Below are positions 1 to 64,000 of a stretch of DNA of 64,000 bases, piece after piece. Both the position numbers and the translations under genes were made by a program. Positions within the stretch are counted from its first letter, which is position 1. Every line of letters starts with the position of its first letter. The stretch covers positions 1 to 64,000 of the forward strand of contig JAHHHW010000033.1 in the NCBI GenBank assembly GCA_019359115.1, given 5' to 3'. The notes under the pieces are model-generated. The model was not told where the DNA came from. It saw nothing but the letters and a program-made list of their open reading frames with translations, and made no database searches. Source of the DNA: Pelatocladus maniniholoensis HA4357-MV3. GTDB taxonomy: Bacteria > Cyanobacteriota > Cyanobacteriia > Cyanobacteriales > Nostocaceae.

Positions 1-113
1 GTACACCAACTAAACGTTTGAACTCCCGATTAGATAGCCGTTTGGTTTGCTCGTGTTGCATGGGGGATATTGATTACATGATACAAAACCCTTAACTATA
101 CCATAAAATAATT

Positions 114-878
114 TTGCAAGAGGTCTATTCGCCTCCAAATCTACCAGCCATTGAACAAAGCAAAAATCAAAATCATGTACAAGAATGTTTGCATACTCTG
201 ACTGGATATTCAACTGGTTTGAGTAGTGTAAATTCTGTTGCGATGAATGCTGATGGTCAAATATTAGCCAGTGGTCATGATGATAAAACTATTAAATTAT
301 GGGATTTAAACACCTACAAATTCATATCTACTTTAACCGGACATTCTCAAGCTGTGAAATCACTTGCTTTCAGTCCCCAGGGAAATATTTTGGCAACAGC
401 AAGCGATGATAAAACTATTAAATTATGGAATCTGACGACATTGGAAGAAATTTGTACCCTTTTGGGACACTCCAGCGCTGTCAAATCAGTTGCGTTTAGT
501 CTTGAGGGGATTTTAGCTAGTGGTAGTTGGGATAAAACAATTAAACTTTGGAATGTCACAACAGGTGCAGAAATTTTCACTCTAGCTGGACATCAGTTAC
601 AGGTAAGTGCTGTTGCATTTAGTCCTCAAAATCAACTACTTGCTAGTACTAGTTTTGACAGAACAATTCGTCTGTGGGATTTGTCTTCGCTTCACACCCA
701 AACCCAGAAAAAATTTGAAAACTGCCCATACTACAGCCTTTGTGGTCATGCATGGGCAGTTTTGACAGTCGCCTTCAGTCCCGACGGTAAAATCTTGCCA
801 ACTGGTAGCGATGATCACACTATCAAATTGTGGGATGTAAATACTGGTCAGGTAATTCACACACTATTAGGCCATTAA
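114..878 (+). CDS. WD40-repeat protein, apparently truncated at both ends
   Basis: The product holds five complete WD40 blades of about 42 residues, each with the GH...V..(V/L)AFSP...LAS...D.TI(K/R)LW(D/N) pattern, and then the first four residues of a sixth (LLGH) before TAA. WD40 propellers usually need seven blades and act as protein-interaction platforms. After the stop the same frame still reads SSVLAV, the normal continuation of GH in these repeats, so the TAA at 876-878 looks like a nonsense mutation. Homology then ends at the converging PSRP-3 gene. The only start is a TTG at 114 with no clear ribosome site, and it lies inside TTGCAAGAGGTCTA, a short repeat also present at 5056-5069. 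The gene is therefore probably a remnant of a longer cyanobacterial WD40 protein. Confidence 0.75.
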   Translation: MQEVYSPPNLPAIEQSKNQNHVQECLHTLTGYSTGLSSVNSVAMNADGQILASGHDDKTIKLWDLNTYKFISTLTGHSQAVKSLAFSPQGNILATASDDKTIKLWNLTTLEEICTLLGHSSAVKSVAFSLEGILASGSWDKTIKLWNVTTGAEIFTLAGHQLQVSAVAFSPQNQLLASTSFDRTIRLWDLSSLHTQTQKKFENCPYYSLCGHAWAVLTVAFSPDGKILPTGSDDHTIKLWDVNTGQVIHTLLGH

Positions 879-896
879 AGCTCTGTTCTAGCAGTA

Positions 897-1223
897 CTAG
901 GCGCTACCTGTGAAAGCAACATCGGGAAATTTCCCTTGTGCTTCTGACATCGGGCGGTTTCTACCTTCCTCTTGCCAGTAGTTGATAACTTCGGTAGCTT
1001 TATTGAGTAACTCTACCCGATCTACCTCAGTAATCCAGTGTTTTGACTCTAGCTCTTTTTTTAGTTCTTCCCAAGCGTCATTTCTGGGCCAGAAAAAGTA
1101 CTTTGTCAAAGGACTAGTACCTTTACCTACCACCTGATCCACCGCTAGGGCGACGTTTTCGTCTAACCACAAAATTTTTAAAATGAACTTTGACAATCGC
1201 ACCTCCGCGAAATTTCTGGGCAA
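897..1223 (-). CDS. ycf65: Ycf65 / PSRP-3-like 30S ribosomal protein
   Basis: This 108-residue protein matches the Ycf65/PSRP-3 family, known as plastid-specific ribosomal protein 3 and found in cyanobacteria and plastids, where it associates with the small ribosomal subunit. The conserved core is visible: [15 protein letters not shown], then [23 protein letters not shown], and the late [16 protein letters not shown] stretch. Length is normal for the family. It converges with the WD40 remnant, with 18 bp between stop codons. The function is by family; it has no obvious operon partner here. Confidence 0.9.
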
Positions 1224-1382
1224 TACTGATTAACAACAGCGATCGCTTATTTTATCGCAATCCCTGCCAGGTGGACAAATTGATTGAGGGGATCAGGGAC
1301 AACTAATCAGTTAACAGTTACCAGTTTAATTTGATAACTGATTCATCCCCAACTACTAACAACTAACCACTAACAACTAACT

Positions 1383-2204
1383 ATGAACATAATTGTGATT
1401 TTTGATATTGATGGTGTTGTGCGCGATGTGAGTGGTTCCTATCGTCGTGCGATCGCGGATACTGTTGAAAATTTCACTCAAGGTAAGTATCGCCCTACAC
1501 CAATAGACATTGACAAATTAAAGTCTGAAGGAATTTGGAATAATGATTGGGAAGCATCCCAAGAGTTAATATACCGATATTTTGAAGCCCAAGGACAGCT
1601 CCGCGCACAATTGGAATTGGACTACAAAAATATCGTTACTTTTTTTCAATCTCGTTACCGAGGTACTGAACCTGAAAATTTCACTGGCTATATTTGTGAT
1701 GAACCTTTATTGTTAAGTTCTAGCTATCTTGAACAACTGACTTTAGCTGGTATTGCTTGGGGATTTTTCAGTGGTGCGACTCGTGGTTCTGCTAACTATG
1801 TTTTGCAAGGTCGCCTGGGTTTGCGATCTCCGGTATTAATTGCTATGGAAGATGCACCAGGAAAACCAGATCCAACGGGACTTTTCGCTACTGTTCGCTT
1901 ATTGGAAGAGAAGATTGACAATTCGTCTTTAATAGTGTACGTCGGAGATACAGTCGCTGACATGTATACAGTAGAGAAAGCGCGTAGACAGGACGCAGGT
2001 TCTCGTCAGACATCACTTCAACCCGAAAAAACTTGGATTGGTGTGGGTGTACTACCACCACATGTCCAGGAAACAACAGCACGGCGTGACGCTTATGCTG
2101 ACACTCTGCGGCAAGCAGGAGCAGCTATAGTTTTGAATAATGTGCAAGAACTCACGCCAGCAAAGATTTTAGAATTAACTGATGTGGGGTCTGGGGAACA
2201 ATAA
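1383..2204 (+). CDS. HAD-superfamily hydrolase (TIGR01548-type)
   Basis: The protein opens with the HAD nucleophile motif DIDGVVRDV (residues about 8-16), has a cap region, and ends its core with GDTVADMYTVEKA, the acidic Mg2+-binding motif IV. A lysine in APGKPDP is the probable motif III. HAD enzymes of this shape are phosphatases or phosphotransferases acting in the cytoplasm. The sequence resembles the cyanobacterial HAD-SF-IA-hyp1 group, whose substrate is not known to me. Start ATG follows a stretch of 7-bp tandem repeats (AACTAAC type, about 1340-1382), so the promoter must lie in or before that repeat. The gene stands alone and converges on the VWA gene. Confidence 0.85.
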   Translation: MNIIVIFDIDGVVRDVSGSYRRAIADTVENFTQGKYRPTPIDIDKLKSEGIWNNDWEASQELIYRYFEAQGQLRAQLELDYKNIVTFFQSRYRGTEPENFTGYICDEPLLLSSSYLEQLTLAGIAWGFFSGATRGSANYVLQGRLGLRSPVLIAMEDAPGKPDPTGLFATVRLLEEKIDNSSLIVYVGDTVADMYTVEKARRQDAGSRQTSLQPEKTWIGVGVLPPHVQETTARRDAYADTLRQAGAAIVLNNVQELTPAKILELTDVGSGEQ

Positions 2205-2335
2205 GTTCCTCGCCTTGACACTCTCCGGTCTGAAGACTCGGAGATTCTTGGTTCAGCGAGACCACTTAGACTAGGTTCCTTGCGATGAGGCGGGTTTTTT
2301 GAACATTTGGGATGCTCTCCCTCCTCTCATTCTAC
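2205..2335. repeat. Hairpin cluster ending in a recurring MITE-end motif
   Basis: This space separates two converging genes. It holds a stem CTCCGGTCT / AGACTCGGAG (one bulged T) near 2221-2242, then GAGGCGGG followed by a T-run at about 2287-2301, and then TTGAACATTTGGGATGCTC (2299-2317). The last motif recurs at 62461-62479, where it is one end of a small element flanked by a target duplication, and in diverged form at 23854-23868. The hairpin and T-run could also terminate the HAD transcript. The matching left end is not present, so this is probably a decayed copy. Confidence 0.5.
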
Positions 2336-4213
2336 TTAATTGCTGGTGTTGGGTTGCACAAAACGCTTAATGTCACCACAGGCAATATAAGACTTGCCAT
2401 CAGGAGCTATTTTGATTTCATCAACGACGTAAAGCATTCCTTCCTCACGAATTGAGCGAGGAAAACGCATATTCCAATCAGGTTCATATCCGTCAGACAC
2501 TACTCTAGCGCGCAGCTTGCTGCCATCTTTAACACACTGAACTAGAATGCCATTATTTACACTGTCAGTGGTAAGTAGGTCGGCAGCGCTGGCGGGGCCT
2601 TTGGCAGCTTTGCCAGTATTAGTAGGCTTTGATTGTCGGCGAGCAACAAAGATATCTGCTTCACCAGGTTTAGCAAAACGGTTAATTTTGCCACATACGC
2701 GATAGAAAGAGCCATCTGTTGAAAGTTCCACTTCTTCAACGACATAATGCGCTCCCTCAGCACGAATTGCTCTAGGAAACTGAACATTTTTAGTTGCATC
2801 GTAACCATCGGACATGACTTTGACTCGCAATTTACCCCCTTCACGAACACAGTATAATTCAACACCTGAGCCAACATTATTTACTGTTGGCATCGCGTAT
2901 ATTTCATCGCCCGCAGTCACACCACGACCCACCAGATCACTGCGAGTGCGAGTCATTGCCTGATAAGTTTGATCTCGCAGTTCTTTACGTCCAGCATTGC
3001 CTAAAGCTTTTTGGGCAATCCGTCCTGCAAAATATTCCAGCTGATCTATCTCTTCAGCAATTTCAAAATTCTCGTTCAAGCCTTTGTTTCGCAGATCTTG
3101 GACTAGTGCGCGTAGGGTTTGTTCGGCTTCTTGGTGTTTCCCATGCTCTGCTAGATCGAGGGCAATTTCTTTGGCCTTAGCAATAGTCAGACGGCTCAAA
3201 TCAATGATGATATGGCTGGAAGAAGCAAAAGCTGATTCTTCAACTGTGCCAACTTTGGCGACAATATCTGTTGTACCAGACATGCTTTGAATGATGTCAT
3301 TTTGTACTACATCAGCACTGTAATGCAGTTTCATCACAGGTAATTGACCTATTTGAGCAGCAGGAATCTCCAGACTTAAACCCAAAAGTTTGTCTTCACC
3401 CTCGTAAAGTTCCCCTAAACTAATCACAGGTTGACCAATGTTATTTTGGTCAAATTTAGCAAGACTTAAGACATCAACGAGATTAACTCCATCAGCCAAC
3501 TCAAGCGTTACTTTCAAGTTTTGACCTACGACTGCTCTGAGACTATCTAGCTCAATACTGAAGACTTCGGCTGCTTCATCAATGCTTTGAATAAAGTAGA
3601 AGTTGCCACTAGCGGCTCTGGCCATACCAATCAGCAGATCCTCATTGAAACCCTGAGCAAAACCTAATGTAGTTGTGATAATACCTTCCTCAGCTTTTTG
3701 CCCTGCTGTTGCTGTGAGTATTTTAGGATCTTGAATACCCATGTTAGCGTGACCATCGGTCAGCAGCAGCACACGGTTGATTTTTTGCGGATTAAGTTGC
3801 TGTTTCACATATTCGCAACCTTTGAGCCATCCCCCAGATAAATTGGTAATACCTCCTGCTTTCACCTTATTTATAGAATTTTTCAATGCAGATTTGTTGG
3901 CTACAGGCTGGGGTGGGACAACGGTATCTACTGTATCATCGTAAACAACTACTGAAAGAATATCGTTTGCCTCAAGTTGCTCTACTACAGATTCAGCAGC
4001 TTTGAGCGCATGAAACAAGGGAGCGCCTGCCATAGAGCCAGAACGATCTATTACAAGAGATAGGTTAAGATCACGTCGCCCAGACTCAGGTATGTCAGCA
4101 CGAAAACGGAGTAACACATTAGTCTTTAATGAAGAGCCAGCGGGTAATATCGCTTGGTCAAATGCGTAACTTGTTTTGATCATTTGCAGACCCTCAAAAT
4201 TATTTTTAATCAC
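2336..4213 (-). CDS. VWA-domain protein with a duplicated C-terminal module
   Basis: A von Willebrand factor A domain occupies roughly residues 45-220. Its metal site (MIDAS) is complete: DRSGSM at 56-61, a Thr near 123 and Asp153 in LTDGHAN. A middle beta-rich part follows, then two copies of a module of about 70 residues (about 445-515 and 550-621) sharing the pattern C(V)(R/K)(D/E)G.KLR..V.SDGY....FPR.IR.EG..YVV.E, separated by a Gly/Ala/Ser-rich linker. No signal peptide or membrane segment is seen, so it is probably cytoplasmic. A second Met at residue 11 (MIKTSYAF, 4183) is an equally good start. VWA proteins usually bind partners through a metal; the target here is unknown. Confidence 0.85.
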   Translation of the reverse strand: MIKNNFEGLQMIKTSYAFDQAILPAGSSLKTNVLLRFRADIPESGRRDLNLSLVIDRSGSMAGAPLFHALKAAESVVEQLEANDILSVVVYDDTVDTVVPPQPVANKSALKNSINKVKAGGITNLSGGWLKGCEYVKQQLNPQKINRVLLLTDGHANMGIQDPKILTATAGQKAEEGIITTTLGFAQGFNEDLLIGMARAASGNFYFIQSIDEAAEVFSIELDSLRAVVGQNLKVTLELADGVNLVDVLSLAKFDQNNIGQPVISLGELYEGEDKLLGLSLEIPAAQIGQLPVMKLHYSADVVQNDIIQSMSGTTDIVAKVGTVEESAFASSSHIIIDLSRLTIAKAKEIALDLAEHGKHQEAEQTLRALVQDLRNKGLNENFEIAEEIDQLEYFAGRIAQKALGNAGRKELRDQTYQAMTRTRSDLVGRGVTAGDEIYAMPTVNNVGSGVELYCVREGGKLRVKVMSDGYDATKNVQFPRAIRAEGAHYVVEEVELSTDGSFYRVCGKINRFAKPGEADIFVARRQSKPTNTGKAAKGPASAADLLTTDSVNNGILVQCVKDGSKLRARVVSDGYEPDWNMRFPRSIREEGMLYVVDEIKIAPDGKSYIACGDIKRFVQPNTSN

Positions 4214-4480
4214 TGGTGAGTTTTTTTATACGCTCACCATCAGTGTTGCTTTTAGTTTGCCCAGTGGTCATAAAGATCTAATTCTTTATCCTTTGTCATT
4301 GACGAGATTTTCAAAGATTTTGATATTTCTTAACGTACGTATTACTCCACGACTTAGCTGTGTCCTTAAAGAAGTCGGGAATCTGATGTATTTGGAGTTG
4401 CAGAATTGTTTTATTGATGAGCGATCGCCCAGTCGAAAAGCGACTATAGCACTTCTGACTCGATTGCAATACAGTCGGAA

Positions 4481-4532
4481 CCCCACCCCTTAATCCCCTA
4501 AGCGCAAGCGCTTAGGGGATTAAGGGGTGGGG
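4481..4532. repeat. Perfect 25-bp inverted repeat with 2-nt loop
   Basis: The left arm (4481-4505) and right arm (4508-4532) are exact reverse complements, separated only by AA. The arms start CCCCACCCCTTAATCCCC and meet at GCGC-AA-GCGC. No T-run follows, so it is not a typical terminator. It lies in a 911-bp gene-free stretch between the divergent VWA and ABC exporter genes and looks like a small palindromic element. Confidence 0.85.
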
Positions 4533-4622
4533 TACTGGGGTACGTATTGGACACAACCGAGAACTGCTATACACGTCTACGCACTCTTCAAATTCGCATC
4601 GCTCACAAAAATTGTTTGTTTT

Positions 4623-4811
4623 CATCCATAGAGAACATCAAAGCGTTTGTTCAAAACGTTTCAACGTTGCTTATTGACGTTCTCTCATCCATAGAGAACA
4701 TCAAAGCGTTTGTTCAAAACGTTTCAACGTTGTTTATTAACGTTCTTTCATCCATAGAGAACATTAAAGCGTTTGTTCAAAACGTTTCAACGTTGTTTAT
4801 TAACGAGAACC
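4623..4811 (+). repeat. Three tandem copies of a 63-bp unit
   Basis: Units begin at 4623, 4686 and 4749 with CATCCATAGAGAACAT and are nearly identical (a few base changes). The period of 63 bp keeps a reading frame open: from a TTG at 4547 to 4858 the frame encodes three 21-residue repeats containing ENIKAFVQNVSTL. Two of the three 21-bp thirds of the unit (CGTTTGTTCAAAACGTTTCAA and CGTTGTTTATTAACGTTCTTT in unit 2) align with each other, so the unit may be built from 21-mers. No good start or ribosome site supports translation, and the frame runs into the next repeat, so I treat it as a minisatellite. Confidence 0.8.
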
Positions 4812-4839
4812 CATTCACAACAAACAAGAAAGAGCGCAT

Positions 4840-5070
4840 CTGTACCGCCTCGGAATAAATTCCAAGTCTCATAGCGCAAGTCCTCTTCAGAGGACTCAAA
4901 GAAAAGAAAAGTTTGTTCCAGTCCACTTGAGTGGACTTTCGCTATGAGCCTGGAACTTTAGTTCTAGGCGGGATACAGTTTCAACATGAAAAATTTTGAC
5001 TTGTGTGTACACCGTAGCCGTAAACGGAGAGGGTTAGGGTGGGGTAAAAATATTTTTGCAAGAGGTCTAA
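4840..5070. repeat. Cloverleaf-like dispersed repeat, copy A, with tail
   Basis: The core (4840-4978) folds as an outer stem CTGTACCGCC / GGCGGGATACAG (two-base bulge), a hairpin on CTCGGAATAAATTCCAAG, a long stem CTCATAGCG / CGCTATGAG that encloses two hairpins (AGTCCTCTTCAGAGGACT and AGTCCACTTGAGTGGACT), and a last hairpin CCTGGAACTTTAGTTCTAGG. A tail to 5070 contains TTGTGTGTACACCGTAG and TTTTGCAAGAGGTCTAATG. The palindromic GTGTACAC piece recurs beside copy B (11875-11891), and the second piece recurs at 113-126. The rest of 4214-5124 shows no other gene. Confidence 0.75.
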
Positions 5071-5124
5071 TGGAAAACCACTAAATATAGTCAACTGCGG
5101 GCGATTTGCGTTATACAAATAATA

Positions 5125-6960
5125 ATGAGGACTCTTCGTAAAAGACGTAACGCCCTGCGCCAATCCCTGGCGGTATTTCGCTATAGTGGACGAGCGATCG
5201 CTTTGGTATGGAATACTAATCACTCTCTGACAATTATTCTGGCAACTTTAACTCTGGTGGCTGGTTTGTTACCAGCAGCTGTAGCTTACATCGGTAAGTT
5301 AATTGTTGATGCGGTAGTTTTTGCGTCTCAAAATAATACACAAACTAATGATATTGTCAATCACTCTCATCCTCTGATTTATGTGGGAATAGAAGCGATC
5401 GCTGTAGCTTTACTTGCTTTTAGCCAGAGGGGATTAACAATTTGTCAATCGTTGTTGCGGGTGTTACTCGGTCAACGGGTGAATGAATTAATCTTGGAAA
5501 AAGCCCTCACTCTGGAACTGACACAATTTGAAGACTCGGAATTTTATGATAAACTCACAAACGCTCGCCGAGAAGCTTCCATTCGTCCACTTTCGCTAGT
5601 CAACCGTACCTTTGGCTTGGTACAAAGCGCCCTTTCACTGTTAACTTATGGCGTTCTGTTAATCAAATTTTCAATTTGGGCAGTGGTTGTACTAATCTTA
5701 GCAGCCATGCCTGCATTCGTTGCCGAAACTAGATTTGCGGGGGAAGCCTTTCGCTTGTTTCGTTGGCGCGCACCGGAAACTCGCCAGCAGCATTATTTAG
5801 AAACCTTGGCTGCTAGAGAAGATTTCGCCAAGGAAGTCAAACTCTACCAATTGGGAGAGATGTTGCTGGAACGTTACCGCAATATCTTCTATCAACTCTA
5901 CGATGAAGACCGCAACTTAACAATCCGGCGAGGAATGTGGGGATACTTGCTAAGTTTGCTAAGTACCGCCGCTTTTTATGTCGCCTACGCTTGGATTGTA
6001 CTGGAAACCGTTGCGGGGAGAATTTCTCTAGGTGATATGACGATGTATCTCACCGTATTTCGCCAAGGACAGATGACTTTTTCTGGTGCTTTAACTTCCA
6101 TCGGGGGAATGTACGAAGACAATTTATATCTTTCTAATCTTTATGAATTTCTAGAGGAGGAAGTACCACAACCAAGAGGGAAAGCAACCAGAGGTGTAAA
6201 ACCTGGAGATGGTATCCGCTTTGAAAATGTTACGTTTACCTATCCAGAAAGTACCCAACCTGCATTGACAAATATTTCTTTTCACCTGAAACCAGGAAAT
6301 AAATTAGCGATTGTCGGTGAAAACGGTTCTGGTAAAACTACTTTAATTAAACTACTGACTCGACTCTACAACCCCAGTTCCGGCAGGATTTTACTAGATG
6401 GCTTAGACTTGCAACAGTGGGATGTGGAGGTGTTGCGACAACGCATCGGTGTAATTTTCCAGAACTTTGTCCGCTACCAATTTACGGTAGGAGAGAACAT
6501 CGGTGTGGGTGACGTGGAACGGATGGAAGATAGGGAATTGTGGGAAATTGCTGCTGAAAAAGGTATGGCGCTACCTTTTATTGAAAAATTACCTACAGGT
6601 TTCACTACGCAATTGGGTAAGTGGTTCAAAGGCGGACAGGAACTTTCTGGAGGACAATGGCAGAAAATTGCCCTCGCCCGTGCTTTTATGCGAACTAACG
6701 CAGATATAGTAGTCTTGGATGAGCCGACATCAGCGATGGATGCTCAAGCTGAGTATGAGATTTTCAATCATTTTCGCGCTTTAACTAAAAATCAGATGGT
6801 GTTTTTAATCTCTCACCGTTTTTCGACAGTGCGGATGGCTGACAAAATTTTGGTAATAGAAGCTGGGGAAGTGGTAGAAGAGGGAAATCATGATGAGTTA
6901 TTGCAGAATGGGGGGAGGTACGCGAGGCTGTTTTATTTGCAAGCAGCAGGGTATCAGTAG
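5125..6960 (+). CDS. ABC transporter, fused permease and ATPase (type I exporter)
   Basis: A half-transporter of 611 residues. The N-terminal half has about six membrane segments (from residue 35, including IILATLTLVAGLLPAAVAYI). The C-terminal ATPase has Walker A GENGSGKTT (near residue 398), the signature LSGGQWQKIALARA (near 510), Walker B VVLDEPTSAMD (near 530) and the switch His in LISHRFST. It should act as a homodimer in the inner membrane, exporting a lipid, peptide or drug; the substrate cannot be told from sequence. There is no C39 peptidase domain. It stands alone and converges on the glycosyltransferase gene with 33 bp between them. Confidence 0.85.
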   Translation: MRTLRKRRNALRQSLAVFRYSGRAIALVWNTNHSLTIILATLTLVAGLLPAAVAYIGKLIVDAVVFASQNNTQTNDIVNHSHPLIYVGIEAIAVALLAFSQRGLTICQSLLRVLLGQRVNELILEKALTLELTQFEDSEFYDKLTNARREASIRPLSLVNRTFGLVQSALSLLTYGVLLIKFSIWAVVVLILAAMPAFVAETRFAGEAFRLFRWRAPETRQQHYLETLAAREDFAKEVKLYQLGEMLLERYRNIFYQLYDEDRNLTIRRGMWGYLLSLLSTAAFYVAYAWIVLETVAGRISLGDMTMYLTVFRQGQMTFSGALTSIGGMYEDNLYLSNLYEFLEEEVPQPRGKATRGVKPGDGIRFENVTFTYPESTQPALTNISFHLKPGNKLAIVGENGSGKTTLIKLLTRLYNPSSGRILLDGLDLQQWDVEVLRQRIGVIFQNFVRYQFTVGENIGVGDVERMEDRELWEIAAEKGMALPFIEKLPTGFTTQLGKWFKGGQELSGGQWQKIALARAFMRTNADIVVLDEPTSAMDAQAEYEIFNHFRALTKNQMVFLISHRFSTVRMADKILVIEAGEVVEEGNHDELLQNGGRYARLFYLQAAGYQ

Positions 6961-6993
6961 GGACGCAAAGACACCGAAGGGAAGGGGGACACG

Positions 6994-8226
6994 TCACACT
7001 TTATAAACCCTTCCTTTCCAAGCGCCGCCTCTTCCTTGCCAATAACGCAGTGCTGAGTCTATAGTCATTAAATTATAGAGAAAGGCAATGATCGGTAAAC
7101 AAAAAGTTAACCAAACAGGACATCTATAAAAACGAATCATTGGTAAATAAGCCAAACTCATTAGCAACCATGCTGATAAACCTGTGAGTGCAACTAACCA
7201 ATTTCCTGTCAAAGCACCGATAATGAAACCCAAAGGTGGAATTATGTAAACCAAGATCATTGCAAATAGGGTTCCAATTAACAACAATGGCGAGTAGTTG
7301 AGTTGAGTAAAGGCTGTACGAGCAACCATATCCCAAATTGGAGACAGTGATAAATAGGGACGTAGACTGTGAGTTGAAGAACTTAGTCCTAGCCAGATTT
7401 TTGAGGAGGAGTGTGAGGAAGAAATTGTGTTTTGTTGTGATTTTGTGCGATCGCCACTATCCTGAGATTGGGTAAAGCCTGATTTGACGGCATGAGCAAG
7501 AGCGCAATCGTCAATTAATGCTTGGCGAATTACTTGCATACCACCGATGCGTTTGAGTGTTGCTTTGCGTACGAGGATACAACCTCCCGCAGCAGCAGCT
7601 GTTGTTTTTTTAGGATTATTTACCCAGCTAAAGGGGTAAAGTTTTTGAAAGAAAAACACAAAAGCCGGAATCATAAGTTTTTCCCAAAAGTTTTCACATC
7701 TGAGTTGTACCATCAGGGAAACAAGTTCTAAATCTTCCTGTTCAGCTTTGGTAATTAGTTGGTGAAGATTGGCTACGTCATGTTCAATATCTGCATCAGT
7801 TAGCAGCAAGTAATCTGGTTCGAGTGTTGCGATCGCTTTGTTAATACCTTGTTCCATTGCCCAAAGTTTACCACTCCAACCAGGAGATAATGGTTCGGCA
7901 GTAATAACGTGTAATTGTTGATTTTTGTTTAAAGCTTGGGCAGTTTGTTGAGCAACTTCAGCAGTTCCGTCTGTACTTTGGTCATCTACCAAAAAGATAT
8001 TAAATGAGCCAGGGTAGTTTTGACAAAGGAGCGATCGCAATGTTTTTGGCAACAAATCAGCCTCGTTACGCGCTGGGATAACTGCACAAACCGATGGTAA
8101 TTTTTCTAACTGAGTTTCTGTGACATTTAATTGCTGATCTGTACGCCAAAATTGCCCCCACAAGGTTAACAATCCGATCCAAATTAATAAAGATAGAAGT
8201 ACTAAAGGTAATAGGATTTCTGTCAT
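6994..8226 (-). CDS. Glycosyltransferase family 2, HpnB-like
   Basis: The protein has an N-terminal membrane helix (about 3-26), a GT-A fold with VIPARNEADLLP and VDDQSTDGT, a DAD metal motif (144-146), the downstream acidic pair IDDCALAHAV, and several C-terminal helices (about 310-385). This order matches the hopanoid-associated glycosyltransferase HpnB as I know it, so the protein may glycosylate a hopanoid or another lipid at the membrane. No other hopanoid gene lies nearby, which leaves the substrate open. Residues about 251-275, rich in Ser, Gln and Thr, interrupt the usual join between the acidic motif and the IWLGLS segment and look like a recent insertion. Confidence 0.75.
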   Translation of the reverse strand: MTEILLPLVLLSLLIWIGLLTLWGQFWRTDQQLNVTETQLEKLPSVCAVIPARNEADLLPKTLRSLLCQNYPGSFNIFLVDDQSTDGTAEVAQQTAQALNKNQQLHVITAEPLSPGWSGKLWAMEQGINKAIATLEPDYLLLTDADIEHDVANLHQLITKAEQEDLELVSLMVQLRCENFWEKLMIPAFVFFFQKLYPFSWVNNPKKTTAAAAGGCILVRKATLKRIGGMQVIRQALIDDCALAHAVKSGFTQSQDSGDRTKSQQNTISSSHSSSKIWLGLSSSTHSLRPYLSLSPIWDMVARTAFTQLNYSPLLLIGTLFAMILVYIIPPLGFIIGALTGNWLVALTGLSAWLLMSLAYLPMIRFYRCPVWLTFCLPIIAFLYNLMTIDSALRYWQGRGGAWKGRVYKV

Positions 8227-8579
8227 AAATAAGTCGGTACAAATTTAGGTAATTAGTTGAGGTCGTGATTTGTAAAAAGTAAAAAGTAAAAAGAGAATCC
8301 CCATATCTAAAGAAAGGGTATTTAACAAGGACGCATTGTTTCTTGCGCTATGCGTCTCGTAGGCGAAGCCTTCTCGTTAGCTCCTAGCGTTCCCGAAGGG
8401 TAGAGTAACAAATTTTTATCTTCTTTTCCATGAACAAATTCGCTTTCTTGAGACCGATTTAATTCTTTTACTTTTGCCTTTTAACTTTTTACTTTTGCCT
8501 TGTTTGGTCATTGATGATTACTTATTTTCCCCCTTCCCTAGTCCCCAATCCCTGATCCCTAATTCCCGCTCCCCTTTTC
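8227..8579. repeat. Gene-free spacer built of short repeats
   Basis: The spacer lies between two minus-strand genes. It holds an AAAAGTA-type 7-bp tandem run (8275-8292), a palindromic small dispersed repeat containing CGTCTCGTAGGCGAAGCC and GCGTTCCCGAAGGGTA (8349-8403), and a run of diverged CCCAATCCCTGATCCC units (about 8540-8575). I see no ORF, tRNA or clear terminator. Confidence 0.6.
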
Positions 8580-10235
8580 TTAATAATGTGAGTGATTTTT
8601 ATCAAATTCTATTTGACCGTATTCAAGTTTGATGATTCGATCTGCTAAATGAAAATAGCGATCATCGTGGCTAATTACTAGAACTGTTTTGCCTTGTTCT
8701 CTGAGTTTTGGTAGCAGTTCTGTGTAAAATATTTCTTTGAATGCTGGGTCTTGGTCGGCTGCCCATTCGTCAAATAAATAAATTGGTCTGTTTTCTATAT
8801 ATGCTGTCAGCAAGGCTAATCTTTTACGCTGTCCTTGTGAGAGAGAAGTGGTGGAAAGTTTTCCATTTTTAACTTTAACTTTATGCTCTAACTGTAAAAG
8901 CTTGAGGTAATCTTGAACTTTATAATCTAAATCGGAATTTTCTAATCCCCACAGTTCATCAAATAAATAAAAATCAGCGAACACTACAGAAAAAAACTGA
9001 CGATACCATTCGCGATTTTGTTCACTAATTAACTCTCCATCGAGTCTGATTTCTCCAGTTTCAGGTATATAAAGTCCAGTAATGAGTTTAGCTAAAGTCG
9101 ATTTACCGCTACCGTTTCCCCCGACTATAAATACAAGTTCTTTAGGATAAAGTGTCAAATCGATTGGGCCTAAAATAAAGCTATTATCTTCTTCTGCTGT
9201 GTGGTAAGTATGAGTTACATGCTTGAGTTGTAAGCTGTGCCAGGAAGTCTTGACAATGGCTGGTGCTGTTGAAGTTTCGGCTCGACTAGCAAGAGATAAC
9301 CCTAAAGATTCTATTTTTTGTAATGCAATGCTGGCTTTGCTTAATTCAGGCAATTTACTAATAATATTGTCCATTGGCAGCATCAAATAGGTGAGGGTCA
9401 AGATGTAGCCAGAAAGAGTTTGGGGGTTAAGAGTAAGTATATTAGGCAAGGCAAAGATCACAAAACCCATAGCAAAAAAGAAGACAAGTTGACCCCAGCT
9501 AGTAGTGATGGCAAAAAATGTCAGACCACCAACATTGTGAAGACGGTAAGTAGTTGCAGTGGATTTGAGTTTTTTATCTAGGAAGACTTGCCGCCGCTTA
9601 TAGTGTAGTTTTAGTTCCTTAATTCCTTCAGTGATAGTACGGAAATCTTTAAACAGTACATCTTGATCATCACGCGCGAGGGCTAGCAGTTTTTCTCCCC
9701 TATTTAGTAGCCACTGACAACTGGCAATTGCCACTACTGCAAGTCCTGCAACCATTACAAGTACTATCCAGGATAACCAGGTGATGTAAACTACACAACC
9801 TAAGATGATCGCCAGATTCATAAATAGGAAAGGCATTTGATAGACGCCATCAGCAACCGCCTGCACGTCCTCAGTCAGGGTTGCTAGTAGTCGGGGGCTT
9901 CCTAGCCGTTCTAAATGACTCAACTCAGAAGAGAGAATTTGACGACTCAAGCGCATCCGTAACTGCAAAACTGCATTTTGAGATAGGCGAATCAACATCA
10001 CTTGAGAGACGATGCTGGTAACAAGTGCAACTACAGCCAGTCCGATAAAAGCCCAGATTATACTTATAAAAGACGAACTGAGGTTACGACTCGCAGTATG
10101 ACTAATTAAGGCAATAAGACCAGCACTGCTACCACCACTGAGGAATCCAGTCGCGATCGCGATCGCCACCATACCCCAAGAAGAACGCAGCAGAAAATAA
10201 ATTAAATTCATGATAAATTTTACACGCTTATTCAA
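8580..10235 (-). CDS. Cyclic-peptide-type ABC exporter (SyrD/PvdE family)
   Basis: A fused permease-ATPase of 551 residues. Six membrane segments fill the first 300 residues. The ATPase carries Walker A GGNGSGKST, signature LSQGQRKRLALL, and the Walker B region LFDEWAADQDP, which in my knowledge typifies the SyrD/PvdE cyclic-peptide exporter group rather than lipid exporters. Family members export siderophore precursors or lipopeptides, but no NRPS gene lies in the window. Met9 (10211, MNLIYFLLRSS) is probably the real start because the first eight residues are short and charged. A hairpin upstream (10355-10384) separates it from the next minus-strand gene. Confidence 0.85.
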   Translation of the reverse strand: MNKRVKFIMNLIYFLLRSSWGMVAIAIATGFLSGGSSAGLIALISHTASRNLSSSFISIIWAFIGLAVVALVTSIVSQVMLIRLSQNAVLQLRMRLSRQILSSELSHLERLGSPRLLATLTEDVQAVADGVYQMPFLFMNLAIILGCVVYITWLSWIVLVMVAGLAVVAIASCQWLLNRGEKLLALARDDQDVLFKDFRTITEGIKELKLHYKRRQVFLDKKLKSTATTYRLHNVGGLTFFAITTSWGQLVFFFAMGFVIFALPNILTLNPQTLSGYILTLTYLMLPMDNIISKLPELSKASIALQKIESLGLSLASRAETSTAPAIVKTSWHSLQLKHVTHTYHTAEEDNSFILGPIDLTLYPKELVFIVGGNGSGKSTLAKLITGLYIPETGEIRLDGELISEQNREWYRQFFSVVFADFYLFDELWGLENSDLDYKVQDYLKLLQLEHKVKVKNGKLSTTSLSQGQRKRLALLTAYIENRPIYLFDEWAADQDPAFKEIFYTELLPKLREQGKTVLVISHDDRYFHLADRIIKLEYGQIEFDKNHSHY

Positions 10236-10354
10236 TTAGCGCTTCTAGGGGAATTTTTTTATTTTGTTTTTTGATTTTATACCATTTCACTTTGCTACCG
10301 ACAAGAGGACTTTTCAAACATCCTCTAAATGAATTGTAAAAATTGATAGATAAA

Positions 10355-10384
10355 ATCCCCAACAACTCATGCGAAGTCGGGGAT
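10355..10384 (-). terminator. Terminator-like hairpin
   Basis: ATCCCCAAC and GTCGGGGAT pair with one mismatch around a 12-nt loop. The hairpin sits just downstream of the minus-strand membrane-protein gene ending at 10458 and upstream of the ABC exporter, so it could end that transcript. The reverse strand has only a short A/T-rich tract after it. Confidence 0.45.
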
Positions 10385-10457
10385 CTTAATTGTTTATGAA
10401 TGATTTGGGAATGCTATATGAATTTGCTTTTTAGCTGCTTATAAACCTTATAAAATT

Positions 10458-11528
10458 TTAATTGCTGCCAATGGCATATTGTTGAGCAAAATCTCGATGA
10501 ATTTGATATTGTATAATTTTTTGTTGAGCAATCCCATAATTAGAACTGGTGTATGGTACCGTCTTCAAAATAGCGATCGCTTCGTTCCAATTTTCCACAA
10601 CTATCCGCCACTCGTCTTCAGATTGTGCTAATTTTGCCAGCTTCGCTGTACGTTTAGCTTGGTTAACTGCTTTGAGATAATTATCTTTCGGTTGGGCTTC
10701 ATTAGCAGTGAGTTTTGATGGATTTTGAACAGATATATTTGCGTTTACGCTTTGTCTAAATTCTGGCAATTTAGCAAATGAGTATAACCATAAACCCACC
10801 AAGGGTATCAAAACAAATGTGAATATTTGTCTTGATGTTTTACTATATTTTTTATTAAGACTGAAGAAACCCGATTTCTTTTTTACAACTTCTTCAGTTT
10901 TGGGTATTTCAGTAACATCAACTTGTGATTGCGGACTATTACTTGGAACTGTATCCGCAACCGAGACATTTAAGTTTTCAGTTTCCACACTAACACTGTT
11001 ACCAAAAACCAAACGACACTTAAATAAATACTCGACCTGATAAAAAGCAGCAGCACTAATCATCCAAATAATCGCGAAAACAGCTTTGATTTTGCTGTAA
11101 TGCTGACCGGATTCAGCAATAACTTGACTATAGTTCAACTGAAATAAAGGCAAAAGAGGAGTACAAATTACAATAGCTGTCAGTGTCGATAAAATAAGTA
11201 CCAACCAGCTATATAAACTTTCTCTCCAACTGACTAATCCAGGGAAAAATCCTTGAATTATATTGGCTTTTTCTCCTGGGATGCTGGGAAGAAAGCGACT
11301 GAAAAAAAAGTGATGTAGAAAAGCGATCGCTGGGATGGGTAATATCAGTGTAAAGATCGTCAACAGTGTTGCTGACTCAGGTCTTTGTGACCATTTAGCT
11401 AAGTTGAACCATAAGTCCTGATCGCGCTTGATCATAGTGACAAACCCAGTCATCACTACCGATAATATCAAGGCGTTCAGCCATGCATTTGGGTGAGGGA
11501 ACCATTTGAGCGATTTAAATTTTTTCAT
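10458..11528 (-). CDS. Membrane protein with a cyanobacterial C-terminal helical domain
   Basis: I do not recognise a named family. There are about four membrane segments in residues 15-190 (for example LNALILSVVMTGFVTMI and a stretch near 110-130), a polar linker, a fifth helix near 235-250 (FTFVLIPLVGLWLYSFA), and a soluble C-terminal helical domain of about 75 residues with the pattern A..LAQSEDEW..VV..W..AI..L..VP..S..Y..AQ.K...YQ. I have seen this C-terminal motif in many cyanobacterial proteins of unknown function. Its role is unknown; the topology suggests a soluble module held at the inner membrane. Confidence 0.7.
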   Translation of the reverse strand: MKKFKSLKWFPHPNAWLNALILSVVMTGFVTMIKRDQDLWFNLAKWSQRPESATLLTIFTLILPIPAIAFLHHFFFSRFLPSIPGEKANIIQGFFPGLVSWRESLYSWLVLILSTLTAIVICTPLLPLFQLNYSQVIAESGQHYSKIKAVFAIIWMISAAAFYQVEYLFKCRLVFGNSVSVETENLNVSVADTVPSNSPQSQVDVTEIPKTEEVVKKKSGFFSLNKKYSKTSRQIFTFVLIPLVGLWLYSFAKLPEFRQSVNANISVQNPSKLTANEAQPKDNYLKAVNQAKRTAKLAKLAQSEDEWRIVVENWNEAIAILKTVPYTSSNYGIAQQKIIQYQIHRDFAQQYAIGSN

Positions 11529-11907
11529 ATTTGGAACAAAAGTTTAGGGAAGGAAAAATAATTTTTCGGAGCAGTTAAAGATATATAGACGTTATATAGG
11601 GTGTTACTTTAACATCTTTATTGTCAAAATGTTCACCTGTGTGGTAGAGAATAATGTATTTTTCTTAGTGAAGTTGCTCCCGAATTTACCCCTCTGACGG
11701 GTGTAGGTTTTTTACACTTTGCCCAGAAAATACTGGTTTTAGGGTGTAGGGGTATAAGGGTGTAGGGGTGTAAGAATTTATGAAACGATGATTATTCCGT
11801 TAGTTTTACAGTCACCACTCATTGCTTTATTAAAAACCTACGTTTGTCAGAATTTACCCCTCCCTTTCGCACTACGGTGTACACACAAATCTTGGTGCAG
11901 TGTATTT
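11529..11907. other. Gene-free spacer with short tandem repeats
   Basis: No ORF is supported here. It contains an 8-bp GTGTAGGG-type tandem run (11737-11772) and, on the minus strand, TTGTGTGTACACCGTAG (11875-11891), the same tail motif found beside cloverleaf copy A. The promoter of the minus-strand gene starting at 11528 should lie in its first 150 bp, but I cannot place the boxes with confidence. Confidence 0.5.
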
Positions 11908-12035
11908 ATCCCGCCTCGGAATAAATTCCGAGTCTAATAGCGAAAGTCCTCTTCATAGGACTCATAGAGAAATTCGATTTAGTCCACTTGAGTGGACTTA
12001 AGCTATTAGCCTGGAACTTTAGTTCCAGGCGGGAT
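11908..12035. repeat. Cloverleaf-like dispersed repeat, copy B (best preserved)
   Basis: ATCCCGCC (11908-11915) pairs perfectly with GGCGGGAT (12028-12035). Inside, CTCGGAATAAATTCCGAG forms a hairpin, CTAATAGC pairs with GCTATTAG, that stem encloses AGTCCTCTTCATAGGACT and AGTCCACTTGAGTGGACT, and CCTGGAACTTTAGTTCCAGG forms the last hairpin. Both flanks resemble the tail of copy A. The element abuts, and seems to have cut off, the SDR gene to its right. Confidence 0.85.
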
Positions 12036-12041
12036 ATTGGT

Positions 12042-12344
12042 TCAGCTTGAAGATTTTCGACTCGTAGCCTTCGCCAAAATGTCCAGCTTCCCGAAGCGAT
12101 CGCGAATTTGTTGATCTGCGGTTGTGATGCTTGCAGAGTTGCTAACATCAAGCTTGATAAACTCAACATCAAGTCCTTCTGATTGTAGTTTATCCGCAGC
12201 TTCGGTTCCCTTTTGGGGATCGCGGGCTGCTAGCAAAACCAGAATTCCTTTTTGGGCAAGTTGACGACTGATTTCAAACCCTAATCCTTTGTTTGCACCA
12301 GTTACTAAGGCGATCGTCAGATCATGGATATTGTCAGTATTCAT
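12042..12344 (-). pseudogene. SDR oxidoreductase fragment, 3' end lost to a repeat
   Basis: The first 90 residues are a good short-chain dehydrogenase N-terminus: VTGANKGLGFE (NAD(P)-binding Gly motif), AARDP, and LDVSNSAS. The family next expects an NNAG motif after GKLDIL, but the sequence changes to KATSRKSSS and stops. The change falls at about 12078, where the DNA becomes a match to the tail of the cloverleaf repeat. The catalytic Tyr-x-x-x-Lys half is absent from the window, so the protein cannot be an active SDR. The upstream half still has an intact ATG start. Confidence 0.8.
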
Positions 12345-12486
12345 TAGATATCAGTACATTCAGGGAACAACCGTCAGTTTACCTGGTTTTGGCTTTCACT
12401 GAACCGTCTTGATCGTTACCAAAACTCACATAAGCAGTCTATTGTTTATGGTGAGGAAAAATGTCAACCTGAATAGAAATAGCATT

Positions 12487-14049
12487 ATGACAATAGAATC
12501 TGCTGTCGGTGGAGTCGGTATAGAACACAATTTAAAGCAATTTCTTTTAGTACTGTCGGTTTCTTTAACTGTGGCGACTTTACCGCAAGTTTTTAGCTGG
12601 TTTCGCCATATTCCCTACACATTACTTTTGGTAATTGCTGGATTGGGATTAGCACTGGTGGATGTGAGATTAGTCAATCTGTCTCCAGACTTAATTTTGG
12701 CAATTTTTCTGCCACCTTTATTATTTGAAGCCGCTTGGAACTTGAAATGGTCTAACTTAAAGCGAGACTTCATTCCTATCTGTCTCTATGCAGTCATAGG
12801 AGTACTGATTTCTATTGCAGGTGTAACGCTGGGTTTGAATCTCTTAGCAGGAATCCCGTTAACAACAGCATTGTTAGTGGGAGCAAGTTTATCTGCTACC
12901 GATCCTGTTTCGGTTACAGCTTTGTTTAGAGAATTAGGAGTAGATAAACGCCTGACAACGTTGATGGAAGGCGAAAGCTTATTTAATGATGGTATGGCAG
13001 TTGTTGCCTTTAGCTTTTTAGTTGCATTACCTTTGGGAACAGTAGAACTGAGAATTCAGCCTTTGGTGGTGCAACTATTAAGTGTTGTTGGGATTGGTTT
13101 AGCTGTGGGTGGTTTGATTGGTTTTGGGATTTCCTATCTCACCCAAAGATTTGATTTACCACTCGTAGAACAGTCTTTAACTCTTGTCTCTGCTTACGGA
13201 ACTTACATTATTGCCGAAGAATTAGGCGGATCGGGTGTAATTGCAGTTGTCACCATTGGCTTAATTTTGGGTAACTTTGGTTCCCGCATTGGTATGAACC
13301 CACGAACACGGGTGATTGTCAGTGAATTTTGGGATTTTTTAGCTTTTTTTGTCAATTCTATTGTGTTTCTGTTGATTGGAGATCAAGTCCAATTTGCCGA
13401 CTTAGCAGAAAATCTGACAATGATTGGTGTGACGATCGCCGGAATGGTTTTAGCAAGAGCGATCGCAGTTTACGGTTTAGGTTTCGTTAGTAATCGTCTT
13501 GCTAATTCCAATATTCCCTTACCAGAACAAACTGTACTCTGGTGGGGAGGTCTACGCGGTTCTGTCTCGATTGCTTTGGCGTTGAGTGTACCGAATATGC
13601 TGGCGGAACGAGAAGACTTGATTAACACCGTATTTGGAGTAGTTTTATTTACTTTGTTAGTCCAGGGATTAACTACTAAGCCTTTGCTAGAAAAACTCAA
13701 ACTCCTGGGCGATCAGCCTTTGCGACAGGAATATTTAGAATTCATTGCTCGTCAGAGTGCGATCAAACGTGTATTAGAATACTTGAGACAAGTAGAAGAA
13801 CGTCCAGGACTTGAGCCGGAATTTTACCGCTATCAGGAAACTTTAATCAAAGGCGAACTTCAGCGTTTAGAGGAAAAAATTGATAAATTACACAATGAGT
13901 ATCCCAATCTGCGAGACTTCACTGCTGAACAATTCCGAATGGAGTTACTAGCTGTAGAAGCAGATACCTACGCGGAGTTTGTGCGATCGGGTAGATTAAA
14001 TCAAGAATTAGCCTCTTTGCTTGAGGATGTTCTAGAAGAAGGACATTAG
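12487..14049 (+). CDS. Na+/H+ antiporter (CPA1, NhaP type)
   Basis: About 12 membrane segments fill the first 400 residues. ATDPVSV and EGESLFNDG, the paired acidic motifs of CPA1 exchangers, are both present, followed by a charged C-terminal cytoplasmic tail of about 110 residues. These inner-membrane proteins swap Na+ (or K+) for protons and serve pH and salt tolerance. I chose the ATG at 12487 (MTIESAVGG). The frame is open back to a TTG at 12409 and passes another ATG at 12448, but those upstream residues are not membrane-like or conserved in feel. It stands alone, divergent from the SDR fragment. Confidence 0.85.
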   Translation: MTIESAVGGVGIEHNLKQFLLVLSVSLTVATLPQVFSWFRHIPYTLLLVIAGLGLALVDVRLVNLSPDLILAIFLPPLLFEAAWNLKWSNLKRDFIPICLYAVIGVLISIAGVTLGLNLLAGIPLTTALLVGASLSATDPVSVTALFRELGVDKRLTTLMEGESLFNDGMAVVAFSFLVALPLGTVELRIQPLVVQLLSVVGIGLAVGGLIGFGISYLTQRFDLPLVEQSLTLVSAYGTYIIAEELGGSGVIAVVTIGLILGNFGSRIGMNPRTRVIVSEFWDFLAFFVNSIVFLLIGDQVQFADLAENLTMIGVTIAGMVLARAIAVYGLGFVSNRLANSNIPLPEQTVLWWGGLRGSVSIALALSVPNMLAEREDLINTVFGVVLFTLLVQGLTTKPLLEKLKLLGDQPLRQEYLEFIARQSAIKRVLEYLRQVEERPGLEPEFYRYQETLIKGELQRLEEKIDKLHNEYPNLRDFTAEQFRMELLAVEADTYAEFVRSGRLNQELASLLEDVLEEGH

Positions 14050-14068
14050 AAGAAGTGGGAAAATAGAA

Positions 14069-14090
14069 GGGAAGTATAAAAATACTTCCC
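14069..14090 (+). terminator. Hairpin after the antiporter gene
   Basis: GGGAAGTAT and ATACTTCCC form a perfect 9-bp stem with an AAAA loop, 19 bp after the antiporter stop. There is no T-run behind it, so it is a weak intrinsic terminator or an RNA-stabilising hairpin. Confidence 0.45.
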
Positions 14091-14183
14091 GTGGGTGGAT
14101 AAAAGTTGAGCTAGTTTTATCTACGGTAATTAAATTGTGATTAACGTCGATAATTACCTCGTCCGCATCTACAGCTAATAAAT

Positions 14184-16565
14184 ATGCCAGAATTTGCCGG
14201 AGAATTACCCACCCGTGAACCTGCATGGAATGCGATCGCATCTGTTGAAAATATCCAACATCAGCAGCAAAGTATAGATTTTGACTGTGGTATTGGTCGC
14301 CTGTCTCTCTATATAGTTGCTTCTAACCTCATTCGTGTACGCTTTTCACCCACAGGAGAATTTAGACCGAGGCGTTCTTGGGCTGTAGTACCCAAAGATG
14401 AGGAATGGGCTGTTGTATCTTTTGATATCCAAGAAACAGCCGAAGAGGTAATTATAGAAACTGAAAAAATTCGCTTATCCGTCCAGCGTCATCCTTGTCG
14501 AGTCCAGTTTTTTGACAAAGCAGGTCGTCCTTTTGGCCAAGATATAGGCTTAGGGATCGGTTGGCGACAAATGGGAACAGGTAAGTCTCAAGTTGCTTGC
14601 TGGAAAAAGATTGAAGCAGAAGAAAATTATTATGGTTTTGGGGAACGTACAGGATTATTCAATCAAAAAGGTAAGCGTCTCACCAATTGGGCAACCGATA
14701 GCTTAGATTATAATGTCCAAACCGATGCAATGTACCAAGCCATTCCGTTTTTTATGGCGTTGCGTCCGGAGATAGGCTATGGTTTGTTTTTTAACACGAC
14801 TTTTTGGAGTCGCTTTGATGTTGGTGTTGACCAACCGGATATTTTGCGCTTAGAAACCCTGGGTGGAGAACTGGACTATTACATTATTTACAGTCCCGAT
14901 CCCGCAGAAATCGTTGATACTTACACTCAATTAACAGGGCGAATGCAACTACCGCCACAATGGGCGCTCGGTTATCATCAATGTCGTTGGAGTTACGACT
15001 CAGAAACAGAAGTTCGCCAATTAGTACAGCAATTGCGTCAGCGTCGGATTCCTTGCGATGTTATTCATTTAGATATTGACTACATGTTTGGCTACCGAGT
15101 ATTTACGTGGAATCCCAGACGATTTCCAGACCCGAAGAAATTACTCAGTGAGTTAGCTGAAGATGGCGTCAAAGTAGTTACTATTATTGATCCGGGAGTG
15201 AAATTTGAGCCACAAGCAGATTACGCCGTCTATGATCAAGGGCTAGAAAAGGATTACTTTATTCGCAGGGCTGACGGTAAAGTCTTTCACGGTTACGTTT
15301 GGCCGGGTCGGGCTGTTTTCCCAGACTTTTTGCGTCCAGAGGTGCGTCAGTGGTGGGGAGATTTGCACCGTAACTTAACTGATATTGGCGTGGCTGGAAT
15401 TTGGAATGATATGAATGAACCAGCTATGAACGATCGCCCCTTTGGAGATGAGGGGGGACAAAAAATATTTTTCCCGATGGATGCACCGAGTGGTTCACCA
15501 AGCGATGCTCCAAAGGAGCCGCTACGCGAACGCGCCACTTACACAGAAACTCATAACTTGTACGGCTTAATGATGGCTCGTGCGTGTCGAGAAGCAGTGG
15601 AAAAATTGAGAGAGCGATCGCGTACTTTTGTCTTAACCCGTTCTGGTTACGCAGGTGTACAAAAATGGTCGGCGGTATGGACAGGAGATAATCACTCACT
15701 CTGGGAATATTTGGAAATGTCCCTACCGATGCTCTGTAATTTGGGCTTATCTGGTGTAGCATTTGTCGGGGCTGACATTGGGGGATTTGCGGGCGATGCC
15801 ACGCCAGAATTGTTTTTGCGATGGATGCAAGCAGGAATCTTGTATCCGTTTATGCGCGCTCACTCAATGATTAACACTAAGCGCCATGAACCCTGGGAAT
15901 TTGGCGCGCAAGTAGAAGAAATCTGTCGTCAATATATTGAATTGCGTTACAGATTACTACCTTATATATACACTTTGTTCTGGGAAGCAGCGACCACAGG
16001 TGCGCCTGTTCTGCGACCTCTGCTATATCATTATTTTGACGATCCGAAAACCTACGAATTATACGACCAAGTACTTTTAGGTTCATCCCTGATGGCAGCA
16101 CCCGTCTACCGACCAGGGGTAGAAAAACGCCTGGTTTACCTACCAGCAGGAACTTGGTACGACTGGTGGACAGGGGAAGCTTACGCAGGCTCAACCTATA
16201 TTCTTGCTGATGCACCAATCGAAAAAATGCCTATGTACATCCGTGCTGGCTCAATAATTCCCCTTGGCCCGGTAATGCAATATGTAGGCGAGTCACCCCT
16301 CAATCAACTCCGGTTGCGAGTTACCCCAGGTACAGGCGAGTGGACGCTGTATGAAGACGACGGACATTCTTTCGCATATCGTGATGGTGCTTGTTCAACT
16401 ACAACCTATCAGGTGTATGTCGAAGACACACAAACAGTAGTAGAAATTCAAGCTAGACAAGGACAATGGACTCCTCACCCACGTAATGTCATTGTTGAAG
16501 TTGTAGGTAAAGCAGAGCAAGAATTTGCAGATGATGGTTCTGCACGTCGTCTAACTTTTTCTTAA
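14184..16565 (+). CDS. GH31 alpha-glucosidase
   Basis: The 793-residue protein has the GH31 layout: an N-terminal beta domain (ENYYGFGERTG near 150), the barrel with IPCDVIHLDIDYM, the nucleophile Asp in GIWNDMNEP and the acid/base Asp in WTGDNHS, then C-terminal beta domains. It should hydrolyse terminal alpha-glucosidic bonds in the cytoplasm, as no signal peptide is seen, and so take part in glycogen or maltodextrin use. Residues about 441-453 (SDAPKEPLRERA) are encoded by a palindromic small dispersed repeat (15499-15538) inserted in frame. The SDR gene follows 27 bp later on the same strand and may share its transcript. Confidence 0.92.
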   Translation: MPEFAGELPTREPAWNAIASVENIQHQQQSIDFDCGIGRLSLYIVASNLIRVRFSPTGEFRPRRSWAVVPKDEEWAVVSFDIQETAEEVIIETEKIRLSVQRHPCRVQFFDKAGRPFGQDIGLGIGWRQMGTGKSQVACWKKIEAEENYYGFGERTGLFNQKGKRLTNWATDSLDYNVQTDAMYQAIPFFMALRPEIGYGLFFNTTFWSRFDVGVDQPDILRLETLGGELDYYIIYSPDPAEIVDTYTQLTGRMQLPPQWALGYHQCRWSYDSETEVRQLVQQLRQRRIPCDVIHLDIDYMFGYRVFTWNPRRFPDPKKLLSELAEDGVKVVTIIDPGVKFEPQADYAVYDQGLEKDYFIRRADGKVFHGYVWPGRAVFPDFLRPEVRQWWGDLHRNLTDIGVAGIWNDMNEPAMNDRPFGDEGGQKIFFPMDAPSGSPSDAPKEPLRERATYTETHNLYGLMMARACREAVEKLRERSRTFVLTRSGYAGVQKWSAVWTGDNHSLWEYLEMSLPMLCNLGLSGVAFVGADIGGFAGDATPELFLRWMQAGILYPFMRAHSMINTKRHEPWEFGAQVEEICRQYIELRYRLLPYIYTLFWEAATTGAPVLRPLLYHYFDDPKTYELYDQVLLGSSLMAAPVYRPGVEKRLVYLPAGTWYDWWTGEAYAGSTYILADAPIEKMPMYIRAGSIIPLGPVMQYVGESPLNQLRLRVTPGTGEWTLYEDDGHSFAYRDGACSTTTYQVYVEDTQTVVEIQARQGQWTPHPRNVIVEVVGKAEQEFADDGSARRLTFS

Positions 16566-16592
16566 CGTTGTCCATTTATACACGAAATCTTA

Positions 16593-17330
16593 ATGTCAAA
16601 CGTAAACGGAAAAATCATTGTTATTACGGGAGCCAGCAGTGGGATTGGTGAAGCTACAGCCCGTATGCTTGCGAATCAAGGCGCACGAGTGGTTTTGGGA
16701 TCACGCCGCACTGATCGCCTTGAAGCAATTGTCAACGACATTCGCACTACAGGTGGGACAGCCGAATACCAGGCTGTTGATGTGACACAACGGAGTCATC
16801 TCGAAGCGCTCATTCAATTTGCCCAGAGCAAGTTTGGTCGCGTAGATGTGCTTATTAACAATGCTGGTATCATGCCGCTATCAGCACTCGAACAACTGAA
16901 AGTTGAAGAGTGGGAGCAAATGATCGATGTCAATATCAAAGGTGTCCTCTATGGCATCGCAGCAGCACTCCCCATCATGAAAGCACAAAAAACAGGTCAA
17001 ATTATTAATATTTCCTCGATTGGTGGACACACGGTGTCTCCAACTGCGGCGGTTTACTGTGCCACCAAATTCGCTGTTAGAGCGATCTCAGAAGGCTTGA
17101 GACAAGAGGTTGGAGGTGACATTCGAGTGACTGTGATTTCTCCGGGAGTCACGGAATCTGAGTTGGCTGAAAGCATCAGTGATGAAAACGCTAAACAAGG
17201 AATGCAAGAGTTCAGAAAGATAGCTATTCCTGCTGAAGCGATCGCTCGATCAATTGCATTTGCGATCGAGCAACCTGACGATGTAGATGTTAGCGAAATT
17301 ATCGTCAGACCCACAGCCAGCCCTTACTAA
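16593..17330 (+). CDS. Short-chain dehydrogenase/reductase
   Basis: A complete classical SDR of 245 residues: cofactor motif TGASSGIG (12-20), NNAG, catalytic Ser in NISSIGG and YCATK with the Tyr and Lys of the active site. It is NAD(P)-dependent and cytoplasmic; the substrate cannot be inferred. The gene lies 27 bp behind the GH31 gene. It resembles the many stress- or clavaldehyde-type SDRs of bacteria, which differ widely in substrate. Confidence 0.88.
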   Translation: MSNVNGKIIVITGASSGIGEATARMLANQGARVVLGSRRTDRLEAIVNDIRTTGGTAEYQAVDVTQRSHLEALIQFAQSKFGRVDVLINNAGIMPLSALEQLKVEEWEQMIDVNIKGVLYGIAAALPIMKAQKTGQIINISSIGGHTVSPTAAVYCATKFAVRAISEGLRQEVGGDIRVTVISPGVTESELAESISDENAKQGMQEFRKIAIPAEAIARSIAFAIEQPDDVDVSEIIVRPTASPY

Positions 17331-17604
17331 TGCAACGGAATAGGTAGGTTATGGGCGTGTTGATCATTGACAGAATAAGACCTTTTTATTATTGTGTAGC
17401 AATGTTAGCCTCTTTTATGGTAATTGGCTTTAAAAAGTAAAAAGATAAAAGTAAAAAGTAAATCCCCATAAATAAATTAAGGGGATTTAAAACGGACGCG
17501 TTTTTTATCGCGCTGCGCGTCTCTCAAAAAGTATTTTTACTTTTTTTTCATAAATAAATTTAGGGGCTTTAAACCCTTTTTTATTTCTTCTTTATGAGTG
17601 CCTT
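17331..17604. repeat. Spacer with AAAAGTA-type tandem repeats
   Basis: Between converging genes lie short runs such as AAAAAGTAAAAAGATAAAAG (17433-17452), the CGCGCTGCGCG palindrome (17509-17519), and TTTTAACTTTTAACTTTTAA (17604-17623, running into the next ORF's 3' end). No gene is supported. Confidence 0.5.
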
Positions 17605-18189
17605 TTAACTTTTAACTTTTAACTTGTTCGGTAATTGTTCAACGTTTTGTAATGGCGATCGCCCTGGTGTGAAGTAATTACTCAGCCACACTAAACTACC
17701 TAAAAACACAGCAATTAACCCAATTAAAGTCCGGGTTAACAATTTGACCTGAGAACGCAAAAATTTAACTTCTCGACTCTGCTCATCCAATTCTGAAACA
17801 GAACTAACTGGAGGGAGTTTTTGCTCAATAATTGTTGCGGTGTTTTGTACAAATTGATTTCTAAAAGTAACCTGTTGGTGTAGCCAATTAGTAATCAATT
17901 GCGGACAATTTTTTTTCACCCAATGCCAAGCAAATATTCTAAATGCTGGCTTGGACATCCTAGCGATAAATTTTAATACTTTCTTGACAGGTCGAGAGCG
18001 AAACTTTTTATTTATCAGGTGAAAAGAACCTACATCATAAAGACGATCAAATATCAGCTTTACGGTAGCTTCTTCTTTAGTAGTTAAATATTCCAGAATC
18101 AGAAAAACTTCTTGCATAAGTTCTTCTTCTTTGGTACTCTCTGCCAAAACATTTGTAAAATTATTTGATATTTTTACTTGATTAGTCAT
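17605..18189 (-). CDS. Hypothetical protein with a C-terminal membrane helix
   Basis: I do not recognise a family. The protein is helical and basic, with VKLIFDRLYDVGSFHLINKKF in the middle and one clear membrane helix near residues 150-170 (LIGLIAVFLGSLVWLSNYF). The annotated ATG lies in an intergenic ATGACTAAT-type repeat, so the first residues (MTNQVK) are probably not conserved; Met25 (MQEVFLILEYL, 18117) is an alternative start. The C-terminal KLKVKS residues are likewise encoded by a repeat. It may be a tail-anchored membrane protein. Confidence 0.6.
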   Translation of the reverse strand: MTNQVKISNNFTNVLAESTKEEELMQEVFLILEYLTTKEEATVKLIFDRLYDVGSFHLINKKFRSRPVKKVLKFIARMSKPAFRIFAWHWVKKNCPQLITNWLHQQVTFRNQFVQNTATIIEQKLPPVSSVSELDEQSREVKFLRSQVKLLTRTLIGLIAVFLGSLVWLSNYFTPGRSPLQNVEQLPNKLKVKS

Positions 18190-18431
18190 TAGTCATTAAT
18201 CATTAGTAATTAGTAAGGGTTTAAATTGTGTTTATGTTTCGTGACTTGTATCAATAAGCTATTTTTTTACTGATTGTACTGATTGTAAAGATAAAATCAT
18301 CTTAAAGGTTATCGTTTGCAAAAAGAATTATCTCTAGAGAGATTTACAGCAGATTGCTTAGTCAATGGGCATTGAGCATGAATCAGTTAACAGTCTAATT
18401 TGATAACTGATAACTGATTTTTCCCCAATCC

Positions 18432-19196
18432 TCACCAGGGTAAACGACTACCATCCCACGAAAAAAACTGGCCGCTATCCTCAGTTTGTAGCTTTTCTAT
18501 CACAGCAAGCAATTGGTTAACAGTATGTTCTACCGAAAATAGTTTTTCTGGTGGTACATTCTTTTGAAAAGGTTTAGAAAGACGGGTATTAGTTGTACCG
18601 GGGTGCAATGTTACAACTATGGTTTTTGGGCTAGTTCTGCCATATTCTATTGCGACGTTTCGCATCAACATATTCAGCGCAGCTTTAGAAGCGCGATAGC
18701 CGTACCACCCGCCGAGTTGATTGTCTCCAATACTTCCAACTTTGGCAGAAATACTAGCAAAAATACTGCGATCGCTATGACGAAACAAAGGTAACAAATG
18801 CTTGGCAAGCAACACCGCACCAATACTGTTAACTTGAAAATAGTGCAGCAAATTTTCTGAGTTAATTTGCTTCAAGCTTTTTTCTGGTTGCAGTGTTCCT
18901 TGATGCAGAATCCCAACACAGTTAACAACCAAATGTAGTTTATCTATCTCCCCACGCAGGAATTGTACACCTTCGGCAATTTGCGCCTCATCTGTAATAT
19001 CCATCGCCAAACAAGTTAATCTCTGAGGATATACATCTGATAACGTGATTAATTCAGCAGCCGATTCTTTTTGCCGATAAGTTGCATAAACCTTATTAAT
19101 ACCCTGCAATTGCAGTAATTTTTTCACAAATCCTAAACCGATTCCTTGACCAGCACCTACAATCAAGGCATTACATGAGTCGGTATGAGTAAACAT
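18432..19196 (-). CDS. SDR oxidoreductase (C-factor-like)
   Basis: This SDR has the cofactor motif VGAGQGIGLG and the active-site YRASK, with Ser in ASISAKVG. The spacing and the C-terminal DSGQFFSWDG resemble the CsgA/C-factor group of SDRs, which are NAD(P)-binding. I start it at the ATG at 19194-19196 (MFTHTDSCNALIVG). The open frame extends to 19268, but those 24 residues are the translation of cloverleaf repeat copy C. It follows bciB on the same strand, with that repeat between them. Confidence 0.85.
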   Translation of the reverse strand: MFTHTDSCNALIVGAGQGIGLGFVKKLLQLQGINKVYATYRQKESAAELITLSDVYPQRLTCLAMDITDEAQIAEGVQFLRGEIDKLHLVVNCVGILHQGTLQPEKSLKQINSENLLHYFQVNSIGAVLLAKHLLPLFRHSDRSIFASISAKVGSIGDNQLGGWYGYRASKAALNMLMRNVAIEYGRTSPKTIVVTLHPGTTNTRLSKPFQKNVPPEKLFSVEHTVNQLLAVIEKLQTEDSGQFFSWDGSRLPW

Positions 19197-19228
19197 AAGT
19201 TTTAGCTTAATCAAAAAGTAGAGCGCAT

Positions 19229-19326
19229 CTGTACCGCCTCGGAATAAATTCCGAGTCTCATAGCGCAAGTCCTCTTCAGAGGACTTGCGCTATGAGCCTG
19301 GAACTTTAGTTCTAGGCGGGATACAG
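19229..19326. repeat. Cloverleaf-like dispersed repeat, copy C (short form)
   Basis: This copy has the same outer stem and first and last hairpins as copy A, but the central stem is fused with its first hairpin into a single 18-bp perfect stem beginning TCATAGCGCAAGTCCTCT (19258-19275) and the second inner hairpin is missing. Flanks GAGCGCATCTG and ATACAGTTTCAAC match copy A, which places the element borders. It lies between bciB and the SDR gene and may end or process a bciB transcript. Confidence 0.8.
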
Positions 19327-19340
19327 TTTCAACTTATCTA

Positions 19341-20540
19341 TTATTCGGGCAATTTGTAGCGTCCCACAATGCGCTTGGCGAACTCTGGAACGTGTGCTGC
19401 TAATTTTCCTGGGTGATTCCGTTTTACATAAAGATAATTGCGGGTAAAGTGGGAATCTATCGAGAAACGGGCATATTCTAAACCTTTGGGGCCGATTTTT
19501 TCAATTACTACTCCCATAAGTTTTGCTGCCCACATTGGTAAAGTTACAGCTTTATCATAAGCTGGTATACTTTGTTGCACCGCAGCTGTGCGATCGCCCT
19601 GGGACATAACAGGCTGAGTTTCTAGTTGATCTTTTACCAATTCCAGCATTTCCTTACCGCGTTCATTTCTGACTACAATCCATTGCCAACCAAATGGTGC
19701 GCCCATATACCCAACTACTAAATCAGCGAGGGAATTTACGTAGTCAAAGCAACTCATACAGGAAGAGGCAAACACATCCTTGAGTTGATTTGTTTTTAAG
19801 CCAAAGAAGGGTACAGTTTCAGTTGATCCATCTTCGTGCTTAAAGTGAACTCGAAAATCTTGCATAAACTCGTAATGCACTACTGTATCGGGCGATCTAC
19901 TTGTGGTTTCTAAGAATTTTTGTAGTCCGGCACGAGTCACATTATCTACACACGGTGTACCCAATACGTACAATTTTTCTAGACCCAATTTCTTTTCAAC
20001 CGCCCGCAAAGCTTGGATTTGGCAACCAACACCAATCACCAACAGCCGCTTCATCCCTGATTTTTCTACTTGTTCCAACACCGAGAGATTTGGTGAAAGA
20101 GTAGGTTTATTTACCCGCGCTGCTAGTATTTCTTCTGGAGTTCGGGCAATTACAGGCATTGGTCCAAAGCGGTCTTCTTTGGTATTCTGCACACAGACCA
20201 CGCCTTCGACCATGCCCCGATTCAGCATTTCAATGGCGATCGTACTTACAATTCCTGTCCATTGAGCGCCAGGAATAGGCTGTTGTTTCCGCGCTGCCAT
20301 CATGTCTTGATGAACACCAAAATAGAGTTCATCAGAGTTGTCTAAATTGCGAGAACGCTTGTGTGTCTGTGCTTCGAGTTCATCTATTTGCTGATTAATA
20401 AAAGCACAAGCTTCCTTGACATAGTGAACATAGTATGTGTCGCACAGTCCACATTCACTGCACAGTTCCTTGGCGGGGCGACGGCTACCGGGTTTAAGGG
20501 CTTTGGCTTTTTTGTGTTTGGGAAAATCTACTGACGTCAT
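19341..20540 (-). CDS. bciB: Ferredoxin-type 8-vinyl reductase BciB
   Basis: The protein belongs to the F420-hydrogenase beta-subunit family and matches cyanobacterial BciB (slr1923 type), which reduces the 8-vinyl group of divinyl (proto)chlorophyllide in chlorophyll synthesis using ferredoxin, FAD and two [4Fe-4S] clusters. The N-terminal CSECGLC (27-33) and the later GTPCVDN and SCMSC clusters supply cysteines. GWQWIVVRNERG and FSIDSHFTRNYLYVKRNHP near the C-terminus fit the family. Length (399) is normal. It is divergent from mutS. Confidence 0.9.
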   Translation of the reverse strand: MTSVDFPKHKKAKALKPGSRRPAKELCSECGLCDTYYVHYVKEACAFINQQIDELEAQTHKRSRNLDNSDELYFGVHQDMMAARKQQPIPGAQWTGIVSTIAIEMLNRGMVEGVVCVQNTKEDRFGPMPVIARTPEEILAARVNKPTLSPNLSVLEQVEKSGMKRLLVIGVGCQIQALRAVEKKLGLEKLYVLGTPCVDNVTRAGLQKFLETTSRSPDTVVHYEFMQDFRVHFKHEDGSTETVPFFGLKTNQLKDVFASSCMSCFDYVNSLADLVVGYMGAPFGWQWIVVRNERGKEMLELVKDQLETQPVMSQGDRTAAVQQSIPAYDKAVTLPMWAAKLMGVVIEKIGPKGLEYARFSIDSHFTRNYLYVKRNHPGKLAAHVPEFAKRIVGRYKLPE

Positions 20541-20733
20541 TAAAATTTCGTCTTTAAAACTCAGATTATTTATTTCACAGTAACAGAAGCAGAAAGCCTA
20601 TCGGTTTTTAGCGTTAACTTCCCCAATCCTTTAATGAAGAAAAAATAAATAAACCTTGAGCAATTTCTTGGTAGTCCTGATGACGCGCTATCATCGGTAA
20701 TTGGCATGTTAAAAATGTGTACCCTAAACATCC

Positions 20734-23370
20734 ATGACCGCTTCTTACTCTGCATCCCAGCCAAACGCCAGCAACAATGCGAACACATTTATTACTGACC
20801 ATCGACTTGTGGATCGCAGCAAGCTGACTCAAATGTTTCAGCATTATGTCGAAACGAAGGAGAAGTATCCCCATGCGGTGTTGCTGTATCGAGTGGGAGA
20901 CTTTTTTGAGTGCTATTTTGAAGATGCTGTGATTCTGGCGCAGGAATTAGAACTTTATCTCACCAGTAAACCAGTAGGAGAAGTGGGGAGGGTATCAATG
21001 AGTGGTGTCCCGCACCACGCTTGGGAACGCCACGCTACTCTGTTGGTAGAAAAAGGGTATGCAGTCGTAATTTGTGACCAAGTCGAAGATGCTTCAGAAG
21101 CTGTTGGTAGATTGGTACGGCGAGAAGTAACGCGGATTCTCACTCCTGGGACTTTGTTAGAAGAAGGAATGCTCAAAGCCAGTCGCAATAATTACCTGGC
21201 AGCTGTGGTAATTGCTGGAGAACATTGGGGTTTGGCTTATGCAGATATTTCTACAGGGGAATTCTTAACTACCCAAGGTAGCATTAGTGAACATTTGACC
21301 CAAGAATTAATGCGCTTGCAGCCTGCGGAAGTATTAGTTCCTACGAATGCACCTGATTTAGGAAGTTTACTCCGACCGGGAGAAAAGTCTGACCATTTAC
21401 CAGAATGTTTACCACCGACGTTTTGTTATGCACTGCGATCGCAACGACCTTTTTCAGCAGGCGAAGCGAGATCTAGATTATTGCAGAAATTTAAAGTGCG
21501 ATCGCTCGAAGGTTTGGGTTGTGAACATCTCCCCCTCGCAGTCCGGGCGGCTGGTGGTCTTTTAGAATACTTGGAAGATACACAAAAAGAAAGTTCTGTA
21601 CCCCTGCAAACACTAAGAACTTACACACTTACTGATTTTTTGATTGTAGACCATCAAACTCGGCGTAACCTGGAAATTACGCAAACTGTCCGCGATGGCA
21701 GTTTTCACGGTTCTTTACTTTGGTCTTTGGATAGAACTTCTACGGCGATGGGTAGTAGGGCTTTACGACGTTGGCTATTACAACCGCTAGTTGATATCAA
21801 AGGTATCCAAGCGCGGCAAGATACAATTCAAGAATTGGTAGAAAATACACCCCTACGCCAAGATTTACGGCAGTTGTTACGGCAAATTTATGATTTGGAA
21901 CGTTTGACAGGAAGGGCTGGTTCTGGTACTGCAAATGCCAAAGATTTGGTGGCTTTGGCTGATTCTGTGTCAAAGTTGCCGGAATTAGCGCTGTTAGTGA
22001 TGGATGCTTCGTCTCTGTTTTTGAAAGCCTTGCAGAAACTTCCCCCTGGTTTGGAGGAGTTAGGGCAAAAAATCCGTAGTTATATTGTGGAGTCACCACC
22101 GATACATATTAAAGAAGGTGGATTGATTCGTCAGGGAGTTAATCCCCACTTGGATGAAAGACGAGGTTTGGTAGAAGAAGACCAAAAATGGATTGCAAAT
22201 TTAGAAGTTGATGAACGAGCGAGGACGGGTATTCAGACACTGAAGGTTGGATTTAATAAAACTTTTGGTTATTACATCAGTATTTCCCGTGCTAAGGCTG
22301 ACCAAGTACCGTCAAATTATATACGTAAGCAGACTTTGACAAATGAAGAACGCTACATTACCCCAGAGTTGAAGGAACGGGAAGCGCGGATTTTGACGGC
22401 GCGGGATGATTTGAACCAGACGGAGTATGAAATTTTTGTGGCGTTACGGGAGGAAGTTGCAGCGCAAGCGGAGGTGATTCGTAATCTTTCGCGGGCTGTG
22501 GCGGCGGTGGATGTATTATGCGGTTTGGCGGAGTTGTCTGTATATCAAGGTTACTGTCGTCCTCAGATGGTGGAGGGACGAGAAATTTATGTTGTCGATG
22601 GGCGTCATCCGGTGGTGGAACAGTCTTTACCGGCGGGGTTTTTTGTGCCGAATTCGACGAGCTTGGGAGGAGAGTCATTAGTCACTAGTTATTTGTCATT
22701 AGCAACTGACCAAGAACCAATAACAAATGACCAAGAACAAAGGACAAAGGACAATCCAGATTTGATTATTCTTACCGGACCAAATGCAAGTGGTAAGAGT
22801 TGTTACTTAAGACAGGTGGGGTTAATTCAGTTGATGGCACAAATTGGCAGTTTTGTCCCTGCTAGGTATGCGAAGTTGAGTGTGTGCGATCGCATTTTTA
22901 CTCGTGTGGGTGCGGTGGATGATTTGGCGACGGGTCAATCTACATTTATGGTGGAGATGAATGAGACGGCAAATATTCTCAATCATGCTACGTCGCGATC
23001 GCTGGTGTTGCTAGATGAGATAGGGCGAGGGACGGCTACTTTTGACGGGCTTTCGATTGCTTGGGCTGTAGCGGAATATTTAGCGGCTGAGATTGAGGCG
23101 CGGACGATTTTTGCGACGCACTATCATGAGTTGAATGAATTATCAAGTATTTTACCAAATGTAGCTAATTATCAAGTGACAGTGAAGGAGTTACCAGACC
23201 AAATTATCTTTTTGCATCAGGTTCAACCGGGGGGTGCGGATAAGTCCTACGGTATTGAAGCGGGAAGATTGGCGGGTTTACCTGGGGTGGTAATTCAACG
23301 TGCAAAACAAGTAATGAGTCAAATTGAGAAGCACAGTAAGATTGCGATCGGATTGCAGAGTTTGGAGTAA
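20734..23370 (+). CDS. mutS: DNA mismatch repair protein MutS
   Basis: A full-length MutS (878 residues). Domain I shows the mismatch-reading Phe-x-Glu in [10 protein letters not shown]. The ATPase has Walker A GPNASGKS (near 683), Walker B LDEIGRGT and FATHYHEL. It binds mismatches and starts repair with MutL. An in-frame insert (about residues 644-675, DNA 22665-22760) of intergenic-type repeat DNA (ACAAATGACCAAG, AGGACAAAGGACAA) sits just before Walker A, in the link between the clamp/lever region and the ATPase. Whether it disturbs function cannot be told, but the frame and all motifs are intact. Confidence 0.95.
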
Positions 23371-23556
23371 AGCTATCAAGGTAAAAAGATAATCCCCATA
23401 AATAAATTTAGGGGATTTAATAAGGACATATAATTTCTCGTGGCACTTTCCGCTTGAAATAAATAATGGTGCTTTAACCATTTTTTCTTGTTCTTCTTTT
23501 GCCTTTTAACTTTTTACTTTTGCCTTGTTTGGTCAAAGCAGGAGAAAACAACCTTT

Positions 23557-23822
23557 CTTTGCCTTCCCTGTAGCAGCTTATGTCTTCCCTGTAACAACTT
23601 CCGCCTTCCTTGCAGCAACTTCTGCTTTCCCTGTAGCAACTTCCGCCTTCACGTTTGCGTGTTTCGCGCAGCCTGTAGCAGCTTCTGCCTTCCCTGTAGC
23701 AACTTCCGCCTTCACGTTTGCGTGTTTCGCGCAGCCTGTAGCAGCTTCTGCCTTCCCTGTAGCAACTTCCGCCTTCACGTTTGCGTGTTTCGCGCAGTCT
23801 GTAGCAGTTTCTGCCTTCACGT
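23557..23822. repeat. Minisatellite of 21-bp units in a 63-bp higher-order period
   Basis: The basic unit is CTTCCCTGTAGCAACTTCCGC (21 bp) and variants. Three successive variants, one carrying CACGTTTGCGTGTTTCGC, repeat together with a period of exactly 63 bp (landmark TTCACGTTTGCG at 23648, 23711 and 23774). All three frames on one strand and one frame on the other remain open because 21 is a multiple of three. It lies between the mutS stop and the CHAT gene. Confidence 0.85.
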
Positions 23823-23880
23823 TATTAGAAACAGATTTAAATTTTAAACATTTAGGATGCTCCCTTGGATTTTTCGTCAT
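23578..23880 (-). CDS. Possible heptad-repeat protein downstream of the CHAT gene
   Basis: On the minus strand the minisatellite encodes repeats of the seven-residue unit AEVATGK and variants (AEAATGC, AKHANVK). An ATG lies 13 bp after the CHAT-TPR stop codon, so the ORF would be co-transcribed. The start region overlaps a diverged MITE end (GGGAGCATCC), no ribosome site is clear, and the array continues past the stop codon. I rate a real gene as unlikely but not excluded. Confidence 0.25.
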   Translation of the reverse strand: MTKNPREHPKCLKFKSVSNNVKAETATDCAKHANVKAEVATGKAEAATGCAKHANVKAEVATGKAEAATGCAKHANVKAEVATGKAEVAARKAEVVTGKT

Positions 23881-23893
23881 TATAGAAATCTTG

Positions 23894-25210
23894 CTATTGC
23901 TGGAGTTTTTTTAGTTTGTTCAACATTTCTTGGTAAGACTTGTTCTTACCTTGTTTCTGATAAAGTTCAGCAGCTTTATGATAATTCTCAATAGTTTCCT
24001 GCTTGCTTCCTAACTTAGAGTAAGCATAACCTCGCCATCTATAATGACTGGGTTCGTCAGGTTCGAGCCGAATCGCTTGAGTGAAATCCTCAACTGCTTC
24101 GTGGTAATATCCAAGATCAGAATAGGCATATCCCCTTTGTTTATAAGTACAAGCACAGTTTGGACTTATGGGATTGATACGAATTGCTTCAGTATAATCA
24201 GCTATGGCCGCCTTGTTATCCCCAAGGTCAGAATAGGCATTACCTCTTTTGTAGTAAGCATCTGCGTATTTTGGATTAATATTGATCGCCGCAGTAAAAT
24301 CTGCAACTGCTTCCTTATACTGTTTATTATTAGACTTTTCTCGTCCCATATTGTAAAAATCCTGAGCGCTCAATTGGGCTGTAGGATACATAGTGGAACT
24401 AACAGTTGTTGTAGATGATTTTGCTGGATTAAGTTGTGAAGGAACCGAAGGATGATTGAACTTCCCCAAAAAAGGTGAAGCCAGAACGACAGCAAGAAGA
24501 GTTGCTCCAATAAGAAATATGGGTTTTCTTAAAATTGGGATAAAGTTAGGATAGATGCGAGGTTCATTAACTGTTGGCTTATCAACCTCACATAAATTAA
24601 TATTATTTTTGATCACAGAATTATTTTTGATCACAGGAATAGAATCGCCGGATACCCCTGCAAGCTGAATGGCATTACGAGCAATATTAAAAGCAAAATC
24701 AACAGGTGTTCCAGAATCATATTGCGGATCGTAAGCTGCTAGCGCGTCATAAAATCCCACAGCAAATTCAACTGCTGCTTGATCGCCAATCGGAGCATTC
24801 ATACCAATTACATAATTTATATGTTTAGCGATCGCCTCAGCTTGATTTTCGCTATAGCAAGCATTTAGTAGTACACATTCCACTTGTTTAGGAAATTGTC
24901 CGAATAGTCCAGCCAGTGCTTCTCCTGTAACTAGCTGTATTTGGCCAGTTTCATTTTCAAATGCTAATCCCACCTCTTTTAAACCATGTCCAGAAAAATG
25001 GATAATATGAGGTCGAAAATCTAAAATTGCTCGACGAATATCTCGTGGACGTACTGCCCACTCCTGTTGCAAAATAAATTTGTCACGTTTGTGCGATCGC
25101 TGTAATCCTTCTTTAATATCGCGTACTTCCTCATCCAAACGTAGGCGTGATGTTTGTTTCGGGTTCGCTGCTAGAACTAAGATCCTTTTAACCAGAGTGT
25201 TGCTACTCAT
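23894..25210 (-). CDS. CHAT protease-like domain, membrane helix and TPR repeats
   Basis: The N-terminal 170 residues form a CHAT (caspase-like) domain with the catalytic pair visible: His75 in HFSGHG and Cys118 in LNACYS. A membrane helix lies near 227-245 (FLIGATLLAVVLASPFLG). Three to four TPR repeats fill 285-438 (AYYKRGNAYSDLGD, YKQRGYAYSDLGY, HYRWRGYAYSKLGS). CHAT proteases are often effectors in regulated proteolysis or immunity; the TPR part probably binds a partner on the other side of the membrane. A small 18-bp duplication encodes NNSVIKNN near 200. Substrate and trigger are unknown. Confidence 0.85.
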   Translation of the reverse strand: MSSNTLVKRILVLAANPKQTSRLRLDEEVRDIKEGLQRSHKRDKFILQQEWAVRPRDIRRAILDFRPHIIHFSGHGLKEVGLAFENETGQIQLVTGEALAGLFGQFPKQVECVLLNACYSENQAEAIAKHINYVIGMNAPIGDQAAVEFAVGFYDALAAYDPQYDSGTPVDFAFNIARNAIQLAGVSGDSIPVIKNNSVIKNNINLCEVDKPTVNEPRIYPNFIPILRKPIFLIGATLLAVVLASPFLGKFNHPSVPSQLNPAKSSTTTVSSTMYPTAQLSAQDFYNMGREKSNNKQYKEAVADFTAAININPKYADAYYKRGNAYSDLGDNKAAIADYTEAIRINPISPNCACTYKQRGYAYSDLGYYHEAVEDFTQAIRLEPDEPSHYRWRGYAYSKLGSKQETIENYHKAAELYQKQGKNKSYQEMLNKLKKLQQ

Positions 25211-25399
25211 TTTCTGGTTCGTGCATTGTTAGTGGGTGGAATTACGCACTAACTACAAATAATCTATCAATTTTTCCGGAATTTCTCCTGTGGCTAAGTG
25301 AATTGAGAGTGCGATCGCCTATCATCTAAATTATGAACAAAAAGAAACTTTTTAGTTTCAAAAGTCAAGAGCTAATTACTACAAACAATTTAATTTTCT

Positions 25400-26389
25400 T
25401 TAGTTTGCTGCGGACGAATTATCCGGTATTGTGTCACCAGCAGGCAAACCCCGAATTCGATTCATCTGTATAAGAGCATACCGGGCTGTTGCTTGGACTT
25501 CGGGATCACAATCTTGTACTGCATGACATAAAATTTGACTAATTTGAGCCATCATGTCATAAACACGAGTGAGGTCACGAATAGCATTTTGCCGTACTTG
25601 GGGGCTTTGATCTTGTAGAGAGATTGCCAAAGCGCTATTCATCGGTTTAAGTGTGCTGATGCCAATTTCTGCTAACGCAGCCAAAATGAGACTACGCTGT
25701 TGTGAATCTGCATCAATCATTAAATCTACCAACGGTTGAATAGCACGAGAGTCTCCTTGTTGACCTAAACTCCAAATCGCTTGGCGTCGCTTGATGGGAT
25801 CGGGACTGCTTAAATCTTGAATTAATTCTTCAACAATATTTACTTTGGCTAGACGAGAAGTACTTTCTGTCGGTGATGGTGGTAGTAATTTTGTTGATTG
25901 TGAGGTAGTAGATACTTGTACAGTGGTATTTAATTCTTGTGAAGATGGTGTCTGTTGTTGGAAATCTGTCTGAGTCGAGCTTTCCAACAATAGGGTATCT
26001 TTTTTATTAGGCGTAACTTTTTTGCTCTCACCCAAGGATTTGATTAAAAATAATAATGCACCAGTACTTCCCAAAATAGCGATCGCCACTACTAACCACC
26101 AGACAAAATCGCGCTCTTTTGATTGCTTGTTGTTTGTGGTAGATTTTGGATTGAGACTGACAAAAATATTTTTATAAGTTGTGGTCAAATCTGACACTTT
26201 GAGCGATGGAGAAGTGGACAGGTACTTCCCGGTAAAAATGGGGGGATTTCTTAATGCAGTCCCTCCATCACAAAATACCCCATCTCCGCATCGCTCAAGG
26301 TTTTGTGTCGCTGTGCTTGGGGAAGCATAACCCAAACTCAGGTAAGTAAAACAGATAGTCAGCGTAATTGAATAACGGCATAGCCTCAT
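25400..26389 (-). CDS. Membrane-anchored HEAT-repeat protein
   Basis: A probable N-terminal signal peptide (about 1-27, ending YASPSTATQ) is followed by a region with a pair of cysteines, a membrane helix near 96-116 (WWLVVAIAILGSTGALLFLI), a Ser/Thr/Gln-rich linker, and a C-terminal HEAT/PBS-type helical repeat domain (about 190-320; RRQAIWSLGQQGDSRAIQPL, VRQNAIRDL, VQATARYAL). HEAT domains bind proteins; this one would be held at the membrane. No enzyme motif is seen. It precedes the CHAT gene on the same strand, 190 bp away, with 7-bp repeat-free AT-rich DNA between. Confidence 0.75.
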   Translation of the reverse strand: MRLCRYSITLTICFTYLSLGYASPSTATQNLERCGDGVFCDGGTALRNPPIFTGKYLSTSPSLKVSDLTTTYKNIFVSLNPKSTTNNKQSKERDFVWWLVVAIAILGSTGALLFLIKSLGESKKVTPNKKDTLLLESSTQTDFQQQTPSSQELNTTVQVSTTSQSTKLLPPSPTESTSRLAKVNIVEELIQDLSSPDPIKRRQAIWSLGQQGDSRAIQPLVDLMIDADSQQRSLILAALAEIGISTLKPMNSALAISLQDQSPQVRQNAIRDLTRVYDMMAQISQILCHAVQDCDPEVQATARYALIQMNRIRGLPAGDTIPDNSSAAN

Positions 26390-26571
26390 ATACTAAGTTT
26401 CAGTCAGAATATACGTGGAATTTATCGATACCACGATAACTTCAGACAGAACCAAATGTTAAGTGTTACCAATGAATTTAATTTTGTCCAACTGACCTGA
26501 AAAAGGGGTGTAGGGGTGTAAGAATAATCATATTTTTTTCACTCTGATGTACGCAGTTCAGTCAGGGCTAT

Positions 26572-27102
26572 TTATCCTTTTGTTTGTCGTTCTAAATACT
26601 GGCGTACCCCTTCGCTCATTTGCAATAGATTTGGCTGAATTTTTTTGCCAAGAAAATCTTCAACAATATCTGCAACTTTGCTAGCAATAAACCAAGGTAC
26701 ACCTGTGATTTGCTTGGAATCAATCGTGAGTTCGCCACGACTTTTAATAATTGTGCGATCGCCATCTGCAAGAAAGTGGTTTATTCCTGCACAGTGAACT
26801 GCTTCGGTATAAACGTGAGTTTTAATCCGCCACTCCAGTAAAAACTCAGCTTCGTTCCAAGTATTGTATTCTGTCCAAGAGAGCATATCTTCACTGAGTA
26901 TAGCCCTTGCTGCCAGTGGAATTTCTCCTCCTCCATGCCATTCGTTGATACTGTAAACTCGTCTATCCTCCTCACGACGGGATTTCACCTCAATTTGACG
27001 TATGTTTGGCATATAGGGAATCAGTTCAACTAGCTTATCTCGGTAGGTAGCGTAGACTAGGGGACGAGGGAAAGAAATCCGCGTATCAGCAGAGATCAGC
27101 AT
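26572..27102 (-). CDS. SRPBCC-fold protein
   Basis: The order of elements (N-terminal strand with FPRPLVYATYRDKLVELIPYMPN, mid-domain beta strands, and a C-terminal helix VADIVEDFLGKKIQPNLLQM) fits the START/polyketide-cyclase-like SRPBCC fold, which binds hydrophobic ligands. Length (176) is typical. The ligand is unknown. It is followed by a GTGTAGGG-type repeat (26505-26522). It lies 143 bp behind the cNMP-binding gene on the same strand. Confidence 0.65.
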   Translation of the reverse strand: MLISADTRISFPRPLVYATYRDKLVELIPYMPNIRQIEVKSRREEDRRVYSINEWHGGGEIPLAARAILSEDMLSWTEYNTWNEAEFLLEWRIKTHVYTEAVHCAGINHFLADGDRTIIKSRGELTIDSKQITGVPWFIASKVADIVEDFLGKKIQPNLLQMSEGVRQYLERQTKG

Positions 27103-27245
27103 TGTGCAATTTCTTTGGGATTTGAGGTTATTGATCTGAAAACGCAGTTTTTGAAATTAACTGGAACTTTAATCTTACAGATTTTTTCTCTGTTACGAAT
27201 TAGCAATTATATTTTTATCTAATCACCAATATATAGCGTACATAT

Positions 27246-27620
27246 TCAACCTAATAACTCTTGTCGTAAGCGAGTCAGTCGTTCTGAGTAATTTCTGATC
27301 ACTTCGATCGCAAATACCGGAGTTTCCTGAACAGCGAACAGAAACCTTGCTTGGTCTAAATAAGCTAGTTTGCACTCTGTTTTGGCGATCGCTGTGTAAG
27401 TTCTGTTTTTGATACCAATCAGTACTCCTGTACCAAACACATTTCCTGCTTCTATAGTCTCTACAATCCGACCGTTGACTCTTAACTCCACTTCTCCTTC
27501 CACCACACCATACATGCAATCTCCTAATTGTCCTTCCTCGAAGATTACTTGACCAGGTGAAAAGATTACTGGACCCGGTTGTTTTTGAAAAATAGTAATA
27601 GTTTGTATAGGTTCTAACAT
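27246..27620 (-). CDS. Cyclic-nucleotide-binding-domain protein
   Basis: A single cNMP-binding beta barrel: FSPGQVIFEEGQLGDCMYGVVEGEVEL is the typical first half, then AGNVFG and the strand YTAIAKTECKLAYLD. The canonical phosphate-binding RxA signature is not obvious in the GNVFGTGVLIGIKNRTYTA stretch, so cAMP binding is uncertain. There is no DNA-binding domain. I start at Met8 of the open frame (27620, MLEPIQTITIF). It may regulate a partner protein. Confidence 0.75.
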   Translation of the reverse strand: MLEPIQTITIFQKQPGPVIFSPGQVIFEEGQLGDCMYGVVEGEVELRVNGRIVETIEAGNVFGTGVLIGIKNRTYTAIAKTECKLAYLDQARFLFAVQETPVFAIEVIRNYSERLTRLRQELLG

Positions 27621-27641
27621 AGCTTCTTCACCCCACTTCAA

Positions 27642-27987
27642 AACAAATTGAAATTATAGTGTGCTTTATTTTATAGATTTTCGGAACAAAATCTCACACT
27701 CTAATAATAAGTTTGATACATTGTCTACCATGCATTAGGTAGACATTAACAATCAAAAATGCTAAACATTAAAACCATCTCAGGGATGATTTTTTCTCTC
27801 TGTTTTTAGTAGTGATGCTTTATACTTAGCAACTTTAACTCTGATATCTGATTGATAAAAACTAAATTATATGACACCAATTTGAAAAAAAGAATGCGAC
27901 AGATAGACTTACAGAACTCTCATGCACAAAGAGTTTCCCAATCCAAAATCTAAAATCTAAAATCCAAAATCCAAAATCTAAAATGGT
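27642..27987. other. Divergent promoter region with a 7-bp tandem run
   Basis: This stretch lies between divergent genes. AT-rich DNA is followed by an AAAATCT/AAAATCC 7-bp tandem run (about 27942-27983) that ends two bases before the start codon of the ABC gene. The promoter and ribosome site of that gene must therefore be inside or before the run. I see no ORF. Confidence 0.5.
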
Positions 27988-29664
27988 ATGACCTTATTTT
28001 CTATTGAACATTTGCGAGTTGCCTATCCTCACCGTAGTCATGAAAATACTCATTGGGCGGTTGATGATGTATCTTTCAGGCTGCAACCGGGTGAAAAAAT
28101 GGGATTGGTAGGAGAGTCTGGATGTGGTAAATCAACTTTAGGAAGAGCTGCAATGCGGTTGTTACCACCATCTACTCAGATTGAGGGACAGGTGACATTT
28201 CAAGGTCAATCAGTGTTTGATTTAACACCACTGCAAATGCGGAAGTTTCGAGGTGAGGCGGTAGGATTGATCTTTCAAGACCCAATGACGCGCCTTGACC
28301 CATTGATGACCATTGGCAATCATTGTATAGAAACACTAAAAGCGCACTCACCCAAATTGTCAGCAAAAGTAGCGAAAGAAAAAGCGATCGCCACTTTAGA
28401 AAAGGTCAATATACCCGCTACTCGCTGGAATCAGTATCCCCATGAGTTTAGTGGTGGAATGCGACAACGGGTTGCAATTGCTTTAGCTTTGTTGTTGCAA
28501 CCAAAGCTAATAGTTGCTGATGAACCCACCACCAGCTTAGATGTCACAGTCTCTGCCCAGATTTTACAAGAACTAACTCGGCTGTGTGCAGAAGAAAATA
28601 TGGCATTACTCTTAATTTCCCATGATTTAGCAATAGTGGCAGAGTATTGCGATCGCATTGGCGTTATGTATAACGGTAAAATGGTAGAAATGGGTGCAAC
28701 TGAATCTGTATTTCGACATCCAGAACACGAATATACGCGATCGCTCCTCCAAGCGGCTTTGCATATTCAAAGTGTAGAAGAGACTGATTGGGGACAAGGG
28801 GGAATTTCTCTTTTATCTTTTCCTGATTCCCAATCCCCAATTACCGATTCCCAATCCCCTATTTTGCGTGTCCAAGACCTCAAACAGCATTACACTATCG
28901 AGCCTAATTTTGTTGAGCGCATATTTAAAGGGCAAGGTCAAACCATCAAAGCTGTTGATGGCATTAACTTAGAATTATATCCAGGGGAGATTTTAGGATT
29001 AGTCGGGGAGTCTGGTTGTGGTAAAAGTACATTATCGCGGACAATTTTGCAACTAGTTCGTCCCAGTGCGGGTAAAGTCGAGTTTCTTGGTAAAGATATC
29101 ACTAACTTATCTCGACGAGAAATCCGCCAGCAACGACGACAAATGCAAATGGTATTTCAAGATCCCCATGCTTGTCTCAATCCGGCGATGACTGTAGGAC
29201 AAAGTATAGCTGATCCACTATTAATTCATCAGATCGCAACTCCTGAAGAAGCAAAACAGCTGGTTTTGGGGATGCTGGAAAAAGTCGGGTTACAACCACC
29301 AGAGGTTTATTATCAGCGTTATCCCTCAGATTTATCAGGAGGACAGCAGCAACGAGTCGCAATTGCTCGCGCTTTGATCACTCATCCGAAACTTTTGATT
29401 TGTGATGAACCCGTGAGCATGTTAGATGCTAGTGTACAGTCACAAGTATTAGATTTGATGCTGGAGTTGAAAGAAGAATTTGATTTAACGTATTTGTTTA
29501 TTACTCATGATTTGTGGTTAGCGAGATTCTTGTGCGATCGCATTGCTGTCATGAACGGTGGCAAAATAGTTGAAATCGGCCCCACTAAAGAAATTTTTGC
29601 CAACCCCCAACATCCCTATACACAAACTCTCCTTGCTGCTGCACCTTTATTAGCAAGAGCATGA
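27988..29664 (+). CDS. Peptide-type ABC importer ATPase, two fused ATP-binding domains
   Basis: Two oligopeptide/dipeptide-type ABC domains in one chain (558 residues). The first has GESGCGKST (near 47) and FSGGMRQRVAIALAL; the second has GESGCGKST (near 338) and LSGGQQQRVAIARAL, each with its Walker B (VADEPTTSLD and ICDEPVSMLD). This is the DppD-DppF or YejF/GsiA arrangement, powering uptake of peptides or related solutes. No permease or binding protein is adjacent, as is common in cyanobacteria. The linker contains PDSQSPITDSQSP (about residues 276-290), the translation of an intergenic CCCAATCCCC-type repeat. Confidence 0.9.
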   Translation: MTLFSIEHLRVAYPHRSHENTHWAVDDVSFRLQPGEKMGLVGESGCGKSTLGRAAMRLLPPSTQIEGQVTFQGQSVFDLTPLQMRKFRGEAVGLIFQDPMTRLDPLMTIGNHCIETLKAHSPKLSAKVAKEKAIATLEKVNIPATRWNQYPHEFSGGMRQRVAIALALLLQPKLIVADEPTTSLDVTVSAQILQELTRLCAEENMALLLISHDLAIVAEYCDRIGVMYNGKMVEMGATESVFRHPEHEYTRSLLQAALHIQSVEETDWGQGGISLLSFPDSQSPITDSQSPILRVQDLKQHYTIEPNFVERIFKGQGQTIKAVDGINLELYPGEILGLVGESGCGKSTLSRTILQLVRPSAGKVEFLGKDITNLSRREIRQQRRQMQMVFQDPHACLNPAMTVGQSIADPLLIHQIATPEEAKQLVLGMLEKVGLQPPEVYYQRYPSDLSGGQQQRVAIARALITHPKLLICDEPVSMLDASVQSQVLDLMLELKEEFDLTYLFITHDLWLARFLCDRIAVMNGGKIVEIGPTKEIFANPQHPYTQTLLAAAPLLARA

Positions 29665-29749
29665 GGAGTTTAAAAAGTAAAAAGATAAAAGTAAAAAGGC
29701 AAAAGAAAAAAATAAAATATTGGGTTTGTACGCCTAGCATTACCACAGG

Positions 29750-30730
29750 CTAGCCTCTAAATTGACTAACTTCCAAGCCGGAACACTCAAACAAATGTAA
29801 ACCCAGATGCTGAGACAATTCCTCACACACCTTAACTCCCCGGACGCTGTTACCGCGTGTATCTAAACGCGGGGAAAAAACTGCAATTCCCATCTTATTA
29901 GGTACTACGGCGATAATCCCACCAGAGATCCCACTTTTGGCGGGAATACCAACTTTGTATGCCCACTCCCCAGCAAAGTTATACATTCCACAGGTGTACA
30001 TCACACTGAGAATATCTTTGATATAACGGCTACTAACAGCTTGTTGCTTTGTCATTGGGTTGATACCTTTATTTGCCAGTGTCGCCGCCATCACTGCTAA
30101 ATCATGGCAATTCACCATCACAGCACACTGCTGAAAGTATAAATCCAAAGCTTCATCAATAGGTTTGTCAATCATGCCAAAGTTGAGCATGAGATACGCC
30201 ATCGCCCGGTTACGGTGTCCGGTGGTGCGTTCTGAGGTAAACGCTGAGATATCAACGAAGACATCACGCCCGATGTACTTTTGGAACATCTCTAACATCC
30301 GGTTTAAACGTTCGGTTGGATCTAACCCTTTGATCAAACTAGTGGTAGCGATCGCACCAGCATTTACCATTGGATTGTAAGGTCGCTTGGATTGTTCATC
30401 TAGCACAATGGCGTTGAATGCGTCTCCTGTCGGCTCCACACCTACTCTGGTCAAGATATAATCTCGTCCGTGATCTTCAAGGGCGAGTCCGTATGCAAAT
30501 ACCTTCGATATGGATTGAATCGTAAATAGTTGCTGATAATTCCCAACTTCGTAAACTTCACCGTTGACACTGACAATACTGATGGCAAACAAATCCGAGT
30601 CTACCTTAGCCAATTCTGGGATATATTTGGCTACTACACCATCGTGCAATGGTTTGTATTTGAAATACAAATCATCAATGAAAGTTTGTAGTGATGATGA
30701 ATTTTTTGCTAAATCTTCTTGGTTTGTCAT
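29750..30730 (-). CDS. glsA: Glutaminase A
   Basis: The serine-dependent beta-lactamase-like glutaminase family is clear: catalytic Ser73-x-x-Lys76 in [16 protein letters not shown], and the late [16 protein letters not shown]. It hydrolyses glutamine to glutamate and ammonia in the cytoplasm. Length (326) is slightly above the usual 308 because of a longer N-terminus. It stands alone and converges on the ABC ATPase gene. Confidence 0.95.
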
Positions 30731-31510
30731 GAAGCTGAGTGAAAAAGCCTGAAGTATGAATGATGAAGGATACTCAGTTTAAAAAATCACGCGTTCTCAA
30801 CTACCTAAAGTCAGATATTATGTCTGTTTGCCGTAGTTACAAATGATTCGCATAGCACCAGCAATTCTGATTAATTTTTTAGATAATTGTTTTTTATTTT
30901 TTTGTAAAAAATTTTTCTTGTAAGTAGAATTATCTTTTTAGTCCTTGTTTAAGACGTTTGTAAATTATCTTACTATATATCTGCTGCGCTTGATGAATTC
31001 AGTGTATCTAAACACTTGTTACAACAAAAACATTCACAAAAAGATAATAAATATCAAGTCATTGCAATGCTAATTCCACATCTTAACTCTATCATCAGCT
31101 ATCCCCTCGTTGCTGTCTTTGATTTGCTATTGGCGATCGCTACTAAAAAGATGTTATAAAGATAACTTCAGATTATGATTAATTTTAAATTTTAAATCAT
31201 AGGTATAATTACTTGTTATAAGTATATTCATGGAAAAAAAGAATTTTTGAAAAACTCAATAACATTAATGAGCTTTTTAGGCAATACCATATGCAATTAG
31301 AATGATTTAAATACCAAATCGTGTTAAGTTTTCCTAATAAAATTTCTAAACAATAAAAAAACTGTTACATCGCCAAAATCCGCTTTTTAGAAAGGTTTGG
31401 AGCTTGAAACACCAATTTAATTTCGATAAAGTTACCACGACTTTCGATAAAACCCTGATCCCCAAGATCAGAAGTTCGTGTTAGTCTGTTGCAGTTAATA
31501 GCAAAAAGTG
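30731..31510. other. Long gene-free AT-rich stretch
   Basis: It separates divergent glsA and rlpA. It is unusually A/T-rich, with long runs such as those at 30889-30918, and holds a short hairpin CTGATC-CCCAA-GATCAG (31455-31471). No ORF, tRNA or repeat family is seen. Both promoters should be here. Confidence 0.5.
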
Positions 31511-31600
31511 AAAGCGGAACGAGTTCGGTTGTTGGGTAAAGCTGTTCTTAGTTGAATGCTTAACCCACGAACTATCAAAGCTCCGTTCTACAGTCGCTTT
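31511..31600 (+). promoter_or_regulatory. Long imperfect hairpin leader directly upstream of rlpA
   Basis: A series of nested pairings closes a 90-nt region ending 13 nt before the rlpA ATG: AAAGCG (31511) with CGCTTT (31595), GAACG (31517) with CGTTC (31584), AGTTCG (31522) with CGAACT (31568), TGGGT (31533) with ACCCA (31563), then AAG with CTT. In all about 25 pairs form one long stem broken by internal loops. Its position fits a 5' untranslated leader controlling translation or stability. No known riboswitch motif is recognised. Confidence 0.6.
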
Positions 31601-31613
31601 AATATTCGGACGC

Positions 31614-32723
31614 ATGAATCAAAAACATTTGTGGACTGTTGTCACTGTGTGTAGCACAGTTTTGGGAATGCCCTTAGTTGGACGTACTGAGACAGCTAAG
31701 AAAATCGCTCCAACCTCACCACTTTTGCCTTCTGGTGATGTGGAAAAAGTAGGAGAATACCAATCCCCAACAGCAAATCCTGCTTCAGATGCTGTGATCG
31801 CCAAGATTCACACGCACCAAGCAGCAGATCGCTCAGTGGCAACGCTCTATATCCGCGATATTCCCGTGATCAGCTTTCTAGGACAAAAATCAGTTGTCAG
31901 TGAAGAAACAAAAGTTGGTGAAGTTGGTGAAATCGCTAACGTCAACGGGGTATCTCAAGCTCTTAATACCAGCAGTCCTACTCAAATAGCAGCAACCAAC
32001 GGGACAGGTACAAGTTTGGCAACTCAGACTAGCTCGGCAAAAGATGACCCAATCCAGAGGGCAAGTGTAGTAGCAGCAAAAATTAACCAGCTAGTCCTAG
32101 ATAAAGTAGACGCCAGCAAGATTATCGTAAGTTGGAAAGCACCAGAAGCATCTACAAACTCCAATAAAGACCAGAATAAAGGTCTAACTGGTCAACAAAA
32201 AGCTGGCGATCGCTTCGTCATTAAAGCCAATAATCAAGAACTGGTAGAGATCGACCAAAACACCAAACTCGCGGGTACAACCAACGACCCTGTTCAAGAT
32301 GCATTACAAGTAACCAACCGCTTACGTAGACTCATCGGTAATGCATCGCCTTTAGGTCAGATTGCTAACTTACCTGCGCGTTCCTCGTTGCCAACCAAAT
32401 TACCACATCAGATTGCTGTCAAAGTCCAAGATACTTTCAAAGGCATAGCTTCCTACTACGGCTATGATTTTTCTGGCAATAAAACCGCCACTGGTGAGAG
32501 GTTCAATCCAAATGGAATGACAGCAGCCCACCGCAGCTTGCCTTTTGGTACACGAGTACGTGTCACGAATACCCACAATGGTCGGTCTGTGGTTGTGCGA
32601 ATTAACGACAGAGGCCCATATATTCGTGGTCGAGTTATTGACCTCTCTTTAGGCGCAGCGCGCATTTTAGGTATGATGAGCAGTGGTGTAGCACCTGTGC
32701 GGATTGAAATTCTGGGAAGGTAG
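31614..32723 (+). CDS. rlpA: RlpA family septal ring lytic transglycosylase
   Basis: A probable signal peptide (about 1-25, [18 protein letters not shown]) and a long low-complexity region lead to a C-terminal double-psi beta-barrel (about 265-369): [56 protein letters not shown]. These are the hallmarks of RlpA, which cleaves peptidoglycan strands lacking stem peptides at the septum. It acts in the periplasm or outer membrane. No SPOR domain is present. The gene follows the long leader hairpin. Confidence 0.9.
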
Positions 32724-32912
32724 TTTTTTAGTGTTAGTTGTTGTTTGTTGTTTGTTGTTTGTTGGTGACAGGTTCCAAACAACAAACAACTACCAACTAC
32801 CAACAACCAACGAACAACCACCATTTCCTTTGTTCCCCTAGACTAGCCTCTTGCCTCCAAAATCGGATATAAACTAACGGGGAAGAGCTAGATCAAGACT
32901 AGGGGTATTTTT

Positions 32913-34517
32913 GTGCGCCTGTTGACAACCACTGTAGCTTTACGCTGCTATTTAGATCAGCGCCGTTCGGAAAACCAGCTTACAGAGCAAGAACGGCCAT
33001 CAGAATTTGAGGTGACTGGCAGACCTTTCACGGCTGTTGGTCTAGTTCCCACTATGGGAGCCTTACACCAAGGTCATTTAAGTTTAATTCAACGGGCGCG
33101 GCAAGAAAATGCTACGGTTATTGTCAGTATTTTCGTCAATCCTCTGCAATTTGGTCCCAATGAGGATTTTCACCGCTATCCCCGCACCTTAAACCAAGAC
33201 CTACAACTGTGCGAACAAGCAGGGGTAGACGTAGTTTTTGCACCAACTCCCGAAGAAATGGGAGTTGACCTGAAAAATATACAAGAATCAAAAGTTACAC
33301 AAGTTAACCCGCCATCTGCTATGATATCAGGCTTGTGTGGTGACAATCGCCCAGGCCACTTTCAGGGTGTGGCAACGATTGTTACCAAGCTGTTCAATTT
33401 GGTACAGCCTGACCGAGCCTATTTTGGTCAAAAAGATGGTCAACAGCTAGCTATTGTCAAACAGCTAGTAGTTGATTTAAATTTTTTGATCGAAATTGTT
33501 GCTTGTGCAACGGTGCGGGAAACATCTGGTTTAGCCATTAGTTCTCGTAACCAATATTTGACTGCCACAGAAAAACAGCAAGTAGCTGTGTTGTATAGTG
33601 GGTTACAAAAAGCCGAAGCAGCTTTTCGTGCTGGAGAACGCAATGCTCACAAGCTTATTGCAGTGGTGCAGCAAGAAATAGCAATGGTCAGTTCTGTATC
33701 TGTGGAATATATTGAATTGGTTGAACCGAATACTTTAATGTCAATAGAAAAAGTTCAGGAGGAAGGAATGCTCGCGATCGCCGCTCGTCTTGGTTCTACA
33801 CGTTTGATTGATAACACAATTTTACGCGATCGCCAGCCAATAATTGCTATTGACGGGCCAGCAGGAGCTGGCAAATCTACCGTTGCACGTCAGGTAGCAG
33901 CCAAATTAGGTCTAGTATATCTAGATACAGGAGCCATGTACCGTGCCGTCACCTGGCTAGTACTGCATGAAGAAATTGCCCTAAATGATGAGTGTGCGAT
34001 CGCAGAATTAGCCAATAGGTGTGTGATTGAACTGTCTCCAGGACAGAACTTACAATCTCCAGTCCAAGTGTGGATTAACCATCATGATGTTACCCAAGCA
34101 ATTCGCTCACCTCAAGTAACATCTAATGTTTCCGCGATCGCAGCACAAAGCGCAGTGCGTCAAGCATTAGTGAAACAACAACAAAGGTGGGGTAAAAAAG
34201 GTGGTTTAGTTGCAGAAGGACGGGATATCGGTTCTCATGTTTTCCCCGATGCAGAAGTGAAAATCTTTTTAACCGCCTCTGTACAAGAACGCGCCCGTCG
34301 CCGTCTCCAGGACTTTAAAAAACAAAATCAGCCTGAAATATCTTTAGAACAACTAGAAAAAGATATTGCTGAACGCGACTGGAAAGATAGCACTCGCAAA
34401 GTTTCTCCCTTGAAGAAAGCGCCAAATGCTGTTGAAGTTATTACAGATGGTTTATCAGTAACCGAAGTCATAGAAAAAATTGTGGACTATTACCAGCAAC
34501 GCTTATCTCAGTTTTAA
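32913..34517 (+). CDS. panC/cmk: Bifunctional pantothenate synthetase / cytidylate kinase
   Basis: The N-terminal part is PanC (VPTMGALHQGHLSL nucleotide-binding motif, FVNPLQFGPNEDFHRYPR, FQGVATIVTKLFN), which joins pantoate and beta-alanine. The C-terminal part from about residue 310 is Cmk (P-loop DGPAGAGKST, LDTGAMYRAVTW, GRDIGSHVFPDA), which phosphorylates CMP/dCMP. This fusion is characteristic of cyanobacteria. The start is GTG at 32913. Upstream lie GTTTGTT-type repeats (32739-32763). Confidence 0.95.
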   Translation: MRLLTTTVALRCYLDQRRSENQLTEQERPSEFEVTGRPFTAVGLVPTMGALHQGHLSLIQRARQENATVIVSIFVNPLQFGPNEDFHRYPRTLNQDLQLCEQAGVDVVFAPTPEEMGVDLKNIQESKVTQVNPPSAMISGLCGDNRPGHFQGVATIVTKLFNLVQPDRAYFGQKDGQQLAIVKQLVVDLNFLIEIVACATVRETSGLAISSRNQYLTATEKQQVAVLYSGLQKAEAAFRAGERNAHKLIAVVQQEIAMVSSVSVEYIELVEPNTLMSIEKVQEEGMLAIAARLGSTRLIDNTILRDRQPIIAIDGPAGAGKSTVARQVAAKLGLVYLDTGAMYRAVTWLVLHEEIALNDECAIAELANRCVIELSPGQNLQSPVQVWINHHDVTQAIRSPQVTSNVSAIAAQSAVRQALVKQQQRWGKKGGLVAEGRDIGSHVFPDAEVKIFLTASVQERARRRLQDFKKQNQPEISLEQLEKDIAERDWKDSTRKVSPLKKAPNAVEVITDGLSVTEVIEKIVDYYQQRLSQF

Positions 34518-34737
34518 GAGTCATTGCTGATTGGTCAATTGTCAATTATTAATAGCAGCAATTGACAATTGACTCTGGACAATTGACTCCACAAAGCATG
34601 AAAATAGTACTCCTCCTACACCCCTACACCCCCACACCCCCACACCCATTTTCAAGCTAAAGTTAATTTACATTAAGTCAAAGAATCTTAGAAGAAAGTC
34701 GCTATCCTAGAGGAAGAGCAGGACGATACTTTAACAA

Positions 34738-35109
34738 ATGACCTTTAAAAACTTTCAGTTAAGTCTGTATCAACTCCGCCCCTGGCTCACTTTCATAGTA
34801 ATTGCTTGGTTGCTAGGATCATTGGGCTTAGGCTGGTTGGTAAATTCATTGCTAATTATCGTTGGGCTACTTTTGCTCACACCTATTCTGGCATTTTTTG
34901 GATTTCGTTGGTGGTTGCAACGTAACCTAGTTACTGATCAATGTCCCGTTTGTAGATACGAATTTACGGGTTTGAATCAAACTCAGTTACAATGTCCTAA
35001 TTGTGGAGAACTGTTGTTAGTACAACAGGGCCATTTTCAGCGCACTACACCCGACGGTACAATCGATGTGACAGCTGTTGAAGTACCAGCACAATCACTT
35101 GAAGATTAG
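34738..35109 (+). CDS. Small membrane protein with a zinc ribbon
   Basis: Two membrane helices (about 15-36 and 37-57) are followed by a CPVC (69-72) and CPNC (86-89) pair, which forms a rubredoxin-like zinc ribbon, and a short tail. I do not recognise a named family. The zinc ribbon should lie on the cytoplasmic side. The start at 34738 follows a run of CACACCCC-type repeats by about 90 bp. Confidence 0.7.
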   Translation: MTFKNFQLSLYQLRPWLTFIVIAWLLGSLGLGWLVNSLLIIVGLLLLTPILAFFGFRWWLQRNLVTDQCPVCRYEFTGLNQTQLQCPNCGELLLVQQGHFQRTTPDGTIDVTAVEVPAQSLED

Positions 35110-35178
35110 TCATTAGTCATTGGGCATTGAGCATTGGGTATTGATTAATAATTACTATTTATTACAAATGACTAATGA

Positions 35179-36357
35179 CTAATGACTAATGACTAATTCC
35201 GAAAAAGCTTGTGTGTGTTTACATACTATATCTATTACCTTGTCAGATGATACAGGTTTGGCGAGTAAATCTGTAGAGCCTGCCACTTTAGCTCGAATTT
35301 GATCTAAAGGACTATCACTATCTCTTAAAATAACTATGGGCGTATTAGCAAATAGGGAAATACGCCTGAGTTGAGCGCAGATTTCGTAACCATTGGTAAC
35401 TGGTTGTACTAAATTCAAAAAGATTAAGTTTGGTCTGTACTCAATTAGAATCGGTAGAGCATGAACAGTATCTTGAATATTAATAAATCTAAACCCATTA
35501 GGAATGAGAATATTCTCTAGTGTTTGACTCACCGAAAGATTGTTATTTACACAAGCAATGCGTGGACTATTGGAAGTTGTGATTTTTTTAATCAAGGAAT
35601 TGTTATTAACTTCAATAATTTGTAAGGGTAAGTCAAAAACTTCTACTAATTCAATGATTCCTTTGGATATATAAGGAAGCAAAGAATGGGTAACTAAAAC
35701 TACACTTTGCTTCATTTTTACGGCTAAATCCCATAGAGTGTATTTGCCGTTAATTAAAGTTACAAAATTATTGTATACTGCTGAACTTACCTGTTTATGC
35801 AGTTGTTCTGGTTTTCGCAATATTGGCGCTAAATTAGGTGATATATTCTTCAGACCAGCTGCTAACCAATGTTGCCAAGACTCTTGCATGAGTTTTAAAG
35901 ACATATCTGCATCGATGATCTTGACTGGTGCTTCTAAGATGATTTCTTGGTCGCGATCGCAACTTATAGAATAAAAATCGGCTTGTTGAGTAAGATCAAA
36001 TAATAACTCTGCGGTAGTGTTTTCTATAACAGCCCTCATTTGTTCAGGCTTAATTTTTTGTTGATTATACAAAAATACTAGTAGACAATAATCCCAGTAA
36101 TCAAGGGATAATTCTTGAGGGTGTAAATGTATCTTATCAATATCAATATTAGGGCAGTATTGAGCAATTTGTCGTCTTAACCGTCGGAAAGGATGAGTAC
36201 CTGCTGTTGCCCAAATTATTTTACCACCGTGGTAATAGAAAATCCATTTTTGTCCATTAACACTTTTAATATTTAATTTACCACTATATTTTAATTGGGT
36301 ACAACTTTTAAATTCATTAATTAATTTATTTACTACCACCATTTGCGAATGGTTCAT
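35179..36357 (-). CDS. PatA-like response regulator with a degenerate receiver
   Basis: Residues 1-250 match the N-terminal part (PATAN/DUF4388-like: YSGKLNIKSVNGQKWIFYYH near 24-43) of PatA proteins, which in heterocystous cyanobacteria control cell pattern or motility. A receiver domain follows (266-385), but its key residues are changed: the acidic pair is NN (271-272), the phospho-acceptor is Asn315 in LIFLNLVQP, and the Thr/Ser position reads Arg in VILRDSD. Only Lys377 remains. It therefore should not be phosphorylated in the normal way. The 5' region upstream to 36830 is gene-free. Confidence 0.85.
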   Translation of the reverse strand: MNHSQMVVVNKLINEFKSCTQLKYSGKLNIKSVNGQKWIFYYHGGKIIWATAGTHPFRRLRRQIAQYCPNIDIDKIHLHPQELSLDYWDYCLLVFLYNQQKIKPEQMRAVIENTTAELLFDLTQQADFYSISCDRDQEIILEAPVKIIDADMSLKLMQESWQHWLAAGLKNISPNLAPILRKPEQLHKQVSSAVYNNFVTLINGKYTLWDLAVKMKQSVVLVTHSLLPYISKGIIELVEVFDLPLQIIEVNNNSLIKKITTSNSPRIACVNNNLSVSQTLENILIPNGFRFINIQDTVHALPILIEYRPNLIFLNLVQPVTNGYEICAQLRRISLFANTPIVILRDSDSPLDQIRAKVAGSTDLLAKPVSSDKVIDIVCKHTQAFSELVISH

Positions 36358-36830
36358 ATTTTCTCCTTCTATTAATATGATGAATAAATTATTTTTAAAA
36401 TAGCTGTATTTCGATGTGTTGGTATATAAATTCCCTCAGTTCACAATGAAACTGAACTGGAAAATATATATTATGTCCGCTTGAACACTTGTATTATCTG
36501 CCCGTATCGGTAATGAGAAAAACCAATGACTAAGCTTTATCTCGTAACCAATTAGCTGGAATTAATATCATCCTATACATTGACCAAGAAGATTAAAACA
36601 GTATAAATTCTGAATTTATTTTTGTGTTAACTGTGTGGAAATTGTTGTCTATCTCTAACAATTTGATAGATAAATAGCTTCAGATTAGGCGTTTTGCTTT
36701 TTTGAGCAAACGTTATCCTAACTACAAAATCGATCCAATAAAGATGATATTTTAAAGTTTATTTTTATAATTAATCAAATAATTAATACCAGTATACTTA
36801 GGAAATTCCTATTCCTATAACTTTACGCTT
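36358..36830. other. Gene-free AT-rich spacer
   Basis: This 473-bp stretch lies upstream of the minus-strand PatA-like gene and downstream of murQ. A purine-rich ribosome site (GAAGGAGAAA on the minus strand, 36359-36368) precedes the PatA-like ATG. I see nothing else that I can name. Confidence 0.5.
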
Positions 36831-37763
36831 CTATTTCTCAGGTTTGGTGTAATTTTTACAGTTAGCGATCGCTGCTCTAAGATTACCTTGATTTTCAGAA
36901 AGTAGTTTTAGACCTTGTTCTTTGTCTAAGCCTGTCCAGTGCATAAACAGCGCCAACTTTACCCATTTTCCACTGCGTTCTAATAGCAAATCTGATGCTT
37001 CACGACCTAAACCTGTTAAGTCTTGCAAGATTCGTAAAGCGCGATCGCGTAATTTGTTATTAGTCACGGCGACATCAACCATGCGATTTCCGTAGACTTT
37101 GCCCAAACGCACCATCACACCCGTAGACAGGATATTCAAAGCAAGCTTAGTTGCGGTTCCTGCTTTGAGGCGAGTAGAGCCAGCAAGCACCTCTGGGCCT
37201 GTTAACAGGCGAATATCAATATCTGCTTCTATACTCACTTGTTCAGCAGGTACACAAGCCATAAAAACTGTAGTAGCTCCCCGTTGACGAGCAGCATTGA
37301 TTGCACCCTGAACATAAGGTGTTGTCCCACCAGCAGTAATACCAACGACTACATCTAGTTGGGTTATATGACGTTGGGCGATCGCCGCTTCTCCATCTTG
37401 AAAGCGATCTTCTAAATCTTCAGAACTGCGTAATAGCGCCCCAGCACCACCAGCAATAATTCCTTGTACAAGTTCTGGAGGCGTACAAAAAGTTGGTGGA
37501 CACTCAGCAGCATCTAATACTCCTAATCGACCACTTGTCCCTGCACCAACATAAAACAGCCGTCCTCCCCGTTGCAAACACTCGGCGGTTCGTTCAATAG
37601 CTTGAGCCAATTGCATCTTCGCACCAGCAACCGCAGCTACTGCATTCTCGTCTTCGCGATTAAAAATTTCTACCAACTCTAAACAACTGAGTTGATCTAG
37701 ATTCTGAGTATTAGGATTAACCTGCTCTGTGAGAAGATGCCCACGTTGCTGTAAATCAGTCAT
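36831..37763 (-). CDS. murQ: N-acetylmuramic acid 6-phosphate etherase
   Basis: MurQ has a SIS sugar-isomerase fold; visible motifs are YVGAGTSGRLGVLDAAECPPTF, GIIAGGAGALLRS.EDLED and AGTATKLALNILST. It opens the lactyl ether of MurNAc-6-P during peptidoglycan recycling, in the cytoplasm. I start at Met8 of the frame (37763, MTDLQQRGHLLTEQVNPNT), the family start; the seven residues before it come from the repeat ATGACTAAGGACAAA. It is complete and of normal length. Confidence 0.95.
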   Translation of the reverse strand: MTDLQQRGHLLTEQVNPNTQNLDQLSCLELVEIFNREDENAVAAVAGAKMQLAQAIERTAECLQRGGRLFYVGAGTSGRLGVLDAAECPPTFCTPPELVQGIIAGGAGALLRSSEDLEDRFQDGEAAIAQRHITQLDVVVGITAGGTTPYVQGAINAARQRGATTVFMACVPAEQVSIEADIDIRLLTGPEVLAGSTRLKAGTATKLALNILSTGVMVRLGKVYGNRMVDVAVTNNKLRDRALRILQDLTGLGREASDLLLERSGKWVKLALFMHWTGLDKEQGLKLLSENQGNLRAAIANCKNYTKPEK

Positions 37764-37888
37764 TTGTTTTTTGTCCTTAGTCATTGGTCATTAGTCATTG
37801 GTCTACGTAATCGTTGAAGTCCTAAGTCGCTAGAGGTGTGATGTTCCTCGTGTCTATTAGTCTAAAATAATTAACTTTGACAATTGAC

Positions 37889-38008
37889 TAAGTAAGTGGG
37901 TCAAATTAAATATAAAACCTCACCCTCAATCCCTCTCCTTAGTAAGGAGAGGGAAGCCGGAGGCAGGGTGAGGTTTTATTTTATCTTTAATTACACCTAC
38001 CTACTTAA
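37889..38008. repeat. Small element with long inverted ends
   Basis: ATAAAACCTCACCCT (37912-37926) and AGGGTGAGGTTTTAT (37965-37979) are exact inverse partners around CCCTCTCCTT-AGT-AAGGAGAGGG. The pairing continues imperfectly outward to 37889 (TAAGTAAGTGGGT) and 38008 (ACCTACCTACTTA). TGACTA flanks both sides (37885-37890 and 38009-38014), a possible 6-bp target duplication, though this hexamer is common in the local repeats. It lies between two minus-strand genes. Confidence 0.7.
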
Positions 38009-38022
38009 TGACTAATGACTCT

Positions 38023-38439
38023 TTATAGTAACCCTTCTAATCGGCGACGAATACTATCTAGTTCAGAATCAGACAATTGTGATTCTGGTGATGGTGATTC
38101 TTGGTTACTAGACTGGGTGTTAGTCTGTTTTTGCTCGATTTCAGAGTCTGGTTTCCAATCGGTTTCTTCTACGTTTACTTCTGGGGGAACCATTAAAGCA
38201 CTATTTTCTGTCACCATTTGCCAATCATAGTCAGCACTTTGACAAAACTCTTTAATTTGTTCAGCATCAATTGCCTCAACTGCGGGTATCGGAAAATCTT
38301 GGGCTTCTAGCATCAAGGCAAAGCGCGTGGCGTCGTCTTCTGACTCAAACATCAGAATAGTATTGCGATCGCCTACTCGAATCGTGTGAATTCCTTCGTT
38401 ATCTGTGCCAGCGTTAAAGATCAACACAAAAACACGCAT
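38023..38439 (-). CDS. DUF3110 protein
   Basis: The N-terminal half matches the cyanobacterial/plastid DUF3110 family: MRVFVLIFNAGTDNEGIHTI, then FESEDDATRFALMLEAQDFP and a VEAIDAEQIKEFCQSADYDW stretch. The C-terminal third is acidic and Ser/Gln-rich and ends in LDSIRRRLEGLL. The function is unknown. I start at Met5 of the frame (38439), the usual family start; an ATG four codons upstream (38451) directly follows GGAAAG and cannot be excluded. Confidence 0.85.
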   Translation of the reverse strand: MRVFVLIFNAGTDNEGIHTIRVGDRNTILMFESEDDATRFALMLEAQDFPIPAVEAIDAEQIKEFCQSADYDWQMVTENSALMVPPEVNVEETDWKPDSEIEQKQTNTQSSNQESPSPESQLSDSELDSIRRRLEGLL

Positions 38440-38451
38440 GGGTGTAATCAT

Positions 38452-39163
38452 CTTTCCTTTTTTTGGGGTCTACTATTAATTAAAGTTCTAGCTGGTCACT
38501 CGGGAAAAGGTTATGAGCTAATAGGGTTCAGTTAAGATTTTAAGTCTTTGGAAAAAAGGGTCTGCCTTTGCTGGTAATTGCGGTTTCGCTTTGAACTGAA
38601 TCTGTGCGTCTTGTGGAGGAGGATGTCTTGGTGGTAGATTGCAACTATCCGTAACTCTTGGCAACTCACAAAACTTTAGAGTATATCTTAGCGAAACTTG
38701 GTGCTTACGAATAAAATTTTCTCCACAAAAATTTGGGTGCGATCGCACTCTCAATTCTTTCATGCAGCCCCCCTGAAGCTTTACGGAAATTCCACACAAA
38801 TAAATCAATATGCTTTATGTTAGGTATAGGCTTAATATAAATTTAATAAAATTTGATTTGAGCTTGATTGAAACTTTATTCAGGCTTTGTGCGTCTAACT
38901 AAATGGGTCAAACTCATTATTTATAGAGCATTATACGATACTGTGTTTCTACCAACACAATGTATCGTCCTCACTATTTACATAAAAAGCGCTCTAATTA
39001 TTGATTTTAGTGAGTTTTTTGACCAGCATCAATAGCACTTATTAAATCCAAGGTGTAAAAAATGACTTTTTTGTTCATTTGGTTGAAAAAAGCCTGGCCA
39101 ACTTAATAGTGGAAAAGTATTCAAGATACTGCATATCTAATTTGAGTAAGCCGAATAAGTTAA
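38452..39163. other. Gene-free spacer, one doubtful ORF
   Basis: A 96-codon minus-strand frame (38518-38808) is open, with a cysteine- and proline-rich product (LPPRHPPPQDAQ), but it has no recognisable domain and only a weak start, so I do not call it a gene. The rest is AT-rich. The promoter of the small plus-strand gene at 39188 should lie near 39100-39150. Confidence 0.4.
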
Positions 39164-39187
39164 GTGTGGTCGTTTGAGGATTCAAGC

Positions 39188-39382
39188 ATGATTCGGATTA
39201 AAGATGTTGTGCAAAAGGCTTTATCAACGGGATACCTGACTGTAGAAGCAGAAAATCAGCTACGGCAATTACTGAGTACACAGTACGACCTTGAAGATTT
39301 TAATGCTTTTATGAGTTTGCAAGAAGCCGCCATGACAGGTAAAGTCAAGCAGGAGTCTCGCGAGCGTTGTGGGATCAAGTAG
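39188..39382 (+). CDS. Small conserved cyanobacterial protein
   Basis: This 64-residue soluble protein, starting MIRIKDVVQKALSTGYLTVE and ending VKQESRERCGIK, is one I recognise as common in Nostocales genomes without a known function. It is predicted to be mostly helical. I chose the ATG at 39188; the open frame begins at 39164, but the extra residues are not conserved-looking. It converges on the next gene with 27 bp between. Confidence 0.7.
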   Translation: MIRIKDVVQKALSTGYLTVEAENQLRQLLSTQYDLEDFNAFMSLQEAAMTGKVKQESRERCGIK

Positions 39383-39409
39383 AGATTTGACTTGTGATGT
39401 CTCTATTTA

Positions 39410-40135
39410 TTAACGTTCACGCTGATCATCCTCAATATCGTCTAAAAACCCCCAATCTTCTTCATTTACTTGATTTTTTTTATCGGTTGGATTATCTTTA
39501 TCGGTGAAATCATCGCTTGATGATTGATATGGGGGAATAATTACTCGATAGTCTGCATCATAAATTGATTCAGTTTTGCCCACTCCAGAGTTTTTAGGTT
39601 CGCGGTAGCTGTAAGAATATGAAGAACCTGCTCGGAAACTGTCTGTAGGTTCTTGTCGGCGTTCATAGGTTTTCGAGTCTCTGACTTCCGTATTTTCAGA
39701 TCTTGTGGACTGTGGCTTTTCCTCAAAATCCCAATCTTCGTTGTCGTTTGTTTCCCAATCATCATCTGGATTAGATTGAGATGAAGTTTTAGCCGCTGAT
39801 GGTTGGGGACTAGTATAACTACTATTACTATAACTGTCGGTTGATTTTTCTCGCGTTGAGCGATCGCTCCTTGCTGTAGTTCTCCGAGATTTTGATGCAG
39901 CAGAAGTTGAGCGTTGTGGTACTGTCAAATAACTCGACAATTGAAATAAACCAGAGATCACTAAAGAGGTAGCACCACCAGCAGCAGTGCTGAACAAAAT
40001 CCACATTGCTAAAGGTAATGATTTAGTCTGCACACCTAAAAAGACTAATGGGAGGATTGGGGACCAATTTTGCGCTAACAACAGCGCCAGTCCTCCCATA
40101 ATCGCTACTAACAAAATTAATCGCAAAAGAGCCAT
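39410..40135 (-). CDS. LapA-like membrane protein with a long disordered tail
   Basis: Two membrane helices (about 4-20, LRLILLVAIMGGLALLLAQ, and 38-60) surround the short link NWSPILPLVFLG, as in LapA-domain proteins of envelope assembly. The remaining 160 residues are Ser/Arg/Asp-rich and probably disordered, with a Trp-Asp-Phe-Glu patch in the middle and an acidic end. No enzyme motif is present. The membrane part is the only recognised portion. Confidence 0.7.
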   Translation of the reverse strand: MALLRLILLVAIMGGLALLLAQNWSPILPLVFLGVQTKSLPLAMWILFSTAAGGATSLVISGLFQLSSYLTVPQRSTSAASKSRRTTARSDRSTREKSTDSYSNSSYTSPQPSAAKTSSQSNPDDDWETNDNEDWDFEEKPQSTRSENTEVRDSKTYERRQEPTDSFRAGSSYSYSYREPKNSGVGKTESIYDADYRVIIPPYQSSSDDFTDKDNPTDKKNQVNEEDWGFLDDIEDDQRER

Positions 40136-40291
40136 AAGGAATACAAAGGATGAAGGATGTAGACGCGCCTACGGTGCAGGGTAGGATGAAGTATCAAAGA
40201 TTAAGGTAGAAGATAAAAAGCAGAAAATAAAAGGTAAAAGCAAAATCACTCATACTTGAGACTTCATACTTCATACTTTATCCTTCATCCT

Positions 40292-40915
40292 TTAAAGACG
40301 ACCTTGCCAACGTTGAATGGGAATACAATCAATATCTAATTGATCTAAAGCACGGGCAACTACAAAATCAACTAAATCCTCAATGCTTTGAGGATTGTGA
40401 TACCAAGCAGGAATAGCAGGTACAATTCTAACTCCGCTTTCGGCAAGGGTGGTTAAGTTGCGTAAATGAATCAAGCTAAAAGGAGTTTCACGGGGAACAA
40501 GGACTAGTTTTCGTCCTTCTTTTAGCTGCACATCTGCGGCTCGTTCTAATAAGTCGGAACTTAACCCTGCTGCTAGCTTGGCTACCGTACTCATACTACA
40601 GGGAATTATAATCATTCCTAAAGTACGAAAGGAACCACTAGCGATATTCGCTCCCACATCTCCCCAAGGATGACAGCGCAATTTTCCTCCTGTTTCAACT
40701 CCTGCTTGTTGTCGCCAAAATTGCTCTTGTTGAACAGGTTCTACAGGCATACGAATATCCTGCTCAGATTGCCAAACCATGTAGGTTGATTTAGAAGCAA
40801 CTAATTGAATTTCATAATCGGCTGCAAGCAAATATTTTAAAGCACGAACTGCGTAGATTAAACCAGATGCACCTGTAATTCCTAAGATGAGTGGCTTGTT
40901 ATTGTTGGACACGTT
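40292..40915 (-). CDS. ubiX: UbiX family flavin prenyltransferase
   Basis: The flavoprotein motif ITGASGLIYAVRAL opens the protein, followed by PCSMSTVAKLAAGLSSDLLERAADV and the typical RETPFSLIHLRNLTTLAESG. UbiX makes prenylated FMN, the cofactor of UbiD decarboxylases (quinone synthesis). I start at the GTG at 40913-40915 (MSNNNKPLILG). The frame is open to 40996, but those 27 residues (Pro/Gly/Ser-rich) are the translation of the tandem repeat upstream. Confidence 0.92.
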   Translation of the reverse strand, partial: NVSNNNKPLILGITGASGLIYAVRALKYLLAADYEIQLVASKSTYMVWQSEQDIRMPVEPVQQEQFWRQQAGVETGGKLRCHPWGDVGANIASGSFRTLGMIIIPCSMSTVAKLAAGLSSDLLERAADVQLKEGRKLVLVPRETPFSLIHLRNLTTLAESGVRIVPAIPAWYHNPQSIEDLVDFVVARALDQLDIDCIPIQRWQGRL

Positions 40916-40934
40916 TCTCAAATATGGGGAAAGG

Positions 40935-41160
40935 GGATTGGGGATTGGGGAAGGTGGGGTCCCCTCTGGGGAACTCGGGGCCCCCACTCCCCCCAAGGGA
41001 GTGGGGATTAGGGGCGAAGGGGGAAAGGGGATTGGGGAAAGGGTAATGGGGATTGGGGATTGGGGAAGGTAGGGGTCCCCTCTGGGGAACTCGGGGCCCC
41101 CACTCCCCCCAAGGGAGTGGGGATTAGGGGCGAAGGGGGAAAAGGGATTGGGGTATGGGA
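40935..41160. repeat. Tandem duplication of a 116-bp G-rich unit
   Basis: The unit holds GGGGATTGGGGATTGGGG, then TCCCCTCTGGGGAACTCGGG and a hairpin CACTCCC-CCCAA-GGGAGTG. The landmark TCCCCTCTGGGG starts at 40960 and again at 41076, a period of 116 bp, with very few differences. It lies directly upstream of ubiX. GGGGATT is a 7-bp tandem repeat common in the window. Confidence 0.85.
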
Positions 41161-41435
41161 AAAAGACTTGTTAAATTATTCTCCCTTGTCCGCCGTGTCC
41201 CCCGTGTCCCTCTTCCCAATGCGTTAATTTTGAATTGATATGTCTCCTCGATCCCTACTCCCCGTACTCTGTGAGAAGACCTTTGGGTTCGCCAGGTGCT
41301 TTATGTTGGGGTAGACGCGTAGCGGCTTCTAAAAGTACCTGTCCACCGCACTCGCGTAGACGCGCAAGCGGTGAGCCAGTGCGTTTCCTCTGGAGAATCC
41401 CCAATCCCTTTTCCCCTTTCCCCGATCCCTAAAGT
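41161..41435. repeat. Spacer with small dispersed repeats
   Basis: The stretch between minus-strand genes contains GGGGTAGACGCGTAGCGGC (41308-41326) and GCGTAGACGCGCAAGCGG (41354-41371), forms of a palindromic small repeat found widely in cyanobacterial intergenic DNA, and AATCCCTTTTCCCC-type runs at its end. No ORF is supported. Confidence 0.5.
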
Positions 41436-43784
41436 TTATTCATCGTCTTCATAGGGTTCTAAATCATCTGGTTCCATATCGCCACGTAAGTACATATCTG
41501 ATTCTTCACCAGTTGCACTGATATCTGAGCGATAAGGAATACCATCACTACCGACTGTGACTAGATCAATTTGTTGACGGTAATAATCGACGCTTTTAAC
41601 TTGTACAGCAACGCGATCGCCTAGTCGATAGGAAGCGCGATTTTTGCGTCCAAACAACGCCTGTTGTCTGGCGCGATATTCGTACCAATCGTCTTTCAGG
41701 GAACTGACGTGTACTAATCCTTCAACTCGTAAAGGTACGTTGTGATCATCAGCATCATCTTTTGGTGGGACTTCAATTTCCACAAAGAATCCGTAAGATT
41801 GGACGCCTGTAATCACACCACTGAAAACCTCGCCGATACGCTGTTTCATTAAAGAGGCTCTTTGCAAACCCTCTAAGTCAGCTTCGGCTTCTTGAACTTC
41901 TTTTTCTCTGTCGTTGATTTGGGTAATTACTCTTGTCAGTTCGCTTTGCAACTCTTGTTGCAATTCTGGTGGTAAGACATTCCAGTTAATTTCCCCGTGG
42001 CTATTAGAAGAACGCAAGTTCACACGCTCTTTGACACGGGTGTTGCGGCGATCGCGTCCGTGTTCGATTAGTGCGTAATATACCCTCTGCATCAGTAAAT
42101 CTGGGTAACGTCGCAAGGGTGCGGTAAAGTGGACATATTCTGGTAGTGCCAAACCAAAGTGGGGTGCTTTGTTGGTGCTGTAAGCTGCTTGTTTGAGAGT
42201 ATCTTGCAATAAATAAGTCAAAACTTGCTCAGATGATGACTCAGCAAACACTCTTGTCAATTGTTGATAATCTAGGGGTTGAATATCAATATCTGGCTCT
42301 AGTGATAATTCGATCCCCAAATTGATCGCCAGTTTCAGCATCTCTTGTACATCTTCGGGATCAGGTGCGCCTTGGACTCGCCAAATACTGGGAATACCTA
42401 AAGCACTCATGTGGTTTGCTATGATTTGATTTACCAGTAATACGAATTCTGTAAGTAGCGATCGCACAGGTGAATCTTTTTCTACTACGCATCCAAGAAT
42501 ACCTTCATCATAGAAGGGATTTTTATTTGTGGGCAGATTTAACTGCAAACTTCCACGAGAGGTGCGTTGTTGTTTGAGAAACATCTGCAATTTTTTCAAT
42601 TCTTGCAGCATTTCTACTGCTTCAGTAGGGACTTTGGTAACTTTTTTACCATGAAGAATAGTTTCTGCTTGCTGAGTATTTACTGAAGCATCTACTTTCA
42701 CTACACTAGGTTGAATTTCCCAATCCAGTACCTCTCCTGATTGCGAATCAAAGGTAACTAGACAAGAAAGACTGAGGCGATCGCTTCCTAATACTAGAGA
42801 ACACCGTTCTATTACATTTTCAGGTAACATTGGCAACACTAAATCACCAAGGTATACTGTTCTACCTCGTCTGAGTGCTTCCCGATCAAGTGCTTCATCT
42901 GGCTGTACGTAGTGTGAAACATCAGGAATATGAAAGCCTAATTGCAAGTTACCAGCATTATTTGTTTCTAAGGAGAAAGCATTTTCTACTGTTTTTGTAT
43001 CAGTGTTGTTACTCAGTATTGTAATAGTAAACTTGTTACGTAAATCCAGCCGATCTTTGAGATCAGCCTTTAAAATCCTTTTTGGTAGTTTGGTAGCTGC
43101 TTCTTGGACGTTATCTGAGAAACTACGGGAAAGGTCATGCTTGCAGGTGACTAAATCAATATCAGCTGCTGCTTCTGCATCACTTCCGAGGATCTGCACA
43201 ACTCGCCCTAGTGGCGGATACTGTGCTAGTGGGTAACGTAGAACTTCCACATGAGCCAGATGGTCGATCGCTTCTTGTAATTTTAGACCATTGGCGTAAA
43301 GTTTCAGTTCAAATAGCAGGCGATCGTCTAAAGGTACAGCTCGATAGCCCACTTCTACTTGTTTGATGCGTGCGAGTAAAGTGTGATTGGATCGTTCTAA
43401 AATTAATTTCACTTCTCCTTCAGGAGAACGACGCCGACTACCTTCTTTGAGAACCCGCACTAAAACGCGATCGCCATTCCAAGCATTACTCAAATGGCTT
43501 TCTCGAATGTAAATATCCTCAGTTCCTTCTACATCTTGAATTGCAAAGCAAAAGCCCTTGCTGGAACAGCGTAACTTTGCTTCTATTAGCCCTTCTTCTG
43601 TAATGCGGCGATACTTACCGCGTTCTTTTACTAAAATGCCAATTTTCTCCAATACCTCCAAGATGATGTGAAGTGTCTGTAAACTTTCTTCATCTTCACA
43701 ACCAAGTTTCTTTTCTAGAAGTTTACGAGCTACCAATTTATCATCAGTGAAATTGGCAAGGAGTGTAGCGATTGAAAATTCCAT
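41436..43784 (-). CDS. RNase II/R (RNB) family protein, catalytic aspartates apparently missing
   Basis: The 782-residue protein has the VacB/RNase R layout: N-terminal winged-helix and cold-shock-like part (1-170), the RNB domain (from about 245), and a C-terminal S1 domain (about 655-750; GVITGVQSYGFFVEIE). The RNB catalytic motif normally reads like IDGEDARDFDDA with four aspartates. Here residues 251-270 read KFTITILSNN then TDTKTVENAF, so the Asp cluster is not conserved, while the next part (LGFHIPDVSHYVQPDEALDREALRRG.TVYL) is. This suggests a non-catalytic RNA-binding homologue, as has been proposed for cyanobacterial Zam-type proteins; that link is from memory. Confidence 0.8.
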   Translation of the reverse strand: MEFSIATLLANFTDDKLVARKLLEKKLGCEDEESLQTLHIILEVLEKIGILVKERGKYRRITEEGLIEAKLRCSSKGFCFAIQDVEGTEDIYIRESHLSNAWNGDRVLVRVLKEGSRRRSPEGEVKLILERSNHTLLARIKQVEVGYRAVPLDDRLLFELKLYANGLKLQEAIDHLAHVEVLRYPLAQYPPLGRVVQILGSDAEAAADIDLVTCKHDLSRSFSDNVQEAATKLPKRILKADLKDRLDLRNKFTITILSNNTDTKTVENAFSLETNNAGNLQLGFHIPDVSHYVQPDEALDREALRRGRTVYLGDLVLPMLPENVIERCSLVLGSDRLSLSCLVTFDSQSGEVLDWEIQPSVVKVDASVNTQQAETILHGKKVTKVPTEAVEMLQELKKLQMFLKQQRTSRGSLQLNLPTNKNPFYDEGILGCVVEKDSPVRSLLTEFVLLVNQIIANHMSALGIPSIWRVQGAPDPEDVQEMLKLAINLGIELSLEPDIDIQPLDYQQLTRVFAESSSEQVLTYLLQDTLKQAAYSTNKAPHFGLALPEYVHFTAPLRRYPDLLMQRVYYALIEHGRDRRNTRVKERVNLRSSNSHGEINWNVLPPELQQELQSELTRVITQINDREKEVQEAEADLEGLQRASLMKQRIGEVFSGVITGVQSYGFFVEIEVPPKDDADDHNVPLRVEGLVHVSSLKDDWYEYRARQQALFGRKNRASYRLGDRVAVQVKSVDYYRQQIDLVTVGSDGIPYRSDISATGEESDMYLRGDMEPDDLEPYEDDE

Positions 43785-44725
43785 GCAGTGAACCGACCTT
43801 TGGTCAAAACATCTTTTTTTGTTGAGGACAGTTTTGTGTGGGGGTTCCCCTCCACCTTTGTAACGTGTCCATTGTTGAATTTGGTTCTTGGTTGATTACC
43901 TCACGACCCACAGACACTAGCGGTAAACGAACTTCCCAACAGGTAGGGCGCTACACAATCATCTTTTGAGTACCAGTTCGTTCAAGTCCCTTCACTTGGC
44001 CAATCTGACAAGGCAGTCCTCATACCGGATTTTACCCTACTAGGTTGTGACGCAACGGGTTTTTGAGAGGCTGTGTTTGGATCGTTCTCAGTAGAACCGC
44101 CCAAACTCGCTACGCAGGGGAAACCACAGGTGTTCAATTGCCTAGTTGAAAGGTACTTTACGCGATTAGACTCTGATTTTTCACTAGGAGAAACTGCTGA
44201 TCAACCTAAATGTTCCATATGTAGAATCAGTAACAACTAGGTAGCAGCTTAATAATCTGTGAGCACGAACCATTACTTCATTATTGTAGATTTAGTCGTA
44301 CTTCCAGAAAAGATTTCTGGATATTAAATTGGGTAAACAGTATAGCATTGCTCGCAATAACACTTAAAGTAAGTTTGTGGTAGCCAATAATTTACCCAAA
44401 AAAATTTATTTTACAATCAGTATACCCAAGTTTTTAATACAATTTCGGTAACTCAGGGTTGCATTTATCAATTTCAGGGTGCGGGGTACAAGGGAATTCT
44501 TGCTGGTGTAAAGTTAAAGGCAGTGAATCAATCTATTAAAATAGAGCCATACCCAATAGTGAATCCACAAGATAAATAAAACAGAATGGGTGGGTAACTC
44601 CAAAGCAATACTTAATTAGTTATCAGCTTTGTCAATTGGGTAAAATCATCCTGCTGATTGAATATCTTATCCTGTTGTCTGTTGCTTCTGACTTGAAATT
44701 ATTCTGACGTTGATTTGGTGAAATT
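43785..44725. other. 941-bp gene desert
   Basis: It lies between divergent genes. The first 380 bp have normal base composition and contain several hairpins (separate entry); the rest (44165-44725) is AT-rich and should hold the promoter of the gene at 44726. No ORF longer than about 30 codons with a plausible start is seen, and I recognise no tRNA, tmRNA, RNase P or SRP RNA signature. Confidence 0.5.
43918..44150. ncRNA. Candidate structured RNA or mobile-element remnant
   Basis: Successive hairpins are: TAGCG...CGCTA (43918-43953), CAAGT-CCCTTC-ACTTG (43983-43998), GTTG-TGACG-CAAC (44044-44056), GTTTGG-ATC-GTTCT-CAGT-AGAAC-CGC-CCAAAC (44075-44106), and TTCAA-TTGCCTAG-TTGAA (44133-44150). 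All reading frames are closed by stops. The density of stems in a gene-free stretch suggests a structured RNA, or the structured end of a lost IS605-type element. Strand and borders cannot be set. Confidence 0.35.
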
Positions 44726-45616
44726 ATGATGTTGGCTCAACTTCAGAGCTTGTATCCCACAGCTAGTTTAATCTCTGAATTAGTGCAAATTTATCATGGT
44801 AAATATATTGTTCGGGCAAGCTTACAAATAGAAGGTATCACCCGCGCTACTGGTATGGCAGCCGCCGTAACAGTAGAGGAAGCAGAAGATCAAGCCAGAA
44901 CTAGGGCTTTGATGGTTTTGGGAATCGCTACTACCTCACAAGTACAGACGGAAAGTTTGATTGAGACTAAGAGCGTAACTGATGTTAAGACTAGCAAAAG
45001 TAGTGAACCAGCTCAAACAGAAGAAAATGTCTCTGCTTCTGACCATCTGTGCGTCCCCGTCTCTTCTTTCACCCAAACTCCCATCGATACCTTAAGCCTG
45101 GAAACACAAGCAAGCACACCCATTCAATCAACTGTTTCTTCAACTTCTTCAACTTCTTCAATAAATACAATTGATACCGATAGCCAGGATTTAGAGCCAA
45201 ATTTGACTGCGATCGCACAACCGGAACTTCCCTTGGATATTCAAGCAGAAGACTTTGAGGAAATTTCTAGCAACCAGAGTGAAGACCAACCATTACCAGA
45301 GATTAATTCTAGTAACGTCACACCATTTCCCCAACGCAGTTATCACAATACTCCTACCGAAGAAGTAGTAGCTGCGCCACCCGCACCGACAACGAAGAAA
45401 AAGAAGAAAAGTGGACCAGTGGATCAATCAGATGATATCGCCAAAATCGGTGTAGAAATGCAGCGCTTGAGTTGGACAACTGAACAGGGTAGAGACTATT
45501 TAATTCAAACCTACGGTAAGCGATCGCGCCATTTACTTGATTCCGAAGAATTACGTGATTTCCTCAAATATTTAGAATCCCAGCCTACACCTGTAGATCC
45601 ACTAGTGGGATTTTGA
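44726..45616 (+). CDS. Conserved hypothetical protein with a disordered middle
   Basis: I do not recognise a named family. Residues 1-75 form a small folded domain (YHGKYIVRASLQIEGITRATGMAAAVTVEEAEDQARTRAL) that resembles strand-helix nucleic-acid-binding domains such as the one in Rad52-type proteins, but this is only an impression. Residues 80-220 are Ser/Thr/Glu-rich and probably disordered. A Lys-rich patch (TKKKKKSG) precedes a helical C-terminal domain (about 230-290; LSWTTEQGRDYLIQTYGKRS, LDSEELRDFLKYL). It converges on clpP. Confidence 0.65.
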   Translation: MMLAQLQSLYPTASLISELVQIYHGKYIVRASLQIEGITRATGMAAAVTVEEAEDQARTRALMVLGIATTSQVQTESLIETKSVTDVKTSKSSEPAQTEENVSASDHLCVPVSSFTQTPIDTLSLETQASTPIQSTVSSTSSTSSINTIDTDSQDLEPNLTAIAQPELPLDIQAEDFEEISSNQSEDQPLPEINSSNVTPFPQRSYHNTPTEEVVAAPPAPTTKKKKKSGPVDQSDDIAKIGVEMQRLSWTTEQGRDYLIQTYGKRSRHLLDSEELRDFLKYLESQPTPVDPLVGF

Positions 45617-45824
45617 TTAATTATTAGTTAATGGTCAATGATGAATAGTTACTACAAATGACAACTAAAAAAGATGGAATTTTAGATGAGACTGGTATAT
45701 AATAAGTAAAAATAATACAAAACTAACCCTTAGACTGGACAGTAAAGTAAAGCTGCGATATCTAAAAATTAGTGACCTCAGCTGTATTACTATTTACTTA
45801 CACAAAAATAAAGCACATTTGCTT

Positions 45825-45900
45825 GGTGTAGAGGTATGGGAGTATAGGGGATTGGGTAGAGTAAAAACTCTACACCCCTAGACCCTTATACCCTTACACC
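45825..45900. terminator. Bidirectional hairpin between convergent genes
   Basis: TAGAGT-AAAA-ACTCTA (45857-45872) forms the tip of a longer imperfect stem between GGTGTAGAGGTATGGGAGTA (45825 onward) and the pyrimidine-rich CACCCCTAGACCCTTATACC tract (45873-45892). It sits between the ends of the hypothetical gene and clpP, so it can serve as a terminator for both. Confidence 0.5.
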
Positions 45901-45911
45901 CCAACTTCTGA

Positions 45912-46517
45912 CTATACAACCGCCATTGGACGGCTACCAGCAGCGTGACGATCAATCACCTGGTCGATTAAGCCATAATCTCTGGCTTCTTCGGGTGACA
46001 TAAAGAAGTCTCTTTCTGTGTCTTCGGCAATTTTCTCTAACGGCTGACTGGTATGTTCGGCTAAATATTCGTTTAGCCGTCGCTTGTGGTAGAGAATTTC
46101 GCGGGCTTGGATTTCAATATCAGTTGCTTGTCCACGAGCGCCACCCAAGGGTTGGTGAATCATAATCCGAGAATGGGGAAGACTCATTCTTTTACCCTTA
46201 TTACCTGCGCTCAGGAGAAAAGCACCCATACTCGCTGCTAATCCGGTACAGATGGTACATACATCTGGGCGGATGTGCTTCATAGTATCAAAAATACCCA
46301 TTCCTGCTGTTACCGAACCGCCAGGAGAATTGATGTACATATATATGTCTTTCTCTGGATCTTCGGCATCTAAAAACAGTAGTTGGGCAACAATCAAGTT
46401 AGCAACGTTGTCATCAATCGCTTGTCCCAAAAAGATAATACGTTCACGTAAAAGGCGTGAGTAGATATCAAAGGCGCGTTCGCCACGACCTGATTGTTCA
46501 ATAACGATAGGAATCAT
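45912..46517 (-). CDS. clpP: ATP-dependent Clp protease proteolytic subunit
   Basis: A ClpP of 201 residues with the full catalytic triad: Ser96 in GLAASMGAF, His121 in IMIHQP and Asp170 in DTERDFFM. It forms barrel-shaped tetradecamers that degrade proteins fed by ClpX/ClpC. Cyanobacteria carry several clpP and clpR paralogues; the complete triad shows that this is a ClpP and not an inactive ClpR. No clpX or clpR partner is adjacent. Confidence 0.93.
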
Positions 46518-46800
46518 TTAGCCAGCTTGTAACTAATGTAGATACATTCTATCGATTACAAAGGCTGATTGTTTTGCGAAACCATCTTAACCACCGTGTA
46601 GTCATAAATAGCAGATGGTGCTTACCCTATTAATTCGGCTGTTAGCCAGTATTATTTTTTAATAGTTTTGTAAAAATTGTCATATTTTTACTGAGAAAAT
46701 TCCTGATATATCTACTTAATGGGGTAAATCATTAGTACAAGGTGCATCCAGGAGAACATACCCAATTTAAAAAAGAGCCACCGAAACAGAGGAAGCTGTC

Positions 46801-46956
46801 ATGCTAGAAAAATTGTTACAAGCTGCTATTATTACCTTCTTACTGCACTTGATCGTTGGACTGAATACAAACACTACAATGAGTACCAAAGCAGCACCTC
46901 CCTCTGGTACGGTGCTTACACCAGTGGCCAGTTCGTTCTTGCGTTCTTTAAACTAA
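46801..46956 (+). CDS. Possible small membrane peptide (51 residues)
   Basis: ATG at 46801 opens a 51-codon frame ending TAA at 46956. The product begins MLEKLLQAAIITFLLHLIVG, a good single membrane helix, and continues with a Thr/Ser/Pro-rich tail. AGAGGA lies about 8 nt upstream of the ATG and could be a ribosome site. The gene is isolated between divergent clpP and the DUF255 gene. There is no recognised family, so this is a candidate only. Confidence 0.45.
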   Translation: MLEKLLQAAIITFLLHLIVGLNTNTTMSTKAAPPSGTVLTPVASSFLRSLN

Positions 46957-47176
46957 AAAATCACTGGTTGAATCAAATGTATATTGATTTAGTGTCAGTT
47001 ATTCGTTGGTAGTTGTTTATTCTCAATAACTACCAACTACCAAAAAAATTATTAATCATCATTTTTTAATCTAAAATCCAAAATCCAAAATCGTTCGGTT
47101 AAGGCTCACGACAAGTCTAAAATCTAAAATCTTTCGAGGTAGACTGAACAGAGAAGGCAAATACTAGTGTCTAATC

Positions 47177-49261
47177 ATGACTAATCGCCTTGCTGAAGCA
47201 AAAAGTCTATACCTCCGCAAACACGCCGAAAATCCGATTGATTGGTGGTCGTGGTGCGACGAAGCACTTGCAACCGCAAAAGCAGAGAATAAACCGATTT
47301 TCCTCTCCATTGGTTACTCCAGTTGTCACTGGTGTACTGTTATGGAAGGAGAAGCATTTTCTGACCTGGGCATTGCTGAGTATATGAATGCCAATTTTAT
47401 CCCGATTAAAGTAGATAGGGAAGAAAGGCCAGATATTGACAGTATTTACATGCAAGCTTTGCAGATGATGAGTGGTCAGGGTGGTTGGCCTTTAAATACT
47501 TTTTTATCTCCAGATGATTTAGTACCTTTTTATGCAGGTACTTACTTTCCAGTTGAACCACGCTACGGTCGTCCTGGTTTTTTACAAGTTTTACAAGCAA
47601 TTCGCCGCTACTACGATACAGAAAAACAAGATTTGCGCGATCGCAAAGCAGTAATTCTTGAATCTCTCCTCACCTCTGCTGTATTGGAACAACAAGGTAC
47701 TACCCCAACTCAAGACAATGAGTTATTACAAAAAGGCTGGGAAACCAGTACAGGGATCATTACTCCCAAGCAGCACGGTAATAGCTTCCCCATGATCCCC
47801 TACGCAGAATTAGCATTACGGGGAACACGATTTGAGGTGACATCTAAATATGATGGCAAACAAATTTGTACCCAACGGGGATTAGACTTGGCATTAGGCG
47901 GTATTTATGATCATGTGGGCGGAGGATTTCACCGTTATACTGTTGATCCCACCTGGACAGTACCACATTTTGAAAAGATGCTCTACGACAATGGTCAAAT
48001 TGTGGAGTATCTAGCAAATCTTTGGAGTACAGGTATAGAAGAACCTGCTTTCAAAAGAGCGATCGCTCATACTGTCGAATGGTTAAAAAGAGAAATGACC
48101 TCACCTGAAGGTTATTTTTATGCAGCTCAAGATGCTGATAGTTTTACCCCCCCTACCCCCCCTTACCAAGGGGGGGAGAACGAGGGATCAGAACCAGAAG
48201 AAGGAGCTTTTTACGTCTGGACTTTCAGTGAATTAGAACAACTGCTGAGTGCTGAAGAACTCACACAATTACAACAACAGTTTACAGTCACCGCTAACGG
48301 TAACTTTGACGGTCAAAATGTCTTACAAAGACACCATAGTGGAGAACTGAATGAAACCGTAGAAACAGCCCTCAAGAAATTATTTGTCGCGCGTTACGGT
48401 ACGATCCCCGAATCACTTGAAACATTTCCTCCAGCACGCAACAACCAAGAAGCTAAATCTCATAACTGGCCTGGTCGAATTCCGGCGGTGACAGATACTA
48501 AAATGATTGTGGCTTGGAATAGTTTGATGATTTCCGGCTTGGCAAGGGCGTATGCTGTTTTCCGAGAACCTGATTATTTGGAACTAGCAACCACAGCCGC
48601 AGATTTCATTTTAGATCATCAGTTTGTCGATGGGCGTTTCCAGAGATTGAATTATGAAAATCAACCAACCGTATTAGCTCAATCCGAAGATTACGCCTTG
48701 TTTATCAAAGCACTGCTGGATTTACAAACTTGTAGTCCAGAACAAAACAAATGGTTAGAAAGAGCGATCGCACTCCAAGAAGAATTTGACGAATATCTCT
48801 GGAGTGTGGAATTAGGAGGATACTTTAACGCCTCAATTGACGCGAGTCAAGATTTAATCGTGCGCGAACGTAGTTATGCAGACAACGCTACACCTTCAGC
48901 CAATGGAGTAGCGATCGCTAATCTTGTGCGTCTGGCTTTGTTTACAGATAATCTACATTATTTAGATTTAGCAGAACAAGGCTTAAAAGCATTCCGAAGT
49001 GTAATGAGCAACCATCCCCAAGCCTGTCCGAGTTTATTTACAGCTTTGGATTGTTATCGCAACAGCACTCTGATTCGTACCACCACCGAGCAAATACACT
49101 CGCTTATGTCTCAATATTTACCAAGTGTTGTGTTGGCGATCGCATCAAAACTACCAGAAGACAGTGTAGGCTTAGTCTGTCAAGGATTAAAATGCCTACC
49201 AGCAGCAGCAAGTGTAGAGCAAATGTTGCAGCAAGTTCGCCAAAGTCAGGTGAGAGGGTGA
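47177..49261 (+). CDS. DUF255 thioredoxin-domain protein (YyaL/SSP411 type)
   Basis: The N-terminal thioredoxin-like domain has the family signature: [17 protein letters not shown], then the CxxC in [12 protein letters not shown], and [11 protein letters not shown] long alpha/alpha toroid domain follows ([38 protein letters not shown] near the end). The role is not established; human SPATA20 and bacterial YyaL are homologues. Residues about 323-336 ([11 protein letters not shown]) are the translation of a CCCCCCTACC...AAGGGGGG palindromic repeat (48147-48177) inserted in frame. Confidence 0.88.
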
Positions 49262-49315
49262 GATCAGTTATCAGTTATCAAATTAAACTGGTAACTGTTA
49301 ACTGTTCACTGATTT

Positions 49316-49906
49316 ATGACAAATGACCAATTAACAGCCATCATCTTAGCAGGCGGTAAGAGTACGCGTATGGGTAGGGATAAGGCTTTGATCCCCATTG
49401 AAGATGTCCCGATGCTGCAACGAATCTGTCAAATTGCGGAAGCTTGTACAAACCAAGTTTACGTGGTGACTCCCTGGCCGGAACGTTATCAAGATTTGCT
49501 ACCACCCAAAAGCCAGTTTGTTCGGGAAGTACTTTTACCAGAAGAAACTGGTAATGAAGCAAAAACTCATGGACCACTGGTGGGGTTTTCTCAAGGATTG
49601 ACGCAGGTAAAAACAGATTGGGTGTTGCTGTTGGCTTGTGATTTACCTAATTTGCGAGTGGAAGTTTTGCAAGAGTGGATAGCTGGATTAGAGCAAGTAC
49701 CAGAAGAAGCGATCGCAGCTTTGGTTTATAGAAATAATAGATGGGAACCATTGTGTGGTTTCTATCGCCGTCGCTGTTTACCAGAATTAAATAAGTATAT
49801 TGAAGAGGGTGGGCGATCATTTCAAGACTGGTTGAAACAATATCCTGTACAAGCATTACCTTTGCTTGATTCAGAGATGCTTTTTAACTTCAATAGTATT
49901 ATTTGA
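49316..49906 (+). CDS. mobA: Molybdenum cofactor guanylyltransferase
   Basis: MobA has the nucleotidyltransferase motif LAGGKSTRMGRDKAL at the N-terminus, GPLVGFSQGL in the middle and LLACDLPNL as the metal-binding motif. It adds GMP to the molybdenum cofactor, needed for nitrate reductase type enzymes. The start ATG at 49316 is inside an ATGACAAATGACC repeat, so the first residues (MTNDQ) are repeat-derived. It lies 54 bp after the DUF255 gene on the same strand. Confidence 0.9.
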   Translation: MTNDQLTAIILAGGKSTRMGRDKALIPIEDVPMLQRICQIAEACTNQVYVVTPWPERYQDLLPPKSQFVREVLLPEETGNEAKTHGPLVGFSQGLTQVKTDWVLLLACDLPNLRVEVLQEWIAGLEQVPEEAIAALVYRNNRWEPLCGFYRRRCLPELNKYIEEGGRSFQDWLKQYPVQALPLLDSEMLFNFNSII

Positions 49907-49965
49907 GAGGGGCATTTCAGTTTAAAATATATAATCTCTCCTCTCCCTAGCTTCTCTTGGCAACA

Positions 49966-50487
49966 ATGAAACATACCCTATCAGTACTTGTAGAAGATGA
50001 AGCGGGTGTTCTTTCCCGCATTGCTGGTTTATTCGCCCGTCGTGGCTTTAATATCGAAAGTCTTGCAGTGGGCCCAGCAGAACAGTCAGGAGTTTCTCGG
50101 ATCACAATGGTTGTACCCGGTGATGATTGGGTGATTGAACAACTCACCAAGCAGCTATACAAGCTAATTAACGTTCTCAAAGTGCAGGATATTACTGAAA
50201 CTCCCTGTGTAGAACGCGAATTGATGCTACTCAAGGTGAATGCTACCAGCAGTACTCGTTCGGAAATAGTCGAGTTATCGCAAATTTTCCGGGCGCGAGT
50301 AGTAGATGTCGCCGAAGATTCTTTGACTTTGGAAGTTGTTGGCGATCCAGGAAAAATGGTCGCGATCGTCCAGGTATTACAAAAATTTGGTTTGAAGGAA
50401 ATTGCGCGCACTGGCAAAATTTCCCTAACTCGTGAATCGGGAGTGAATACAGAGTTGCTAAAATCTTTGCAAGCCAAGGCTTCGTAG
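49966..50487 (+). CDS. ilvN: Acetolactate synthase small (regulatory) subunit
   Basis: The N-terminal ACT domain ([35 protein letters not shown]) and the second domain with [14 protein letters not shown] define the small subunit (also named ilvH), which binds valine and controls the large subunit in branched-chain amino acid synthesis. I start at the ATG at 49966; a TTG three codons upstream (49957) is also in frame. Length (173) is normal. The large subunit is not in the window. Confidence 0.93.
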
Positions 50488-50664
50488 CAAGTGGTAGCTA
50501 TAGCTCCCAAAATATACTTTTAATCAAGAAATTATTGAGGTTTGTATGATTATGTCACAATAAATCCAAACCTCTGTGATTATTAACCGATGACTTGGGT
50601 TGCGAACCACGGCTCTCATTTCAGACTGCTATAGAATAGAATCATTTTTTAAGACATCATTTTC

Positions 50665-52848
50665 TTATTCATCAATCACTAATCTAGTTAATATTTCGTT
50701 CCATTTTTCTTTGTGAATTTTTTGTATTTCGTTATCTGACTCTATGAGTTGAGAGTATCCATCAATAAAGTCTGTAACAGACATTATTAGCCTCAAATAA
50801 TATTTGATTGTAGGAATAATTCCATTAAGAATTACTTGACATCCATGTTCAGATGCGATTTCTTTAATTAAATTGTTGATTTTATCTGACTCTGATTGCC
50901 TGATATCTTTTGAAGCAAAAATGTAATATCTACTAGGATTATATCTAATAATTTTCTCTTTAGCTCGGTAAACGAATTGCAAAGTTATTTCTTGACCATG
51001 CTTTACTTCTATAGCTTCAATTAGAGCATTATTTTTGTTTAATATTTCAATATCTCCAGCAGTCTTGGCAGTTCTATCAGAGGCTGTATGACTACCTAAC
51101 TTTCTTAACTTACATGAACTATATCTAGAGATTTCTCTAATTAAAAGTTGATAGATAGCATAGAAAGCAATAACAGGTAATTTTGAACCACCAACAGTTT
51201 TATAGTCATAATTAAAATGTTCTTCTAAAGCATTTACTACATTTTTTATATCTAGTTTTTCATAATTCGTTAGTTTAATGATTTCAACAACGCTATCATT
51301 TTTAGCTGCTCTGACCAATTTAAGAAGCAGCTTTAACACATCTTCAGCTTTTTCAGGAGATGTTTGTACAAAATCAATTATATTTAAAAAGGCGATTTTT
51401 AGAGGTTTAGGAGTTATATTTCCGTTGTAATTTAAAGTATAAGGGTATGGTTGTTCAAGAGAGCGAGTTAACCAACCACTTTCGGCCATTGCAGGTAGTC
51501 CTAACTCCGTCAATGTAGGAGTGATGTACTTTGTATCTATAATTCTTGCGGAAAAACCATCTTGCATTTCAGCCTGGTGATATCTAATATCCTGAGATGG
51601 ATGCAAAATTTTATGTACTAAAAGAGTAATTAATGCTGTATAAACCCCTTTTCTCATAAAGCAGTTTTTAGCAATTTCTGCAACATACGCTTGATACTCT
51701 TCTGGAACTTGTATTTGATTAAATTCAAGTTCAGATGTGATTTTATAAATCTGTAGAAATTTTTCTTTGTGATTCATTATTAAATGTAGCTCTAGTTGAA
51801 TTGCTTGTTCAGTATTATTTTTTTTATTAAGACTGATGGTTTCATCTTCCATCTTTTGAGAGGAGAAAACTTGTTCTTGAATCTGATTAGCAAGTTCATG
51901 AACTACTGGTATAGCAACAGAATTGCCTATCTGTTTATAGCATTCTCCTAAATTACTATGGGTCTTAAAACTATCAGGAAAACCCATAATTCTGTAACAT
52001 TCTCTAATTGTTAATTTCCGAACTAAATTTTCTTCTGGTATATAAATAAAAAATCTACCTGAAGTCTCTTGAGATGGTATTGTTGGATGTACTCCATCTA
52101 TAGAATAAATTCTATTTGGTTGATGGTGAACTCTGGATAAATGTTCCGTGTTTGGTCTAATACCAGTTTTCCAAATGTTTTTATTACGGTATCCCACAAA
52201 AATCAAACCAGAGGATTGTTGTTTAGGATTATCTATCAGCGTATACTCTTGAGGATTTAAGTATTCAAAATCTCCTGAATCACATAAAAATGTTCTTAGA
52301 ATTGGGAATGGGTGGGTTTTTCTGAGCAAACCAAAATTAAATTTTTTATTTTTAGTACCAACGAAAATTACTCGTTCTCTATTTTGCGGTAATCCGAAAT
52401 CTTTAGAATTTAATATTTCATAGTTAACCACGTAACCTAAATCTTCTAAAGCATACAATATTACTTCTAATGTTCTACCTTTATCATGATGTAATATATG
52501 CTTAACATTCTCAAGTACAACTACAGGAGGATGAACATGCTCAATTATTTCACAAATATGAAAAAATAATGTTCCTCTGGTGTCATGAAAACCTTTCCTT
52601 CTTCCACAGATACTAAAGGGCTGGCAAGGAAAACCTGCTGTTAGAACGTCAAAATAGGGGAGATTTTGTATGTCAATTTTTCTAATATCATGAGCGGGAA
52701 TTTCTTCAAAATTTTTGTAGTAAACTTTTTGGCATTCCTCGTTAATTTCACAGGAGAATACACACTCATACTTAGCTTTTGAAAAAGCTAACCTAAACCC
52801 TCCAATGCCAGAAAATAAATCAGCGAATTTAAGTTTTAGATCCTCCAT
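50665..52848 (-). CDS. C5 DNA methyltransferase fused to a restriction-endonuclease-like domain
   Basis: Residues 1-330 are a C5-cytosine methyltransferase with its motifs in order: I FADLFSGIGGF (8-18), IV GFPCQPFS (catalytic Cys75), VI ENV (113-115), VIII QNRERV (155-160), IX RKLTIRECYRIMGFPDSF and X YKQIGNSVA (about 315). A short linker (330-358) leads to about 365 residues with MAESGWLTRSLEQPYPYTLNY, which resembles SacI-family endonucleases, and a PD-(D/E)xK-like site: Asp589, then Glu604-Val-Lys606 in IEVKHG. One chain would thus modify and cut. Recognition sequence is unknown. The gene is AT-rich and I see no GCGATCGC in it, unlike its neighbours, which fits horizontal transfer. Confidence 0.88.
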   Translation of the reverse strand: MEDLKLKFADLFSGIGGFRLAFSKAKYECVFSCEINEECQKVYYKNFEEIPAHDIRKIDIQNLPYFDVLTAGFPCQPFSICGRRKGFHDTRGTLFFHICEIIEHVHPPVVVLENVKHILHHDKGRTLEVILYALEDLGYVVNYEILNSKDFGLPQNRERVIFVGTKNKKFNFGLLRKTHPFPILRTFLCDSGDFEYLNPQEYTLIDNPKQQSSGLIFVGYRNKNIWKTGIRPNTEHLSRVHHQPNRIYSIDGVHPTIPSQETSGRFFIYIPEENLVRKLTIRECYRIMGFPDSFKTHSNLGECYKQIGNSVAIPVVHELANQIQEQVFSSQKMEDETISLNKKNNTEQAIQLELHLIMNHKEKFLQIYKITSELEFNQIQVPEEYQAYVAEIAKNCFMRKGVYTALITLLVHKILHPSQDIRYHQAEMQDGFSARIIDTKYITPTLTELGLPAMAESGWLTRSLEQPYPYTLNYNGNITPKPLKIAFLNIIDFVQTSPEKAEDVLKLLLKLVRAAKNDSVVEIIKLTNYEKLDIKNVVNALEEHFNYDYKTVGGSKLPVIAFYAIYQLLIREISRYSSCKLRKLGSHTASDRTAKTAGDIEILNKNNALIEAIEVKHGQEITLQFVYRAKEKIIRYNPSRYYIFASKDIRQSESDKINNLIKEIASEHGCQVILNGIIPTIKYYLRLIMSVTDFIDGYSQLIESDNEIQKIHKEKWNEILTRLVIDE

Positions 52849-52961
52849 AAATAAGTTAAATATAAAATAACGACAAGATTAGATATTATAGCAAAAAAAA
52901 TCTTCTCTCTTTAAATATTTTAATTCTTAGAGCCTAAGCATATTTAAAATAGCGAAATAAT

Positions 52962-53345
52962 GTTTGGTGTTGTATTTAAGCATAAAATGAGCAGTCACCT
53001 TTAATTACACCAGATATTCAAAGCCCTATTTATGCCGCAATTCTTGGGGAGTGTGAAAAACTCGGATGCACTGCGATCGCCATTGGTGGAATAGAAAATC
53101 ATGTACATCTCTTGACAGGTTTTCCCACAACCATAACAATATCTGATTTAATTAAACAAATCAAAGGTAGTTCTTCCCATTTAGTTACTTATGAAATCCA
53201 AGCAGGCAAATTTTTTAAATGGAAAGGTAGCTATGATGCTTTTACTATTAGCCATGATGGTATAGATAAAGTAGCAAACTACATTAAAAATCAACCAATT
53301 AATCATCAACAAAAACTCTCTGATTTCAACTTGGGAACTAAATAA
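52962..53345 (+). pseudogene. Decayed IS200/IS605 Y1 transposase
   Basis: From 52986 the frame encodes NEQSPLITPDIQSPIY, then GGIENHVHLL with the HUH metal motif (53100-53108), IKQIKGSSSH, and YDAFTISHDGIDKVANYI with the probable catalytic Tyr. These are hallmarks of IS200-type TnpA (REP-associated family). Upstream, the same frame reads VW, two stop codons (52977-52979 and 52983-52985), then joins, where the family has a VWATKNR motif; the true N-terminus is missing. An ATG-less later start (53112) alone would give 77 residues. The copy is not functional. Confidence 0.85.
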
Positions 53346-53349
53346 TTGA

Positions 53350-53396
53350 AACCCGCGTAGGCGGGTTTTGTTTGTGTAGCCGCGATTTCCAATCGC
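53350..53396 (+). repeat. Hairpin pair at the transposase 3' end
   Basis: AACCCGC-GTAG-GCGGGTT (53350-53367) is followed by GCGAT-TTCCA-ATCGC (53382-53396) and a T-run. Subterminal hairpins at this place are what IS200/IS605 transposases recognise, so they probably mark the right end of the decayed element. The pair followed by the T-run could also terminate transcription. Confidence 0.65.
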
Positions 53397-53427
53397 CGGG
53401 GCTTTTTTTATTTCTTTGTATACTTAA

Positions 53428-54645
53428 TTAATTCAAAAACTTATCCACACAGCGAACAAACATCTCTACACCCATCGCCAATGCTGTTTCATCAAAATCA
53501 AAACGGGGATGATGATGAGGATAAGCTAAATTCTTCTGTTGATTAGCAGAACCCAAAAAGAAATAACAACCAGGAACTTCCTGCAAAAAGTAGGACATAT
53601 CCTCACCGCCCATTGTTTGACACTCCGGTATAATACCCACAGGCGTTTCTACCACTTCTTCCGCAACCGATCGCACTAATTGCGCTATCCCTGCATCATT
53701 AATTGTGGCTGGGTAGAGTTCACAGTACTGAAAGTCATAATTAGCACCAAAACTTTGGCAAACTCCAGCAATAATTTGCTCAATACGCTGGGAGAAAAAG
53801 CCGCGCAATACTGGATTAAAATACCTAACAGTGCCACTCATCCTCGCTGTATCTGCAATCACATTGCACTTTGTACCAGCATGAAGTTCACCGACTGTCA
53901 CCACTGCTGAATCAATCGGATTAACGTTGCGAGCCACTATTGTTTGTAGAGCATTGACGATTTGGGCTGCAACTACTACTGAGTCTACAGTTTGATGAGG
54001 CATTGCGCCGTGTCCGCCTTTACCAAAAATGGTGCAGTTAAAGGTTTCGACAGCTGCCATTAACGCACCTGCACGTACACCCAGGGTTCCCAAAGGCAAA
54101 TTATTCCACAGATGCAAACCGATAATGGCATCGACATCAGGATTTTTCAACACCCCAGCATCAATCATTGGTTTTGCGCCTCCTGGGCCTTCTTCTGCTG
54201 GCTGGAAGATCATTTTCACAGTCCCGGCGAAGTCTTGACGATGTTGCTGGAGATAATAAGCTGTACCAAGAGCGATCGCAGTATGTCCATCGTGTCCGCA
54301 AGCGTGCATGATCCCATCATGCTGAGAACGATACGCTACTTCGTTCTGTTCGAGTATGGGTAAAGCATCCATATCCGCACGAATCGCCAAGACTTTTTCA
54401 TTGGCTGGTTTTTCACCCCGGATAATCGCAACAATACCAGTATCAGCAATACCTGTTTGATGCTCAATTCCCCATTCTTGTAATTTCTGGGAGACAAATT
54501 CAGCTGTGAGTTTTTCTTGAAAAGCGAGTTCTGGTTTTTGGTGTAATCTACGTCGCCATTCTACTAATTGCGGTTGCAATGAGCGAATCGAAAGGCGAAC
54601 GCGAGATAAGTCAATATTGGTAGAGTTGGGAAAGGTCGAAACCAT
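53428..54645 (-). CDS. M20 family amidohydrolase
   Basis: Zinc-binding motifs of the M20D peptidase family are present: AIRADMDALPI, MHACGHDGHTA, FQPAEEGPGGA and late GGEDMSYF. Such enzymes remove acyl groups from N-acyl amino acids or act on hippurate- and IAA-like amides, in the cytoplasm. Length (405) is typical. The substrate cannot be inferred. Confidence 0.92.
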   Translation of the reverse strand: MVSTFPNSTNIDLSRVRLSIRSLQPQLVEWRRRLHQKPELAFQEKLTAEFVSQKLQEWGIEHQTGIADTGIVAIIRGEKPANEKVLAIRADMDALPILEQNEVAYRSQHDGIMHACGHDGHTAIALGTAYYLQQHRQDFAGTVKMIFQPAEEGPGGAKPMIDAGVLKNPDVDAIIGLHLWNNLPLGTLGVRAGALMAAVETFNCTIFGKGGHGAMPHQTVDSVVVAAQIVNALQTIVARNVNPIDSAVVTVGELHAGTKCNVIADTARMSGTVRYFNPVLRGFFSQRIEQIIAGVCQSFGANYDFQYCELYPATINDAGIAQLVRSVAEEVVETPVGIIPECQTMGGEDMSYFLQEVPGCYFFLGSANQQKNLAYPHHHPRFDFDETALAMGVEMFVRCVDKFLN

Positions 54646-54803
54646 TTTCTTTAAATTGCTGTCGGTTATTTATATTGTGAATCGGGATTGTCATTTGTTC
54701 TTTGTCATTTGTCATTTGTTCTTTGCTAATGACTAATAGGTTTCATTACACATTCTTTAAGCTGTTCGCCGTTTCCCGTTCCCTATTCCCTGTTAAGAGT
54801 TCC

Positions 54804-55487
54804 CTAACTAATAACTAACAAACGCTCTAAATCTAAATCTGAAGCTACTTGTGCAAGTTTGTCTATATCTGCTGGGTCTTCTAAATAGGGTAAACAGCCT
54901 AAAACTGGGGTATTTGTCAAAGACTGAATTAAGTCTGCTGGCGTCCAGTTGGCGATTTCCTCATCTGTACGGGGTTGGACGCAATTTAGAACAATTCCCA
55001 GCAATTGGACTCGTGTTTGTCTTGCTAATGCGACATTTGCCACTGCTTGAGCGATCGCACCTAATCTGACTGGTACTACTAATACCGTAGGTAAGCGCCA
55101 TTCGCCTGCTAAATCTGCTACCGTAAATTCATCAGTTACAGGTGAACCTAGTCCACCTAATGCTTCTACTAAGACAAAATCTCGACGCTCACATAACGCT
55201 GTGTAAGCCTGCCAGACTACTGCTAAATCTACATGGCGATTTTCTTGAACTGCGGCAATTGGGGGAGCTAGAGGTGCTTGAAAATACAAAGGTGTGATTT
55301 CATCAGGAGATTGTTCCAAGTTAAATAGTTGTTGATACCATTCGCGATCGCCCACTCCTGATTGTATGGGTTTCATAATACCCAAACTACGGACAGAACA
55401 ATATTTTTGCCAATAGGCTGCTAATGCTGTTGTTAAAACAGTTTTGCCTGTTTCTGTATCTGTTCCAGTGATTAGTAGTGCGTTCAA
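54804..55487 (-). CDS. bioD: Dethiobiotin synthetase
   Basis: The P-loop GTDTETGKT opens the protein, and [30 protein letters not shown] and [11 protein letters not shown] follow, matching BioD. It closes the ureido ring of dethiobiotin from DAPA, CO2 and ATP, the penultimate step of biotin synthesis. No other bio gene lies in the window. Confidence 0.93.
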
Positions 55488-55699
55488 TTGTAATAGTTAA
55501 TGGTTAGTAGATAGTAGTTAGTGGAGGAAGTTTGAATTATTACTAGCTGCTTCTTCTGTTTTAATATTGTCAATATATTATCGTTAAATCAACCTATCGA
55601 GAGTAGTTAACCACTAACAACTAACAATTTGTTAGTCAAGTTTGTAGTAAGGACTTAAGTCCTTATTTTTTAAGCACGCGCATTGCTTACTACAAACTC

Positions 55700-57439
55700 T
55701 CATCTTCTTTGCAATGGGTTAGACGTGCCATCAGTCGGTTGATTATCGGGATTTTGATTGGGAACAGGTATAAATGGAGTATTAGTAGGTGTTTCGGTGG
55801 GTGTTTCGGTGGGTGTTTCGGTGGGTGTTTCGGTGGGTGTTTCGGTGGGTGTTTCAGTAGGTATTTCGGTGGGTATTTCAGTGGGTGTTTCTGTTGGGGT
55901 TTCGGTGGGTGTAGGCTGAAGTGGGCTTTCTAATTGGATACTGAGGTTATAGTCGCTTTCAGTAATTCCTGGAGGTAGAGTTAAATCAATTGCATATCTA
56001 CCATTAACTGGTAATGTACCTTGATAGAAAGTAGCATTTTTAGCAGAGTTGTTAATTGGTTCTCTATCTGGGCCTAAAACTGTTAATACAACACCGCTTT
56101 CTTGTGTTAACAATGCAATTATATTTTGCCCTTGCCGACCTCGGAATGTGTATCGGATGATTTGATTGTCTGTGATTGTACCCTCAACTTGGGTGACACC
56201 AGATGTATCTAAAGTGAGGCGTCTACTGACAATTGTCGGCTCGCTTGTCGTGGGTGTAACTGTGGGTGTGGGTGAAGTTGTAGAACCGTCAGGAACTACT
56301 GGAGAAGGAAAAGTTTGTGTTGGTACTTCAGTTGGTTGTGCTGATGGTGTCCCGCGAATAGTACGCACCACCGCCCAAGAGCCGATTCCTGCTATACTCA
56401 CCACAGCAACAGTAATCAATCCAACTGCTAATGGATTATCCAAAAATGATTTACTGGCAGGTTCTGGAGTTGTGTTATTAGATGTATCATGCGTGGATGC
56501 TGATCCTGGATTAGGAGGGCGACCGACAGGGATTGTTTGTACGTTAGAGATTTTGGGGTTGGACGCAACTGGTATGGAGGCTGGAACTAGGGGTGTTTGT
56601 TGTCCTCCAGATGCTAATGCTTGTGCTACTTGGGTTGTATTTTGGAAGCGATCGCTCGGTCTAAAGCTCAACATCCGATTTAAAATCTGAGTCAAGTGTG
56701 GACTCACTACTACCCAGCGTTGCCAATTCCAAGTCAAGAGATTTTCATCAAATAATTCTTGAGGTTCTTTGCCACTCAGCAATACTATTGCTGTCACTGC
56801 TAGTGCATACAAATCACTGCTGGGGTAAGCTTGTCCTGTTTGCATTTGCTCACTGGGGGAATAACCCAATTTTCCGACATAAGTTGCTGGCACTGTCGGA
56901 TTAGCAGATTGTAATCTTGTCGCGAGTTCTTTTACCACCCCAAAATCGATTAATACAGGCTGATTGTCAAGATCACGCAAAATAATATTGTCTGGTGAGA
57001 TATCCCGGTGAATAATGCCTCGACTGTGAATATGTTCTAAGACTGGTAACAAAGAGCGCATCAAGTTTAACACTTCTTGTTCTGTGAATGCACTACCAAC
57101 AGCTTTACGCTCATCCAGCAACGTATAGTATGTTTTACCAGCTACATAGTCTTGCACCAAAAACAATCGTTGGTCTTGTTCAAATCTTTCCCGGAATTTT
57201 GGTATTTGCGGGTGTTCTATTTGATATAAAATATTTGCTTCTCTGAGGAAAAGCTCTTGTGCCTTTTGCCAAGCAATAGGATCTGTTGTGTTAGGAATTA
57301 ATTCTTTGATGGCACAAAGTTCGTTGAAGCGTCTCTGGTCTTCTGCCAGATAGGTTCTACCAAATCCCCCTTGACCCAGAATTTGAATAATTTGATAACG
57401 GTTTTGCAAAACAGTACCAGTTGAAATTGGTGGTTGCAT
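55700..57439 (-). CDS. Membrane Ser/Thr protein kinase with a Thr-rich repeat tail
   Basis: The N-terminal kinase has GQGGFGRTYLAED, the Lys of CAIKE, HRDISPDN (catalytic loop) and IDFGVVKE (DFG). A membrane helix follows near residue 335-352 (AVGLITVAVVSIAGIGSW). The extracytoplasmic part has a beta-rich domain (GTITDNQIIRYTFRGRQGQNI...), like the PPC-type modules of secreted proteins, and ends in about ten PTET/PTEI repeats and an Asn/Pro tail. It is a PknB-like sensor kinase of bacteria; the ligand and targets are unknown. Confidence 0.9.
   Translation of the reverse strand: MQPPISTGTVLQNRYQIIQILGQGGFGRTYLAEDQRRFNELCAIKELIPNTTDPIAWQKAQELFLREANILYQIEHPQIPKFRERFEQDQRLFLVQDYVAGKTYYTLLDERKAVGSAFTEQEVLNLMRSLLPVLEHIHSRGIIHRDISPDNIILRDLDNQPVLIDFGVVKELATRLQSANPTVPATYVGKLGYSPSEQMQTGQAYPSSDLYALAVTAIVLLSGKEPQELFDENLLTWNWQRWVVVSPHLTQILNRMLSFRPSDRFQNTTQVAQALASGGQQTPLVPASIPVASNPKISNVQTIPVGRPPNPGSASTHDTSNNTTPEPASKSFLDNPLAVGLITVAVVSIAGIGSWAVVRTIRGTPSAQPTEVPTQTFPSPVVPDGSTTSPTPTVTPTTSEPTIVSRRLTLDTSGVTQVEGTITDNQIIRYTFRGRQGQNIIALLTQESGVVLTVLGPDREPINNSAKNATFYQGTLPVNGRYAIDLTLPPGITESDYNLSIQLESPLQPTPTETPTETPTEIPTEIPTETPTETPTETPTETPTETPTETPTNTPFIPVPNQNPDNQPTDGTSNPLQRR
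55790..55915. repeat. 12-bp coding tandem repeat (PTET)
   Basis: GGTGTTTCGGTG-type 12-bp units repeat about ten times with few changes (GTA or GGG third positions; some ATT). On the minus strand each unit encodes Pro-Thr-Glu-Thr or Pro-Thr-Glu-Ile near the C-terminus of the kinase. Its near identity suggests recent slippage. Confidence 0.85.
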
Positions 57440-58117
57440 CTTTTAGTTAATTGAGTGTAACGGCACTACTCGGAGGAACTCACCCGCAAAAATCATATCC
57501 AACAGTTGTAATTTGTCAAGTGTTGTAATTGTATGTATTTTAAATAAAATCTTAATACACTTGCTTATATCTATTTTCACTCTGCTTGAATATACTTACT
57601 CAAACCTAGCTAAAGCTGATTTGATTTTATCTTCCTCTTTTGGGTAGAAAATAGTAAAAAAGATCAAAAAATCCCTATTTTAGTTCCCGTTGCTTTGTGA
57701 GCTTCTATATAATTTCTTTTTCCTTAGTGATGGAAAAGTATCTCGCAAGTCTGGTAATCTATTTATTTGCAGCTAGTATCATAAAATATCTAGACGACTA
57801 TAATTAATTCATTCATAGGTGTTTTTACCATTACAAGTAAACTAGAGTAATCTTCTCCTATCTGTAAATAGGGTGCAAAAAAGTAAAGTAGTCCGTCCAA
57901 CAAATCTACATGAGACTTCAGGTTTTTAGAACGAGTTGAAACTCTCGACTACAGGTGTGAGCTAATAAAAGTGCGTTTACCACAAAAACAGAAAAATGAA
58001 AACCTTGTAGTTTCATGGAGGAATGTATCAAGTTTTGATGAAAGCTTCAACAAAACTCACAAATTTTTTTCGGACTATTGCTCTTAAACAATCTAAATAT
58101 CTGATGATAATATTGCC
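57440..58117. other. 678-bp gene-free divergent region
   Basis: It lies between the divergent kinase and prs genes and is AT-rich. I see no ORF or known repeat. Both promoters should be here; TATAAT-like boxes are abundant and not decisive. Confidence 0.5.
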
Positions 58118-59134
58118 ATGAATGCACATCGAGGATCTGCTGTGCTAAGTACTGCAACTTTAAAACTGCCATCAACTGCAACAGGAATAGCTGAAAATCA
58201 TCGCCTGCGGCTGTTCTCTGGTTCTGCTAATATACCCTTATCTCAAGAAGTAGCTCGTTATCTAGGCATGGACTTGGGGCCCATGATCCGCAAGCGATTT
58301 GCCGACGGAGAGCTTTACATTCAGATTCAGGAATCTATTCGGGGTTGTGATGTTTATTTAATCCAACCTAGTTGTCAACCTGTAAATGATCATTTAATGG
58401 AATTACTAATCATGATTGATGCTTGTCGGCGAGCATCGGCTCGACAGGTAACAGCAGTAATTCCCTATTATGGCTATGCTCGTGCTGACAGAAAAACAGC
58501 AGGAAGAGAATCAATTACTGCCAAACTGGTTGCTAACCTTATCACCCAAGCGGGTGCTAACCGGATTTTAGCCATGGATTTGCATTCAGCACAGATACAG
58601 GGATATTTTGATATTCCTTTAGATCACGTGTATGGTTCACCAGTTATCCTGGATTATTTAGTTAGCAAAGAACTGTCTGACATTGTAGTAGTTTCCCCGG
58701 ATGTTGGCGGTGTGGCAAGAGCAAGAGCATTTGCGAAAAAGCTCAATGATGCTCCCTTGGCAATTATTGATAAGCGTCGTCAGGCTCACAACGTCGCTGA
58801 AGTGTTGAATGTTATCGGTGATGTGCAGGGAAAAACAGCAGTGCTAGTAGATGACATGATTGATACTGGCGGCACAATTACAGAAGGAGCCAAGCTACTT
58901 CGTGAAGAAGGAGCGCGTCAGGTATATGCTTGTGCTACCCATGCGGTATTCTCCCCTCCTGCAATTGAGCGCTTGTCAACCGGGATTTTTGAGGAAGTGA
59001 TTGTCACTAATACAATTCCCATTCCAGAGAGCGATCGCTTTTCGCAATTACAGGTATTGTCAGTGGCGAATCTCTTAGGAGAAACGATTTGGCGAATTCA
59101 TGAAGATAGCTCTGTAAGTAGTATGTTCCGCTAA
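58118..59134 (+). CDS. prs: Ribose-phosphate pyrophosphokinase
   Basis: PRPP synthetase with AVIPYYGYARADRKTAGRE (ATP/metal loop), VSPDVGGVARARAFA and the PRPP-binding LVDDMIDTGGT. It supplies PRPP for nucleotide, His and Trp synthesis. The N-terminus carries about 25 extra residues before NHRLRLFSGSAN compared with E. coli Prs, common in cyanobacteria. A GC-rich hairpin follows its stop. Confidence 0.95.
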   Translation: MNAHRGSAVLSTATLKLPSTATGIAENHRLRLFSGSANIPLSQEVARYLGMDLGPMIRKRFADGELYIQIQESIRGCDVYLIQPSCQPVNDHLMELLIMIDACRRASARQVTAVIPYYGYARADRKTAGRESITAKLVANLITQAGANRILAMDLHSAQIQGYFDIPLDHVYGSPVILDYLVSKELSDIVVVSPDVGGVARARAFAKKLNDAPLAIIDKRRQAHNVAEVLNVIGDVQGKTAVLVDDMIDTGGTITEGAKLLREEGARQVYACATHAVFSPPAIERLSTGIFEEVIVTNTIPIPESDRFSQLQVLSVANLLGETIWRIHEDSSVSSMFR

Positions 59135-59176
59135 GATCACAAATACTGTTATCACCATTACGGTTGTGCAGAAGAC

Positions 59177-59199
59177 CGCAGGCTGATTTTTTGCCTGCG
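59177..59199 (+). terminator. Hairpin after prs
   Basis: CGCAGGC and GCCTGCG form a 7-bp stem around TGATTTTTT, 42 bp after the prs stop. The T-run is in the loop and not after the stem, so it is only a moderate terminator candidate. Confidence 0.5.
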
Positions 59200-59421
59200 C
59201 TAACTGAATTTGTATATTTTCAGGGTGTCATCTTTTTACCAAACCAACCGCAAGCGATCGCCACTTTTGAGCGAAAATCGGAGGTCGCAAACTATTTCTA
59301 TGTGTATTTATACTTACAAAATAAATTAACAATTGATTAACCAGCAGATAGATACATATCTCTTTTTGGAAAGAGGATAATGCTTGAGTTGAATTAAGCT
59401 AAGTGTTGAAAGACTGTGTTA

Positions 59422-59562
59422 CTGTCGTGGATTTTGTGTCCGCGACAGCTTTATTATTATGATCATTTTAAGGCGATCGCTCCTTGCAAAGGTGATGCCA
59501 ATATCAATCAATGATAAGGCACTTGCTAAAGTCTTTCTTAACAAGCGCCTTATTTTTTAGAA
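59422..59562 (+). terminator. Two further plus-strand terminator-like hairpins
   Basis: CTGTCGTGGA / TCCGCGACAG (59422-59448) is followed by CTTTATTATTAT. TAAGGC-A-CTTG / CAAG-C-GCCTTA (59515-59552) is followed by TTTTTT. With only the prs gene upstream, over 280 bp away, and no gene between, they may end one or two short unrecognised transcripts. The region 59135-59608 otherwise shows no gene. Confidence 0.4.
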
Positions 59563-59608
59563 GCTTCTAAATGGTGCTACCACCATATCTATGTCCGTAA
59601 CTGCGATC

Positions 59609-59782
59609 CTAGTGACGATCTCGGTGATGATCCTTGTGGTAACAATCCCACTTCTTACAATAACAATCTTTCCGACCACCGAATAAAAGCTGCTGTTCTT
59701 CTAAGGACACATCTGTCAGCGACTCATTTTTATCTATGGACAGATCTGTCAGTAACTCAAGATTGGTAAGTTGATATGGCAT
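59609..59782 (-). CDS. Double-glycine leader peptide, probable bacteriocin-like or RiPP precursor
   Basis: A 57-residue product starting MPYQLTNLELLTDLS. It has an acidic leader ending VSLEEQQLLFGG, the classical double-Gly cleavage motif (Leu, Glu-Glu-Gln, Leu-x-Gly-Gly) of peptides processed by C39-type transporters. The remaining 21-residue core has three Cys in CYCKKWDC and five His, ending HRDRH. GGAGA lies 9 nt before the ATG at 59782, which supports this start over the in-frame ATG seven codons upstream (59803). Leaders of this kind occur in cyanobacterial CTB-type bacteriocins. No processing enzyme or transporter is adjacent. Confidence 0.7.
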   Translation of the reverse strand: MPYQLTNLELLTDLSIDKNESLTDVSLEEQQLLFGGRKDCYCKKWDCYHKDHHRDRH

Positions 59783-59933
59783 AACTAATGTTCTCCATTT
59801 CATTCATCATCTACTACAAACGCTACTGATGATCTCAGAAATAGATTTGGAGCGTCCAATTTGAAACCTTTATCATGTATACTGTCGCTCAAATTTCAAA
59901 CGATAAAATATGAGCGGCACCGCAAGAACGTTC

Positions 59934-60389
59934 TTACTTTTCCAAGGCTAAAAGAATGTCGTAGTAAATGATCAAATCATTTACATTATTTAAACAACCA
60001 TTACTTTTGTTTATTTTTTTGGACTTTTTACTTAAACTCAGCCTTTTCAAGGGTGGCGCGAAAGAATTCAAGATAATGTTCTGTTTATCTTGTCCCAGCC
60101 TAAAACTACCACTCATTTCCAGAGTTACAGAGGACGCCAAGGGAGTTCCTGGTGCGATCGCATGTAAGAAATAGCGCTGTACAGGTGTTGGTAATCCTGC
60201 AACCATATCTTCTGTAAAAACATTTTCTGTGGGTAAATCTGCTAGTTTTTGCCAGATTATACTTACTTCATTGTCATTTTTAATTCTCACAACTACCAAG
60301 ATCAAGAATGCGATCGCTACTAATGCTGCAATACTGAGTAAGATTTTTGTCAACATTTCGAGTGAAAACCAGTCTGAATTAATTTCCAA
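59934..60389 (-). pseudogene. DUF6544-like protein, 3' truncated
   Basis: The N-terminal membrane helix (about 12-34, LTKILLSIAALVAIAFLILVV) and GLPTPVQRYFLHAIAPGTPLASSVTLEMSGSFRLGQDK resemble the start of DUF6544/DUF6920 proteins, which usually have about 270 residues. After RLGQDK (about residue 101) the sequence is unrelated and Lys/Asn-rich, ending at residue 151. The membrane-facing N-terminal fold is thus present but the rest is missing. It is probably a non-functional remnant. Confidence 0.6.
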
Positions 60390-60500
60390 ATTAGGAGCAA
60401 AAAATGAGAAACTTTTGAGGAAGTGAACTATAGGGTTTTTTGAATGATGGAACTAAAGTTCCATAAAACGCGATCGCAAAGCCAGTAACCCTCGGTAAAA

Positions 60501-62117
60501 ATGAGACAAAATCGTAAGTTCCCTCACATTCGTTACTCCCAACTTATTCAGACAACTCTGATTGTATTGGTATTGTTGATCAGTTTGGTGTTAGCACCAG
60601 TGCAAGCGCAATCTGTAAACTATGCACCTGTTGCTGTAGATGGTAGGTTGGTTTTTAGAGTCAGCAGTAATGAACAATCGAAAGCTCAAGAACGAGCTAA
60701 CTTCATAAGTTCTCAGTTGCAAGCAGTTGTCAAATCCGATGAAGCACCTGATATCAAGATTGAACAACGCAACAATTCTCCAACCATCGTAGTTAATGGT
60801 CGATATTTATTGACCGTCACCCAGAACGATATAGATTCTGCTGGTACTCCCGAAGAACAAGCTAGGGTCTGGGTTCAAAAAATTGAGGATGCAATCCAAA
60901 AAGCTCAAAGCGAGAGAGGTGTCAATTTTATTCGCAATACATCAATTCTGAGTATTGTGATTGTGTTGATGGCGATCGCTGTACATCGGTTAGTAGGAAT
61001 TGTATGGCAACTCACCCAAAACCGCCTCTCACAAATGCTAGTTTCGGCTGATTCCTCTAGCGATAATCAAATCCAAAATACATCAAGATTCCTGTTTAAA
61101 GCTACACTGCTGTTAGTACGAATAGGACTTTGGGTAGGGGTTGTTCTCTATATTACTAATCTCTTTCCTATCACCCGCAACTGGAGCTATAACATTGCGA
61201 TCAGGATATTTAGTAGCCTCACATCTCCGATTTTTTCCTTGGGACAAAAGTCCTATTCTCTGACAAATATTTTAATTTTAATTATCTTGCTCTTGGGGCT
61301 AATAATCTTAGCAGGTACAGCAACAAACTTGCTACGCTCTCGCATTTTAAGTCGGATGCGAATCAGCAGAGGAGCGCAAGAAGCGATCGCAATTATTTGC
61401 AAGTATGCATTTATTAGTTTTGGTACAATCGTTTTGCTACAAATTTGGGGACTAGATCTTAGTTCTCTGACAATTGTAGCCAGTGCCTTGGGTGTGGGAA
61501 TTGGTTTTGGCTTCCAAGACATTGCTAAAAACTTTGGTAGTGGAATTGTATTATTATTTGAACGTCCCATTCAAGTAGGCGATTTCATCGAAGTGGGTGA
61601 ATACATGGGGACGGTTGAACACATTGGGGCGCGGAGTGTAGTCATTCGCACACTAGATCGAATTTCTATTATTGTTCCTAACTCCCGATTTCTGGAGACT
61701 GAAGTCATTAACTGGAGCCATCACAACCCTGTTTCTCGGATTCACCTACCAGTAGGTGTTGCCTATGGTTCAGATGTAAACTTGGTAAAAACAGCACTTA
61801 TTGAAGCTACTACACATCATTCTGAAGTTCTCAAATTACCAAAACCTCAAGTTTTCTTTAAAGAATTCGGTGACAGCAGCTTAAATTTTGAACTACTTGT
61901 CTGGATTGATAAACCCCACCAACAAGCACCAATCAAAAGTGATATCTATTTTCTCATCGAAGCCTCTTTGCGAAAACACAACATTGAAGTTCCTTTCCCG
62001 CAAAGAGATTTAAATATGCGTACTGGCGACTTACCCATCAAATTTTCACCAGAATTAGAACAAGCTTTGTTGCGCTTGACTAAAGGATTTCATGGAAATG
62101 GGAAATCGGTGAAGTAG
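60501..62117 (+). CDS. MscS-family mechanosensitive channel
   Basis: A signal peptide (about 1-36, ending APVQAQ) precedes a periplasmic domain of about 110 residues, then five or so membrane helices. The pore helix and beta domain show the MscS hallmark ALGVGIGFGFQDIAKNFGSGIVLLFERPIQVGDFIEV and PNSRFLETEVINWSHHNP. MscS channels release osmolytes under hypo-osmotic shock. The extra periplasmic domain resembles the larger MscS-like proteins of cyanobacteria. It stands alone. Confidence 0.9.
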   Translation: MRQNRKFPHIRYSQLIQTTLIVLVLLISLVLAPVQAQSVNYAPVAVDGRLVFRVSSNEQSKAQERANFISSQLQAVVKSDEAPDIKIEQRNNSPTIVVNGRYLLTVTQNDIDSAGTPEEQARVWVQKIEDAIQKAQSERGVNFIRNTSILSIVIVLMAIAVHRLVGIVWQLTQNRLSQMLVSADSSSDNQIQNTSRFLFKATLLLVRIGLWVGVVLYITNLFPITRNWSYNIAIRIFSSLTSPIFSLGQKSYSLTNILILIILLLGLIILAGTATNLLRSRILSRMRISRGAQEAIAIICKYAFISFGTIVLLQIWGLDLSSLTIVASALGVGIGFGFQDIAKNFGSGIVLLFERPIQVGDFIEVGEYMGTVEHIGARSVVIRTLDRISIIVPNSRFLETEVINWSHHNPVSRIHLPVGVAYGSDVNLVKTALIEATTHHSEVLKLPKPQVFFKEFGDSSLNFELLVWIDKPHQQAPIKSDIYFLIEASLRKHNIEVPFPQRDLNMRTGDLPIKFSPELEQALLRLTKGFHGNGKSVK

Positions 62118-62228
62118 GGGATTGGGGATTGGGGAAATTTGAACTTCTAAAATCATATCTTGCATCAGCTTTTCATCCCGCCAATAAATAAATTTATTGG
62201 CTAATAGCTAAAGTCACAGTTTTCTCCT

Positions 62229-62516
62229 CCTAAAAATGAGCCGAGCCTTGCACAGCGCCCTAAAGGCGCTGTGCCACCACCGCGATCAATCACGGGGCTT
62301 GTTGAATAGGGAGCATCCCAATTTTTTCAAAATACCATAAAGCAAAGGGTTTAAACCCTTTGCTAATAGCGCAAGTCGTCTTCAGACGACTTCATAAAAT
62401 CAAACAGTCTGCTTCAGCAGAGTTTCACTATGAGACTGCGATTTCAATCGCAGGCGTTTTTTGAACATTTGGGATGCTCCCGTTGAATATATATAAAGGC
62501 TCGGCTCATTTTTAGG
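62229..62516. repeat. Element with perfect 21-bp terminal inverted repeats
   Basis: CCTAAAAATGAGCCGAGCC (start of left end, 62229-62249) and its exact reverse complement (62496-62516) delimit 288 bp. Next to the left end is a perfect 10-bp stem GCACAGCGCC-CTAAA-GGCGCTGTGC (62250-62274). No coding frame is present, so it is a MITE-like element. It sits inside cloverleaf copy D and itself contains a third element. Confidence 0.85.
62309..62481. repeat. Innermost MITE with 12-bp inverted ends and 7-bp target duplication
   Basis: GGGAGCATCCCA (62309-62320) and TGGGATGCTCCC (62470-62481) are exact inverted ends; GTTGAAT occurs immediately outside both (62301-62307 and 62482-62488; one extra A at 62308). 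Inside, the same cloverleaf-type layout appears with new arm sequences: GCAAAGGG/CCCTTTGC, AAGTCGTCTTCAGACGACTT, TCTGC/GCAGA and CTGCGATTTCAATCGCAG. No coding frame. Ends like this recur at 2299-2317 and in diverged form at 23854-23868. Confidence 0.85.
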
Positions 62517-62791
62517 TTCATTGAATCGAAGGTCAGATAAATCTGACTAGGACGATGTTTGAGTCCGTTTTAACGGACTTATGCTATTAGCCTCATTCCT
62601 TAATTCTGAGGCGGGATATGGGGTTGATGCAGGATATCAGTGAAGACGAAACTTAAACTTCGGAAGACGAAACTTGAACTTCGGAAGCTAAAGTCCAAAA
62701 TTATTTGACTTAAATCTTTGTGTCCTTTGTGTTCTTTATGGTTGTCAAATAGATATTCTCTGAGTGAGGAAAGACTGATTCACTCAAAATT

Positions 62792-64000
62792 ATGACACAG
62801 CAAAAGAAGACATATCGCTTCTTCGCACTATTACTGGCTACTACCTTACTTTGCTTGAGTATTTCACCAGTTTTAGCGAAAATTCCTAATCCTCCTGTTT
62901 CTACTTCCACCACAATCTTTTCTGGTTTACAACAAGGGAAAGCACTCTATGATAATGGACAGTTTGCACAAGCAGTACAAGTATTACAGCAAGCAGTTCA
63001 AAATTATCGCCAGCAGGGAGAGACAAAAAAACTTGCTGTGACTTTGAGTAATCTTTCTCTGGCTTATCAACAACTGGGTGCATGGAATCAAGCCAAGCAA
63101 GCAATTACAGAAAGTTTAAATCTTCTCAAAACTACAGACGATCGCAAAATTTTAGCTCAAACTCTCGATATTCAAGGTCGTCTGCAACTTGCAACTGGAC
63201 AATCAGAGGAAGCCTTAAAAACTTGGCAACAGGCAGCAAGTATTTATACTCAGATAAATGATCAAAATGGTGTAGTGCGATCGCAAATTAATCAAGCTCA
63301 AGCATTAATCTCTAGTGGATTTTACCGTCGGGCAGAAGCAACACTTCTACAAGTAAACCAAAAATTGCGATCGCAAAATGATTCACCAGAAAAAACAGTG
63401 ATGTTGCGATCGCTAGGCGATGTCTTGCAATTAGTGGGCAAATTTTCACAATCTCACACAGTTCTCGAACAAAGTTTAGCAGTAGCCAAGCGCTTGCAAT
63501 CGCCTAATTATATTGCTGCGAGTCTTTTGAGTTTAGGAAATAATGCTCGCGATCGCCAGAACACACAGCAAGCGATTGACTTTTATCAACAAACAGTTAA
63601 AGAATCTCCCTCAACTCTGTTAAAAGTCCAAGCCCAACTCAATCTCTTGAGTCTACTAACTGAAGAGCAAAAACTAACAGATGCTCAAACTTTAGTACCA
63701 CAAATTCAATCTCAACTCAACCAACTTCCTCCCAGTCGCGCCAGTGTTTACGCCCAGATTAATTTTGCTCAAAGCCTTTTGATTTTAGATTCTGTAGAGA
63801 ACCAATCTAAAATTGCTCAAATTCTTACCAAAGCTGTGCAACAAGCTCGTAGTTTAAACGACCAACGTTCTTTAGCTTATGCTTTGGGAAGTCTAGGTAA
63901 TTTGTATGAACAAACTAGACAGTGGTCTGAAGCACAAAAACTGACCGAACAGGCGTTAATTTTAGCACAGAGTAGTAATGTACCCGATATTGCTTACAGA
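62792..64000 (+). CDS. Secreted TPR-repeat protein, 3' end beyond the window
   Basis: The ATG at 62792 opens a frame that stays open for 403 codons to the window end. A signal peptide is clear (about 1-30, FFALLLATTLLCLSISPVLA). TPR repeats follow from about residue 48 (GKALYDNGQFAQAVQVLQQA, TLSNLSLAYQQLGAWNQAKQ, GQSEEALKTWQQAASIY and so on). In cyanobacteria such proteins commonly end in a CHAT domain, which would lie beyond 64000; that is inference. It is preceded by GAAAGACTGATT, without a clear ribosome site. Confidence 0.85.
   Translation, partial: MTQQKKTYRFFALLLATTLLCLSISPVLAKIPNPPVSTSTTIFSGLQQGKALYDNGQFAQAVQVLQQAVQNYRQQGETKKLAVTLSNLSLAYQQLGAWNQAKQAITESLNLLKTTDDRKILAQTLDIQGRLQLATGQSEEALKTWQQAASIYTQINDQNGVVRSQINQAQALISSGFYRRAEATLLQVNQKLRSQNDSPEKTVMLRSLGDVLQLVGKFSQSHTVLEQSLAVAKRLQSPNYIAASLLSLGNNARDRQNTQQAIDFYQQTVKESPSTLLKVQAQLNLLSLLTEEQKLTDAQTLVPQIQSQLNQLPPSRASVYAQINFAQSLLILDSVENQSKIAQILTKAVQQARSLNDQRSLAYALGSLGNLYEQTRQWSEAQKLTEQALILAQSSNVPDIAYR

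Follow-up and report, generated by a model that had tools for sequence, protein, structure and literature searches.

The hairpin arrays that recur in a 64,000-nucleotide stretch of the Pelatocladus maniniholoensis HA4357-MV3 genome (the window) are, with a probability of about 0.7, MITEs that share a homologous core, the core having been passed between different ends and its arms having been kept self-complementary by template switching in hairpins. A first-pass annotation of the window had concluded from the maintained pairing that a cloverleaf is under selection, either as RNA or as a single-strand transposition substrate. This conclusion is not upheld, as covariation concentrates in local hairpins, with arms a few bases from each other, and the central stem behaves like shuffled controls. 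The arms probably stay matched mainly through DNA copying that turns back on its own hairpins and not through a preserved RNA fold.

The arrangement described in the first-pass annotation is present at all five places (4840, 11908, 19229, 62175, and 62309) when these are read directly: each copy consists of an outer stem, a hairpin (H1), an inverted CTAATAGC/GCTATTAG-type pair enclosing one or two hairpins (H2 and H3), and a final hairpin (H4). Some of the hairpins quoted there carry mismatches (H2 at 11908 reads AGTCCTCTTCATAGGACT and H3 at 62336 reads AGTCTGCTTCAGCAGAGT), and the copies are separate at 4840, 11908, and 19229 only, the copy at 62175 being one core (62172-62620) that is split by an insert containing the copy at 62309 (table 1). 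Four of the five stretches fold much more stably than dinucleotide shuffles (z of -7.1 to -11.7; -3.3 for the truncated piece on the left, 62172-62225). The lowest-energy fold is not always a cloverleaf: a single long imperfect hairpin is predicted at 4842-4979, and H2 pairs with H3 at 11905-12038. Searches with GCCTCGGAATAAATTCCRAGTC (up to 3 mismatches) and CTAATAGCNNAAGTC (up to 2 mismatches) returned 3 occurrences against 0 expected and 12 against 1.5 expected, respectively. The repeating unit is larger than the element first described and is not a free-standing cloverleaf. The window also holds tandem repeats (4620-4832, period 63 bp; 23560-23811, period 21 bp; 55752-55924, period 12 bp) and a Y1 transposase gene remnant that contains a stop codon (52980-53294).

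Table 1. Cores, MITEs, and associated features in the window (R1, covariance model of the core).
Feature	Position	Strand	Basis and remarks
Core, class A (H1, CTCATAGC, H2, spacer, H3, GCTATGAG, H4)	4841-4977	+	R1, direct reading; right arm and right inverted repeat to about 5017 (right end CTTGTGTGTACACCGTAG), left inverted repeat missing
MITE, class A	about 11872-12067	+	Left inverted repeat CTACGGTGTACACACAA at 11872 (match C33:11877-11897), right one degenerate (GACTCGTAG)
Core, class A, element of the first-pass annotation	11907-12038	+	R1, DNA search of the genome, folding
Core, class A, shortened	19230-19325	+	R1; a single inner hairpin in place of H2/H3 and spacer; flanks without visible inverted repeats
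Class B element, ends ATATCTTGCATCAGC ... GATGCAGGATAT	62155-62640 (right limit approximate)	.	Core 62172-62620 interrupted at about 62216-62527
Weak R1 pieces	62172-62304 and 62476-62620		R1
Insert inside the class B core, inverted ends CCTAAAAATGAGCCGAGCCTT / AAGGCTCGGCTCATTTTTAGG	62229-62516	.	Direct reading
MITE of 173 bp, class C, inverted repeats GGGAGCATCCCAA / TTGGGATGCTCCC	62309-62481	+	Duplication on both sides
Target duplication GTTGAATA	62301-62308 (left copy) and 62482-62489 (right copy)	.	Flanks the class C MITE
Core, class C (H1 AAGGGTTTAAACCCTT, H2 AGTCGTC.., H3 AGTCTGC.., H4 CTGCGATTTCAATCGCAG)	62336-62463	+	R1

The core is built from two inverted copies of CTNATAGCNNAAGTC and four short hairpins. 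Each of these half-sites runs into a hairpin that starts with AGTC and ends with GACT, and one further hairpin flanks each side, giving cores of 96-154 bp (median 128 bp) in the own genome. With up to 5 mismatches allowed, CTNATAGCNNAAGTC was identified in both halves of 79 out of 84 own cores and of 68 out of 79 cores from other genomes, the latter having been fetched with a pattern that fixes one half-site. Among the matches found at this threshold the half-site is conserved at 12 of its 15 positions (0.87-1.00). At the third base of CTNATAGC the two sides vary independently of each other, and the half-sites therefore look like sequence recognised by a protein rather than like the two strands of a stem. 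A recognising protein, encoded by the host or by the element, would be the natural guess for the persistence of CTNATAGCNNAAGTC.

The family extends far beyond the five copies from which its dispersal had been claimed, to at least 84 distinct places in the own genome. A genome search with a covariance model had been suggested as a check, and such a model built from ten sequences (R1) matched 148 of the 150 candidates that were scored out of 4416, which is a lower bound. Searching the own genome (6.7 Mb, 167 contigs) at the DNA level returned 70 matches with both strands counted. For the alignment of own cores, R1 was run on 93 sources (excluding L031-L045, L049, and L051-L108; L001 and L009 lie in the window) and the best 150 of 207 matches were reduced to the 84 places by removing opposite-strand duplicates. 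With the own genome counted in both sets, R1 matches were present in 28 out of 39 genomes of a set of relatives and in 45 out of 145 genomes (28 out of 88 genera) sampled across the class, where filters were strict and 23 candidates of each genome were scored. A degenerate pattern of half-site and hairpin identified at least 108 stretches, 106 of them from named cyanobacteria and two from one Chloroflexi MAG; 100 of the 108 pattern loci entered the alignment of other genomes, in which the best 150 of 237 matches correspond to 79 places. Together with L083-L107, some of whose genomes may repeat genomes already among the named loci, these places form a set of 104 other cores, three of which (L087, L097, and L105) were wrongly cut. 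Plasmid records yielded one partial match, in Nostoc sp. UHCC 0870 (E 3e-9, 52% covered, 81%), at a place where no feature is annotated; two other queries, among them the Anabaena sp. CRKS33 cores, had no match. A second hairpin array of like layout and a different central stem (GCTACACAAACAAAG / CTTTGTTTGTGTA) is located at L235:6368-6500, where R1 scores 57 bits, and may represent a sister family.

The homologous cores are located between six well-marked types of terminal inverted repeats and a weak seventh. Both ends of one named type were identified for 39 of the 84 own cores, a single end for 31, and no end for 14; the corresponding numbers among the 104 other cores, including the three that were wrongly cut, are 36, 26, and 42. 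Shuffled flanks gave at most one match per end type out of 168 or 208. Target duplications were scored as exact at a boundary fitted for each class as a whole, and on this scoring class C (mostly a 173-bp unit with GGGAGCATCCCAA ends) carries exact duplications in 15 out of 21 copies, 13 of 8 bp and two of 9 bp, the window copy at 62309-62481 included. Class A (unit of about 206 bp, ends CTACGGTGTACACACAA) has exact duplications of 10-11 bp in three of 12 copies and of 7 bp in one, at sites that are C-rich/G-rich palindromes. Exact duplications over 7-8 bp at the fitted boundary were found in five of 11 class D copies (ends CAGGGCTATTTCATTCT; 9-10 bp by eye) and in five of 13 class E copies (ends CATTGGTGTCAACTTAA; mostly 9 bp by eye), a 3-bp duplication in three of three class F copies (ends TAGACCTCTTGCAAAA), and a 9-bp duplication in one of the two loci that have CATTACCCACAT-type ends with up to 4 mismatches allowed (class G). 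No clear target duplication was seen in the 14 copies of class B (ATATCTTGCACC-type ends). The units that hold a core span 154-262 bp and combine features of MITEs, being short, non-coding, and present in many copies, with terminal inverted repeats and target-site duplications; because some cores lack one end or both, MITE status is demonstrated for part of the cores only.

Class A ends also enclose other interiors in the own genome (L031, 229 bp; L032, 332 bp; L034, 292 bp; L036, 131 bp; L038, 152 bp), and since such interiors of 131-332 bp are found between these ends, the core is dispensable for class A movement. Seven class A copies (L002, L008, L010, L013, L024, L026, and L028) have lost one end at a common internal point just before GTACCGCC, and L014 starts and stops exactly at GTAC; an alternative cut site in class A copies is possible.

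Two of the end types could be assigned to transposase families. The ends of class D are those of ISAs1-family elements (L347, L348, L350, and L352-L354; 0-2 mismatches over 17 bp at either end), the loci of which were fetched as NF033564 matches (E 3.6e-77 for the L347 protein), and the ends of class F are those of the IS5-family element L320 (one mismatch at each end; NF033581, E 2.1e-51). Judging by these ends, at least two transposase families that are unrelated to each other move, or formerly moved, homologous cores. An autonomous element with ends of class A, B, C, or E was not found in the loci and the single genome searched, nor one with class G ends in the subset of loci checked for that type. 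Lists of class A and C ends in genome G003, inspected by eye, contained no pair 0.6-3 kb apart without intervening ends. Longer end pairs among the fetched loci include those at 1550-2319 in the window, where part of a HAD hydrolase gene lies, at L202, which has no open frame of 60 amino acids inside, and at L005/L033/L061, L179, and L217. Chimeric copies join class C on the left to class A on the right (L146), a class C left end to a class B right end (L131), and class A sequence into a class B spacer (L007), which suggests that half-cores recombine. Several ISAs1 elements with class D ends are located, by eye, in palindromes of a C-run and a G-run, the same kind of target as that of class A MITEs.

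The nested arrangement at 62155-62640 consists of a class B element split by an insert that itself holds a class C MITE; class B cores without an interruption are present in L048, L112, L129, and L138. At the site corresponding to the 11907 core, genome G003 has an R1 match (144 bits) and the stretches from G001 and G002 have none; at the site of the class A core at 19230, G003 contains a class C core (109.6 bits), G002 a weak match (39.9 bits), and G001 none. Both spacers are rearranged and do not represent clean empty sites. A 100-residue remnant of a short-chain dehydrogenase (PF00106, 12042-12344) ends right beside the MITE in the window, and G003 has about 1 kb more between this remnant and the MITE, probably carrying more of the dehydrogenase gene; the genome of the window thus seems to have undergone a deletion next to the MITE. 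None of the 84 own cores is located inside an open frame, which carries little weight as the core itself holds stop codons. When the flanks of duplication-bearing copies were joined, 4 out of 18 lay in open frames of at least 100 codons (L019, L139, L110, and L128). The frames of L019 and L139 resemble repeats, and those of the class C MITEs L110 and L128 comprise 124 and 183 codons, the former matching a helix-turn-helix domain (PF01381, E 1.8e-9), so that these two MITEs appear, from the joined frames, to interrupt genes. The L110 gene was not found in G001-G003, and the outer flanks match in G001 and G003 without the gene.

The claim that the arms change while their pairing is kept was borne out, in far more copies than five. 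Hairpins of the form AGTC-N3-N4-N3-GACT beside a half-site have three perfect inner base pairs in 107 out of 128 cases in the own genome (8 arms) and in 208 out of 221 elsewhere (16 arms), and away from a recognised half-site in 6 out of 6 and 10 out of 19 cases, respectively (all counts halved, as both strands were scanned). A compensated share was calculated as the fraction of cells differing from the commonest pair that were changed on both sides and still pair, with all copies weighted alike and kinship ignored. This share is 0.73-0.76 for H1-H4 in 78 own sequences and 0.81-0.93 in 79 others, compared with 0.14 and 0.07 for the central stem and 0.20 and 0.27 for the outer stem. Shuffling the partners reduces pairing in the hairpins from 0.88-0.98 to 0.48-0.81, whereas pairing in the central stem matches that of shuffled columns (0.866 vs. 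0.855 in own copies, 0.856 vs. 0.852 in others). A weak covariation signal remains in the outer stem, where pairing exceeds all of 200 shuffles (0.666 against 0.57 after shuffling, with a maximum of 0.603, in own copies, and 0.652 against 0.52, with a maximum of 0.557, in others). Of the stems that would close the multiloop of a cloverleaf, the central one is thus indistinguishable from shuffles and the outer one only weakly above them, and because an alignment fitted to the structure of the model favours pairing, the deficit of the central stem is the more telling. What the data support is four hairpins plus a motif that is inverted and conserved in sequence; they do not establish a closed cloverleaf.

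The variation inside the hairpins points to polymerase template switching in DNA, of which loop inversions and arm replacement are signatures. Among class C copies, the loops of H2, H3, and H4 occur in both orientations, with all four combinations present for each of the pairs H2/H3, H2/H4, and H3/H4. The class A H2 loop is found in two orientations (12 vs. 7) in 19 copies of equal length whose other sites are 2.7% off the consensus; the H3 and H4 loops have a single orientation in 28 out of 28 class A copies, and no pair of class A loops displays all four combinations. In L025, L027, and L029 a stem arm has been replaced by the exact reverse complement of the left flank. An unrelated palindromic repeat of the same genomes (TCCCC..GGGGA) keeps its two outer inner pairs in 18 out of 18 contexts, with 3 and 2 pair types, and its loops are inverted as well. 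Template switching between inverted repeats is reported to homogenise arms and invert spacers (PMC8604942, yeast genes), and frequent palindrome-associated inversions are described for a plastid spacer (PMC2903610); the likeness to these systems lies in loop inversion and arm homogenisation, the difference in that a repeat family is affected here. Changes within classes are mostly one-sided: 15 one-arm changes and no genuine both-arm change in class A (one apparent case is a mis-assigned hairpin), 52 and about 5 in class C (13 counted, 8 of them mis-assigned), and 11 and 2, as counted, in class B. Homogenisation is accordingly incomplete in young copies, and one-sided arm changes are as in ageing, unselected copies.

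The following course of events would account for these observations. DDE transposases that recognise the ends would move the MITEs in trans, in keeping with the ends, duplications, and copy number, and the core would be passed between MITEs most likely by recombination in the conserved half-sites, a route for which the chimeric copies are the evidence. The four hairpins would form in DNA, and a polymerase meeting one of them would switch template to the opposite arm, inverting the loop and copying one arm onto the other, as the loop inversions and the one arm-copy event suggest. The arms would in this way drift in sequence and remain self-complementary without selection on the fold. A wider version, put forward tentatively, is that one conserved DNA chassis, read through inverted CTNATAGCNNAAGTC by a pan-cyanobacterial protein, has been adopted by MITEs of several unrelated transposase families (at least ISAs1 and IS5), with the interior instead of the ends as the heritable unit, self-templating hairpins, and covariation in the absence of fold selection.

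The strongest competitor, which is possible and clearly less probable than template switching, is selection on the DNA hairpins themselves, in which extruded or single-stranded hairpins would aid the movement or the tolerance of MITEs (through synapsis of the ends, as landing pads, or by protein docking) and pairing would be kept by both mutation and selection. The retention of the core throughout the phylum and between ends of different kinds is consistent with such a role, as are the 12 conserved half-site positions and an ISAs1-family element (L350:1218-2740) that is located precisely within the H4 hairpin of a core and is flanked by a palindromic 10-bp duplication. Against it, the class A copies L025, L027, and L029 have lost an arm of the central stem and nevertheless multiplied or were converted, and class A ends move interiors other than the core. 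Transcription of the core with selection on the fold of the RNA, which might act as a small RNA or stabilise 3′ ends, is improbable. The predicted folds are strong, as is the covariation in the four hairpins, to which the weak signal of the outer stem may be added, and 22 of the 57 classed copies are located between convergent genes compared with 6 between divergent genes (genes taken as open frames of at least 80 codons), a bias that is also as expected of insertions avoiding promoters. Non-canonical pairs lean toward G-T over A-C in class A (69 vs. 4), class B (14 vs. 5), and unclassified copies (61 vs. 20) and are even in class C (25 vs. 28), a comparison confounded by the choice of the copy strand by model score and by several class A pairs being fixed positions. 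The central stem lacks covariation, however, the orientation beside tandem genes is balanced (5 same and 6 opposite in class A, 4 and 4 in class C), and loop inversions are events of DNA. The Rfam search that had been proposed as a check returned nothing at the gathering score in the window and nothing over the core in nine loci at E 0.01, where the sole match was an unrelated psbN leader.

A folded single-strand substrate of the IS200/IS605 or RAYT (REPIN) type is very improbable. Symmetric hairpins in many copies, mostly outside genes, would fit such a substrate, but target duplications and long inverted ends are of the DDE type, and transposition is indicated by ordinary MITE features. The own genome contains three Y1 transposase genes, one of them with a stop codon, and none is located within 4 kb of the cores listed; GTAG or CGTC lies within 3 nt 5′ of H2/H3 in 4 out of 84 own and 0 out of 79 other cores (one strand). 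That unrelated palindromic inserts resemble each other by chance is hardly credible: the Russian-doll nesting at 62155-62640 and the differing ends speak for it, whereas both halves of most cores share CTNATAGCNNAAGTC and a scan of 60 control loci chosen for their transposase genes (204 kb) gave an R1 match only in L350, the ISAs1 locus with a core. Template switching in hairpins of a homologous MITE core remains the preferred reading.

Among the closest known systems are the type II MITEs of Anabaena sp. 90, 147 in number (PMC3542288): as described there, they span 77-541 bp, are mostly intergenic, break genes in some cases, have an RNAfold structure that contains three inverted-repeat sets, and carry ends unlike those of the insertion sequences of that genome. 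The part of that report used for comparison describes no single core across end kinds; the comparison is one of descriptions and the two sets may overlap. REP/REPIN sequences and their RAYT proteins (PMC3733652) are likewise dispersed hairpin repeats and are described from cyanobacteria (GTAG-12, -15, and -16); they follow a GTAG/CGTC tag rule, unlike the cores, whose inner hairpins show no such rule and which have DDE-type ends and duplications. A REP/REPIN (RAYT) identity was considered and is disfavoured, the tag being rare at the foot of H2/H3 on the strand read. Short mobile repeats of related organisms also include Nezha (Zhou et al. 2008) and the cyanobacterial small dispersed repeats of Elhai et al. 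(2008), both known here through their citation in PMC3733652 and PMC10969869. The core itself did not turn up among the papers that the literature searches listed.

The family bears on two general points. In the usual definition a MITE is recognised by its ends, and its interior is regarded as free to drift; in this family, elements with the ends of unrelated transposases share a homologous interior. The copies also offer a natural test of the extent to which covariation is proof of RNA structure: it is strong in the hairpins and lacking in the central stem, which would be needed to close the fold, and the loop inversions hint at the reason. Screens for new structured RNAs in cyanobacteria could be led astray by such elements.
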